Shown here: in pieces, positions 1 to 64,000 of the stretch
Layout: each line of letters opens with the position of its first letter
Position numbering within the stretch: the first letter of the stretch is position 1
NCBI GenBank assembly: GCA_949130485.1
Contig: OX422195.1
Coordinates: 2,465,566 to 2,529,565, forward strand
From: Agelas oroides
Taxonomy: Eukaryota; Porifera; Demospongiae; Agelasida; Agelasidae
Length of the DNA stretch: 64,000 nucleotides
Direction: 5' to 3'
Notes under the pieces: model-generated
Database searches by the model: none
The model's input: the letters and a program-made list of their open reading frames with translations, nothing else
Told to the model about the DNA's origin: nothing
Program-made: the position numbers and the translations under genes

Positions 1-344
1 TCAGATTCAGATCCAAGACCGTCTGAGTACTTGTCAGACATCTTAACACTGAGGCATTTGGACTCCTGGGTAGAGGACTGAAAGGCAAAATGTATAAGTA
101 GCATTGCAGAAAGTGTTCAGCTGAATTTCACTCAAGTCTGTCTCTCTTTTGAGAAACAGTTCAACTTTAATATATAGGCATGCTGTTGTCTTCTGATCCT
201 CTGTCCAGGAGTCCAAGTAGCTTAGTGGTATTCGAAGGTCTTGAGTTCATATTTTCTGTGAATTTATTTCTCGCTCGCTAGACATTTCCATACAATGTCG
301 TGCCCGTACAATATATGCCTAGCACTGTCTCAATCTTTGTGCAG

Positions 345-5737
<5,393 letters not shown>

Positions 5738-6165
5738 CTCCATCATTTTAGTTTTTGTAACGATTTTCCTTTCTTTCAAACAGTTGCACGAGCATGCTAT
5801 ACACAGCAATACCTAATGTAATATTCAACTGCATGTGTGTCCAAAAATCTGGATGTACATCCCTGGTAATGAAGAGAAGGGCAATCTTTGTGCCTTTCTG
5901 AAGTTAATAGTGCGTGGTGGAACAATTTTTTACCATACAACCAAGAGTACTTTGCAGGTAGGTCGTCACAAGGGAACACACAGCGTTCATCTTGTGGTTT
6001 ACCAGGTCAATCAGTTGCCTTCATATAGGCTTCAACGCTGTTGGTTTCCTTGTGACAACCTACCTGCAAAGCGCAGTACACGCCACGCGCACTCCCACAA
6101 GCTATGAATAAATCGGTAATATTCATATCGCGGCTACACTTAGGGCGTGTCCGTATAAACAGAAG
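5738..6165. other. Intergenic stretch with a small inverted-repeat element
   Basis: Between the ligase stop and the adaptor start there is no supported coding sequence. It contains a short fold-back element at about 5947-6083, with arms TTTGCAGGTAGGTCGTCACAAGG and CCTTGTGACAACCTACCTGCAAA shown here only by their ends (TTTGCAGGTAGGT / ACCTACCTGCAAA), plus AACGCTGTTGG/CACAGCGTT inner pairing. The remainder before 6166 should hold the adaptor promoter; I see no clear TATA box placed for it. Confidence 0.6.
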
Positions 6166-9100
6166 ATGGATGGTCTCCCGCTCCTTACTCCCTCCTGCGT
6201 TACAGCTGGGGTAAGTAGGCTGCACGTACGTATGCGCTGTACGTACAAGGAAAGCATAAGTGCATAAGTGATGCTCGGCTACTGTTACTTTCTCTGCAGA
6301 AGGAGCATTCGGTAGTGATCGAATTCCCGCGAGACCTCCCGGCTCTCCTCGTTACTTTTGATTTCTACTATGAGTCTACTGGGAAAAAGCTTGGTAGTGT
6401 GCCTGTCGTTATACTGGGGCCAAGGACAGTTCGCGCAAAATTCCCCGGTAAATGACCTCCGTGTACCTATCTATGATTGATTATTGCTGTATATTCATAT
6501 TGTGCTCTATGCACAATCAAGGTCAATTCATCATACTTGAGTATCTTGAGAAAGTAGTAGCTAGTATAGTGGATGTTACCATTACGTGGCTGTTGTTTCA
6601 GCATCTGAGTGGGTAGTATATAGTCTACTAGTAATTACTCCAAATGGTGAACATGGTGCACAATGATATTATCAGAGTGGCCTACACCAATCTTTGCTGT
6701 TTCCTATATATAACAGTGTAGTTGTTACTTATTGTGATTGAAGTTATGCCACAAACTACTGTTTAGTTATAGCTTATGATTATATGCAAATGAGGACTCA
6801 TAGGACTCATAACTAGAATTCCTGTGGTGTAACTGTTTATCCTGAATGTGTGTGCACCTTGTTTGTGAACTGTGAATACTTTTATCCATTTTGGTATTCC
6901 TCTGAATACTGTAGACTATACGTATGAAACACCTACCACATACCAAGAAAGCCAACTGCATGCATATACACACAAAACCCGTTTGTTGCCCATTTTCACA
7001 TTTATACATGCAGAGTTTCCCAAACCAGGAGAAGTGGAAGTTGTAGTCAAGATACGTCATGAAGAAAGCTCACTCTTCCCCAAGTTTAAGCTCCATGTGC
7101 AGAGTCCCATTGAGGCAATCTACCATAATGTCCCGATTTCCAAAGCAAGTAGCCAATCAGCAGTCCTGGCCACTGTCCTGGCCTACCTTCTGCATAGTGA
7201 TGAGTCTCAAAAAGACAGGGAGATTCGGTCGCACATTGATATCATCCTGTGCAACATCCTGCAGTCCTTGTCAGATGTGCCTCATTGGGACCTGACCTCT
7301 ATCCTCAGTGGTATATGAATGTCATGTGTACAGATGTCTCAGACTATATAGAGTTATAGTTATCATATTGGAAGTTATTGTGTCTCCTGAGAAGAAAAGA
7401 TGATAGGAATAAGTAGCCCTTCTACAGAAGAGATGGTAATTTGTGTACGTACATAAGATCATAGAGACATCAATATCTTATTAGTATACCCAATATCGAT
7501 AGATTATCGATAGTATCGGAGGAAGTAATTAATTAGATTGACAGGAAAGGCCTCCCACTTACTTTTCATGTGCTTGCAGTGCGTTTGAACCAAGAGAACG
7601 AAGAAACAAGACCAGGCCTGACCTTAAGAATTGTAACAGTAGAATTTGATGATGTTCCTTACATTGCCTGTAGTAACTCTATGGTGTTGTCCTTTGCAGG
7701 AAAGCATGGACATGATGAGAACTTGCTTCATTTCTGCATGCGACACAAATTGGATGGAATGGCCACTCTCCTTCTCCAGCCAAAGAACATTGAAGGGAGG
7801 ATTTACTATCTACAACAAAGGGGATATGATAACAAGACGCCAATTGAAGTTGCGAGGAAGAATGACATGAAGAGGATCACTGAGATAGCTCAGGGGATAC
7901 TGGTGGGTTCATGTGCTTTGTTTGTGAACTATCAACCTTATTGTAATGTTCTTTCTTTTCCCCTTAGTCTGAATATGAAAGCCAACCATCGGGTATGTGT
8001 AGCTTATTACCTTTTATGGTATGCTGGTTTGCATTCAAACATGCTTGAAAGTAAATATAAAATATGAAATAATAACATGCCAGTTTTGAACATCCTTGCT
8101 TCTTAATGACATGGTATTGTCCATTTTCTCAATCGTCTAGGTAAACACTCCAGACCAAGCACTCCAGATCAAAAGGTGGGCTGAACCTTGTGTGAATGGC
8201 TTCTATAATAAACCTATCAATCTCAGAGTAGCGACAGTTTCACTCTGGTCTTTCTCTGATCATGCATTCGGCTTCAATTTGCTTGCAGTATTTGTAGAAA
8301 CGCTGAGTTGAGATGGGCCTAGAAATAAAGTAGTGTATTGCAGTTTATAGGTGTGTAGGGGATCCAAAGATTGGATGAAAACAAGAGCTGCCACCACTAA
8401 GTCTTGTTTTGCTCTTTTCAGAAATGGAGGAAAGGAAGAGTCAAAAGAACAAAGTCCGTGGATACACAAGTGTCAGGTATGTACTTGCTACATGGATGAG
8501 TACACTAGAGTGATTATTAAGCAGCACTTTTCCTTTTATCAGATCTTGGTCCTCTGCCACTGTACCTGGAGAAGAAGAAGGTGCTTAACAAAATTAATAA
8601 CTAATATTGATGATAGCTAGTTAAGAGCTTGAGCTGCTCAAATGACATTTCCTTTCAAGAGGGTTGAAACTACGTAAGTGATTCGGTTTTGCATGTCATG
8701 TCCAGTAACACCATTGATGACTGCACACTGTCATCATCACGATATGAAGGAGAGAAGGAAATGGTGCCATCATGGCTGCCGCATTTACAAACGTTGTCAT
8801 GCGTAAAGGTGCTGTTGTGACAAGAAAGTGGGTCGAAGAAGGTATACCAACACAAGCAAATAATCATTGTGCTAGGGAGGATAAATTATTTGTGGAACAT
8901 CCCCGAACCTCCCACTGTATGGTATATGGTTGATACTTGGATGTACTGTGCACAAGCAAAGTTAAAGTATCAAAGATCTTCTTTTATGATAGGGAGGAAA
9001 ATTGTCTGAAAAGCTGAAATTCAAGATCATGGGACGCAAAAGCAAGGGTGTAAGTTTTTAACTTACAAGAGGCTTATTGTTATGTGCCAGTGGTTTATAA

Positions 9101-12100
9101 TATCCGGTAGCTGTACAATAAAATTTCTCATTATTGACAAATACATGTAATGCAACATCTACAGGTGCATGAAATATCGTTACCACAACCCCCAGCACTG
9201 ACAGAGGTATGTGCCTATATACAGTAGTTTCAATAAGTAAACTCCTTGCTGGTTGTAATTACTCAGAACCAGATCAGGTCATTAATTCGCTTGCATGAAA
9301 ACATGCCTTCATGATACAGGTGTATGTAGGGTCATTTTCACATATCTAACTTCTCCATGTATGAGAATTAGTAAGATTTATATTCCGCATCAGAACTTTA
9401 GTATTCATTGTGGCTATAAATATGGTAGCGAATTTACCATAGCAGAACTAAGTGTTAGCCATGCAAATGTTTAGCCTCGTTCCCAGGCCTACCCCGTTTT
9501 TTGTTCTTCGGTTTGCGTTCAGTATAATACACGGAGGTGAAAGAGCGCGGGGAAGGCCTGGGAACACTTGTCACGTGAATGACGTCTGGTGGACGCGAGG
9601 TGGACGTAGGGGGGGCGGTGCCCAACTACAAATTCGTGTGCAATAAACCGTAGACCGAGTTTCTTACCGGTGAAGTCAAGTACTGTCGATCTCGTGAACG
9701 TCTGGGGTCCGGGCTATCATTGGAGCGCTCGATGATGAAGTCTAGCACGTTATTTGTAGTTGGGCACCGCCCCCCCTACGTCCACCTCGCGTCCACCAGA
9801 CGTCATTCACGTGACAAGTGTTCCCAGGCCTTCCCCGTTTTTCACGCTCTTTCACCTCCGTGTATTATACTGAACGCAAACCGAAGAACAAAAAACGGGG
9901 TAGGCCTGGGAACGAGGCTAGCAAATGTTTACATACACCAGATAAAGGCAATGGTGTGTGCATCCATGGGGGGTCAATTCCTTTGGGATCTCCAGAGACA
10001 ATGGGATGTGGAATTGGGTTGTTAGGGTGACTGGACAACAAGTTAAGCAATTCCCAAAGGGAACAGTTACAACAGTGATTAGTATGGACATGTAGCTCAC
10101 TCTGGCTCTGAGTGCTTCATTTATTATATCGGTGTGTAGTTCACAGTGATCCTATTTTTTCAAAGCTTGACACTACTGAAGTGCTTCAGGAAGGCCGCTA
10201 CTCCTACCTCCTAAAGGAGGAACCTGGGGATACACGACCTGCTTCAGTGCTGGAGAGGGGTGATGATCCAGGAATGGGAATTGGACCTGGCCCTGAACCA
10301 GCCTCCCCGGTGCCTATAGCAGAGCAGTGGGGGGCCAGTAAGCCCCACAGAAATGTACCTTTCCCACTGCCCAGAATTGCTGCCTCTCACACTACATCAG
10401 GTTTCGAAAGTGGAAGTTTGCCAGCTACATTGGATCGTCCCAGTCCAATAGCTAGATTTAGTGATGAGGATGCACTTACAGGCAGCTATGATCCCACAGC
10501 TCTGCCATCTCCTCCTGCAATAGAAAGCCCACCAGCAGTTTCTGAGCTGAAAAAGAAAAGCCTCTACACTGCTGTGGTAACGAAGCACTACTGCTGGGCT
10601 AGTCCACCTTATGGAGACATCATTCTAAGGGTAACAATAACCACTTTGTTATGAAGGAAAAGCATGTTTCGTTTTGTTTTGATTTTGTGGTGTATTGTTC
10701 ACTTAAAATACTTGCAATAGTAATCTACCAGTCATACTGTCCAGCATGATCCAATGATATTTATAAATTGTATTATTGTGTATTAATGGAGGCCTCGGAA
10801 TCAGAGTGGTCTAACCAAAGACAAGAGGATTCAATTAGCTATAAAAAATTTCTGCCAGGAAAACCATGAAATGCCAGCTACAGTCAATGTCAGCTACAGT
10901 CCAGAATAAATTTCAGGTATCCTACCTACCACAGAATGTCAGCTACTATCAAGAATGTCAGGTTATCATACCTAGAAATGTTAGGTACATATCCTTACCC
11001 AGGTACATGAAACTGTCAGGTATTGAAATGTCATATACATGACCTGTAGCAGGTATACATGAAACTGTCAGGTATTGAAATCTCATATACGTGACCTGTA
11101 GCAGGTATGCTGGAATAATACAGGAAGTTTAGTGTTCCTTTATATATGCAGGAAGGGGACAGAGTATATGTGACAAAAGAGGAAGAAGGGATGTGTCTTG
11201 GAATCTGTAACAACTACTTTGGGAAGTTTCCCAAAGACATTTTGAAGCCCCTTTCGACTGATGAGGTAATCCACAGTGACCTACCCTATGTATATACACA
11301 GTACCTTGTCAGTATACTTAGTGTTGCAACTCTATTGTATGGAGCTGCATTGAGCTGTACATCAGAAACCAGAAAGACATCCTATCTGTATAAACTAACA
11401 CACTATAGATGCATGAACATAGAAGTTAGCTAGCAGTTTAGGAAACCTTAGAGCACTATTTTACAACAGGATAGCTATTTGTGTTGGTGATTGGCACAGA
11501 GCAAGTGATTCAAAACACTTGATTGCTGAAAGGTCTTATTATTGTCATCCTTACCACGTAATTACTGTTATCAACTTCTGTAGCATGGTATCAAGATTTG
11601 TTACAGAGATAGTACTTGCCATACAGTACTTGAATATCAAGTTTGGCTGTAATTGATTGCACAACTAGTAAGATGAGACATTTTATATATAGCAGATAAT
11701 TTATTGTGAAATTATTTACCCGCCCCCTTAATGTTATTGACATCTTCAAGCTTATAATATACTGTTACAGAGGTTTTCAGATTGCTTGTCAAACTGCACT
11801 TGTGCAGTTTGACAAGCAACCCGAAAACCTCTGTAGTGACATCCTTACCACTTATTAAATGTTATGTAACATCCTTACCAATTACTGTTATCAAAATCTT
11901 TATCTCTTACATGTATACAGGAGGCAACGCCGGGAAGCAAGGATGAAACAGCTTATACTGGCAGTGACTCAGATAGTGTTACCTATGATGAGGTTGACCC
12001 TGACCCTGACAATGGGTACTACAAAGTCCCTCGGAACATTGTGAGTTACATAGATTGTGATCCACAATATAATTTTGGTTTGGTGTAGGTGAGGAATGCA

Positions 12101-12807
12101 CATGATCCACTGTGGCCTCACAGAAAGCCACACCCACTCCCACACCTTGCTTCTTTTCCAATCTTTTCCAATCTTTTCCAATCTAACAATAACACTACAG
12201 CATGTGACAGTGTTCCTTTCATGCTAACTGATTTACTCACTACCAAGTACTAGTGAGATGATTCATCATCATGGGGCGAGCCTGAGCAAGAAGCAAACTG
12301 CTGATTTACTAATTTGTCATGCCACACAGCAAGGTTTGTCACAATCTACTGCCAAACTTGATAATGCATAAGTAACTTAATTCTGGTTTGTGCTTCTACC
12401 AACGACAGCAGGCGGGTACAAATTTGAAATTTAGCTCATGCACGATTTTGGTGTAAAGCTTAGTCCATGCATGTGTAGCCACATTAGCTGCCCTGGCTGG
12501 AGAAATGGCTGGCATATGTGTGACATTTAGCTATCTCTGGTGAGGACTTAGCTTGCCACACGTGCTTCGACTTCAGTCGTCTTCGCTCCAGGTCACCAAT
12601 GCTGCACTCTGACTGTAGCCCTCCACTGGCCTTCACCACAGATAATACCTAGTCTGGACCCCAGACACTTCTGGCCGTGCAAGGAAGACCAGAAGGGTCT
12701 AGGGTCCGGACTACTCCATACCTATGCCTTCACATGCTTCACGATATCAATCTTCGTGAATGCGCTCATTTAAAATTTATGATATATGACCACAATAGGT
12801 AGATAGG

Positions 12808-12857
<50 letters not shown>

Positions 12858-15591
12858 CACACACGTGCACAATGCAGTTTCGCTAGTGTGGGGCTCACTC
12901 AGGCTCGCCCCAATTATGGCAACATACTGGGGTACATGTGTTTCAATCTTTTCTAAAGGTTCGTATTAGTGAGAGTGACTCAGATTCAGACCACCTGTAC
13001 GACCATGTTCCAGTGAAAGATCAGTTGGAAATGCTCAAACACTTGCCAGAAGGAGTAAGTATTGTCAAATTAACTGTACCAGTTGGATGTCATGCAGGCA
13101 GCACAGGCTAAAGGCCTCAGGCATTTCATTCACCTTTTTTCTCTCTCTCACGGTTGTGATGGTTGGTTACACTGCATGCCTTTAGAGTATAGCTATAAGA
13201 AATCGAGTAATCTGATTGGTCAGTAGCAGGTTTCTAAATCTCATAGACACCTAGTACCAGGGGGCAAGTTTATTCATAAACAAGAAGTATACACTGTACA
13301 CAAAACTGTGAATAGTAGACTATACACAGTGAAAATTACATAACAACAACAGTGCAAGAATGCAGCAACAAAGTGTGTACTACTGCCGCCTTGCTTCTTC
13401 AACATTTTTGCCATCTTCGGCCGGTGAAGCGCATCTACGTTGGTACCGGTTGGGAAGGAATTACATTGCGGGCAGCTGGTCTAGGTTGAAACTGTCCTTG
13501 CTGTCTTCGCAGATATGGAGGAGGTTGTCTTGAAGTAAGTCGCTTAGCTCAATGGTTTCACATTTTTCGTGTGCTCAAACGGTTGTTATAGTGCTATACT
13601 CTAAATAAGTTAGACACCTCGACCAATGGGATCTACGCTATTAGAAACCCTCGGACCCTTAGTAGCACTACACTCGGGTCACTACAGCCTCGGGCCCTCA
13701 GATTCCTAATGGTGTAGATCCCTCGGACTCAGCGTATAGTAAAATTAATGGCGAGACTGCAGATGCAGATGGAATGCAGGCCTGGGTATTTACACTGGAT
13801 TGCATGACAGTACAAACATATACTGCTTTCCATGTTGTAACCAATGGTGAGAAAACAACACTTCTGAATCTAGTATATAACAAAGCTCAAAAGATTCAAG
13901 TACCCAGCTGAATCCCGTACATTTTCTCTGTTTCTTTCTATATGCATCAAGTTTGCACCTGCCGAACTCAGAACTCCAAAACAATGTTGTTGTTGTTTGT
14001 TTCTTTGTTTTTTTTGCAGCACTACTTGATTGTCCGGCCCAGGAGGCCCAGTGACACACCTTTAGCTCCAGGGAGGCTTCTGCCAGGTTATGCCGATGCC
14101 AGCAGTCATGAAACAGGTCTTGACCGGCTTGAAATACAGTACACTGAACGAAGACATACAGCGAACAAAGCGGCAACTTTAGGTGCTCGAAGCACTTTGA
14201 GAGGTTCCTATGAAAATGTAGTCTTAGACAGGAGCCCATCCGAGCCTGTTGGAATCAACAAACTGATGGGTTCCGAAGGTCACTTCACTGCGAACCCACA
14301 CAACAATCAAGGGGAAATGGAAAGCACTAAATCCTGTGAACACATTGTGCAGGAAGAGAACATGACCCCAAACGAGCCCGAGAGTGAAAACACTGATTTT
14401 AAGCAGGAGAGCATCACACCAGCAACAGTGTCAGAAACCAAACAAGCAAACGCTAACACTATTACAGTCAGCAATGATGGCAAAGTTGATGAAGACACCC
14501 GCAATGATCTTGCTGTAGTGAAAGAGGAGGTCTGTGACGTCAAATCAAGCCCTTTTCCAGTTCCAGATGGCTCTACTGTTGCTGCCAAAGAGGAACAAAG
14601 TTCAAGCACTGATCACCAAATGGTAGACACTTCCTCTCAAGAAACAACCAACGTTGATGAAGAGGCCCATGCTGTAGTGAAAGAGGAGATCTGTGATGTC
14701 AAATCAAGCCCCCTTCCCGTTCCAGGTGACTCTACTGTTGCTGCCAAAGAGGAACAAAGTTCAAGCACTGATCACCAAATGGTAGACACTGCCTCTCAAG
14801 AAACAACCAACGTTGATGAAGAGGCCCACGATGACCTTGCTGTAGTGAAAGAGGAGCTCTGTGATGTCAAACTAAGCCCCCTTCCAGTTCCAGATGGCTC
14901 TACTGTTGCTCCCAAAGAGGAACATACTTCAAGCACTGATCACCAAATGGTAGACACTGCCTCTCAAGAAACAACCAACGTTGATGAAGAGGCCCATGCT
15001 GTAGTGAAAGAGGAGCTCTGTGATGTCAAACCAAGCCCCCTTCCAGTTCCAGGTTACTCTACTGTTGCTGCCAAAGAGGAATGCACTGATCCCCAAATGG
15101 TAGACACTGCCTCTCAAGAACCGACTAGAGCGGAAAATACAGAGGGCACAATTAGGGATGTGATAGCAAGAAGCAACCCGACTCCTACAAAGAGAACTCT
15201 TCTCCCTCCCAAGCAACACTCTCCAGTGCCAAAACCAAGACCGAAGAAACGTCCACTGTCAACCTTGACCTCACAGAAACAGGAAGTTGCATCCCACAGC
15301 ATCCCAACAGAAGATGGTGCCCCTAACACAAAGCCAATGGAAGAACGTCTAAAGATGCAAGCTAGAGCTACAAGAGACAGTCCACCTTCGCCAAAGCCAT
15401 CTCAAAGCAGGCAGTTGAGCAGCCCTGTACCTGTTGATAAGAGAGAAATAGAGGCACCAGGCCCACGGGCAAAACGGAAAACTGGACCCCCTCCCATTCC
15501 CCCTAAACCATACGCTTCCCAGAAAGGAGGTAAAGAGGGGGTAAAGCCAGGAAACGTTAGTTCTGAGAGTGAGCCACCAAACCCTTCATGA
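6166..15591 (+). CDS. BCAP/BANK/Dof-type (DBB) signalling adaptor with SH3-like domain
   Basis: Eighteen exons splice to about 1,192 residues: 6166-6210, 6300-6447, 7014-7310, 7580-7902, 7968-7992, 8141-8175, 8422-8476, 8543-8580, 8660-8673, 8706-8808, 8993-9049, 9165-9206, (9267-9277), 10147-10630, 11152-11265, 11921-12040, 12959-13054, 14020-15591. Residues ~16-160 form a beta-rich DBB/TIG-like region (FPKPGEVEVVVKI). An ankyrin-like segment at ~205-270 (ENLLHFCMRHKLDGMATLLL...DNKTPIEVARKND) closely recalls the one in BCAP (PIK3AP1) and BANK1. An SH3-like fold spans exons 10147-10630 and 11152-11265 (KSLYTAVVTKHY...EGDRVYVTKEEEG...NNYFGKFPKDIL). Tyrosine motifs follow (YYKVP, LYDHVP, SYENV), then a repeated acidic and a proline/lysine-rich tail. 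The family couples receptors to PI3K and other SH2 proteins; this role here is inferred. The 11-nt exon at 9267 is chosen only because it restores the frame. No TIR domain is seen at the N terminus. Confidence 0.75.
9472..9920. mobile_element. 449-bp inverted-repeat element with 9-bp target duplication (MULE-like MITE), copy 1
   Basis: The element starts TAGCCTCGTTCCCAGGCCT and ends in its complement AGGCCTGGGAACGAGGCTA. The inverted arms are about 165 bp each, around a non-repeated centre. It is flanked by GCAAATGTT at 9463-9471 and again at 9921-9929, a 9-bp target-site duplication readable directly. Long TIRs with 9-bp duplications are typical of Mutator-like elements; no transposase is present, so it is non-autonomous. 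It lies in an intron of the adaptor gene. Confidence 0.92.
12248..12917. mobile_element. TIR element with GGGGCGAGCCTGAGC ends, copy 1
   Basis: The left end reads CATCATGGGGCGAGCCTGAGC and the right end GCTCACTCAGGCTCGCCCCAATT. Inner sequence is shared, in opposite orientation, with 19328-19945. A TAGA tetranucleotide run (about 12793-12856) sits inside. No coding capacity is seen. Exact outer limits are uncertain by ~10 bp. It lies in an intron of the adaptor gene. Confidence 0.75.
12793..12856. repeat. (GATA/TAGA)n microsatellite
   Basis: About 15 copies of the tetranucleotide TAGA, with GGTA variants at the left edge, inside the TIR element of the adaptor intron. Confidence 0.97.
14475..15120 (+). 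repeat. Coding repeats: four ~50-residue acidic units with VKEE motifs
   Basis: In the last exon of the adaptor a unit of roughly 46-55 codons repeats four times. Each contains VVKEE(V/I/L)CDVK, then S-PLPVP, STVA-KEE, and (except shortened in the last copy) STDHQMVDTASQETTNVDEE. DNA identity between units is high, so the expansion is recent. Each unit carries V-K-E-E, which fits the sumoylation consensus psi-K-x-E. The proline/basic region after 15150 (PKPRPKKRP, PPPIPPKP) contains SH3-ligand-like PxxP motifs. Confidence 0.85.
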
Positions 15592-16183
15592 AATTTCATA
15601 GTAGTACTGTTAGGTAGAGCTCTTAGTGTAGTATTTAATTATACATTAGCAAGTGCTTTGCTATCGTTTATATAAATTATGCACTATAATTATAGGAGAT
15701 GCATGCATGCAACAATAATTTACTGTGCCCTCATAATTATGTATTAAAGTTTATATAATAGTTCATTACACAGTACATGCAGACCAGGGGACTGGACTGG
15801 AAGTTCGTTTCATTCAACTTCCCTTCAATTTCCCAATTACTGGCCCATGCAGTGTGACTAGCTTTCGAGTTGCAGAGGTGCATAATGAAACATTGAAGCA
15901 GCCAGAGCAGATCGACACATGAACCTGCCGGGGTGCATTATGCATCACATCTCCAGCTACAGTAGTTCATGACACACCTTCAGAGAGTAGCTATAGGCAG
16001 CATTGCATGTGGCTGTACTGGTAAGATGCAACTAACCAGCACACTTCACACAGTATTACATTTCAGTAAGTACCATAATGAAACAGTAAAAGAGCATGTG
16101 GCAAGCAAAGTGTACAATATGCACTCAAATGTAAGGACATGACTACAATAGTGATACAAAACAGCAAATCAACCACAGGTTGG
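15592..16183. other. Convergent 3' intergenic region
   Basis: Region between the adaptor stop and the MTFR stop; the two genes converge. AT-rich with candidate polyadenylation signals (ATTAAA near 15742 on the plus strand). I see no exon, RNA gene or clear mobile element here. Confidence 0.6.
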
Positions 16184-19100
16184 TCAAAACTGCAGGAAAG
16201 GAGAATTTAGAGAAGGAGAATTAATGACAACAAAATTATTCCCACATCCATACTGTAAGCACCTACAATACATACCAGTTTGACAGTGGGACTTTCGAAC
16301 CCAGCTGATAATGACACATCTGATCGGTCGAGGTTTTCCTTATCTGGTGCCAAGGGAGAAAAACACAGTAAAGATATGTAATGGACAACAATGATGCCGC
16401 CACACACACCTGGGGAATCTTGAAACACCTTATGTGCAAACTTCTTTCTTAAAGCCTGGGCTATTATTGCTACAGGATCATCCGAAGCAGGTTGCTGACA
16501 TTCCTGCAGCTTCCTCAGTGGAGTACCTCCAGGTGATCTGAACAAACGAGAGCAGGATATTGATCTCTTGGCCTAACTTGTAGTACGGTCACTATGGCGT
16601 ATCTTACACGTGAACAAACTCACTTTGCAATTGATCTCAACTTTACGCTTCCAATATCTTTTAGCACTGCAGACATGCCTGACTGTGGTGTAGAACAGTC
16701 CTGATGTACGGATGAAGGCAGTTCACCAGACGTCTTTGTAGCCTTGGGCTGGGGTGGGAAAATTAAAAGGGCTAGCTAGGTGAGCTAAACTCACTTCCAG
16801 ACCATTTCTGCAATCAGATTTTGACCACAGGAGGTAATGACCCAATGAAACAGTTAGCTAAGAATCAGCTGATGTACTCCTTGAGCATCATGTTAATACC
16901 ATGTGATACAATATTCATGAACGATAGATCTTGTACCATCATGGCACATGGCAACATGTTTGCAATGCACACTCTGGCAATCTTCTTAAGGGCCAGGCAG
17001 AGTCTTCTTCAGTTGCCTGAAGATTACTACAGTGTGATTGAAATGTTGCCAATAATGTCAACTACTGTGATAGTCTAAGGTCTACTATTCATTGAAAAGT
17101 ATAGAATCAGGCATAGCCTGTACCAAGGCTCATTCTGTCTTTTCTGTTAAAAATGAAATAAGCAGCTATGAATAGTTCATCTTTGGTGATGGAAATGGAC
17201 GAGTAAGTGATCCATACCCAGACACCATTAAGTGTATGTACCTGCACTGGTGCTGGTGTTGCACTGATCATTGGAGGTGGGGGAGGGGGTGGTGCTACAT
17301 AGGACAGTAAGATGAAGCATACAGTACTGGATAGTTCTCCAAGTTAGGCCCACTTATATGTACGTAAGGAGACACTAGTTATAACTGAGCAACATCTCAT
17401 ACTTCGCTGTAATCATTAAACAGTGTGTGTATCTTTGCTCCAAGTGTATGGCAATGTACCTTCCGGGATGTTCTGTTCATTTTGAGTTTCAGATAGGGCA
17501 TACACTGCTATCTGAGCCTTGAGTCTAGCCAGTTCACTCTCGAGGGCTGTTATCTTCTGTAGAGTCTCTGCAAGAAAAGAAGATATGATTACCACAAAGT
17601 GCACATTAACAAACTTTTCCTGATCAACAGTATAATATTACCAAAAAAACATAAGAACGGGGGGGGAGGGGGCTTGAGTAAGAGCATACTGTCAGTGCTA
17701 AAAATAGTAACACATACTGTGCAGCTAGCTATGCATAGACATAACCCATTGTTTCTAAGCATGTGACTGGGTGTTCTATTTTTAGCATGGTTCAATAGGT
17801 TTGATTGGACTACAGGCTTCTATTTGAGTTACACGCTCTTACTCAAGTCACTCGTTCTTATGCACTCTTGAACATTACGTAGATTCAAAACTGCTCATAA
17901 GACTGGAGGTTTGCTCATATACTAACCTTCCTGCTTCTGTTCATCATCATCCTCTTCTTGCATCTCAAACACATCCTCATTCATCCTACCTTCTTCAACA
18001 TCTAGCTCCTCAGAGCTACCTCCTCTCTCCCCTTCTTCCTCCACTATAGGGTCCAAACTAAACAACCCAACTGCTTTAGAAATGATCTTGGTGGGTTCTC
18101 TCATGTAGCCAGCCAAGGTAAGACCCTCAAGACTTGGTTCAAGTCTTTCTTTAAGAGCAGCATTCCTGGCATTGTTTTCAACCTCACTGTCAGAGGTACT
18201 TGGTAACTGTGTGAAGGATGGAGATTCAGGGAGGTAGAAGCTTACAAGCTGCTAACTTAAGGTAAAACTAGAAACACACAAGTGCAGTGCTTCCCTCATG
18301 CACATGTTCAATGTACATGTAGTAGGTATGGTAGGTGCTTGGCAATAATTGACAACCTGTGTAGATCCAATGCAAATTAGCTCTATTCTCTAAAGGTCAC
18401 TTTTAGTTTTTAGTCAATGAATCCATTCATTGTTTGGTTCTGTCAGCTGTCCAGGCACGAAAAGTTTACATAAGACCACTTGCAGTCATCCTGTGCAGAG
18501 TCGTGATTCTAATCACACCTACGTACTCATAGCCAGGGTTCTCAGCAAGCAAATGCCTATCTATGCTAGAAACTGCCTTCAGTGCCAGAAACGAAGCCCC
18601 TATAAGGTGAGAGGAACATTTTCTTGCGCAAAGGAGGAGAGAAATGGATCACTTTTCACACAAGCAGCCATGTGCTTTTACTCTGTGTCTAAAACCACCC
18701 ACCTCCCCCTGTCCTATAGCAGAACAGCAGACACCCCTCTACTAGTCCCAATTGTATGCAAACTATGATAATGACCTCCATTATAGGCAGATAGTTGTCT
18801 ATCTCCCCACCAAGATTGTCCGCAAATGTTGCTAGTACTAGCCTCTGATTAGCCTTTCTCAATAACAGTGGAAATGCAACCATGTTATGCTTACCAGCCC
18901 AAATATGCATTGCCATGCCTACCAGAAATATTGAATTACAGAGCACCTCTATACATGTATACTGGACATGCATGAACAATCAACGAACCACATCTCCCTT
19001 ATAAAACAGGCCTAGATGTTATGCAAAGTCACCCACTGCATGACAATCCAAGGAATCTCTGTCTTAGAGGGGCTCTGTTGCATAGTCAACATTGTAATGG

Positions 19101-20987
19101 ATAGAGATCATTCAAATTACATGTCTTATTGTTCTGCATTTTAACATACAATGTACCCCCATAAGCCACAATGCATTGCTGCTCTTTCACAGAGTAACCA
19201 TATCATGTACAGTGTGAATGTTGAACACCTAACGTACAAACTATGTAGAAGACAGTGAGCCTCAGTGACTCCTATATTAGTGCAAATTCTGTGACAGTGC
19301 ACACATGCATGGTGGATACACTAAACCTCTAATTGGGGCTAGCCTGAGCGAGCCCAACACTAGCGTGACTGCATTGCGGAAGTGTGTGTGTATACGTGCT
19401 TGCTTGCGGCCATATACCGTAAATTTTAAATGAGCGCATTCAAATATTTCACGAAGACTGAATGAACGTCGGATACTCGGTGAAGGACTACCGCCAGAAC
19501 GCAGCGTCGACGTGAAAGAAACTCGGAGCAAAGATGACTCAAGTTAACAGACACATGGCAACTGCGGACCGTGACAGACAAGGGCAGGCTACTCACAGAC
19601 GGTACAAATTACGCCCAGTAGAGTTTAGGTCGCTTGAGGAAGGGCCATGCATAATCAACACTCATAATTAAGCTCCAGAGATTCAGTTCATGACTTCAGT
19701 GTGAAGTTTAGTCCATGTTTGTGTGTAGCCGTAGTAGCTTCCTTGACCTGAGAAATGACTGCAATTTGGCAACATGTATGATCATCTATATCTGGTGACA
19801 ACTAAGTGCTTGGCTACATGAAGTTTTGCTTACCACGTGCGCTCATGGAACAGCAGACATGACAAACCCTGCTGTTATGCATGGTTTGTGTGCCATGAAA
19901 TCAGCAATGTATTGCTCGCTCAGGCTCGCCCCACGATGATGATATCATCTTACTAGTTTATGTATGTGTACTTCAAACACATGCACACACTGCAATCTTC
20001 AATCATGATGAATATTAAAGATTGCATATGGCATGAGAGAAGACCCATTTGCTGAGGGTCAAATTTGTTGTGTTTGTTCTTTAAACTGTGAGTTCCATTA
20101 GCTAGCTATCTGACACTTGCTATATTGGTAACATAGTGTCTATGTTCTCACAGATTCGTCCAAGTAGGAGCTATGCACACGAAGATGCTCACATACAGTA
20201 GTACTAGAGGTGGTCAAAGCTTCTAGGAGAGAAGGCAAGAATATAGTCTACACACTTGCTTAAGCTGCCATAAAATATCATGCACACCAGCACAGCTGAT
20301 GAGGCCTGGTATTGGCCGGAATGCATCCTGTGCAGTGGGTGACTTTGTACAACATCTAGGTCCGCCTTTTGTGTAGGGAGATGTGGTTCATTGATTGTTC
20401 ATGCATTCCTTTTAATTGTAGTACATGCATGGTTGCAGGTTTGGACAATAAATTATTGTCTTCAGTCAATATGAAGCCCTGGATGATAAATATTTGCCAT
20501 GATGGCTGATGCAATGAACATGGACAACACACTTACCTGAATGAACAATCTTCTCCCTGTGTCTATAGGCAGACAGCTCCCTATGCGGCGCACAATACTT
20601 CTTGAGGCACCATGTTTGTGCTGTCAAGGTAAACAAGCATTTCTCTGTCAGACATTAACACAAGAGCTAGTCCCAACAACTGGTATGCCCATGCTGTTTC
20701 TACAACCGTCACTTGTAATACACTTACATCAGCTCTTCCATACACATCCACATATATGTATAAACATTGCACCATCCAATTCATGTAATTTGCACATTGC
20801 AGTTCTGTGGTTTTTCATAGCAACCATGCTTCGCAAGGAAGGACTTACCCGGTACACCAACCCCATGACATGGATTACGCTGCAATTTGGAAACTAAACA
20901 ACATGTTTGCATGATCCCTACCTTGAAGGACACTTTCGGTAAACATTTACGGAATATCCACAATGTTTGTACAGAACAGTAATCCAT
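16184..20987 (-). CDS. MTFR1: Mitochondrial fission regulator (MTFR1/MTFR2 family)
   Basis: Nine minus-strand exons splice in frame to 319 residues (human MTFR1 is of similar length): 20922-20987, 20537-20620, 17927-18248, 17460-17567, 17242-17294, 16624-16748, 16410-16537, 16276-16343, 16184-16189. The second exon encodes GASRSIVRRIGSCLPID, the conserved N-terminal family motif. The fourth encodes ETLQKITALESELARLKAQI, the family coiled coil. A PPPPPPP stretch follows, then VLKDIGSVKLRSIAK, TPLRKLQE and DPVAIIAQALRKKFAHK near the C terminus, all in the order seen in vertebrate MTFR proteins. The third exon adds an acidic stretch (EEEDDDEQ-like). Family members act at the mitochondrial outer surface in fission and distribution. 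The start at 20987 was chosen because it joins exon 2 in phase 0. The last tiny exon (two codons including stop) is the least certain part. Confidence 0.88.
18968..20408. mobile_element. Inverted-repeat pair in MTFR intron, with a second TIR element inside
   Basis: The stretch at 18970-19050 (ATCAACGAACCACATCTCCCT...TGTTATGCAAAGTCACCCACTGCA, middle omitted) is complementary to 20328-20408 (TGCAGTGGGTGACTTTGTAC...AGGGAGATGTGGTTCATTGATTG). Related half-sites occur at 25270-25390 and 44945-45010, so this is a repeat family. The interval encloses the GGGGCGAGCC element at 19328-19945. No transposase is seen. Confidence 0.55.
19328..19945. mobile_element. TIR element with GGGGCGAGCCTGAGC ends, copy 2 (inverted relative to copy 1)
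   Basis: Left end AATTGGGGCTAGCCTGAGCGAG, right end GCTCGCTCAGGCTCGCCCCACGATGATG (given here by its core GCTCAGGCTCGCCCC). Inner sequence matches 12248-12917 in reverse orientation, e.g. the CATGCATAATC/TGCATGATT region and the ACGTGC half-sites. No coding capacity is seen. Confidence 0.72.
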
Positions 20988-21951
20988 GGAAGCATACTAC
21001 AGCAGCAATACACCCCAGGATACGTGTATATGGTATTGACTGAAAACAAAAGGACTCAATAGATGAATAGTTTGTCTGTGAGTTCCCGTAACCTTTTCTA
21101 CGCATTTGGTAAGAGGCCCCATATTCAGGACACTTTTATCTTCAAGCTTTTTCTTCCGGTATAGTTGAACAGCTTTCAGAAATTGTACAGAGCAATAACT
21201 ACAGCAGCTTCTAACATTAATTTTCGTTTACTAAAAATGGAAAGACAGTGAAAAACTAAGTGTCTATGAATTGGACTGAGAAAGAAAGGGCACCACAATT
21301 ATCTAACACACACGGACAAAAACAAAACCACTACGGTTCTATAAGACTGGACTAAATCTTTCTAACTCACTTTAACGTACCTTTCCTCTACAGGGGCATC
21401 CGAAACTCATGTCGCACTGCGTACTGATTTAGATCGGGTTGTGTAGTGCTCTCTAATTAGAATACGTTGTATTCGCTCGCTGTCCGTCGTTCTCTACAGA
21501 GAGCTGATAATTCCAAGCAGTTTAGCGACCTGTTCGCACTTCTCTCCTTAACACGCCGAGTTTCGGTGGGTCGTCACAACACTGAAGCTCTTGGTTGGTA
21601 TGCTAATACAAATAAATATGGCTGTGTAAGTATTCATACGTAACATTCCTTCAAAATTTGAACTGCCCAATCGGAAAGGTCGAAAGTCTGGAGCTCACGT
21701 GAGCTGCAGATGGTCCAAACACTCGAAGACCAGCGACAAGTCTAAGGGCAGGGAAGACTTCGTTAGGTTACTTTTTACGTGCAACTGCTAGTGCAAGATT
21801 AGTGGGAGTCGATGGTCCTCTTAATGAGGCAGTGGTTCACTTCTCAACTTTAAACTGGTCCTGAGTATTACATGTGTACCACGACCGTTATCAATCTCCT
21901 GTGAGATTTACCTTACCACTCCGACGACTCCCTACTCTGAAGAGACAAACT
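20988..21951. promoter_or_regulatory. Shared divergent promoter region of MTFR and ARMC1
   Basis: The two start codons (MTFR 20987, minus; ARMC1 21952, plus) are 964 bp apart and point outward. The interval is comparatively free of repeats. It must contain both transcription start sites unless upstream non-coding exons exist. No convincing TATA box was placed. The arrangement mirrors the divergent human ARMC1-MTFR1 pair, which makes a conserved bidirectional control region plausible. Confidence 0.6.
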
Positions 21952-24900
21952 ATGGATGTCTTGAAGGTTGTTCAGCAGCTAAGAGACCTGGCTGTCGACC
22001 CCCAGAACAGAGCCACCATTGTTCGAGTAAGATATTCACTTCTTTACACTAAACAAATCTGCATGACCCTTCAAGTACAGTTCTGGCAAACCCATTCCTT
22101 GTATGCTCTTCATCTACATGTGGCAGGAACGTAAATCTGTTACCAGAATACATAACGGGCTATCATTGTGACATTGTAGAAGTCTACATTTGCTCACTGT
22201 TTTCTAACCTACATTCCAAGGCCTTTCCCAGCTCCAGTTTTTGATCACTTGCTGTATGCAAAATGGAGTATACTGCAAGCAATCAAAAACTGGAGCTGGG
22301 AAAGAGGTGGTCTCGTGCCCAGACCCCACCCGCGAGGAGAGGGTCTGGTGACATTCGGCTGATTCCTTGGGCTTCATAAAAACTGTATAGCTCACTGTAT
22401 GTATAGTTGAGAACTGATAACTAATGTACGCACCAAAGAAGTGCTGTGTCATCAACCTGAAGTAGCCAAGGATATCCGGTGTTGCAACCACAGATTGTGT
22501 TTTCTGCAATGTGATTGGTGTTTGGAAAATTCTCCGCAGAAAGAAATCATCGTTAATGAAGCCCAAGGGATCGGTCAAATGTCACCAGACCCTCTCTTCT
22601 CGGGTGGGATCTGGGCACGAGACTAGGAAAGAGGCTACTTCTAACCTATGTTCAATTATTGCTGCTATATCCAGCTTTTGATCACCTGATAAGTGACAAG
22701 CCCACCGTGTGTGTAGATAAAGGTACATGTGCTAATAACTATGAATGAACAGTGTGTAAATAGAACAATTGACGGGCTCTTGTATTTGGAGATTTGTGAT
22801 AAATGTTTAACACATTTGCTGTGTTATTTATTTGGTTGCATGTTGATATAGCAATGGATCACACCCACTAGTAAAATGTCATTCTAAATTCTGAGACTTA
22901 TTCTCCTGGGGCATATTTCTACTATTGCTGACTTTGGACTTCCGTTCTGCAATACGTAAAGACAATCAAAAGGATAATCCAGTGGGAATGGCCTAGCCTC
23001 GCTTCCTGTCCTTCATGCATTCATCGCTTGCAGTATGAAATTAGCGCAGAATTTCATACTGCAAGCAACAAACACTACAAAGGCATGCCTTGATCATATT
23101 GCCACTAAGTGAGGAAACACTTTTTCTTTTCCCTCTCCTCAAATGGATGTGACATACTTGTAGGTATTATGTGCACATGCCTGTACATGTCTTCTATTGG
23201 ACTCGAAACACATGAATACATGACACTGTGGCTTCCTCTTCTAGGATCAGGGTTGCCTTCCTGGACTGGTCATCTTCCTGGACAACGATAACCCCCAAGT
23301 TGTTCTAACCGCTTTAGAGGTAAGGGCTTGCATGTACGTGTACCGTTAGGTCTGATTAGGGAGACCCAGCTCCAGTTACATTCAAAGTATAGCTTGTCCC
23401 GGGGTTTACCCCAGCATTTGTCTCATACCACCAGTGGCGGTACCACGGGGGGGCGCAGGGGGGCGTACGCCCCCCCAAACCGCCCGTCTGGCCTGGTCGC
23501 GGGGCGGGCGCCATGCTATTATCTACACGGCCACAGCTAGCTAGCTAGGTACATAGATCAGACATTCTTTGTAAGTCAAGATAAGAGAGAAGTCCACTCA
23601 TCCAGTCGAAGGAGCAGCAGCCCAGGAGTCCATTGATTCAGTCGAAGGAGCAACAGCCCAGGAGTCCACCGATTCCGTCGAACAACAAACAACCCACTCA
23701 GTCCCATCGTCAAGCGGACGTTCAGCTTCTACTCTGAGTGGTGGTGCCGCACATCATAAATTTTGTGCATGCTTCTCCCCCCCAACCCTCTACTGCTGTG
23801 CACGCCTATGCATACCACAACAGTATGCTGGGGAGAAAGGAAGACACAAAAGTACATTTCGTGTATGTGGCAGTACCAGATAGAAATTGAATATTATTTC
23901 ATCACGTATTTTGTTACCAGCTTTCAAAGTGTTTGTTCAGGGTGGGGCTCATACCTCCTTTGTAGACACGTGAATACATGAAGCTTCTATGGAGTGTGTA
24001 TGAGCCCTGCCCTCAACAGAAGCTCAGTGATACAACGCTTTGAATGTGGAGATGTGAGCTAAATTACACGATGGAATAACGTTTGGTTCTATCCAGGGCT
24101 GCCACACATGTGCATTGTTTTCAATGTAAGATTGTTACATATTCTTTTCCTCCTGTATGCAACCTTACAGTGGTACATGTTGTATATCACAAGTGAGGCC
24201 ACAGCAGCCGGCACTCAATTATTTTGTAACCAGAACCTAATTTGGGATGCCCTTGAAGTGGTCTAGAGTTGAACCTGAATAGAGTGTGTACATTGTGCCC
24301 ATTTTGGGGAGATTAGAATGTAGTGAAAGAGGGGTGGGTGCTAGTTACATAAACCGGACAAGAAGGCATGTAGTATCCACCTACTTATGGTGTGCATTCT
24401 GCCCAAGCTGTGATATTTTCGTAAGCAATGAGTCTCTCTCCCTGCCAGTTCTTGTTCGGTGTTCATAGTAACGATATAGTTGCCAATCAATTGATCGATT
24501 GTTGCCATGATCCCGCCTACCAATCTATAGTGCTTGGGCTGTTTTGTGTTCATAAGCAATAAATCTGGTGCCAGTGGGTCTATGTTTAGGACAGACCTGC
24601 AGTCATTCCCCCTAGCCTGACATCCTGGACACGAGGATAAATGGTGGCAAATTGACATTAATAAAAATAATTGCTGAGCCAGCAATTGTATCTTGGAGTA
24701 GGTACTTCTCAACTCTGTGTAATAACTTGAACAAAAAAAGGGGGTGGGCCCTTGTTAGGTGATGGTACTTTGTGATAACACTGGATATCTTTTGCTTACT
24801 GTAGGCATTACACTACTTAGCGCAAGTTCCATCCAACCGACCGCTGATGAAGAATGAAGTTGGCTTGTTAATCAGTGTCAGAAGAATAATGAACAGGTTA

Positions 24901-27900
24901 CCCTGATGTGTTTGGAGCACATTGTATATGTTGAGCCTTGTTCCTGGGTCTCTACACCACATCTTTAATGTTTCTTACAGTCACGGTACTGCAAGAGACT
25001 AAAGATGGGGGAGGAGGCCTGGGAAGGAGGCCAGTAGGTGTTTGTTGCTATGTATACTAATGTTAGCTACATCTGCCCAAACACTTTTTCACTATGTAGT
25101 GGTGTGTGCGCAGACATGACCAACTGAACTTGTTAGTATTCTATTGTAGTTCTTAGTCATACAAAAGCCCTCTTAAAGGAGAAATAGCTGTTTGAAGATG
25201 CTGCTTTCTTTATAAGAATAAGGACAGCCAACTGTCTGCTTTCTTGTGTAAAGTAGCAATCTCCCAGTCATCCCGTGCAGTTGATGAGGCCTGGCAATTG
25301 GCTGAAACATGTTCTGTGTAGACTGTGGCTCTTGATGCTACATATGTGGGCCTCCCTTTAACAGAGAGGTGTATGTGGTTCAAAGTGTGATGTATGAATA
25401 TCTGATACATTTGCATAGCACGTACATGTATGAGCCTCACCCTCAATGTGCATGTATGTATGAGCTTGCCCTCAATGGAAGTTAAGTGATACAGCGCTTC
25501 GAACGCAGTAATGTGATAGCCTTGTTCCCAGGCCTGCCCCGTTTTTTGTTCTTCGGTTTGCGTTCAGTATAATACACGGAGGCGGAAGAGCGCAAAAAAT
25601 GGGGAAGGCCTGGGAACACTTGTCACGTGAATGACGTCTGGTGGATGCAAGGTGGACGTAGGAGGGGGCGGTGCCCAACTACAAATAACGTACTAGACTT
25701 CATCATCGAGCGCTCCAACGATAGCCCGGACCCCAGACGTTCACAAGATCGACAGTACTTGACTTCACCGGTAAGAAACTCGGTCTATGGTTTATTGCAC
25801 ACGAATTTGTAGTTGGGCACCGCCCCCCCTACGTCCACCTCGTGTCCACCAGACGTCATTCACGTGACAAGTGTTCCCAGGCCTTCCCCGTTTTTCGCGC
25901 TCTTCCGCCTCCGTGTATTATACTGAACGCAAACCGAAGAACAAAAAACGGGGTAGGCCTGGGAATGAGGCTAGTAATGTGATTAAAATACGCAACAGAA
26001 AAATATTTCCATTAGGGACTGCCACATACATGCGTGTTCTTAATGCTTCAGTCCAGGCAGCGCGTCTAATGTATAGATGGAGCCGTGATGTGTGTGTACA
26101 TACATAATGTAGTACACTTTGTACATGGGTTGTTCACACTGTTGTTTGTGTCATGTTGATACATAGTTGCCATGTTAAACACATTAGCTGTGTTCAATGG
26201 TCCCTTGCTCTATTCTTGGCAGACAACACTCCTCTCCTGAGCTGAAAAGCTCTGCTCAAAGGGTACATGATCTCCTCATCCCACCAGCAGGGGCAGCTAG
26301 GTGAGAACAAATTGTGTATGTGTGCATATACTTGTGTGTGTATGTATAACACTGTGTGTGTGCATGTACATGTATATGTGTGTGCATGTACAGTATGTAT
26401 ATGTGTGTGCATGTACAGTATGTATATGTGTGTACATGTACAGTGGAACCTCGCTTATCCGAACCTCAAATATCCGGCTGCTCGGATTATCCAGCCTCGA
26501 TCTCTGCACATTCTATTTAACACCCATGCTGCGCACGGAGCAAAGTAGTTGTTCTAGATTGTTGGAACACCCGAAGATGCTGGAATTTTGAATGTTCAAA
26601 GCCTGAAGAGGCCGAAATATGATGATTGTTTGCACCGACGATGGATAACATGACAGGAAAAGAAACGACAGTGCTATTAATGATACAATATAGACCCTGT
26701 TTGCATGATGACTCACATATCCGGCTATTTCGCTTATCTGGCCATGGTCTGGTCCCGTTGTAGCCGGATAACCGAGGGTCCACTGTATGTGAATGTGTAC
26801 ATGTATGTGAATGTGTGTGTGTGCATGTGTGTGCGTGTGTGCGTGTGTTACCACTATCCCACCTCTCCCCAAGCCCCTGCAAGTACATACATGTGTACAA
26901 GATTATGACAACAGTTCTGCATCCCTGTAGTTCTCTCTCACTCACACACACACGCACGCACGCACGCACACACACGCACGCACGCATGCACGCACACACA
27001 CACACGCACACACACACACACACACAGGCCCTTGTCACAGTCTCGGGCTTCCGGCAGAGGCAATGTCTTCCTAGGAGCGTCCAACAAGAGGGCCAGACTT
27101 GTCATCCTTCAGATCGAAGGACTGAAAGATCTGGTAAATAAAGTTGGTGGATGCTGCTTCTCTTGTTCTCTGTATTTCTAGTATACCATTGCTGACTAGA
27201 CATTTCGTGAGAGACATTTTGGGAATTTTACTCTCGAAAGTTTTGCGGCGTACATGTACTTCAAGTGACAGAAAGCTGGGTGGGGCCTGAGAACCAGGCT
27301 AACATGTAAAGCTTTCTGGATTTGTCGGTGGCTGTGGCCCGGTGCTTCAAGTGATTGGGCTGGGCTTTAACTAGAATGCACAATTTATTGTTAGTGCTAC
27401 ACTCCAGTAAACATGTATGCTGAATCATTGTTGTGTGTGGAACATAACCTGTGTCGAGCTTTGTCCAATGGCTGCAAACGGTTACCTACCTATCATTATT
27501 GTAGTAGCATGGACAAGCTACACATATAGCCAAGCTACCAAATCCTTCTGGTCTTTCCGATTTTTCGAACGGGCCTGGGGACAATGCTACTTTCCACGAT
27601 AGTAGCCTTGTTCTCCGTAGTTTCAGCTAATGTGGAAGTGAGGAGCACACTGTAGGAGCAGCTACTTTTCAGTGACAGCCAGTATGCCCTACTGTTCTCG
27701 GACTTTCTGTTACAAGAAAGCTCCTCAGTATACCTTGGTAAACCACTGAACCCACTGACCACCACTTCACTGTGTAACAGAGACTAAATGTAGCTTTCCC
27801 CCTGTTGACCTTCAAATGTACGAATAGTATTTGTATGTTGCTGAGTCACGAAAATTTGGCAATTAAAATCCCTTGTCATACTGTACAATACCCATTGTGT

Positions 27901-30864
27901 CAGTAATTATATCTGAATTGTAAGGTACATTGTGTACAGTGATCAGTGAAGCAGTGGATGGAGAACCTCTCTCCTGTCCTTGGTTCGGTTGCGTAAAGTG
28001 ATGGAGAACCTCTCTCCTGTCCTTGATTCGGTTGCGTAAAGTGATGGAGAACCTCTCTCCTGTCCTTGGTTCGGTTGCGTAAAGTGATGGAGAACCTCTC
28101 TCCTGTCCTTGATTCGGTTGCGTAAAGTGATGGAGAACCTCTCTCCTGTCCTTGGTTCGGTTGCGTAAAGTGATGGAGAACCTCTCTCCTGACCTTGGTT
28201 CTGTTGCGTAAAGTGATGGAGAACCTCTCTCCTGTCCTTGGTTCTGTTGTGTTAAGTGATATTGTCTTCTTCCACTGTCCAGGACACGAGGAGGCTTGCC
28301 GAGGAGCAGTTGTTGCATGTGAGGGGTGTGATCAGCTTCACTTTCAACATGTCCCAGCAGAGATGTACACTAAGAATACGCAGTGATGTCAAACCAGAGG
28401 TGGGAGGACATGTACATTGTACACCAGGCTAGTAGTGAGGGGGGAGGGGGGTATTCTCGTACCCAGGTCTGGTCCAACACATCACATACATGTGCAATGA
28501 CGTGCATGTACATGTATCTGGACTTCAGATGGACGACTTGAGAACATGTATGTCTAGAGGTGTGGCAAAATTACAAAGTAGTCTTTCAGCTGGGTACGGA
28601 GAGTGTTATGACAATTGCTTGATGCCTAGTCCTTGTGTGTGAACTAAACGACAAACTGTGGGAAAGTGCCACGTCTCCAAATGTCTATGTGATGTCATCA
28701 GTGTTTTTTTTCTTGCTAAACCTTCATACTACAATTGACGAAAGCTAGGTTGAAGGCCTGTGTTACAGCCTTGGGGGAGGGATTTGCTGGTAATCTAGTT
28801 ATAGTAGGTACGTAACTCAGTTAGGATGATGGACAAATTGACCATGCATGAAATTCCTTACAATGACATCATTCAAAGTTGCACCACATTCCCTCTCTCT
28901 CCCTGTAGGTGTTGTGTCGGGCTGTGTCAGCCACTGAGGTGCTGACAGCTCAGCAAGTGGTCAAGAACGAACATGGGGAAGAGGTAAGGACACTGCTCTG
29001 TGATTGGAGTAGCCAGTAAATGGTTTACAAATGTGTTCAGAATGAAATTTTGATGCTCCATGTGGCTGAGGAAGCCAGCTGTTTTTCATCAAGTCTAGTA
29101 CCTAAATCCTGATTGAGTGTGGCACACAATATCCTTAGACTCAGCTGCTAAAACAAGGCTATAATAAGATGTCTGTGCTACACATGCTTTGTTGACCTGC
29201 AGGTACTACTGTCGTTTGGTCCCAGTCCTGAAGCATCAGTACACAACGAGAAAGAGAATAAGAAACCTGTTAAGGTGTGGGATTTACAAGCACCTTCGTG
29301 TTCACTTACATGTACTGTGTGTTAATTGCCGAGCACAGGGAGGCGTAGCATAAGCATGCACAGCACTAGCGAGGCTTGGTAGTTGCGTTGTGATGTTGGC
29401 CATGAATTTATGTCAATGTACGTCACGTTTTTTGCTTCGGGAGTACCCTCACAAGTCTATAGTGATCTCCATCTCTGCCAAGTGAGCAGTGAGCAAGCTC
29501 AAGTGTACTAGAGCTACCATAGGTAGTAGAGTAGCTATTTGCTATTTATGGTGCTACTAAGGAAGCGAGCTTGATGTGAGGATCCAGCTCGATCTAAATT
29601 ACTCAGCAGTTTTTCAACTTGTCGTACATGTATTACAACAACTAGAGCTCTATAGAGCACATACCCCGCGTGCTACGTAGCTATGCATGTGCTTCCTTGA
29701 GGATAGGAAACAATCTCACAAATGCACACTGTATAGTGAACCCTAGGAACACTGAAACCGTCGTCTCACATTGTACAGGTGGCCAGGTATCTGGGTGTGG
29801 TTGATAGGCGTGCCCATGATGCCAACTCAAAACGTAGGATTTTAAGCGTTTGTAGAGTGTATCCACCAAAAAAAAAGCACAGACAGGGCACTTTTTCAAC
29901 ATTTTGCACAGTTTGAAGGTATTTAGCACTAATATAACGGCCTAGATCTGGAGAACTGGCGTTTTTTGTGCCGACAGACAGACGGTCAGACAAACAGACA
30001 ACGATGACAGACGGACACGACGATCACAAAAAGCACAGACAGGGCAGTTTTTCAACATTGCACAGTTTGAAGGTATTTAGCACTAATATAACGGCCTGGA
30101 TCTGGAGAACTGGCGTTTTTTGTGCCGACAGACAGACAGACGGTCAGACAAGCAGACAACAACGACAGGCGGACACGACGATCAATTCCCATTGTGCATG
30201 CGCACAGGGTAACTACTGTTCAAGGACAGTCAGGCATTGCAAGCTTTCACTGAATGTTTGCCCCTGTCAGCTATAGTGGATAGGCTCGGTTTTGTGCGCA
30301 ATGCTTTTACATGCATGTAACCCTAGTTTACATTCTAGCTTGTGTGTGACAGATTATGCATGTACACTACAAGCGAAAATCTTCGTTTCTTGTGATGCAG
30401 CTTCCTGAATACTTGCCAGAAGATGAAGAGCGGGAAAAGTGTGATGAGAAGGTACACAGGCACACATACATGTAGCTAGTGTATAGTACCTACTTATAGC
30501 CATTGAAGATAACAAAGGGCCCAGCTTTGACATGTTGTTATAAATCCGGCCATGCAGAAGTCTCTTGTATTTCAACCACATTGGGCCTCAGATTGACACT
30601 GAGTTTCTTGCTCATGGTCTCACAGCACTTTTTATTGCAGTTTTTGAATAAGAGTTGAGCCTTTGATATGGTGTGCATTATTTGGAACTACAGGCTGCCT
30701 GCTTGCTACTATATTGCTATACAGCAGTTACACAATGCTGTACATGTATCAAAGCAGTGATGTATGTTCTTGCACAGGCAATTGAGAGAAGTGGAGCAGT
30801 GGAACAGGGAGGTGGATGGTTTAGATCTGTTAGCAATTTCTTATCAAATTCATTCTACTGGTGA
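21952..30864 (+). CDS. ARMC1: Armadillo repeat-containing protein 1 homologue
   Basis: Ten exons join in frame to 275 residues (human ARMC1 is about 282): 21952-22026, 23245-23319, 24805-24896, 26223-26300, 27028-27133, 28283-28399, 28909-28983, 29203-29274, 30401-30451, 30778-30864. The N terminus LKVVQQLRDLAVDPQNRATI followed by DQGCLPGLVIFLDNDNPQVV matches the family's single armadillo-like unit. The middle (ARLVILQIEGLKDL...GVISFTFNMSQQRCTLRI) matches its heavy-metal-associated-like fold. The end GWFRSVSNFLSNSFYW matches the conserved C-terminal amphipathic tail. In vertebrates ARMC1 is found at mitochondria with MTFR proteins and the MIB/MICOS contact machinery and affects mitochondrial distribution. 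Introns hold several mobile elements and minisatellites, but every exon is intact. Confidence 0.93.
22211..22638. mobile_element. Inverted-repeat element (TAGCC-type), interrupted by a second element
   Basis: The left arm ACATTCCAAGGCCTTTCCCAGCTCC and right arm GGAGCTGGGAAAGAGG...CTA pair around a CTCCAGTTTTTGATCA/TGATCAAAAACTGGAG-like hairpin (quoted by core only). TTCTAACCT flanks it at 22202-22210 and 22639-22647, a 9-bp duplication. A 318-bp element with its own duplication is inserted in the right arm. It lies in an ARMC1 intron. Confidence 0.78.
22308..22625. mobile_element. 318-bp TIR element with 9-bp target duplication, nested
   Basis: Starts TGGTCTCGTGCCCAGACCC and ends GGGCACGAGACTA; arms of ~45 bp (GAGGAGAGGGTCTGGTGACAT against ATGTCACCAGACCCTCTC, cores). 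GGAAAGAGG is present at 22299-22307 and 22626-22634, a 9-bp duplication. It belongs with the TAGTCTCG/TAGTCTGG group (59800, 33468, 60330). Confidence 0.88.
23447..23530. mobile_element. hAT-like terminal sequence (fragment)
   Basis: CAGTGGCGGTACCACGGGGG followed by a G-rich then C-rich hairpin (GCGTACGCCCCCCC) is typical of hAT element ends (CAGTGGCG...). About 250 bp after it lie two imperfect direct repeats (CAGTCGAAGGAGCA...CAGCCCAGGAGTCCA). No opposite end or transposase was found, so this is probably a truncated element in an ARMC1 intron. Confidence 0.45.
24942..25035. mobile_element. Short fold-back element in ARMC1 intron
   Basis: Ends GAGCCTTGTTCCTGGGTCTC and GGCCTGGGAAGGAGGCC are related to the TAGCCTCGTTCCCAGGCC family. 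The inner arms (CATCTTTA and TAAAGATG) pair. It is a decayed copy with no clear duplication. Confidence 0.45.
25517..25973. mobile_element. 457-bp inverted-repeat element with 9-bp target duplication, copy 2
   Basis: Same family as 9472-9920, with the unique centre in the opposite orientation. It starts TAGCCTTGTTCCCAGGCCT and ends AGGCCTGGGAATGAGGCTA, and is flanked by GTAATGTGA at 25508-25516 and 25974-25982. Arms are about 165 bp. Two full copies with different 9-bp duplications show real transposition. It lies in an ARMC1 intron. Confidence 0.93.
26441..26785. mobile_element. 345-bp pogo/Tigger-like MITE
   Basis: Starts CAGTGGAACCTCGCTTATCCG and ends GGATAACCGAGGGTCCACTG, with TA on both sides (26439-26440, 26786-26787). 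CAGTGG...CTTATCCG termini with a TA duplication are characteristic of pogo/Tigger elements of the Tc1/mariner superfamily. Internal sequence has no transposase frame. Confidence 0.88.
26940..27027. repeat. (CA)n/(CGCA)n tract forming a splice acceptor
   Basis: An ACAC/ACGC run leads directly into the AG used by ARMC1 exon 5 (cacacacacag at 27017-27027, exon from 27028). A related TG-rich tract lies at 26315-26440. The acceptor thus lacks a normal pyrimidine tract. Confidence 0.85.
27953..28259. repeat. Minisatellite, 43-bp unit, about seven copies
   Basis: The unit GATGGAGAACCTCTCTCCTG...GCGTAAAGT recurs every 43 bp (gagaacc at 27961, 28004, 28047 and onward), with copies differing by single bases such as TTGG/TTGA. 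It ends about 25 bp before the acceptor of ARMC1 exon 6. Confidence 0.95.
29869..30182. repeat. Tandem duplication of a ~157-bp unit
   Basis: AAAAGCACAGACAGGGCA...GACACGACGATCA occurs twice in tandem (from about 29872 and 30029), each ending in a GACA-rich stretch (CCGACAGACAGAC). Copies differ by a few short indels. It lies in an ARMC1 intron. Confidence 0.88.
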
Positions 30865-31151
30865 CAACGTAATCTACTCACTCACTTGTTCCTGACAGTG
30901 TTATTGTATTGTGCAATTTGGAGTGTTGTATGTGCTTATTATGTCTCATCAATCTGAACTGAGTGTGTAGATTTGTAGATGTGTTTTCAATTCTCTTCTG
31001 ATGTATCTATTACATGTACATGTATGCCAGTACAATAATATTAAAAAAGGTAAAACAGTGAGCCATACTGTTTCAATACATGCGATTAGAGCCTCAACCC
31101 AGACCACACGTGGTAAAAGGCTAGCAGTATCACACATAGTCACATCTGTGT

Positions 31152-32811
31152 CTAGTTCACTCTCTCTCTAAGTACCATCAACCTGCTGATGTAGTCCTCT
31201 CTGTTTATGTACCCACCACACATCTTCCTCTGACCAGTGAAAGCTGTACGTCCATGTAAGACACGGTGGTTGTTGAATAATAACGCTCGGCCTGGCTCTA
31301 ATCGAAATCGATACTCAATAGCTTCGTCTTTCATAGTTTGTAAGAATGTTTGGAGAGCTTCGTACACCTTGAAAAGTGCTCGTGTATAGTCGGTCACTCC
31401 AAGACGTTGCATTGCTTTGATGGACGTGTTGTCAAAGGGCAGCCTATCTGTGTTGTTGAAATGCACACGACTGACCCTGTCTGTCTTAGGATCAATGATA
31501 AAAGCAATGTTGTAGTTGAGAAACTTGTGGTCCGTGTCGGTATGGTGGTATGGAATGGGAACAGAGGATAAGATGCGAAAATGTTCAGGGTTCCTCTTCT
31601 GTATCTCCTCTGCCAGTCTGAAGCCATCCACTAGCATGCTTTGCCCTCCTGTTCCTTGGAAGTGAAGGCAGTGAAACATCTGCAACCCTGGATAAATAAA
31701 CCAGTCTCATGATCAATGTCATAGGTATATACCTTTTGTGCATTTTCAACAGTTCAATAATAGACAATTAAGCCTCAGAGTTGATGTATATAGGTACCTG
31801 GTGCTTCTGAGAAGTAATTGCCATCAGTATGAGAGTCAAGATGGAAATTTGTATAAGCTGTATCACTGCATTGAAACAAGAGAGCACGAGTGTTGATGTG
31901 AACAATCATATTTTGGCTCACGATGCATGTTGCCAATAGTCGAAATACCAATTCTGTTGAGTTTATCTACTTACTGCCAGTGCTACCTTCACAGGGGGTT
32001 GCATACTCTTTATTGCAAGAGGAACACGATTTCTTCCATAACGAAAACTGGTCAGCTGCAGCATGATTAGACCCTCTTTCAGCAAAGATTACACACACAC
32101 ACACACATCTACACATATTTATGTAGCTAACCTGCCATCAAAACTAGGGGAAAAGACCCAGAATGCACCATAAAAGGTATTACGAATCACGCCAATTCTC
32201 TCCATTAGTTGCTTTGACAAGTCTGGCTCCAAGGGAGTTTGCTCAACAAAGCAGAAACCATACTTTTCAATCTTTTCCAGCCACTCCAAAACAGCTCGGT
32301 CAGTGTTCATCACTGCATCAAACTCAACACACGGTGGATTCAAAGCTACTTCATTACCCCACACAAGAGGCTCATCGTCTGCACCTCTCTCAGGTTCCAC
32401 TACCTCTCCATGTTCATAGCTGTTCTTCATCAACCATTTCATGGGATACACAGACTTGTGACCATCCTGCCATTGGATCTGCAGCCCACTGTCACTCAAG
32501 GATACCTCCTTGGGCTTCACGTCCAGAGGAAGCTGTAGTGTGTCCACAAGGCGCTGATTAGTTTGTGCGTGGAAACAGTGGGAGCAAAGACAGCTGTCTC
32601 TGAGCCATATGTGGTGATATCTGCTCCACGCAGTTCTGCATTGACCCTTCCAGTTAACGAGCACAGAGTTATCATCATGAGAACAAGTGGCGTCTTCATC
32701 GGACCTTGGCGTACTTGACAACCTTGCTACAGCACCAACACCACAGGGCAGCTTGAAGTGTCCTCTCGAGTGGGACACCAACGTACGAAGACGCGTGATT
32801 ATCGCAGCCAT
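31152..32811 (-). CDS. TMLHE: Trimethyllysine dioxygenase-like 2-oxoglutarate/Fe(II) oxygenase (mitochondrial)
   Basis: Three exons splice to 427 residues: 32132-32811, 31798-31865, 31152-31687. The N terminus is basic and Ser-rich (MAAIITRLRTLVSHSRGHF), consistent with a mitochondrial targeting peptide. WLRDSCLCSHCFHAQTNQR gives the N-terminal zinc-binding motif of the family. LMERIGVIRNTFYG and DTAYTNFHLDSHTDGNYF hold the iron ligands H-x-D. FHCLHFQGTGG, LVDGF and, near the end, NNHRVLHGRTAFTG supply the distal histidine and 2-oxoglutarate-binding region. The order and spacing fit trimethyllysine dioxygenase, the first step of carnitine synthesis, better than gamma-butyrobetaine dioxygenase (BBOX1). 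The paralogue remains the alternative. The gene converges with ARMC1. Its 5' part is duplicated at 44125-44260. Confidence 0.85.
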
Positions 32812-32966
32812 CCCGACAAATTATCCCATCCCAACAACACAAGCACAAGAGAGAGGACTGCAAGCCACACCCTTCAATTGCCAAAGGTGTGACTGCTAGT
32901 TTGATTCCCATGCATAAGCGGAGTAGTCTGGGATCCAAACCAGGAGAACCTTGTAATGGAACTAGC

Positions 32967-33036
32967 TAGCCTCGTTCCCAGGCCTTCGATCACAGCTAAC
33001 GCGTTAGCTGTGATCGAAGGCCTGGGAACGAGGCTA
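32967..33036. mobile_element. 70-bp perfect palindrome with 9-bp target duplication
   Basis: The two 35-bp halves, TAGCCTCGTTCCCAGGCCTT...AACG and CGTT...AAGGCCTGGGAACGAGGCTA, are exact complements. GGAACTAGC flanks it at 32958-32966 and 33037-33045. The ends are those of the 449/457-bp elements, so this is a minimal, fully palindromic member of the same family. It lies 155 bp upstream of the TMLHE start. Confidence 0.95.
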
Positions 33037-33467
33037 GGAACTAGCGGCTAGAGACAGGAATAAAACTTATTAGTAAACTTTGACCCTTTACGCCGCGGTT
33101 CCAAACCAATGAGAAAACCTCGTTCCATGCAGACCCAGGTGAGGCCAGTGCCACGTGGCATTTCCATTTGTAAAAGGCGAGGAAGATTGATAGTATTGAG
33201 GTGAGTATTGTAGCTGCGCAGATGTAGGGTAGCTACATAGATGACACTAGCTATAGTAAATTTATTTCATGAAAGTAAGTTACTTTTTTATTGAAAATAT
33301 ACAGAGTTGGTAAAACCAGTTCCCCACTGGCCAGTTCTGATGTCAAGTTTTATACACATGACCTAAAGTGGAGAGGAAGTTCATTTCTAACAGTAAGGGG
33401 GCAGTTTACAAACTATTTTTTCCCAAAAATAACATTCTGACGTTAAGAGTGAGGGAGTTAGACTCAT

Positions 33468-33983
33468 AGTCTGGCGAAGTGTGTGAGGGTCTGGTCTATA
33501 TTGCAGCTCCAATCAAATGGCGGAACGCCACGGGAATGTATATAAAACATCTGGTTGATATGTCATAGCTTTGAATGGAAGCGCAAAGGCTGTATCTAGC
33601 AACTTTCGTCTACCATAGTTTGGAGGAAGAACAGCTAAAGTTATTAGTAAACTACCTGCAAGAGCGTGATGGCATCGCTGTTCTTTCCACAGGCTAAGGG
33701 ATGTATCTCTGCCTGGCTTCCTTCCCCTTCCGTTTGGTAAGCTCAGCCCTGGTAGTTCACTGCCTGTATTCAGTACACAGCCAAGATAACATTGTACTGC
33801 TTGTCAATCACGTTTCAGACGCAGGCAGAAAGAATGTACATCGATTCCCGTGTTATAATGACATTCATATCATGAATAAGCTTATAATAACCAGTTAATA
33901 CACATTCCATGATGCGCAGGTCAGGTATAGACATTAGACCAGACCCTTGTGCTGTGCGCTTGGGTCCGGCTTTGCCAGACTAG
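33468..33983. mobile_element. 516-bp TIR element carrying a helicase-like gene fragment
   Basis: Ends AGTCTGGCGAAGTG and GCTTTGCCAGACTAG pair, and TAGACTCAT occurs at 33459-33467 and 33984-33992 as a 9-bp duplication. Inside, a plus-strand frame reads EEEQLKLLVNYLQERDGIAV followed by LSTG near 33620-33690. This resembles the region before the P-loop in RecQ-type helicases of mobile or multicopy genes, but the frame soon breaks. It is probably a captured or residual fragment. Confidence 0.65.
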
Positions 33984-35467
33984 TAGACTCATTAAAATAA
34001 GCCTGTTACATGCAAACAATTACGAAATAGAATATCCCACAGTAGTCTTAGTGCTATAGCTAGATGACCATCATCTGTTTCATACACTGGCCATGGCTAC
34101 TATTCAAGGACGTTTTACTTCCAATTGTGCAGCTGCTATTTGAGGGCAGTGTCTGATCAGCATTTGATGGTAGGCATGACATTATGAGGCTAGGGGAGGG
34201 GGATCACAAATTTATGTCACAGTTACATTATTTGGAAAAATGGTTTGTATATAGATGCCACCTAAAGATGTACACAGTGAGTTAATTCATGCATAGCTCA
34301 GAGCAAAATTTGATTGGTATACTTTGCCTGACACTTGTAATGCTTTGTATCTTTCATTTCAGGACTTCGTGCAGCTGTGTTGGAGCTGCAGAGGGATATC
34401 ACTCACACTGGAGTACAAATGTGCTCAGCAGGCAGAACGTCCTTTTTGCTTGTGTAACCTGTCAACTTCATTCACAAATTGTAATAATAACATTATGCTC
34501 CTTGTCCTAAACTCAGTGTTTCTACGTTAATTGAGCCATGATAATACTTCTTAGTAATGGAGTTACAGGTTGTACAGGATAGGGTGGAAGAAAATTGCTG
34601 TGGGAGCTATTAGAACAGTGGCATAAGAAGCAGTTTGTGGGGAGATGGGCTGGAAAAAGAAGAAGAGAGATGTGGACAGAGATTCTGGAAGTTTTGGTTA
34701 AGAGAGATTGGTGAAACCAGATAATGAAAGAGCCAGGTGTAGGTTGGAGGGAGGAATACGATATACTACTGAGAAAGGCTAAGAGTTAGGGTCGGCAGCA
34801 CATGCAGCAGTTCAGAAAAGGAAGATAGGAACAAAAAGAACAAAACTGAGCAAACTGTCTAGAACAGGTAGACATGGAAAGTAGTTAAAGAACAGCAGGG
34901 GCCAGAGAGGTACATGGGCTCATGGGAAAGACATCTGGCCACGTTAGGTTGAGGTTCTGATTGAAGTCAGGTCCTGCAGGGTTGTTTGAAGATGAGATGT
35001 GGATTGGCAGAGGTGGACAGATGTGTGCTTTGTAGCTAGTGGAGGGCAATTTCACAAATTCTGCACCATGCAGCCATTTCTTCAGTCAGTCATTAATGTA
35101 ATTTCGAAACCAGTCGCATTGCACAGACTAGGAACGAGAAAAGTAGCTCATCGCGGTGCACGCGCGTTCAGATACACAATTATGCACTAGAGGTCAAAGT
35201 TCACTAATGGGTTTTATTCCTGTCTCTAGCCACTAGTGTAATGGATGTACATGTACTAGCAATTTTCTGGCCCATTAGAGAATGGACTAGTCAGGTGATT
35301 TATGTTAACAACAAGAATAGTGCATGTTGATACAAGTTCCGTACAAGATCAATGTGTGTGTTTGGTGTGGGGTATGCAGTGTTGGTACACAGTCAATGTC
35401 TCTAAGATTAACCTTGTCATTGTTGCCATCTCAACTGAGTATTACAGCTACTCAAAATGTTAATGAA

Positions 35468-36319
35468 TCATTGGAAATTGTAGACTTCTCGATCATTCAG
35501 GCTCTGTAGGTTACGAAAATTGAAGGTTAGGAGTGTACCACTGTCATCGCTCTCAACCATCCTCAACTTGGCCAGGAACTCCTTGGGAATGTCAATGGTG
35601 TTTTTCAAAACAAACCACTGAACAGTCTCATTGCAAAGGGGAGTTGTGAGAGATCCTTCATACTGGTAGTAATCTCGATTTTCTGGGAGGAGATCAGTGT
35701 ACACAAGATCTGAGACAGGATGGGAGTCTTCGTGCTCAGTTGGAACAGGGCTAAGTTTAGCCCACACTCCACTTATTGGAATATCTGCAGCTTTACAAAG
35801 CACAGCAACTACGGAAAAGGTATCACCAGCAGTATCACTAGAAGAAGCACCTTGCTTGAGGTGGACAAAGTGAATCTCAGCAGCATACTGGTTGGCATCA
35901 ACTCGGTGCTCCGATCCTTCAGATGCACCTTTTCCCCAGTGGAAGTGAAACTGCTTGAGGATATACGTTCCCAGATGGTTAGTTAGGGTAGCTCCAGTCT
36001 GCCCGGGGACAAACTCAACATTGGTACCCATGTTCTTAAACTCTCCAGCCACTGGATGGTCATACTTATCAAACTTCAGAGCAATGAGGTCACTCCTCTT
36101 CTTTACTTCTTCAGTGTTGATGTTGATTGGAGATTGTCGCTTCCCATCACAATGTGATCCTGGGAATTTCAGCCATGCAGTTTGGTCATGGTAGTTGAAC
36201 TTGGCACTTTGAGCAGTCCTGTGAAGGCAATATAACACAGCACAATTAAAGCACACAACAAAGGAAACAACTTGGTGTTGTAAGACACTCTTAGTGTTGT
36301 AAGCATTGCCATTGTCCAC
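35468..36319 (-). CDS. Alpha-carbonic anhydrase
   Basis: A single open frame of 283 codons holds a full alpha-CA domain: RQSPININ, NVEF, QFHFHWG with GSEHRVD, AAEIHFVH, and GSLTTPLC. The three zinc histidines (HFH and the H of EIHFVH) and the gatekeeper threonine are present. The usual proton-shuttle histidine (NGHAFNVEF in human CA2) is missing: here the stretch is NMGTNVEF. The enzyme interconverts CO2 and bicarbonate. In sponges and corals such enzymes serve pH control and mineralisation; that role is inferred. The start at 36319 gives the N terminus MDNGNAYNTKSVLQHQ plus a hydrophobic stretch (VVSFVVCFNCAVLYCL), but a better-looking signal peptide lies in the overlapping frame (see findings). 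An upstream exon cannot be excluded. Confidence 0.85.
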   Translation of the reverse strand: MDNGNAYNTKSVLQHQVVSFVVCFNCAVLYCLHRTAQSAKFNYHDQTAWLKFPGSHCDGKRQSPININTEEVKKRSDLIALKFDKYDHPVAGEFKNMGTNVEFVPGQTGATLTNHLGTYILKQFHFHWGKGASEGSEHRVDANQYAAEIHFVHLKQGASSSDTAGDTFSVVAVLCKAADIPISGVWAKLSPVPTEHEDSHPVSDLVYTDLLPENRDYYQYEGSLTTPLCNETVQWFVLKNTIDIPKEFLAKLRMVESDDSGTLLTFNFRNLQSLNDREVYNFQ

Positions 36320-37283
36320 CCTAACTGAAACCGTATTGTAACCATATGCATTGTTCCCAAACCATGTAGCCAGCCATTGTTCTCAAATAAGAGACTTGGT
36401 GCTCTCACAACACTGAAAGTGAACCACAATGGAAGGGAGGAATAAATGTGTGCTGGGTTAACCCAAAATCATAAGATTTAAACACAAACATGTAGGGTCA
36501 CAAGTATGCACGCAAGCAAGGAAAGGATGATAGCTTGAAATTAAAGTTGAGCCCAATATGTATCCTACATCTTACACAGTGATATTTTACCAAATTGCCA
36601 GAAGTGCGTTTTGTGATAGGGCAATCAGAGCACAAATTGAGGAATTATGTCAGCCACAATGTGAATGCAAGTATATTTGAAAGGATTTTACAACCATACC
36701 ATTCACAAAAACATTTTCACAAACATATTTACATCTACATACATTTTTATATGACGTGGTATTTACATTCACAAGAACAGATTCATAGCATATTTAGCTA
36801 TGTTCTCAACAGCTTTCATACCAGCAACTTCCTATTTATGGATAGCAGTTGTGTTACTTATTAAATTCCAGCCATTCAACACAATGGAACGGCTTACTAT
36901 GCGACGGTGCCTTGGAGTTTGGAGATACAGTCTGCAGCTGTGTAAGAAGATGACGACCCACATACATTTGGCCCCCAATTGCTGCTGTATATCATATTGA
37001 TTGAGAGTATGACCCCTGTCTGGCTGTGCCATTCATTAAAGCTTTGAGACAACTGTTCTAACTCCTTTTGCTGGGAAGAGAGGATGTGTGTCATACACCA
37101 CACTGTATAATGAGTTTTCAATTCATCACCAAATAGCCTTACCCAGGCTGCAAAAAATGTGAAGAGATGGTGGCTTATTCTTGTCCCTTGGTCTTACCCT
37201 CTCACAACGAAATGACCGTGTTGCTTGGTGACATAGCCATCTGGTGTATAGAATGGCCAGAAGTTAGCAAGTTAGTAACACAC

Positions 37284-37391
37284 CATGCACTTAGATTTCC
37301 AAAACCATGCTGATAGTTGGTCCAGTTGCGATAGAAGTCAACAGACCCATCCATTCTGCGCTGGAACACCGTCCACCCACCACCATCTGCA
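37284..37391 (-). pseudogene. Isolated fibrinogen C-terminal domain exon
   Basis: The minus-strand frame between an AG at 37393-37392 and a GT at 37283 encodes [20 protein letters not shown] and [15 protein letters not shown], the hallmark start of a fibrinogen-related domain. The exon is 108 nt with good splice sites. No neighbouring exons carrying the preceding (VYCDM) or following (WLG) motifs were found, so it may be a relic or part of a gene with exons I could not recognise. Confidence 0.65.
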
Positions 37392-38861
37392 CTACAGTAC
37401 AAAAGACACCACTGGCAAATACCGGTACATGCAACTACGATCCAACCAGTCATTCTGATGACTACCAAACCAGCTACAGCAGAATGGAGCGGACAACCAA
37501 GCAAATTCTATCAGCCTTTGACCTTCAGTGGCATATCACTCTGCTGTGCTGTATTCGACTTCCTGATAATAACATCAACTTGAAATCGTTGGGCCTTTTC
37601 TAAAACCCACTAATCTTCCTGGTATTCACTCATGTAGATGACTGCAGTTAATAAAATAACTGACATTTTGGTACCACCCTTCAAAGGATGTCATATTGTT
37701 ACCAGATCCTTCTGGGTCAGTGGTCTGGGAACAGGTATTACACTGTATAATTATATACTCGGAACTAATTGTTTGTTTAGGCTAACACCAAATAGGGTTG
37801 GCTATATAGATCCATGAATAAACTAAGGATTCATATGTAAACTTTCTGGTCTAAAAAATACTTTTATGCTTCATAAAATACCTGAGCTGGTACTCTTGTT
37901 TAGTCCAAACAACCAGTCCCGGGTTACCTACGCGATTATTGATAGCCTCTAAAAAACACTTCTTTGTTTGCAAACAAGGTAGCTAGCTACTCTGCATGTG
38001 ATCTTTCCAGTATCTGGAGCACAAAATTATGGCATAATCGTACTTACAATATACTGCAGTGATAGTATACCCTATATTATATAGGTATATAGCTATATGC
38101 TTCTGACAACTGCAATTAAAGCTGCATCTCTAATCCAAGGATTGTCAAAATCACCTGCCTCCACGTACCCCATCAAGCTAGGTAGACGTTCTTGTGAACA
38201 GAACGTATTAATACAGTTCGTGAAACCGTTCTTGTGAACTTAATACAACCTTCGTGGAAAACGTTCCAGTGAAGGCGAAGTCAGTAGTCATTTCCGATTC
38301 TTCCAAGCTGCGTAACGTTAGCTAATATAGCTAGCTAGCTATTAAACTGGCGTTCGCGCGTTATCGTTGAGACATCCCTCAACTCGCGGTCTGATTGCCC
38401 AACCCGCACTTTCTGAAAATTCTGCAGCCGCCATTCTACCACACTTGGCGTTTCATAGTCTAGTCTTAGCTCACTAGTGTAGCTCACCCGTACCTGTGAG
38501 ACGCCATTTCCGTAGGTCAACAGACAGTAATCAATTAGTGCGCATGCGTGCAAAAACGCCCGGAGACCTGCTATATAGCTCACATGCAGTATGACCTACA
38601 AGTATATACATGCTCAGTAATTCAGATCTGATCTGGAATGAGATCCGAACTTTGAGACTAGAGGATTCTCTTTTTTTCTGGATGACAGGGTGAGCCATGC
38701 CAAGCTACTTTGGGGCACACCACACAGCTGTGTGTGAGGCACTGAGTCACATGCTTTTTTTCAGGTGTACAAGGATAAAACATATTTAATGAGCTGCTTG
38801 AAGTGCTGTACTATTAGTTCTTCACATGCTTGACGCACAATAAAAATCATGTAAGGGAGAG
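37392..38861. other. No supported gene
   Basis: No exon, RNA gene or clear transposon recognised. A minus-strand frame at 38335-38583 (82 codons) has no family resemblance. Short inverted repeats of GTTCTTGTGAAC type occur around 38188-38240. Confidence 0.5.
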
Positions 38862-41800
38862 AGGGACAAAGACAGGAACAGAGGGACAGATACACTGGGA
38901 CAACAACAGAGGGACAGAGACAGGGACAGGGAAAGAAGGACAGGGACAAGGACAGAGGAACATGGAAAAGGAGAGAAGACAGGGACAGGGGAGCAGGGAA
39001 AGAAGGACAGGGACAGAAAGACAGGGATGGGGGACAGGGACAAAGGGACAAGGACAGGGACAGAAACAGAGGGACATGGATAAGGAGAGAAAGACAGGGA
39101 CAGGGGGACAGGGACAGGGACAGAGAGATAGGGACAGAGGAACAGGGAAAAGGAAAGGGACGGGGACAGAGGGACAGGGACAGAGGGACAGCGACAGGGA
39201 CAAAGGGACAGGGAAAAGGATAGGGACAGCGACAGAGGGACAGGGACGAAGGAACAGCGACAGGGACAAAGGGACAGGGACAGAAAGACAGGAACAAAAA
39301 CAGGGACAGAAGGAAAGAGAGACAGAGAAAGAGGGTAGGGACAGAGGGACAGGGACTGGGACAGGACAAAAACATGGACAGAAGGACTGTGGGACAGGGA
39401 CAGAGGGACCAGAACAGGGGAACAGGGACAGAGGGACAGAGACAGGGGGACAGGGACAGGGGAACAGGGACAGGAACAGGGACAGGAACAGGGACAGAGG
39501 GACAGGGACAGGGAGACATGTACAGAGAGACAAGGACAGAGGAACAGGGACAGGGACTGGGACAGGACAAAAACATGGACAGAGGGACAAGGAAAAAGAA
39601 CAGGGGAACAGGGACACAGGGACAGGGACAGAGGGACAGGGACAAAGTGACATGGACAGTGACAGGGACGGGGAGAGGAACAGAGGGGCAGGGACAGCGT
39701 GACAGGGACAGGGGGACATTGATAGAGGGACAGATGGACAGGGACAGGGGACATGGACAGATGGACAAGGACAGAGGAAAAGGCACAGAGGAACAGGGAC
39801 AGGGAAGGAGACAAGGACAGGGACAGATGGACAGGGACAGGGGACATGGACAGGGGACATGGACAGAGGGACAAGGACAGAGGGACAAGGACAGAGGAAA
39901 AGGCACAGAGGAACAGGGACAGATGGACAGGGACAGCGACAGGAACAAAAGGACAGGCAGAGGGACAGGGACAGGGAGACAAACAAGAACAGAAATACAG
40001 GGACAGACGGACAACAACAGGGACAAAGGGACAGGGACAGGAACAGAGAGACAGGACAGAGAGACAGGGACAGGGAGAGGAATGAAGACAGAAATAGAGG
40101 GACAGGGACAGGGAGAGGAACGAGGACAGAAATACAGGGACAGGGACAGGGACAGGGACAAGCAAAGGGACAAGAACAGAGGGAGAGGGAGAGAAGGATA
40201 GGGAGACGGACAGGGACAGGGACAGGGACAGGGACAAGGAAAGGGACAAGAACAGAGGGAGTGGGAGAGAAGGATAGGGACAGGGACAGAGGGACAGGGA
40301 CAAATTGACATGGACAGTGATAGGGACAGGGTGACAGGGACAGGGGGACATTGATAGAGGGACAGGGGCAGAGGAACAGGGACAGAGAAAGAAACAAGCA
40401 CAGGAACAGATGGACAGGGCCAGAGGGACAGCGACAAGGACAAAAGGACATGGACAGGGACGGAGGGACAGGACAGGGAGACAAACAAGGACAAAAATAC
40501 AGGGACGGGACAGGGAGACAAACAAGGACAGAAATACAGGGACAGGGACGGGACAGGGGACAAGAAAAGGGACAAGAACAGAGGGAGAGGGACAGATAGA
40601 TAGGTACAGGGACAGAGAAACAGGGACAGAGGGACAGGGAATGAGACAGGGACAGGGACAAAAACATGGACAGAAGGACAGATGGTAAGGGACAAAGGGT
40701 CAAGGACAGGGCAGATGGATAGGGACAGGGACAGAGAAACAGGGACAGAGGGACAGGGAATGAGACAGGGACAGGACAAAAACATGGACAGGAACAAAAA
40801 CAGGGACAGAAGGAAAGAGAGACAGAGAAAGAGGGTAGGGACAGAGGGACAGGAACTGGGACAGGACAAAAACATGGACAGAAGGACAGGAGAGGGACAG
40901 AAGGACAGGGACAGGGACAGGGCACCAAGACAGGGACAGGGACCGAGACAGGGACAGGACAGAGGGACAGGGAATAAGGTGGAGGAACAGGGACAGAGGG
41001 ACAAGGACAAAGGGACAGGGACAGAGTGATAAGGACAGGGACAGGGACAGAGGGACAAGGACAAAGGGACAGGGACAGAGTGATAAGGACAGGGACAGGG
41101 GCAGGGACAGGAACAGGGACAGAGGGATAAGGACATGTAGAGGGAGAAGAACAGGGACAGAAACAGGGACAGGAACAGGGATGGGGACAGGGAGAGGGAC
41201 AAGAACAGAGGGACAAGGACAGGGACAGTTATACAGAGGGACAGAGATAGAGAGACAGGGACTGGGACATGCAGGGACAGAGGGACAGGGCACCAGGGAA
41301 AGGGCCAGGGACAGCGACAGAGGGACAGGGACAGGGACAGGAACAGAGGGACAGGGACAGGTGGACAGGGACAGAGACAGAGACAAAAACAAAGACAGAA
41401 GGAAAGAGGGACAGAGAAAGAGGGCAGGGACAGGGACAGAGGGACAGAGGGACAGGGACAGGAGAGGAACGAGGACAGAGACAAGGACAGGGACGGGGAC
41501 AAGGAATACGACAAGAACAGAGGGACAGGCACAGAAGGATAGGGAGAGGGGCAGAAAGGTAGAGACAGGGACAGAAGGATAGGGAGAGGGGCAGAAGGAC
41601 AGGGGACAGGGACAGAAGGACAGGGACAGGGACAGAAGGATAGAGATAGGGACAGAAGGATAGGGACAGGGACTGAAGGATAGGGACAGGGACAGAGACA
41701 CAGGGACAAAAACATGGACAGAAGGACAGATGGAATAGAACAGAGGGACAGGGACAGGGGAACAGGGATCGGGACAGAGGGACAGGGACTGGCTGACAGG

Positions 41801-42255
41801 GACAGAGAGACAGGGACAGGGACTGGCTAGAGACAGGAACAGGGAAAGGGACAGGGACAAGGATAGAAAGACAGGAAAAGAAACAGAGAGACAAGGACAG
41901 CGACAGGGACAGGGGGACAGGGATAGAGAGACAGGGACTGGGACAGGGACAGAGAGAGGGACAGAGGAACAGGGACAGGGAAAGGGCTAGGGACAGCGAC
42001 AGAGGGACAGGGACAGGAGGTACAGGGACAGAGGCACAAGGACAGGGACAGAAGGAGAGAAACAGGGACAGAAACAGGGACAGAAACAGGGACAGAAACA
42101 GGGACAGAAACAGGGACAGAAACAGGGACAGAAACAGGGACAGAAACAGGGACAGAAACAGGGACAGAAACAGGGACAGAAACAGGGACAGAAACAGGAC
42201 AGAGAGACAGGGACAGGCTCAGAGACAGAGGGGCAGAGGGACAGGGACAGGGAGA
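38862..42255. repeat. About 3.4 kb of GGGACA-derived purine satellite
   Basis: The plus strand is built from GGGACA, GAGGGACA, AAGGACA and related units, with occasional larger blocks such as AAAAACATGGACAGAAGGACAG repeated at ~39370, 39570, 40660, 40780, 40870 and 41710. From about 42055 to 42200 there is a cleaner 12-bp array, AGAAACAGGGAC. Thymine is nearly absent on the plus strand, giving a near-continuous G/A-rich strand opposite a C/T strand. Long open frames across it (Ser/Leu/Cys/Pro on the minus strand) are composition artefacts. Confidence 0.97.
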
Positions 42256-42424
42256 GTGTGACATCCACAGACAGGATCAGGGTTGTATGAACACACTCTC
42301 TAAGCACTGTCTTCTTTCATACTAGCATCATGCCCAACTGTGCACAGATCAGAGGAAATGCACCAGGTTTGAGGCTACTTCCACACTGTGTGTACAAGAT
42401 CCCATAATGTTATAAAGGAATTTA

Positions 42425-42545
42425 GATGTTATGAGGTAAAAATAGAGGAAAGTGAAAAGGTCAGCGGTCACCGGGAGTCGAACCCAGGGCACCTCTGGCT
42501 TGAGCCGCCAATGCTCTGCCACTGAGCCATGACAGCCGGACAACC
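42425..42545 (-). mobile_element. tRNA-derived SINE copy (best-preserved promoter boxes)
   Basis: Read on the minus strand from about 42545: TGGCTCAGTGGCAGAGC matches the tRNA A box (TRGYNNARNNGG). It is followed ~35 bp later by GGTTCGACTCC, an exact B-box match (GGTTCGANTCC). A shared tail TTTTCACTTTCCTCTATTTT continues to about 42425. The head folds partly like a tRNA but lacks perfect stems. Confidence 0.8.
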
Positions 42546-42694
42546 ACCAACCCTCACAATCCTCTATATTATATGCACTGCACAGGTGTCTGTCGCACAC
42601 CTGGCACCCACTCAGTATGTGCTGTAAGAAGTTCGTTAGGGGTTGACCAGAAATTCTCTCCATCAGGAAAGAACCCATACTGAGTGGTTTACTC

Positions 42695-42795
42695 ACTCTA
42701 AATGTTCGACTCCCGGCGACTGCTGGCCTTTTCACTTTCCTCTATTTTCGCCTCATAATTCCTTTATTTCCAGCGTGAGGCAAGATGCTCTGAGC
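42695..42795 (+). mobile_element. SINE 3' portion, opposite orientation to the neighbouring copy
   Basis: GTTCGACTCCCGGCGACTGC (B-box part) followed by CCTTTTCACTTTCCTCTATT and a tail GTGAGGCAAGATGCTCTGAGCAT. It faces away from the minus-strand copy at 42425-42545, as in the 3.2-kb pair. The 5' head is missing or degraded. Confidence 0.65.
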
Positions 42796-44124
42796 ATCCC
42801 ATAATGTTACCTTCACTACCTCAAGAAGAATATTGGAACTGCCTTCAAATTTTGTCAATCTTTAGCTTGCACAGCACCCTCATGCAGCACACCTTTGCCC
42901 ACAAACATGCCTGCCCTCTCTGCCTCATCTGTTTGTCTCTCATTACTAGGCAAGCTTAATCACCAACAGCACAGTTTACAGTAAAGTCAATGAAGTCATT
43001 TGGGTTGTGTTAAAATATGCAGCTTCAATGTATAGTGAAGCATTCACAACCTTCTGAGTATTGTCAATTACTCTATCTGGAGCACTGTAGCCTGAGATGC
43101 ACTTGCAGCCTTTCATTATAAGTTTCACCATTCTGTGTCACACAATGCCTGCACATTCTCAGTGGTGTTCCATGCGATTCTTTTTTCTACTCTATTCATA
43201 TTACTAAGTATTATGCACAGGCTCCAGCAACACTCTATTCTGCACAGTCTACTTGTTTCCACACAAATGTTGTCAGTGAAGATTGAGACCAGCGATGGTA
43301 CAATTTTATTTTCAAACTGTACTTTGTACAGTACAAGTCTTCAAGCAAATGTGAATGTTAATAATGAATAACTGAGTTAGTAGCCCACTATATTGATTTT
43401 CCTTACTGGACTAACAGAAATAGTTTTCTGGATCAAAAAGAAACCATGCATTGGCTCACCATTTTCATCAAATCCAATGATGAATAGATTTGAGAATACA
43501 ATCCACAACAATTGACATGCACTCACTCTTCTCAGACCAACCAAGCAACTCAACAGCAGGTCAATGTCCTTTTGAACTTCAAGGAAATTGGCAAATTTTA
43601 TTGCACCGAGATATAAATATCCACCTTGTATCAATGACCTTTGTTAGAAATTTCCACAGTAGATAAGTAGATTGTCTGTGCATGATATGGCAAAACGACA
43701 ATTATACCTTGTTGATAGGTGTGCAGAAGCCAATGGTAGTATAGACTTCTGGTTCTGTTTGCAATTTGACTACATATTTGGTGCATTGCTGTAGCAAGCA
43801 ATTGGGAAGGTCGGATTTTGGCCTGACCACTTTTCACAGTCCAAACTTACACATGCAGTTGAAACGATCAATAAATGTTACTATAGCTCCTACTCCAGTC
43901 CATGTGGACATGTATATAGCAAATTGGAATCCAGCCAAACTGAACCACAGGTAAACGTCTGTGAGTAGGAAAAGACATTTCCATACTTTCTGACCCCAAA
44001 AATGGCCTTGGAAGCGATCTAAAAGCATCTTACTTCCCTGGGGGGTAGCTCTACTGCGTACTTCCGCACACCGACTTCAGCCACACCTCTTTCAAGTTGC
44101 CAAGTTCATTCACACACACGTACC

Positions 44125-44260
44125 TGGGCGTACTTGACAACAATCGCAACCTTGTTAGAGCACCGATACCACAGGTCAGCTTGAAGTGTCCTCCCGAGTG
44201 GGACACCAACGTACGAAAACATGCAGCCATGACTCGAGTCCTGCAAGCCACACCCTTCGG
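44125..44260 (-). pseudogene. Duplicated 5' piece of the TMLHE-like gene
   Basis: The minus strand encodes FRTLVSHSGGHFKLTCGIGA then SSTPR, nearly the same as residues 8-36 of the gene at 32811. Upstream DNA is also shared (CTGCAAGCCACACCCTTC at 44245-44262 and 32855-32876). The copy stops after the targeting-peptide region. Immediately beyond it (44291 on) lies a retroelement reverse-transcriptase 3' end. Confidence 0.8.
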
Positions 44261-44290
44261 ATAGGAAAGGGGCGCGGTTTGCGAGACGGC

Positions 44291-44759
44291 TTGACATAGC
44301 AGCAAGTGGATTCTGGGGTGGGACCTTTGAGAGAACCTTCTTTGATGTTAGGGTGTTCAACCCCCATGCCCCATCGAACAGACACGCTCAACTCTCGTCC
44401 TGCTACAGAAAGCATGAACAGATGAAGAAGCGTGCATATGAACAAAGAATTAGAGAAGTTGAACACGCCTCATTCACCCCCTATAGTGATCTCCACCACG
44501 GAAGGACTTGCTAACGAAGCCAGCACGTTCTACAAAAGATTGGCCTCCTTGCTTGCCCCAAAATGGGATCATCCCTACAGCAGCACACTGTGCTGGCTGC
44601 GCTGTAGTCTGGCTTTCTCCCTCCTACGCTCTGCTATCCAGTCCATCAGAGGAGCTCAATCGTCGTGCGGACATGCCATCAGAAATGCCATCAGAATCCC
44701 ACAGCGGTCGACCTCGTTAACGCCGAATCGAACATTTCACCTGATGTTTAACTCATGAA
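44291..44759 (+). pseudogene. 3' end of a reverse transcriptase ORF (5'-truncated retroelement), frameshifted
   Basis: The plus strand reads LDIAASGFWGGTFERTFFDV, RVFNPHAPSNR, CYRKHEQMKKRAYEQRIREV and EHASFTP. After a frame change near 44475 it continues IVISTTEGL...YKRLASLLAPKWDHPYSSTL and SLAFSLLRSAIQSIRGAQSS to a stop. This succession is familiar from the C terminus of reverse-transcriptase proteins in cnidarian and sponge genomes. The catalytic part is absent and the frame is broken, so it is a dead 3' fragment. Confidence 0.75.
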
Positions 44760-44881
44760 CACAAACCTCTGTCACTTATTATTTTTATCTGTCCATCATG
44801 ACTTTTGTTTTAGCTATATCTGTTCCTCCAATTGTACTTTCACTCGGTATTTATTAACTTCTAGAGTAAGACATAGCTAAC

Positions 44882-45093
44882 TGAAGATTGTGTATGTCAG
44901 ATTATTTTTCCACATAGATTGCAGGTACACTTTGTATTGCACGAACAATCAACGAACCACATCTCCCTAAACAATAGGCCAAGGTGTTATGACAGTCTGC
45001 AGTGCAGACTGTCATAGCACCATGCAATACAAAGTATACCTGCAATCTATATGGAAAAATACGCAATAATCTGACATACACAAATCTTCTTTA
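44882..45093. mobile_element. Inverted-repeat element, ~60-bp arms
   Basis: GAAGATTGTGTATGTCAGAT...GCAATAC-type left arm pairs with the right arm ATCTGACATACACAAATCTTC. The arms enclose a half-site of the AATCAACGAACCACATCTCCC family and a GCAGACTGTCATAGCACCATGCAA hairpin. No coding capacity. Confidence 0.75.
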
Positions 45094-45255
45094 GTGTAGC
45101 TAGCTATGCCTTGTTTCCGCTCAGTACTACTGATGTTGTTTGTTTCTGTACATAGGACCTCCAGGAAGATTAGCTTCGTGTCGATACCTTCAGTATAGCT
45201 AATTATGTGCTTCTGGTAACAGCAGCACGCAATATAATCTAAGCATCATTCTCAG

Positions 45256-45429
45256 TAGCCTCGCTCCCAATGGGCCTGGGGAAGAGGTTACATTCTCAGG
45301 TCTTCTCTCTACCCAGTAAATTACTCGTTCCTTACACTATGCAAAAACAGAAGGAGAATGCTTCAGAATCTGATTGGATGATGTCAATCAGTAGACATAA
45401 AGCCTAAAGGATCCCAACCATGCAAGGCA
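45256..45429. repeat. Left part of a repeat split by the 13.6-kb insertion
   Basis: GGGCCTGGGGAAGAGGTTAC...ATCCCAACCATGCAAGG matches 59216-59375 in the same orientation. Its continuation is found at 59046-59155, i.e. on the far side of the large insertion. Confidence 0.85.
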
Positions 45430-46321
45430 AGGCCGTAGACAAGTGGGTGCTTGGGGGTGCTGAAGCACCCCCAAATTTGTATTTGAACAGTGGCGTAGGA
45501 ACCGTAGTGGCCGTAGCGGCTTTAAGTTAGCTCAAGCTAGCCTCGTTCTCTGGGAGCGAGGCTAAGGTCAAGCAGCCTCTTCGTTGCATCAGTCTCATAT
45601 GCAGTTGCTTGGCAGTGAGATGACCCGGTGTAGTGTGTCCGTTAGTGGATGTGGCGGTTAGTGGAGCGATATAAATTGAGCGTGGGCGTACGATTAGTCC
45701 GAAGGCCCCACTCATTTCCGGTTTGCGCTGCGTGCAATGCGCGGTCCAGTTGCGCCAACGTTGGCTGCACCGTGCTTCGGTATTCTTTTTTCTGTTGATT
45801 TGTGAAGTTTGTCTATACCTATATATGAAGTTGATGTACACTGTGTACTGGCTTAGTACTGCATTATCTTTGTCTTCTGAAAATCTTTTCCGGTGTGTCA
45901 TCTGGAAGTGCCTTTATCTGTTGCAAGAAATTACATGGCTAAATAAGAGCCTTGCACAAAGCAAAACGTGCAGCTTCCTTGTGACTACTTTTCTTTATAC
46001 ATTATGGCCACAATCCTTGGGAATCCCTTCTGCATGCAACTTGTGTACAGCTATAATTTCTTTTGCTGGTTGTCAAGAAATGTAATTGATATGCACATGA
46101 TGAACAGTGATACAATAAGTATAGAAAAACAGTGATATAGCAGATGACTGGTTTAAGTTTGTGGGGACATAATCATTACTATAAATCATCAGAATGATAG
46201 TGTCATATATTATTCATTCATGACTAGTACCTCAAATTTAATGGGCAATTTATGTATTTTGTTATTCATTACAGTCATGATTGCTAATTGATTGTATTCC
46301 TGCATGCATGCACATGCGTAA

Positions 46322-49300
46322 TCAAAGAGTCTTCTCGTCATACATAGCTTTTCCCATGTACCAGTCAATATTGTATGCTTCAACTATTACTGAGATCATG
46401 GCCTGCAAGTATAGAAAAGAATAGGCATAGTATGAAGAAGTGAAACACAGGCTGTAATTTCTAATGTACCTCAGGCCAGAGCACCATCTTAGCAACTCTG
46501 GAATGTGGATATGAGTGCCCACATTTGACATCTTCTGCAATTGCACAGAGATATAGAAAAACTTCATTTATCTGCATGGGAAGAGAGTGTCTGGATCACT
46601 CTAATACAAGGTAATGAGTCCGTGCTATAGAGCTTACAATGATTGAATTTGTAAGGGGCCATGGATTTTCTGGCAGGGATATCTCTTTAAGAGTTTTGCA
46701 GATGTTCAATGATGGCCCATAAGGACTTTTCATCGGTTGAGCTGCCAGTATTCTGAGTTGAATCTGTATTAGATTGTCAAGTTTAGTACAGAACACATGC
46801 ACACAATGACATGAACTTCAATACCTCAGCGTACTTTAAGGCTTTGTGTATCACAGCCCTTGGAATATCACCATCCCTACAGTAACAAGAATTCAATTGT
46901 GAGTGATGCTATAGACATTATTACTTGTTGCATACTTTTGTGGAGGTCCAAGACTTGAAGTGACTAGCTGCTGCATTGTGTGAATGTAGCATCTTTTTCG
47001 AGTTGTGAAGTGGAACAATTGCTCATCACTGGGAACTCTTTTGGCCTCCTCTGAAAACTCAGGTATTAGCATAGGTATATCTACAGATAATAAAGTGTAC
47101 AAATATGTCTGCAAATCAATGCATAATTATGTTGACGGAAGTTTTAGATTGTGAATAACCTTCCAATGAATGCCCTCCCTCATTGTCACTGCTTCCATTT
47201 GATTCAGAGGTATCAGTGTATGTATCCATGTCACAATCACCTCCTGTGGGTGCAAATCAGGATATCAAATTATTATTAATTGTAGATAACTTTTCTAAAA
47301 AGTCAATGTAGTAGTAATACCATTACTGTCCTGCATTTCTCCATCCTACAAAAAAGGCAGAGAGTACAGTCTAATTAAATGAAAATGGTAATTAGAAGTA
47401 ATAAATTAAAAATTATCTGCATATTTAGGCTTCTCCCCAGTTTTTGCATACTGGATGCAACAAAAGCTGGGGACAAGCTGTATAGGATGAGCCTAATGTT
47501 AATATTCAATTCAAAGTGTCTGCATTCCAACACAAGATGAGCTGATCAGGGTTGCATGTGAAAAAAGGAAACAATTATTATGTCCGTGAAATTCTACTAA
47601 TCTATGGCATATTAGGAAATTATAATGCTTTGGCTTAGCTTTGATGTTACAATCTACTTTCTTACTATGTCTTCATGTCACTATAAAGACTGTAAGGGTA
47701 GTGATGTATGTAGCAGGTCAGAACAACATGCTTTTATATTTGTGATAGCTATTGAGACTAAAACCATAGTCTTAACAGCAAGCATGCACTATGCCAAAAA
47801 CCAGAAATAGTTTTTGCTGCAAAGTGTTAACACTTATAACTGTTGTGCTTTCAATCACGTGAAACAATTTAACTCTATTATCAATTTGGTTGTGGCTATA
47901 CCTGAAATGTTTTGGTAAAAGTAATTGTCAGGTTTGTGGACAACTCTGCCTTCAGCTTCTCATATCCATTCTCTGCCTGAACCATTTCAGGCTTAGTGAC
48001 TGGGCTGTACAGAAGGAACATGAGCTGGTAGTGTATGTTGTACATAGTTAACTGCATGTCTGTATACCTCATTATTATCTCTTTCAGTAACCACTGTCTG
48101 ACATATGCCTGAGTTGGCTAAAGAGCAGTGAAATATTAGTATTGATGCAAAAGCGTCCCGAAAAGCTTATACAAAGTGTGTACCTCAAAAGCAATCTTTT
48201 CACCGTGAGTTATGCATGCTGCAAACTGTAGAGGAATACATAACTGCAAGTGTTGTTGAGATCTGCAACAGTATTACCTAATTACCTTGCAGATAAACAC
48301 TCCACAGTCATCACTATTCTGTTGCTGGGGTAGGCTCTAAAAATGTTTAAGAAGTGTAGCTTTAGACTGAAGGCATAGCCTTACAAATACGTATATACAC
48401 ACCAGCTTTGCTTGCATTCGCCAACTGCAAGGATTCTGTACGTAACCTTCTTCCTTGTAGATCAAGCATAGCACTTCCCTATAAGTATAAAATATAAGCC
48501 AAATCATATGGCATTTCACAATTAACATACTATACATATACGCACCCGATCATTGCCATAACATTGGTGTATGGACTTCTTGAAGAAGTCCGGTCACCCA
48601 TATAAGAGTCATATGAGTATATAGTTTTCCTTTCAATGTCATACACCTGTACACATTTACAAATGCATTTTTTGAAAATACAAAATATTAAGATCAAAGA
48701 ATTATATCCTACCAACAATATCCAGTGATATCCCAAGTTCACGGGAATCAGTAGCTTTCGAATGCTTGTGATATCCTGTGGAAGACAAGCAGGATACATG
48801 CTGGCACTCAGCAGGCAATGACATGCAGACCTACCACTCCTACTGAAATTCTTACAAGGATTTGAATTTGAGTGTTGTGAAGTTTTAAGCAATAATTATG
48901 AACTGACCTTGACGTATGCAGCTAATGTGTTTGAAGCTTTACCCCAACGCTTCCACCTTTGCACAGCCTCATAGAAGAAGGATGAGGTACAGACCACTTT
49001 CTTTGCAAAGGATCTCTTCACAAGTGAAAGCTATATATTTTGAAGTGTAAAATAACGTGATTAAGTTAACTGTAATGCCACTTTGAGCAATGGTCTACCT
49101 TCGCCACTCTGTCACATTCTTCTTGATTCAGAAGTTGTAAAAAGAAGTTGATAACCTGCAAGTTGATATTCCCTACTGTGAGCATACGAAATTGCTCTGT
49201 GCATGTATTTAGCTAGTTAAAATTTCACTTACTTTGTCATTTAGCCAGATTCCAGATGTAACCTTTCTGACATCATCTGTTGTCAAATCATACTCACCAT

Positions 49301-52120
49301 GGTTTGGTGGATGAAGTATCAGAACTACAATTAATAAAAAAAAAAAAGATGCATCATGTAATATTTAGGTGACATATTGAGACGACTACATACCCTTTTC
49401 GTTTGAATATGAAATAGCACTGTTGGAGGTTGAGTGTTCTATTTCAATAGGAGCATCTTTATTTCCTGCATGTTACATTAATGTGAAGTAAAATTTACCC
49501 TTGTAGAAAGTAGGTTGTACCACAAACACTGTCTTACCATTCTCATGGTGTGAATTGCATTCTGCTTTATCTGTATGTGAGTGAAATATGAATACTGGCT
49601 ACATAATTACTAAAACACATTTAAAAGGCAGATGCAATTACCTGCAGCATGCAACTGAATTTGCAGTGAGGTATGTGCCACATCATGCCTCTCCAGTATG
49701 AAGAGAGCAGCAGAAGTGGTACACTTACTGAATTCCTTTTTCAGTATTGTATACAAGTATAATGGTGACAAACTGACAGGTTCATTTCTTCTCGAGTCCA
49801 GCCACCACATTGAACCACAACTTTCAATTTGAAGACATGTATAGTGATAACTAACATGCTTTAAGAGCAGCATAGTTAGATTCTGCTCAGGTGTAACAAT
49901 ACTGTCACGCAGTATTTCTGGGGTTGAAATCAAGTAGTGTCCACTTCCATGAACTTGCATGAAATTTCGAATGCTTGGTGTTATATTGACTAGTTTGTCT
50001 CCTGCTTTAGCTACAGCAGCATCTAGCACATCAATTGAGTAGTCTCCCATTGTTGATCGCATGGATTGAACTGGCTCAGTTGGGCTCATGCCCATTTCTG
50101 TCCAATGTGAATGCCATAAATCATCGGCAATGTCATTTAAATCAGAGAAGAAAAATTGTTCTGTTTGGTACAAGTTGTTCAGGACACAAAGGCCACACAA
50201 GTTGCTGTCTGCTTGCTGCTGCAGGAATGGTTCTGCTGGTCTTTTTATGGCATTCAATAAAGGAGTATCGGTTGAACTTTGCAAAACAGAAGAAGCATAC
50301 CGGACATTCATGGAAAGGTTGTTCTTTTCCTGGCATGTTAGTATTTCCCAACTCTCTAAACACCTGGAACACTTTTCCACAAACACCTCCAATTGTGCAT
50401 CCGTTAGATGGGCAAGCACAGACTGTATTCTTCTTTTCGAAAGTGTCATTGGATAAAGAGATGCAGACTTTCTCTTGAATAGAACAGTTTGGTCAAATGG
50501 AGCTGTTCCACGAAGGACATGTGATCGAGAGTCCCTTTGTTTTACACTGGTAGCAATATGAGTACTACTGGTACTTGAGTATGCACATTTAGGTGCGTAT
50601 TTGGTACTCTGCTTCTTACATTTGCTTGTGACTTTTGGTTTTGGTTGTCCTTTCTTCCTTTTTGCAGAATAACCTCCAGTGGAAGTAGTTTTTGACCGCT
50701 TTCGAGATGCAGCTGTAAGCAGAGGACTAGAGAAGATTTGTGACAGACTCAAAGTATTGGTTTCAGACACTGTAGTAGCATTAATGTCTTCATGAATTAT
50801 GTACTGTGTCACTCCTGGACTACCTCCTTCAATTTTCTTGATAAAACCACATTTCATTCCAGCCTTTATGTACCACTCTTTGCAGCATGGGTGGTTGCAG
50901 GAACACATCCTACTTACACAGTCCATGCATGTGTGTGAAGGTGGAACATAATATGGTAGTGTCTTCTGGGATAGAGACTGCTTCAGGTTTAATTGAGTGT
51001 TACTTCTTGATGACTCCCATGCATGAATCCCTGAAAGATAGTACTGAAATTGCTGCTTATGCAAATAACCAAGAATGGCTGTGTGATACTTGCTACAGAT
51101 TTTTGAAAATTCCACATCTTCAGTAGTGACAGACAAGAAACCCAGATCACAGGAAAAGGAGAAGAGATCAATCATGGCTGAAGGATGGGGCAACTCACAA
51201 ACCTTCATGCCAATGGAGTCAAATGCAGCTTGCAGTAAGTCATCCCCTTCTGCAACTTGGTATAGGGGCTCAAGGCTAGGGGAGCTGTCTATCTGTGTAG
51301 GTGGATGCACTTGACATGAGGATTCGAGGCTGGGGGAGGTGACCACCTGTGCACATGAATGTACATGGCTTGAGGACTCAAGGTTTTCAAGGTGTGCCTG
51401 TAGATGTGCCTGGCCATGGCTTGGGGAAGAAAGTCCAGGGGAATTGTCCAAGTGTGCAATAGATAATGCTAAATGGTCAGTGGAGCTATCCTGTGACTGG
51501 CCATAAGCATTAGTGGTTACTACTGCTTTTGATGTAAGAGATTCTCGAAGGGTTACGGCAAAGTGTCTTATTCTTGATACAAAGTCCATTCTGTATTCAT
51601 CTTCATCTGCTACAGCATGTGAAGGAACACATCCATGCATTCCAACCATCATATTACTGTAGAGAACTGTAGAAGCTTCCTTGCCATTGGGAAGTTTGTA
51701 AGACACAGAGTAATAGTTAAATGGTAACACCTCACTCACAACACCTTCACAGTTTGGTAGAAGTACAAGACCATGCTGCTCAGGGTAGCGAAACAAAATC
51801 TTCTCACCTTTTGAAAATTTTCGTGTTTTTGTTTTCCTGATATAAGCAAGATAATTTTCATAAAACTTTGATTCCATATTTTCTCGAACTGTTAGGTAAT
51901 ATCTGAGTCTTGTCTGTGCTGTGTGATACAAGCTAGCCAGCATTTCATCTGCTAGCGTGTTTGTACAGAACAGCTGTGCATAAATGTTGGCTCCAGATTT
52001 ACACCTACTGAAGTAACAGATCAAAAATGGCACAAAGATGAGAGACATGGTACATTGAAAGGTAGTTCCTCCACTAACTACCACACTAGGTTGAAGAGTC
52101 CGGTGGTTATTAGAAACCAC
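46322..52120 (-). CDS. Transposon-encoded double cysteine protease: integrase-tail-like region + Josephin-like + ULP1/C48
   Basis: Twenty exons splice without a frame break to 1,318 residues: 49642-52120, 49538-49570, 49394-49465, 49233-49324, 49099-49155, 48908-49030, 48713-48775, 48546-48646, 48403-48478, 48286-48336, 48184-48225, 48068-48117, 47902-48004, 47321-47345, 47160-47243, 46936-47080, 46825-46876, 46638-46763, 46470-46571, 46322-46402. Residues ~45-155 (RKFSKGEKILFRYPE...GVVSEVL..YYSVSYKLPNG) resemble a Gypsy/Ginger integrase C-terminal GPY/F module. A Cys-rich patch sits near 395-430. Residues ~630-790 look like a Josephin domain: DSNLCGLCVLNNLYQTE (Cys ~642), SYHYTCLQ (His ~757), WWLDS (Asp ~774). 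The ULP1 domain is complete: SGIWLNDK-VINFFLQLL, SSFFYEAVQRW, IPVNLGYHWILL, YSYDSY, PQQQNSDDCGVFICK. A ~200-residue unassigned tail follows. The true 5' exons are unknown; the start at 52120 falls at the minisatellite edge. Confidence 0.82.
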
Positions 52121-53860
52121 TCCTAAGGTAACAGGAAGATGCTATGATCCATACTTAGACATGGTGTGCAGTTTTAGCATGAAAGCTGGTTCCTCCACTA
52201 ACTACCGCACTAGGTTGAAGAGTCCGGTGGTTATTAGAAACCACTCCTAATGTGACAGGAAGATGCTATGATCCATACTTAGACTTGGTGTGCAGTTTTA
52301 GCATGAAAGCTGGTTCCTCCACTAACTACCGCACTAGGTTGAAGAGTGTGGTGGTTAGTGAACACAACTCCTAAGGTTACTGGAAGATGCTATGATCCAT
52401 ACTTAGACATGGTGTGCAGTTTTAGCATGAAAGCTGGTTCCTCCACTAACTACCGCACTAGGTTGATGAGTCCGGTGGTTATTAGAAACCACTCCTAATG
52501 TGACAGGAAGATGCTAGGATCCATACTTAGACATGGTGTGCAGTTTTAGCATGAAAGCTGGTTCCTCCACTAACTACCGCACTAGGTTGATGAGTGCGGT
52601 GGTTATTAGAAACCACTCCTAATGTGACAGGAAGATGCTAGGATCCATACTTAGACAAAGTGTGCAGTTTTAGTATGAAAGCTGGTTCCTCCACTAACTA
52701 CCGCACTAGGTTGTTGAGTGTGGTGGTTATTAGAAACCACTCCTAATGTGACAGGAAGATGCTATGATCCATACTTAGACTTGGTGTGCAGTTTTAGCAT
52801 GAAAGCTGGTTCCTCCACTAACTACCGCACTAGGTTGAAGAGTGTGGTGGTTAGTGAACACAACTCCTAAGGTTACTGGAAGATGCTATGATCCATACTT
52901 AGACATGGTGTGCAGTTTTAGCATGAAAGCTGGTTCCTCCACTAACTACCGCACTAGGTTGATGAGTCCGGTGGTTATTAGAAACCACTCCTAATGTGAC
53001 AGGAAGATGCTAGGATCCATACTTAGACATGGTGTGCAGTTTTAGCATGAAAGCTGGTTCCTCCACTAACTACCGCACTAGGTTGATGAGTGCGGTGGTT
53101 ATTAGAAACCACTCCTAATGTGACAGGAAGATGCTAGGATCCATACTTAGACATGGTGTGCAGTTTTAGCATGAAAGCTGGTTCCTCCACTAACTACCGC
53201 ACTAGGTTGAAGAGTGTGGTGGTTAGTGAACACAACTCCTAAGGTTACTGGAAGATGCTATGATCCATACTTAGACATGGTGTGCAGTTTTAGCATGAAA
53301 GCTGGTTCCTCCACTAACTACCGCACTAGGTTGAAGAGTGTGGTGGTTAGTGAACACAACTCCTAAGGTTACTGGAAGATGCTATGATCCATACTTAGAC
53401 ATGGTGTGCAGTTTTAGTATGAAAGCTGGTTCCTCCACTAACTACCGCACTAGGTTGTTGAGTGTGGTGGTTATTAGAAACCACTACTAATGTGACAGGA
53501 AGATGCTATGATCCATACTTAGACTTGGTGTGCAGTTTTAGCATGAAAGCTGGTTCCTCCACTAACTACCACACTAGGTTGAAGAGTGTGGTGGTTAGTA
53601 GAAACCACTCCTAATGTGACAGGAAGATGCTAGAATCCATACTTAGACTTGGTGTGCAGTTTTAGCATGAAAGCTGGTTCCTCCACTAACTACCGCACTA
53701 GGTTGATGAGTGCAGTGGTTAGTGAACACCACTCCTAAAGTTACTGGAAGATGCTATGATCCATACTTAGACATGGTGTGCAGTTTTAGCATGAAAGCTG
53801 GTTCCTCCACTAACTACCGCACTAGGTTGATAAGTAGGATGGTTAGTGAAAGCACTTCTA
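52075..53860. repeat. Minisatellite, ~124-bp unit, about 14 copies
   Basis: The unit GATGCTATGATCCATACTTAG...GGTTCCTCCACTAACTACCGCAC recurs every 124 bp (52138, 52262, 52386 and onward) to about 53860. Two unit types alternate, ending GTTATTAGAAACCACTCC or GTTAGTGAACACAACTCC. Each unit contains CTCCACTAAC, the complement of GTTAGTGGAG, which also occurs in the 60-bp TIR of the surrounding element. The array abuts the 5' end of the protease frame. Confidence 0.96.
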
Positions 53861-53879
53861 CATTAGCAGGCATGCATAT

Positions 53880-54514
53880 TTGAGGATATATACGAAACAT
53901 GGCATCTGTACCTTGTGTAGTCTGTCTCGTGTTACTCTGAGAGAGGTCCAAGAGCAAAACCCTACCTCCTGGTGTCAGCCTGTCTGTTAGTGTGCATGCA
54001 GTGTGTTTCTTCTACAAGATATGATAAAATCATAAAATAAATGAAAAACCCACTGCATGACCATATTTATCTCCCTATCTAAAGTATCAGTATACATGTA
54101 TTGGTCTAGCATTCTTCCCAAAACTTCCTTTACTTTTATTATACTAGATCTATTATGTATATATTAGTCAGAAATTTGAGTATATACGGCAGTCATCTCT
54201 GTGTATATTCGTGCTGCTGCCTTATGAGCCAACTTAGGTACTGACTTAGGTAGGGACAAGGTGTAACAAAATTAATTCTGAGACAGAGTGCATAGTTCCA
54301 GCTCCTCCACTAATGAGTAATGCATCGACTCATTCGTAATGCTAGATAATTTGTGTAAACCACCCCAAAGACAACAGGGGGATAGTAAGGCACTTATGTG
54401 TATATGAATGCATTTTCCATGTATACACACAATTCTGAAAGTCAGAGATGATTTGCAACTCCACAGGATATTGACCTTGGCATCCCACTACACTTAACAA
54501 TACAGCTACTAAAT
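53880..54514. other. No supported gene
   Basis: AT-rich stretch between minisatellite and SINE pair, inside the Ginger-like element. No integrase-like frame on either strand. A degenerate piece of the minisatellite (CTCCTCCACTAATGAGTAATGC, core CTCCACTAA) is at ~54302. Confidence 0.55.
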
Positions 54515-54700
54515 AGAGATTTTAGATGTTTCGAGGTGAAATACAGGAAAGTGAAATGGCCGGAGTCACCGGGAAGGAGACTTGGTTTGTACAGCCAGTG
54601 CTCTGCCACTGAGCTACAACAACCGGACAACCACCATCCTTACAACTCTAGTATGTGTACTCTTCACTTTCCTCTACATTTCACCTCAAAACATCTAAAC
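54515..54700. mobile_element. Head-to-head SINE pair (third locus of the family)
   Basis: On the minus strand from ~54635: GTTGTAGCTCAGTGGCAGAG (A box) with a damaged B-box region (CTTCCCGGTGACTCCGG) and the tail CATTTCACTTTCCTGTATTT. On the plus strand at ~54656-54700 is the tail portion CTCTTCACTTTCCTCTACAT with CACCTCAAAACATCTAAA. Same family and inverted arrangement as at 3160-3430 and 42425-42795. Confidence 0.68.
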
Positions 54701-55119
54701 ACCATGCATCCTTACGTATTCGGAGCTGCGGCGAGTCGAAGCGCAGCAATGATAGCCTTGCACGTGGCTGAGTTTACGCTAACAGAGAAAATTATCGTAT
54801 GTCGCCCACGCACACATTTCGTATTATACGCACATAACGACAGGGGCTCGTTGCCGCCCACGCTCAATTTATATCGCTCCACTAACCGCCACGTCCACTA
54901 ACGGACACACTACACCCGGTACGAAGGTAATCAAGCGACGAAAGCTAGCTGGGCGGTCTCCTGGGAACGACGAAGTCAATATAATCTGTTTTCCACATTA
55001 ATTGAATATTGTACGGTCTGAGAACGAGGCCAGAATATTATGCACCGTTGTTTATTTCGCAGTCTAAAGGTGCACACTTTGAAAAAATTCGCGGCGAAAT
55101 TATTTCCCATTTTCTTTAG

Positions 55120-57698
55120 GGATCGTCTAAGTTCACATAGCTCCATGAGGTTACGTCATAAAACATCACATGGGAGTTCCCCGTGCCCACCGAATAATCG
55201 CGATAACCCTCTTCCTACGTAATTTAACTTAACTAAAAATTGTTCAGAACTACCATGCATTCAGAGAGTATGCAGCATATCAAGGTAAAAGAGACCAAGT
55301 AAGCATAATATCAGTAAGGTGAAGTAGTCAGGATGAAGGTATATATTCGTGGCAGTTGTTGAGGGGGGAAATCGACTGTACAGGACAGAGCTATAGCCTC
55401 AAATATAAGGCTGAGTACAGCATTCTTGGTAAAGATGATCATATGAGAGTACAATCAGTCCATGAGGCCTAAATTTGGGCAGTGAAAGCATGTACATGGT
55501 AACTTCTTGTCACACACAAGTTGATCAAGATTTCAGGTGTCGGTGTGCATAATTTGTTAGTACCATGGCAAACCTGCTGTGTACAGTTAGCTGTGTGCAT
55601 TGTGAGCTTGCACTCAAACTATCCATGAAATTTCTACCTTCTCCGCTGACTACTTATGTTGCTTACTTGATTCTATTACACTTGACATGCTAAATTCTCA
55701 CTCAATGATACTGTCTGTGTCACTGCATACACAGCCAGCCAGGCCCAGCCTCATACTACAAGCCCAAGACCGTGTCACACAAGTATACCAATCATTACTT
55801 TATTACACTTGTATGTTTGAAATCAGCCTTGTTGCCAAGCTCCCGCCCAGCTTTCTGTCAGCACTGCAAGTGATGGAAATAAGTAAAGAAGGCCTGGAAA
55901 TGAGGTTATACTCAACTTGTGTATGCACTCCCCTCTCTTCACCAACAAAGCGACTACACAAATGCACACAAGTTCTAATACCACCAAGAAATAGACTAGG
56001 GGAAGCTTCTCCCACACCCCTGAGCCCTGGAGGAGTACTAGGAAATGGCTTTTGTTAAAGACCACCTAAAAAATTAAAAATACAGTTATAGGTCTGATTG
56101 CATCGCAAACAATCTCAGAGCACCTAAAACCCACATTTTTGTTGAGGAGCATCGCGGCCCCCAGAACCCCTAGACAATGCTTCAAACAGCTTCCCCCCAA
56201 AACTCAAAAGAACCCTCTCCTCTCAAACATGAGGGGACAGACTGCACACAACAGACCTTCCTCTATAGCAACCCTCTTGGAGAAAAAGGAGACATCCTAT
56301 ATTTGATGACAAGCGTCCTGGGTGCATGTTCCAACTCTCACTTCAAGTGTCAGGCATCCCATGACCCATTTGCTGCCCTGTGATCTCTATCTGTGCTGTT
56401 CTGGATGGGGCTTAACAGATACTTCCATCACTTATTCACTTGATGAAGCTGGCTGTCTTTAACATGCAGCGACCACTATAGACAGGTTTCACTCTAGTGA
56501 CAATACATTGAGTGAGAATGCAGCATATCAACTAGTAAGCGGTAGAATATGTCAAAGGAGAAGATACACATTCTACAAAGAGTTTGAGTGCAGCAGAGTT
56601 AGTTAGCTTGCAGTACATGCCAATATTAAATGCACACTGTCACTGCTCACTTTGGCCTGGGCTTGCTACGGAACGATGCACACAAATGATCAAAAAGTAA
56701 TTTGTGTGGAATAGTAAACCTTTTACAAGCCTTTGCTGCCCAATAGAGCACAAATTTAGGGCTCAAAAACAGACTGTACCTTCAAATGGTCATCTCAGTT
56801 GATCCAACATGCCTCTTATGGAGGGCTAGCTCTGAGCTGTACAATCCATTTCTCTCTCCCAGCTTCCACGAATATACACCTTCATCCTGACTACTTTATC
56901 TTACTGATATTTTCCTTGTTCTCTTTTTCCTTGATATGCTGCATACTCTCTGAATGCATGCTAGTTCAGAACAATTTTTGGTTAAGTTAAATTACGTAGA
57001 AAGAGGGTTATCGCGATTATTCGGTGGGCACGGGGAACTCCCATGTGATGTTTTAATGACGTAACCTCATGGAGCTATGTGAACTTTAGCCTCGTCCCCG
57101 GCGCGCGCGAAAAACGGAGAAGCGCCTGGTACACACTGTTTGCGCATGCGTTTAATCTCCCCAAGATGTGGGGACTCCGGACTATTTTCTGATTCTTCCG
57201 TGTCATGTGACGTCAGAGTTCGGACTCGATATAGTAAACTTGTCAGGATAATATAATGGCGCGTAATGAAAGTTCTGATTTTCAGCAAGCGATTTCTCAA
57301 GCCCTTCAGCGATGGTTCTCTAAACTTTCAACTCTCCGCTTGCACTTCGCATACATGAGATTCGGTAAGCCGTCGTCATCGTTCAACGTTATATCCAACA
57401 GAGCGCTTATCATGCCTTGATGCTAGTCTTTCCTGGCTAGCCTTTTTACCAAACAATGCTACTCTATGGTGGCTATAAGCCACAGGGGATCCGCAAAGGC
57501 GGCACAACAATGCCATTTTCGCTAAATGGGCCACGGTGGGATCTTTACAACTTAAATTTCGTCAGAGCACACGCCCCTAAACAGTGTGAACATCATAAAC
57601 GTGAGCAACGCCATTTTTAATTAACCGGAAGCGCATCAGTGTGTACCAGGCGCTCTTCCTCCGCGCCGGATACCAGGCTATGTGAACTTAGACGATCC
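55120..57698. mobile_element. 2.6-kb fold-back element with ~285-bp inverted arms
   Basis: The left arm 55120-55405 (GGATCGTCTAAGTTCACATAG...) is complementary to 56825-57086 plus 57690-57698 once the inserted element at 57087-57680 is removed. The direct flanks CATTTTCTTTAG at 55108-55119 and 57699-57710 indicate a target duplication of 10-12 bp (exact length ambiguous by microhomology). The middle (55410-56820) shows no recognised transposase. Confidence 0.85.
57087..57680. mobile_element. 594-bp TAGCC-type TIR element with 9-bp target duplication, nested
   Basis: Starts TAGCCTCGTCCCCGGCGCGC and ends CGCGCCGGATACCAGGCTA; arms include AAGCGCCTGGTACACACTG against CAGTGTGTACCAGGCGCT. TGTGAACTT is present at 57078-57086 and 57681-57689. 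The interrupted arm of the surrounding fold-back element matches its partner across this insertion, so insertion order is clear. Confidence 0.9.
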
Positions 57699-58744
57699 CA
57701 TTTTCTTTAGCAGCGCTTCACGCGGCACAGCATGGCCTCTACACTCAAAATTTGCTTCCTACGTACGCCTATGTTGAAGGATATAGCACATAGCCACAGC
57801 ACACAACTGCTTATGATGTGTAGTGAAAGTTAGCACCTCCAAACCATAGATAATACAGTACGCAGTGGATGTGAAACGGTAGGGATGCGCGGAAAGTATA
57901 CGGAGAATCGCGTACACGTGCGGAGGTCCTGTCTTCATCTGGATCGAAAGACAGTGCCAGGGAGCTGCAAGAGAAGAGAAAGACGACGAACTATTCAGGT
58001 AATTATCTCAAATAGGAAGTGAATAACCTATAAATAGCTGTAAAATGGTCTATTCGGGGTAGGTAGGCTGAGATAGCCTATTTTGGTACCTTTGGCATCT
58101 TTGTGTAAGATTATTAGCCTCTGTGCTCATATTCTGAATAAAAGCTGTAGAGATTTTGATACTTCAAATGATCAGAAAATGGGAGAAAATCAGGATAACT
58201 GCTGTAACTAAGATGAACAAGATATGGGTCATCAAATGTGTCAAAATTGGTTTTGAGTCCGTTTGCTTTGTGTAAGATTATTTCCAAAGCTGTTGAGCTC
58301 ATGGTTGATTGCTGTAAAGAAATATGTGGCCCATGGCCTGTTTTGGTGGGGGAAAATATATAAATAGATGAGCATAATTTCAAATAATAATGCCAAATAG
58401 CACACCCTTTTATCACTGCAGATGGATGACAACTTCAACAAGCCTTGTGGACAAGGGCACCATAAGAGAAGAAAGAATAATAATAATCAACCATGTATTA
58501 ACTTCAGTATACAAACATTCATGCACTGTACATACATGTACACAGCTCTCAATACACACGTACAGACACACACAGTGCACTGTTGAACATCCACAAAAGT
58601 CTCTGTATATCCCAGACCTCCCAGGACCTCTTCATCTATTTCCTCATTCACGTGGTCACTGCTCTGGCTGGAAGATACAAGTACAACATAATTCCTGTAT
58701 CTAAGACCTATGATGATCCCTTCATGCCATTCAATGACTCTTAC

Positions 58745-58894
58745 CTCCCTACTGAGTACTAAAACGAGTTCACTCCCTCCCTCATCTTTAACTAGTTCGT
58801 CAGTATAGATTTCTTCATCATTACTACTGCCAGCGAGCGATGCTGTCTGCGTTAGAAGAGCTGCACACAGTCGTCGTGCTCGTCCTTCAAACAT
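58745..58894 (-). CDS. Possible first exon of an unidentified gene near the right end of the 13.6-kb insertion
   Basis: From an ATG at 58894 the minus strand reads MFEGRARRLCAALLTQTASL, then an acidic stretch (NDEEIYTDELVKDEGG) to LVLVLSRE, with a good donor (GAG/GTAAGAG). A following open stretch begins after CCAG at about 58668 (SSDHVNEEIDEEVLG). The Arg-rich start followed by LCAALL recalls N termini of Harbinger-like transposase genes, but that is weak. Product unknown. Confidence 0.35.
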
Positions 58895-59045
58895 GGCGAA
58901 TGCTGTTCAAAGCTCGAAATATACGGAAGCTGTAAAACTACTCCGTGACGCGCTGCAATGATTGCATCAGGTATGCGGAAATGTTTCATATCCACGTCCG
59001 TACTATATCACCTATGCCCAAACTAAAAAAATTGTCTACGGCCCT

Positions 59046-59470
59046 GCAAGGGAGTATGTTTCACCCACAAGTGCATGCTTCATCCTGAACAATGAGTGAA
59101 TAGCTACTTTCAAATGCTCTGGTCTACCACTCTTGGAGCCTTAAGATTCTTCAAACAATTCCCTCACTCTGTGTACCTGATGTCATGCAGGCCTTACCCA
59201 CATAATAATACAGCTGCTAATGGGCCCAGGGAAGAGGTTACATTCTCAGGTCTTCTCTCCACCCAGTAACTTACTCATTCCTTACACTATGCAAAAACAG
59301 AAGGAGAAGGCCTCGGAATCTGATTGGATGATGTCAATGAGACTAGTAGACATAGGGATCCCAACCATGCAAGGGAGTAGCTATGTTTCACCCGCAAGTG
59401 CATGCTTCATCCTGAACAATGAGTGGTACTTTGAAATGCTCTGGTCTACCACTCTTGGAGCCTTAAGGTG
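59046..59470. repeat. Right half of the split repeat followed by an intact copy
   Basis: 59046-59155 (GCAAGGGAGTATGTTTCACC...CTTGGAGCCTTAAG) recurs at 59368-59467. In the second copy it is preceded, without interruption, by the unit that elsewhere lies at 45256-45429. Further pieces of the family (CCTGATGTCRTGCAGGCCTTACC) are at 59176 and 62690. Confidence 0.85.
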
Positions 59471-59799
59471 GTACTTAACCCTGGATTTTCAAGGTCGGCA
59501 AACCTGCTCGCCTTCATAAAACTTTTTAGCAAACACTTGGTTTTGGGAGTCTTCAACCGTTCACTGTCCGTAAATTTGGGATTTTCCCAGTTTCCTGTCG
59601 GCATTGGCGGTATCCAACTAGTAGTCTAATGCGTTTATAAATAAGTTAGTTAAGATGTGGCCTGGCGGAACCCCTCATGTGGTGGTCGGAACTTTGAAGA
59701 TAAGTTTCTTTTTTTTGCCAGAAGGCGTTTAGTAGAGTGCTATAGTGTCAGTAGCTGTGAGTAGTACGTAATGCCTGCTTGTGAATGCAAGCTTGTGTC

Positions 59800-60198
59800 T
59801 AGTCTCGCAAGCCAGACCCAACAAACCCCAGCGCGGATCGCTTTCAGTATCACGCACGGGGAAGGAAGGGTCTGGTGACTCTCGGTAGGTTTCCGTGTGC
59901 AAGTGGAATGCATTAACGCAGAAAGTCACGAGGTTAATATTCGATAAAGCTGTTAATTAAGTGGGTGCTATGAAAGCTAGCGTGGGTAACGAACTTCGCC
60001 ACTACGCTCTTCCGTTTCAGCGGTTTCACACGCCGAGATTAGCTCAAAGTTATGTGACCGTAGCCAATCAGATTGTCTACGCGCGAATCGCGACGTAGCA
60101 CACGGAAACCTACCGAAAGTCACCAGACCCTTCCTTCCCCGTACGTGATACTGAAAGCGATCCGCGCTGGGGTTGGTTGGGTCTGGCTTGCGAGACTA
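59800..60198. mobile_element. 399-bp TIR element with 9-bp target duplication
   Basis: Starts TAGTCTCGCAAGCCAGACCC and ends GGGTCTGGCTTGCGAGACTA, with arms of about 115 bp that include CCCAGCGCGGATCGCTTTCA and its complement. GCTTGTGTC flanks it at 59791-59799 and 60199-60207. Non-autonomous; same terminal style as 22308-22625. Confidence 0.93.
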
Positions 60199-60329
60199 GC
60201 TTGTGTCTAGAAGCAGCAGAAAGGCCACAGTGGCCAAGACTGTATAATTTTGTTGAGTAGGCCCAGGTCTCGCAGCCGTATGCCTAGCCTAGTTGGTGAC
60301 CGTGGCCAGGTGCTTCGAGTGCTGGGCTG

Positions 60330-62143
60330 GGCCAGACCCGAGCGCGAACCGCGAGGGTCTCAGTCGCAAGCCAATATTGCGTTTTGTATGGTATAGGAAT
60401 GCAATTATCACGTGATTACGTAATGCCTGATAAGTTTTTGAATTCAGGCTTCGGGTCGTTGTAGCCCAGTTGCTATCTCGGCCGAGCTCTGACCGCTTCT
60501 CAAACACTTTCTGAATGTTTGCTACAAGGCAACGTTTGACAAATCCTCGCAAATAACGAAGTCTACTGTTTTCACCGGATGTCAGTATGTTGTAATTGCG
60601 CGTTCTGCAATCTGATTGGACTGCAGTATTTCTACAGCTGGGTACAAATCGCAATAGTTTACACGCAGACCCCAGGGCTTCCGTACATTTTATTCCACCA
60701 CGCAAATCAGATTAGCAATTACAAGTAGTCAACTAAAGTTCAGCTTGTGTAAACTATTACTAGGGATACACATTGTGCAAATGGACCTCGCTCCGCGAAC
60801 GTCCGCGTTTGCCCTCGTATTTCCCAAGTATAGTTTCTACGTTCTCAATCCACGTATCCTGGGAACCAGACCAGTCTTACCATGTAAAAATGGCTGCTGT
60901 TGTAAGCTTGAGTTGGTAGAACAAAGAGCGTGTTTGTCTTATGGTACAGTCGCTATTTGTCTGCCGTGGGTTGCTCACTGGTGGAACTGTCATACCAGTA
61001 AGTTTGGTAGCTGTTGTGCCTACCGTTCTGGAGAAATCCGTGTTTTGCGGATATCTCACTCCTGCATCTGTTTCCCTTAGGCTATCGACACAGTTCGCTC
61101 ACAGTTGTTTAGTAACAGCTAGCGCTTTGATGCCTGCCAGTCTGATAGTGATCCCGTAGACCATTGTTGAGATATCGAAGTTTTTAGGCCAACTTCCGGT
61201 TGACGACGACGACGACGACGAAAAATCTCAATTGAACCCGGGTATAGCCTCGCTTCGCTCGGAATTACGCAACAGTTCACAATACGGCTGTCATTCAGTT
61301 GCCGTTGCAAGTCCCGCGAACTTCCCGGGAATTTCCAAGCAGATTACTGAACAATATCACGACTTTGCTCAATCATAACTGGAAAAGCACTTGGAGTTTG
61401 ACTGAGTTATACGACTATTGTGTAGTCGGAGTGGGGAAAAACGTGTCCAGAAATTTACGGAGCTCTTGGCCGTTTTGCCCCTAGTTGGGCGCCAAATCGA
61501 AAATCGATCACAGCTGAAAGCGGTCACAAGGGCACTTGCATAAGCGCTTGTATCTCGGAGAGTACGATAGTTATGGAGATTGGACATTTTGTAAGTTATA
61601 GCAAAGAGCCAGAAAGGCTATGTAGCGATGGTTGCGCTTTCGTAGCGTGTTCTGTACCATCTCTACGTTCGAGCCTATGAAGCGATTTTTTGCCGATATT
61701 GTACACTTAGTATCTACCGTGTGACTTGAGCTTTTAGCTTCTAACTCGACTATGTTACAGTGCTGAATGTACTGTATATACGCTGTGAAGATCGTGTTCT
61801 AGCTCCACTTTGCCCCTAGTTGGGCGGTAAATCAAAGATGGCTCAGAATTGTACTTATGTCTTGTGAGCGGATGTAGTCTCTACCGCCGTATGCGGCACC
61901 CAGCAGGTACAGTGACACTATGAACTTACACTTGGCGGCCCCCACAACAAGCTGTATAAGTATCATCTCGATCCAGGTTTGCTACTACGAAATATAAAGC
62001 TTGAAAGTTGGCCGTGTGTAGAGCTCATTACGTATTCATACCAGATTTGATGACGTCACACGATTACGCGGGTGGAATAAATTTCGGGGTCTGCGTGTAG
62101 ACCCTCGCGCGCTGAGCTCGGGTCTGGCTTCGCCAGACTAGCT
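60330..62143. mobile_element. Probable ~1.8-kb TIR element of the TAGTCTGG group
   Basis: The left part GCCAGACCCGAGCGCGAACC...AGGGTCT pairs with the right part AGACCCTCGCGCGCTGAGCT...GGGTCTGGCTTCGCCAGACTA. Sequences outside it (GTGGCCAGGTGCTTCGAGTG to the left, GCTTTAACTACTGAGAATAC to the right) are contiguous in a related copy at about 27320-27400, which acts as an empty site. Inside, GCCCCTAGTTGGGCG occurs twice (61478, 61811) and a (GAC)n run at ~61202. No transposase recognised; exact ends uncertain. Confidence 0.55.
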
Positions 62144-62814
62144 TTAACTACTGAGAATACGCAATTTGTCGTTGGTGCTACGCTCCAGCACCCAAAGGAG
62201 CTGAACGGTGGTTGTGTGTGGAACAGAGCCGTGAGTTGTTTAGCGACATGAGGGGGAGAGGTGGGGCAAGTAATGCTTGCTTCCACTCGTGAATTAGCCC
62301 CTCCCGCTGTGAATTTTTTGAAATGTGCATTCATTTTGATGCAGTCAAAGCTGTCCATTCCAAGAGTAGTGACAAACATGAGTCTAGCTTGACTTTGAGA
62401 GTAGCTCTGAACAAAAGCTGGCACAGATTGATTTTGAGATACTAGTACATTGCTGGTTAGGACGCTACCTACAGTGAGCATGTAGATGAGTCCGTCGAGT
62501 GGCAATTTTGGGTTCATGAATATATTAATGAGCTACTAAAAACTTAGGCAAAGCAAGATTTCCCTAAACCAAATCCTAACCCTTAAACTAGGTAACCCTG
62601 GTCCTGACTGTAACCCAGGTTTATGTTTTCGTTAACCTCAGCCGACAGACTTCGTTGCCACCCTTCAAGCAACTCCCTCACTCTATGTACCTGATGTCGT
62701 GCAGGCCTTACCCACATAATAATGCAGGTGCTAATGGATTAATGGTCAGTCAAGCAATGCAATTAACATTGTAGTATCACTCATAATGATGTTCTTGCAT
62801 ACCAAAACAGCACA

Positions 62815-63400
62815 TAGTTCACTGTATATCTTCATACTTGAGCACAGGTTCACGGTACTGGTCATAACGGATGACCAGTGGCAGTGGCTGTGCCATTTGG
62901 CCCTCATCACTGCTTTCCTCACATTCAGACTCAGGAACTTGAAGCAGTGGTTCCTCTGATCTAGCTCAAACATGTTTGTGCTGCTTGTATTGTAGAAAAC
63001 AACTGCAAACTCTCTGCCACATGGCAGACACTCTGTGATGGTTTATGCACATACAGTGTAGCGACTGAAACTGTACCCAGGTTCAGGTAGAATGAAACTC
63101 TAAGCTGTTACAGTATCTCTTCTTGTAAACTTGGTGAAAGATCCCAAACAGCACAGTGAGGGAGAGTGAAGCAATAGTAAATACCAAGAGATTCAAACTG
63201 GATTCACCAAGTGTGTTAAATGCAAAGGCTGAGAAAAGAATGTTGCGAACCAGTAGTAGGAATCCTGTCCAGAAGCACTACTTCTCCTGGTAGGGCCCAG
63301 TGTAGGCATCAAAGAGTGGCTTCACCTTATCCACCCAGGAGAGAATCTTCCAGTCTGCCTTAGCCTGCAAGCTCTGAACAAAGACCAACACTAGAGTGTA
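62815..63400 (-). pseudogene. Decayed C-terminal membrane-domain exons of a large receptor-like protein
   Basis: The minus strand reads SLQAKADWKILSWVDKVKPL and FDAYTGPYQEK, then a TAG stop where the reading continues CFWTGFLLLVRNILFSAFAF. Next come NTLGESSLNLLVFTIASLSL and TVLFGIFHQVYKKRYCNSLE. After a shift of frame it reads SFYLNLGTVSVATLYV, and a last piece ends PLVIRYDQYREPVLKYEDIQ. The W..DKVKPxFDAYxGPY - WTGLLLLVR - SLNLL - FYLNLG series is a pattern I associate with membrane regions of large sponge and cnidarian surface proteins. One in-frame stop and at least one frame change mark it as a pseudogene. Confidence 0.6.
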
Positions 63401-64000
63401 CGGCACTTGACTCTACTTGACTCTACTACACTCTACCATGGCTCTACTTGGCTCTACTTGGCTCTCCTACAATCTACCATGAATTTACTACATTCTACCA
63501 TGGCTGTACTTGACTCTACATGACTCTACTACATTCTACAATGGCTCTACTTGACTCTACTTGATTCTACTACACTCTACCATGGCTCTACTTGGCTCTA
63601 CTTGACCCTACTACACTCTACCATGGCTGTACTTGGCTCTGCGTGCTTGTACTACAGTTTAGCATGGATCTACTACATTCTCCCATGGCTCTCCTTGACT
63701 CTACATGACTCCACCATGGCTCTTACTACGTAGCTCTACTGGACTCTACTACATTCTACCATGGCTCAACTTGATTCTTCATGACTTTCCTACATTCTTT
63801 CATCACTCTACATGACTCTACTACACTCTACAATGGCTCTACTTGCTTCTACTTGACTCTATTATACTCTACAACTTAACGGCTCTACTTGAGCCATGAC
63901 TCTACTTGATTCTCTACTTGGTTCTACTATCCATTCTACCATGGATCTACTACACTCTACCATGGCTCTACTTGGCTCTACTTGGATCTAATACATTCTA
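63400..64000. repeat. CTCTACTTGA/CTCTACCATGG-type satellite, continuing past the window end
   Basis: The array is built of ~10-12-bp modules (GACTCTACTTG, GCTCTACTTG, ACTACACTCTACCATG) arranged in irregular 25-55-bp higher-order units from about 63405 to the last base. CCATGG recurs at nearly every higher-order unit. Confidence 0.93.

Follow-up and report, generated by a model that had tools for sequence, protein, structure and literature searches.

Ginger1 elements, a group of integrase-type DNA transposons, use a Gypsy-like DDE integrase as transposase, have TGTNR ends and terminal inverted repeats (TIRs) of 40-270 bp, and carry a C-terminal ULP1 protease domain (Bao, Kapitonov and Jurka, 2010; PMC2836005). 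They are described as 2.6-7 kb long, with 0-4 introns, 4-bp CCGG or CCGT target site duplications, an H2C2 zinc finger, a YPYY motif upstream of it and GPY/F, and the available text of that study gives them either an OTU or a ULP1 domain but not both. The same text presents Ginger2/Tdd elements as integrase-like DNA transposons with TGTNR ends, the duplications of TDD-4 and TDD-5 being 5 bp; Ginger2 is without GPY/F and YPYY, favours AT-rich RTATAY sites, and has no protease mentioned in that text. Two deubiquitinases in one transposon protein have been described in Helentrons, which combine VTD and OTU domains, and 121 VTD-containing Helitrons also carry an OTU domain (PMC9741609). VTD activity was demonstrated in vitro, the tested zebrafish VTDs being unreactive to SUMO probes, and in the available text of that report the sole mention of Josephin is as one of several listed classes.

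The window analysed here is a stretch of 64,000 nucleotides from the sponge Agelas oroides (contig OX422195.1), and it contains an element of 9,286 bp (45629-54914) whose gene lies on the minus strand. As a sequence-only reading of this DNA had claimed, the element has TIRs of ~60 bp, one on the gene's 3' side (45629-45688, plus strand) and one on its 5' side (54855-54914, minus strand), flanked on both sides by CCCGG (45624-45628 and 54915-54919). The TIRs are 97% identical over 66 bp, start with TGTAG and finish with CTACA, and the two CCCGG copies form a target site duplication of 5 bp. The feature start given in that reading, 46322, is where the stop codon of the gene ends, whereas the element begins at 45629. 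The reading had also called for a search for further TIR-bounded copies, and the terminal 272 bp of the element have at least 22 matches across the same genome; our genome searches score the best candidates only (e.g. the best 110 of 647), and the counts are thus lower bounds. Eight copies with both ends are 7.0-11.9 kb long. Exact 5-bp target duplications were found in six of them (CCGGG, CCACG, GCTTC, GCCTC, GCAGG and ACAAC, in gene or TIR orientation), and the remaining two have one duplication of 6 bp (ACGGTC) and one of 5 bp with a single mismatch (CCCTC/CCCTG). CCGG is present in one of the eight duplications and ACGG in another, so that a CCGG preference is absent. As the ends are inverted repeats, the direct long terminal repeats of a Gypsy LTR retrotransposon are not what bounds the element, and no reverse transcriptase was recognised by eye among the listed open reading frames of at least 90 aa in three copies (L039, L040 and L041).

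Two features had been missed in the earlier reading, namely a ~1.15-kb internal deletion, to which we return below, and a 124-bp tandem array of 14.6 copies (52056-53860, plus strand), each unit of which contains the TIR word TCCACTAAC once. Three siblings carry the array in 21.6, 26.6 and 25.6 copies. The word, which was picked after the TIR had been seen, occurs 19 times in the window (4 in the TIRs and 15 in the array) against 0.72 expected. Shuffles attained the local alignment score of TIR and array unit in 7 of 1000 cases for family A, that of the window copy and its siblings, and in 7 of 1000 for a diverged family B, which is only suggestive of a derivation of the array from the TIR, the word being the stronger sign.

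The re-derived gene model (46322-51973, minus strand) comprises 19 exons and 1,290 codons plus a stop; all 18 introns are GT-AG (17 of 59-132 bp and one of 556 bp) and internal stops are absent. The one spliced open frame proposed earlier is thus retained, while its 20 exons and 1,318 codons are revised and its 5' end differs. The present 5' end is provisional; the frame of exon 1 stays open as far upstream as 52141 and contains a single in-frame ATG, at 52048. Sibling C1 keeps all of the splice sites of the window gene, and sibling C23 keeps them except for the exon 3 donor and a deletion at the exon 12 donor. The gene encodes, in order, an SH3/GPY-like region, a Cys-rich region, a Josephin domain, a ULP1 domain and a C-terminal domain. 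The first of these (51632-51955, minus strand), a degenerate SH3/GPY-F-like integrase C-terminal region, lies next to the DDE integrase and in frame with it in two siblings, L039 and L041, and had no match over the cut-off in a Pfam search of the window protein. The Cys-rich motif H-x-C-x2-C...CC...C (50843-50935, minus strand) is conserved in families B and C, with 35-43% identity to L040, L045, L055 and L058 in tblastn pieces; the C-terminal domain (46325-47160, minus strand; exons 15-19 preceded by the final base of exon 14) is conserved in family B and partly in family C. Neither region of the window protein has a Pfam match, and an NCBIfam search gave no match.

Comparison with L039 and L041 places the junction of the ~1.15-kb deletion at 51956-51957 (minus strand). 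Lost with it were the finger and DDE core of the integrase as well as the candidate ATG present in the siblings, so that the window copy has no transposase; the description of the locus as intact is accurate for both protease domains and not for the element. In the siblings, a retroviral/Gypsy-type integrase (PF00665, 51.6 bits) lies upstream in the same frame, its best PDB match is the foamy virus (PFV) integrase (E 4.8e-20), and in L041 an uninterrupted frame of 1,026 codons leads from the integrase into Josephin. The chain reconstructed from the siblings runs from an altered H2C2-type finger and a DDE integrase through the SH3/GPY-like, Cys-rich, Josephin, ULP1 and C-terminal parts, and it follows from the gene model that these are predicted to form a single full-length protein.

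The label Ginger1-like, applied to the locus before, fits the TGTAG ends, the TIR length and the ULP1 domain, and the element might be an ordinary Ginger1 in which Josephin is an extra accessory protease beside the known OTU or ULP1. Such elements have TGTNR ends, TIRs that include ~60 bp in their range and a C-terminal ULP1 (PMC2836005), and integrase-ULP1(-PHD) elements exist in the same genome. The mostly 5-bp duplications without CCGG preference argue against this, as does the finger, for which PF17921 scores 18.0 bits in family A (cut-off 25.5) against 63.3 bits in L066, a comparator from the same genome; by eye, its second His reads Cys and its Cys pair is C-x3-C. At the place of GPY/F, family A reads EGVVSEVLPFNYYSVSY and family B QGRVTEVLPCNYYRVSY, again by eye. 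YPYY, searched as [YF]P[YF][YF] including a one-mismatch form, was not found in the 374-aa family A integrase, the sole sequence examined. In an unrooted integrase tree, built without reference Ginger1 sequences from comparators of the same genome (two integrase-ULP1(-PHD) elements and seven other, mostly Gypsy-type integrases), our elements form their own clade with a split support of 100. Moreover, the available text of PMC2836005 names OTU or Ulp1 and not the two together, whereas two proteases are found here in three families. An ordinary Ginger1 is thus an unlikely description.

The Josephin family is small, with ataxin-3 and JOSD1/2 as members. The Josephin domain of the window gene (49742-50224, minus strand) matches PF02099 with 47.5 bits as a domain alone and 44.6 bits within an 842-aa frame (cut-off 26), in agreement with the earlier assignment. 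Its Cys (50197-50195), His (49846-49844) and Asp (49798-49796) codons are where they had been placed, and we take these residues to be catalytic from known motifs. A profile search might have put residues 600-800 into a non-protease family; instead, Josephin was the sole Pfam family at E <= 0.01 in all eight aligned members (four of family A, three of B and one of C). PF02099 scores 24.0 bits in a family B copy (L040) and 23.0 bits in family C, both under the cut-off, and a second scoring gave 26.2 bits for the same B copy and 29.8 bits for another. A PDB sequence search with the 777-residue exon found nothing at E <= 1, and one with an eight-row Josephin profile gave a single chance match (E 0.59). 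When profiles were compared with a single exon from a different Josephin gene in the same genome, the result was not significant (probability 0.5%), although the LDS motif was in register.

The ULP1/SENP (Peptidase_C48) domain occupies exons 4-12 (48061-49286, introns included, minus strand) and matches PF02902 with 84.1 bits (E 1.6e-23, cut-off 20.7) in the window protein. The complete catalytic set reported earlier was recovered at the same motifs, with codons for His at 48727-48725, Asp at 48610-48608, Gln at 48321-48319 and Cys at 48306-48304, and Josephin and ULP1 do share one gene model within the TIR-bounded transposon. The best PDB match is SENP1 (E 2.6e-21), and the domain is closest to SENP1, SENP2 and SENP5, the NEDD8 protease SENP8 being far weaker (E 2e-4). 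These matches bear on the idea that the proteases process their own chain, which is long and modular, into mature proteins, as adenain-type ULP1 relatives cut viral polypeptides. The vaccinia I7 peptidase family PF03290 does match the window protein, at 13.4 bits and below its cut-off of 24.5. However, all 20 PDB sequences at E <= 0.01 are named SENP, ULP1, Ulp2 or Ulp1-like SUMO protease, and Gly-Gly occurs four times in the window protein and not at all in a 508-residue family B stretch (Cys-rich region and Josephin), where there is no conserved site. Since self-processing would also leave Josephin unexplained, we consider it decidedly unlikely.

Families B and C, from the same genome, have Josephin domains 28-33% identical, and show the same domain order in family B (L040, L044 and L045) and family C (L058), with intron positions that match across families as judged from alignments. 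The Josephin Cys and His and the ULP1 His, Gln and Cys are retained in both families and the Asp of each domain in family B, so that no readable catalytic residue has changed. Josephin dN/dS between B and C is 0.24-0.28 in three of three pairs, a rough estimate at a dS of 2.0-2.4. Between A and B, pN is 0.51-0.52 and pS 0.76-0.78 (saturated) for Josephin, and 0.34 and 0.80, respectively, for the integrase. Recent copies appear unconstrained, with 0 synonymous and 6 non-synonymous changes in Josephin between the window copy and C23; B copies among themselves gave 0.27, 0.54 and 0.82 on 12-14 changes. As the window copy differs by ~1% from its siblings, its open frame mainly shows youth. It is the diverged families that speak for selection, since their kept order and catalytic residues and a dN/dS of ~0.25 indicate a Josephin-ULP1 pairing that is old and probably selected. 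Transposons do capture gene fragments, and the protease domains could be inert captured sequence; that order and readable catalytic residues persist across families despite saturated synonymous sites makes this extremely improbable.

Among the copies read, none was seen with every part open. In L039 the integrase is interrupted by an in-frame stop and splice damage follows further on, L041 has a frame break within Josephin, and breaks are also present in the family B and C copies read. Mobility is indicated by the 5-bp duplications and by two copies that share one internal deletion, are 100% identical over 3,291 bp and have different target duplications, so that a defective derivative has moved recently, presumably mobilised in trans. 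A copy at C1:31.23 Mb has Josephin and both ends, the integrase being absent among the matches listed. In viral contigs, 166 pattern matches were obtained, none of which was confirmed as a relative. With its open frame and splice sites intact and its integrase lost, the window copy could also be a host-domesticated protease gene. Against this, its TIRs and target duplication are intact, it lies ~1% from its siblings, constraint on it was not detected, and the C1:31.23 Mb copy is similar; domestication is very improbable, and we rejected it as lacking support.

The window instead holds a young, integrase-deleted copy of an integrase-type DNA transposon, and we propose that in its relatives the tethered putative proteases probably strip ubiquitin and SUMO off the transposition complex. 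With a deubiquitinase-type and a SUMO-protease-type domain tethered to the transposase, this would be their likeliest role. Both modifiers would be removed from the DNA-bound complex, either from the transposase itself or from adjacent proteins, and both layers of SUMO-dependent ubiquitin control would thereby be undone. The window copy would still be able to make the double protease, and its movement would require the integrase of another copy. The targets might also be host DNA-repair or chromatin factors acting after excision and integration, rather than the transposase. Ginger1 ULP1/OTU domains have been suggested as possible activators of repair factors, on the argument that DNA repair is under ubiquitin and SUMO regulation (Bao et al., 2010; PMC2836005). 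The anatomy fits this alternative as it fits stripping of the complex, and sequence cannot separate the two; we consider host factors unlikely to be the targets. The persistence across three diverged families of a gene that joins an integrase with ubiquitin-protease-type and SUMO-protease-type domains suggests restraint of such transposons by both modifiers, and the element supplies defined domains for biochemical study of this restraint.

A literature search, with most subscription journals and bioRxiv outside its reach, did not turn up any description of Josephin in a transposon. The domain is like the Josephin family in its PF02099 match and in the order of Cys, His and Asp, and unlike it in belonging to a transposon alongside integrase and ULP1 and in being too distant for a PDB sequence match. 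Two different cysteine protease domains in one transposon protein, here predicted from sequence, recall the Helentrons, which in contrast to this integrase-type element are rolling-circle Rep/helicase transposons (PMC9741609). The 5-bp duplications and TGTNR ends are shared with TDD-4 and TDD-5, and the siblings' Gypsy-like DDE integrase, the TGTAG ends, the ~60-bp TIRs and ULP1 are shared with Ginger1 as described in the available text of PMC2836005. They depart from that description in several respects: most target duplications are 5 bp and CCGG is not preferred, YPYY was not detected in the single integrase searched, finger and GPY are altered, the length is 7.0-11.9 kb, the window copy has 18 introns, and Josephin is present in addition to ULP1. 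We advance, as a tentative possibility, that our elements may constitute a third lineage among the integrase-type DNA transposons. Their transposase would carry its own eraser, acting in two steps through Josephin on ubiquitin and through the SENP-type ULP1 on SUMO, and could in this way undo SUMO-targeted ubiquitin marks placed on the integration complex at chromatin.

The transposon in the window (G000:C13:2465566-2529565 of the 259-Mb assembly) occupies positions 45629-54914 (9,286 bp), and its ends are inverted repeats of approximately 60 bp (TGTAG...CTACA) flanked on both sides by CCCGG, in agreement with what the sequence-only reading had described. That reading had also claimed a gene of 20 exons and 1,318 codons; our re-derived model of the intron-rich gene, on the minus strand from 51973 to a stop at 46322, comprises 19 exons and 1,290 codons, with GT-AG at every intron and a single frame, but with a different 5' end. 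The frame of the first exon is open upstream to 52141 and includes one in-frame ATG, at 52048. The introns point to a eukaryotic genome.

Both protease assignments proposed from the sequence were borne out by profile searches. The first exon matched Josephin (PF02099, cut-off 26 bits) with 44.6 bits and the isolated domain with 47.5 bits (E 2.2e-12), and the spliced downstream exons matched Peptidase_C48 (PF02902, cut-off 20.7 bits) with 84.1 bits; the best PDB matches of this ULP1 part were SENP1, SENP2 and SENP5, with SENP8 much weaker. The noted catalytic motifs were also correct, and lie, counting from the first residue of the 19-exon model, at Cys593, His710 and Asp726 (Josephin) and at His920, Asp937, Gln989 and Cys994 (ULP1); we take these residues to be catalytic from the family motifs, the Josephin oxyanion Gln being an uncertain assignment. 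PF02099 was the only family that any of the eight aligned members (four of family A, three of B and one of C) matched at E <= 0.01, and all eight matched it. Two further Josephin profile matches, on the same strand and 2.6 kb apart (G000:C23:5886434-5889338), are probably exons of a Josephin gene native to the host.

The double protease had been called intact, which holds for its two domains but not for the element: the window copy has no transposase, as it is without approximately 1.15 kb present in its siblings, a stretch that holds the finger, the DDE core and the candidate ATG of the siblings. With the first exon as query, at least 52 matches were found in the genome, and an integrase lies in frame directly upstream in two siblings that are nearly complete, L039 (C23) and L041 (C1:8.46 Mb). 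This region (374 residues in L041) matched PF00665 with 51.6 bits and foamy virus integrase with E 4.8e-20, and a hand count gave DD35E spacing. The complete module order is integrase, SH3/GPY-like, Cys-rich, Josephin, ULP1 and C-terminal domain. The integrase of L039 contains an in-frame stop, followed by splice damage further on, L041 has a frame break in the Josephin domain, and breaks also occur in the family B and C copies read; among the copies read, a subset of all copies, none was fully open.

As the siblings differ from the window copy by only about 1%, its open frame is weak proof of selection, and the Josephin domains of the window and C23 copies differ by six non-synonymous and no synonymous changes. 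The better test is between families. Identity to family B (L040, L044 and L045) is 48-54% by piece in the integrase and 31.5-32.5% in Josephin, and to family C (L058) 43% and 35% in two integrase pieces and 28% in Josephin; all six modules are present in identical order in both. The Josephin Cys and His and the ULP1 His, Gln and Cys are retained in B and C, and both Asp residues in B (in C, the frame is lost at the Josephin Asp and the exon with the ULP1 Asp was not found). Judged from the alignments, introns of the ULP1 region fall at corresponding positions between families. Between B and C, Josephin dN/dS was 0.24-0.28 in three of three pairs, a rough estimate since dS was 2.0-2.4; between A and B, pN was 0.51-0.52 with synonymous sites saturated (pS 0.76-0.78). 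Young B copies gave 0.27, 0.54 and 0.82 among themselves, on 12-14 changes. The Josephin domains of a B and a C copy scored 24.0 and 23.0 bits, just below the PF02099 cut-off; in another profile run the same B copy scored 26.2 bits and a second one 29.8 bits.

The genome search for copies bounded by the inverted repeat, suggested by the sequence-only reading, yielded at least 22 matches to the terminal 272 bp; among the 22 listed, 13 were longer, one per 3' end, and nine covered only the 60-61-bp repeat, i.e., opposite ends. Target duplications were examined at eight copies that have both ends (7.0-11.9 kb by end coordinates). They were exact and of 5 bp in six, of 6 bp in one and of 5 bp with one mismatch in one, and CCGG occurred only in that of the window copy (1/8). 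TGTG(TG) flanks one family B copy on both sides, the length of its duplication being ambiguous. The same internal deletion, spanning the Cys-rich domain and a portion of Josephin, is found in two derivatives (C1:15.4 Mb and C2:7.02 Mb). Over the 3,291 bp compared they show 100% identity, and their duplications differ (ACGGTC and GCCTC, respectively), which indicates that a defective derivative moved recently, presumably with transposase supplied in trans.

Between the 5' end of the element and the first exon lies a 124-bp tandem array; three siblings have 21.6, 26.6 and 25.6 copies of its unit, against 14.6 in the window copy. The word TCCACTAAC is found 15 times in the array and twice in each inverted repeat, and these 19 matches are the only ones in the window (0.72 expected). 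Family B has repeats with comparable TIR-like words at its 3' side. The similarity of the whole unit to the inverted repeat is modest, its score being reached by 7 of 1000 shuffles in each of two families; the array may represent transposase binding sites. Elsewhere in the window, an AGGGAC/GACAGG-type repeat of about 3.4 kb (38871-42253) is extremely asymmetric between the strands, with a GC skew of 0.51 and an AT skew of 0.84 at 40001-42000, and a tandem array of ACTTGACTCT type lies at the window's end (63405-64000). Two minus-strand open frames match a gamma-butyrobetaine hydroxylase-like dioxygenase (31155-32820; PF02668 and PF06155) and carbonic anhydrase (35471-36382; PF00194, 204 bits).

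Josephins cleave ubiquitin, and SENPs cleave SUMO. The two proteases lie in a domain order that is conserved in these recently mobile elements, and tethering would hold both at the integrase, where the pair would probably remove ubiquitin and SUMO from the transposition complex or from nearby chromatin or repair proteins. Removal of both modifiers would oppose SUMO-targeted ubiquitin ligases.

Bao et al. (2010; PMC2836005) describe Ginger1 as having a Gypsy-like integrase with YPYY, GPY/F and an H2C2 finger. In their description the elements end in TGTNR, make 4-bp target duplications of CCGG or CCGT, and encode either OTU or Ulp1 at the C-terminus, but not the two together. Against this description, the earlier label "Ginger1-like" is apt for the integrase (in siblings), the element ends, the length of the inverted repeats and ULP1, but not for the target duplications, which differ in length and sequence; YPYY was not found in the one integrase sequence examined, and the H2C2 finger (18.0 bits against a cut-off of 25.5) and the GPY motif are doubtful matches. 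Two other integrase elements of this genome resemble Ginger1-9_HM in being of ULP1-PHD type: L066 (C1:12289500-12295499; C48 27.7 bits and PHD 31.1 bits, both above cut-off) and L069 (C3:4441000-4443999; PHD 20.8 bits, below the cut-off of 24, and ULP1 by tblastn alone, E 3.4e-4), neither with a Josephin match at E <= 1 within the stretch fetched. An unrooted tree of 16 of this genome's integrases places seven in a single clade (100), separate from L066, L069 and seven others. Of these seven others, L067 was checked for a polymerase-like ORF nearby, and the rest are called Gypsy-type by similarity and long frames. Josephin was seen at five of the seven clade loci, the other two (L076 and L077) being fetched as integrase stretches only. 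We class these elements as DNA transposons of a new Ginger-like, integrase-type lineage, not as a Ginger1. Full-text searches of part of the literature showed, in the titles and abstract openings among the matches listed, no report of Josephin in a transposon; the listed papers with numerous hits deal with ataxin-3. Josephin is a surprising domain for a transposon of otherwise known kind. Two such proteases in a single transposon have their closest precedent in the Helentron, in which 121 VTD elements also carry OTU and VTD activity has been demonstrated (PMC9741609).
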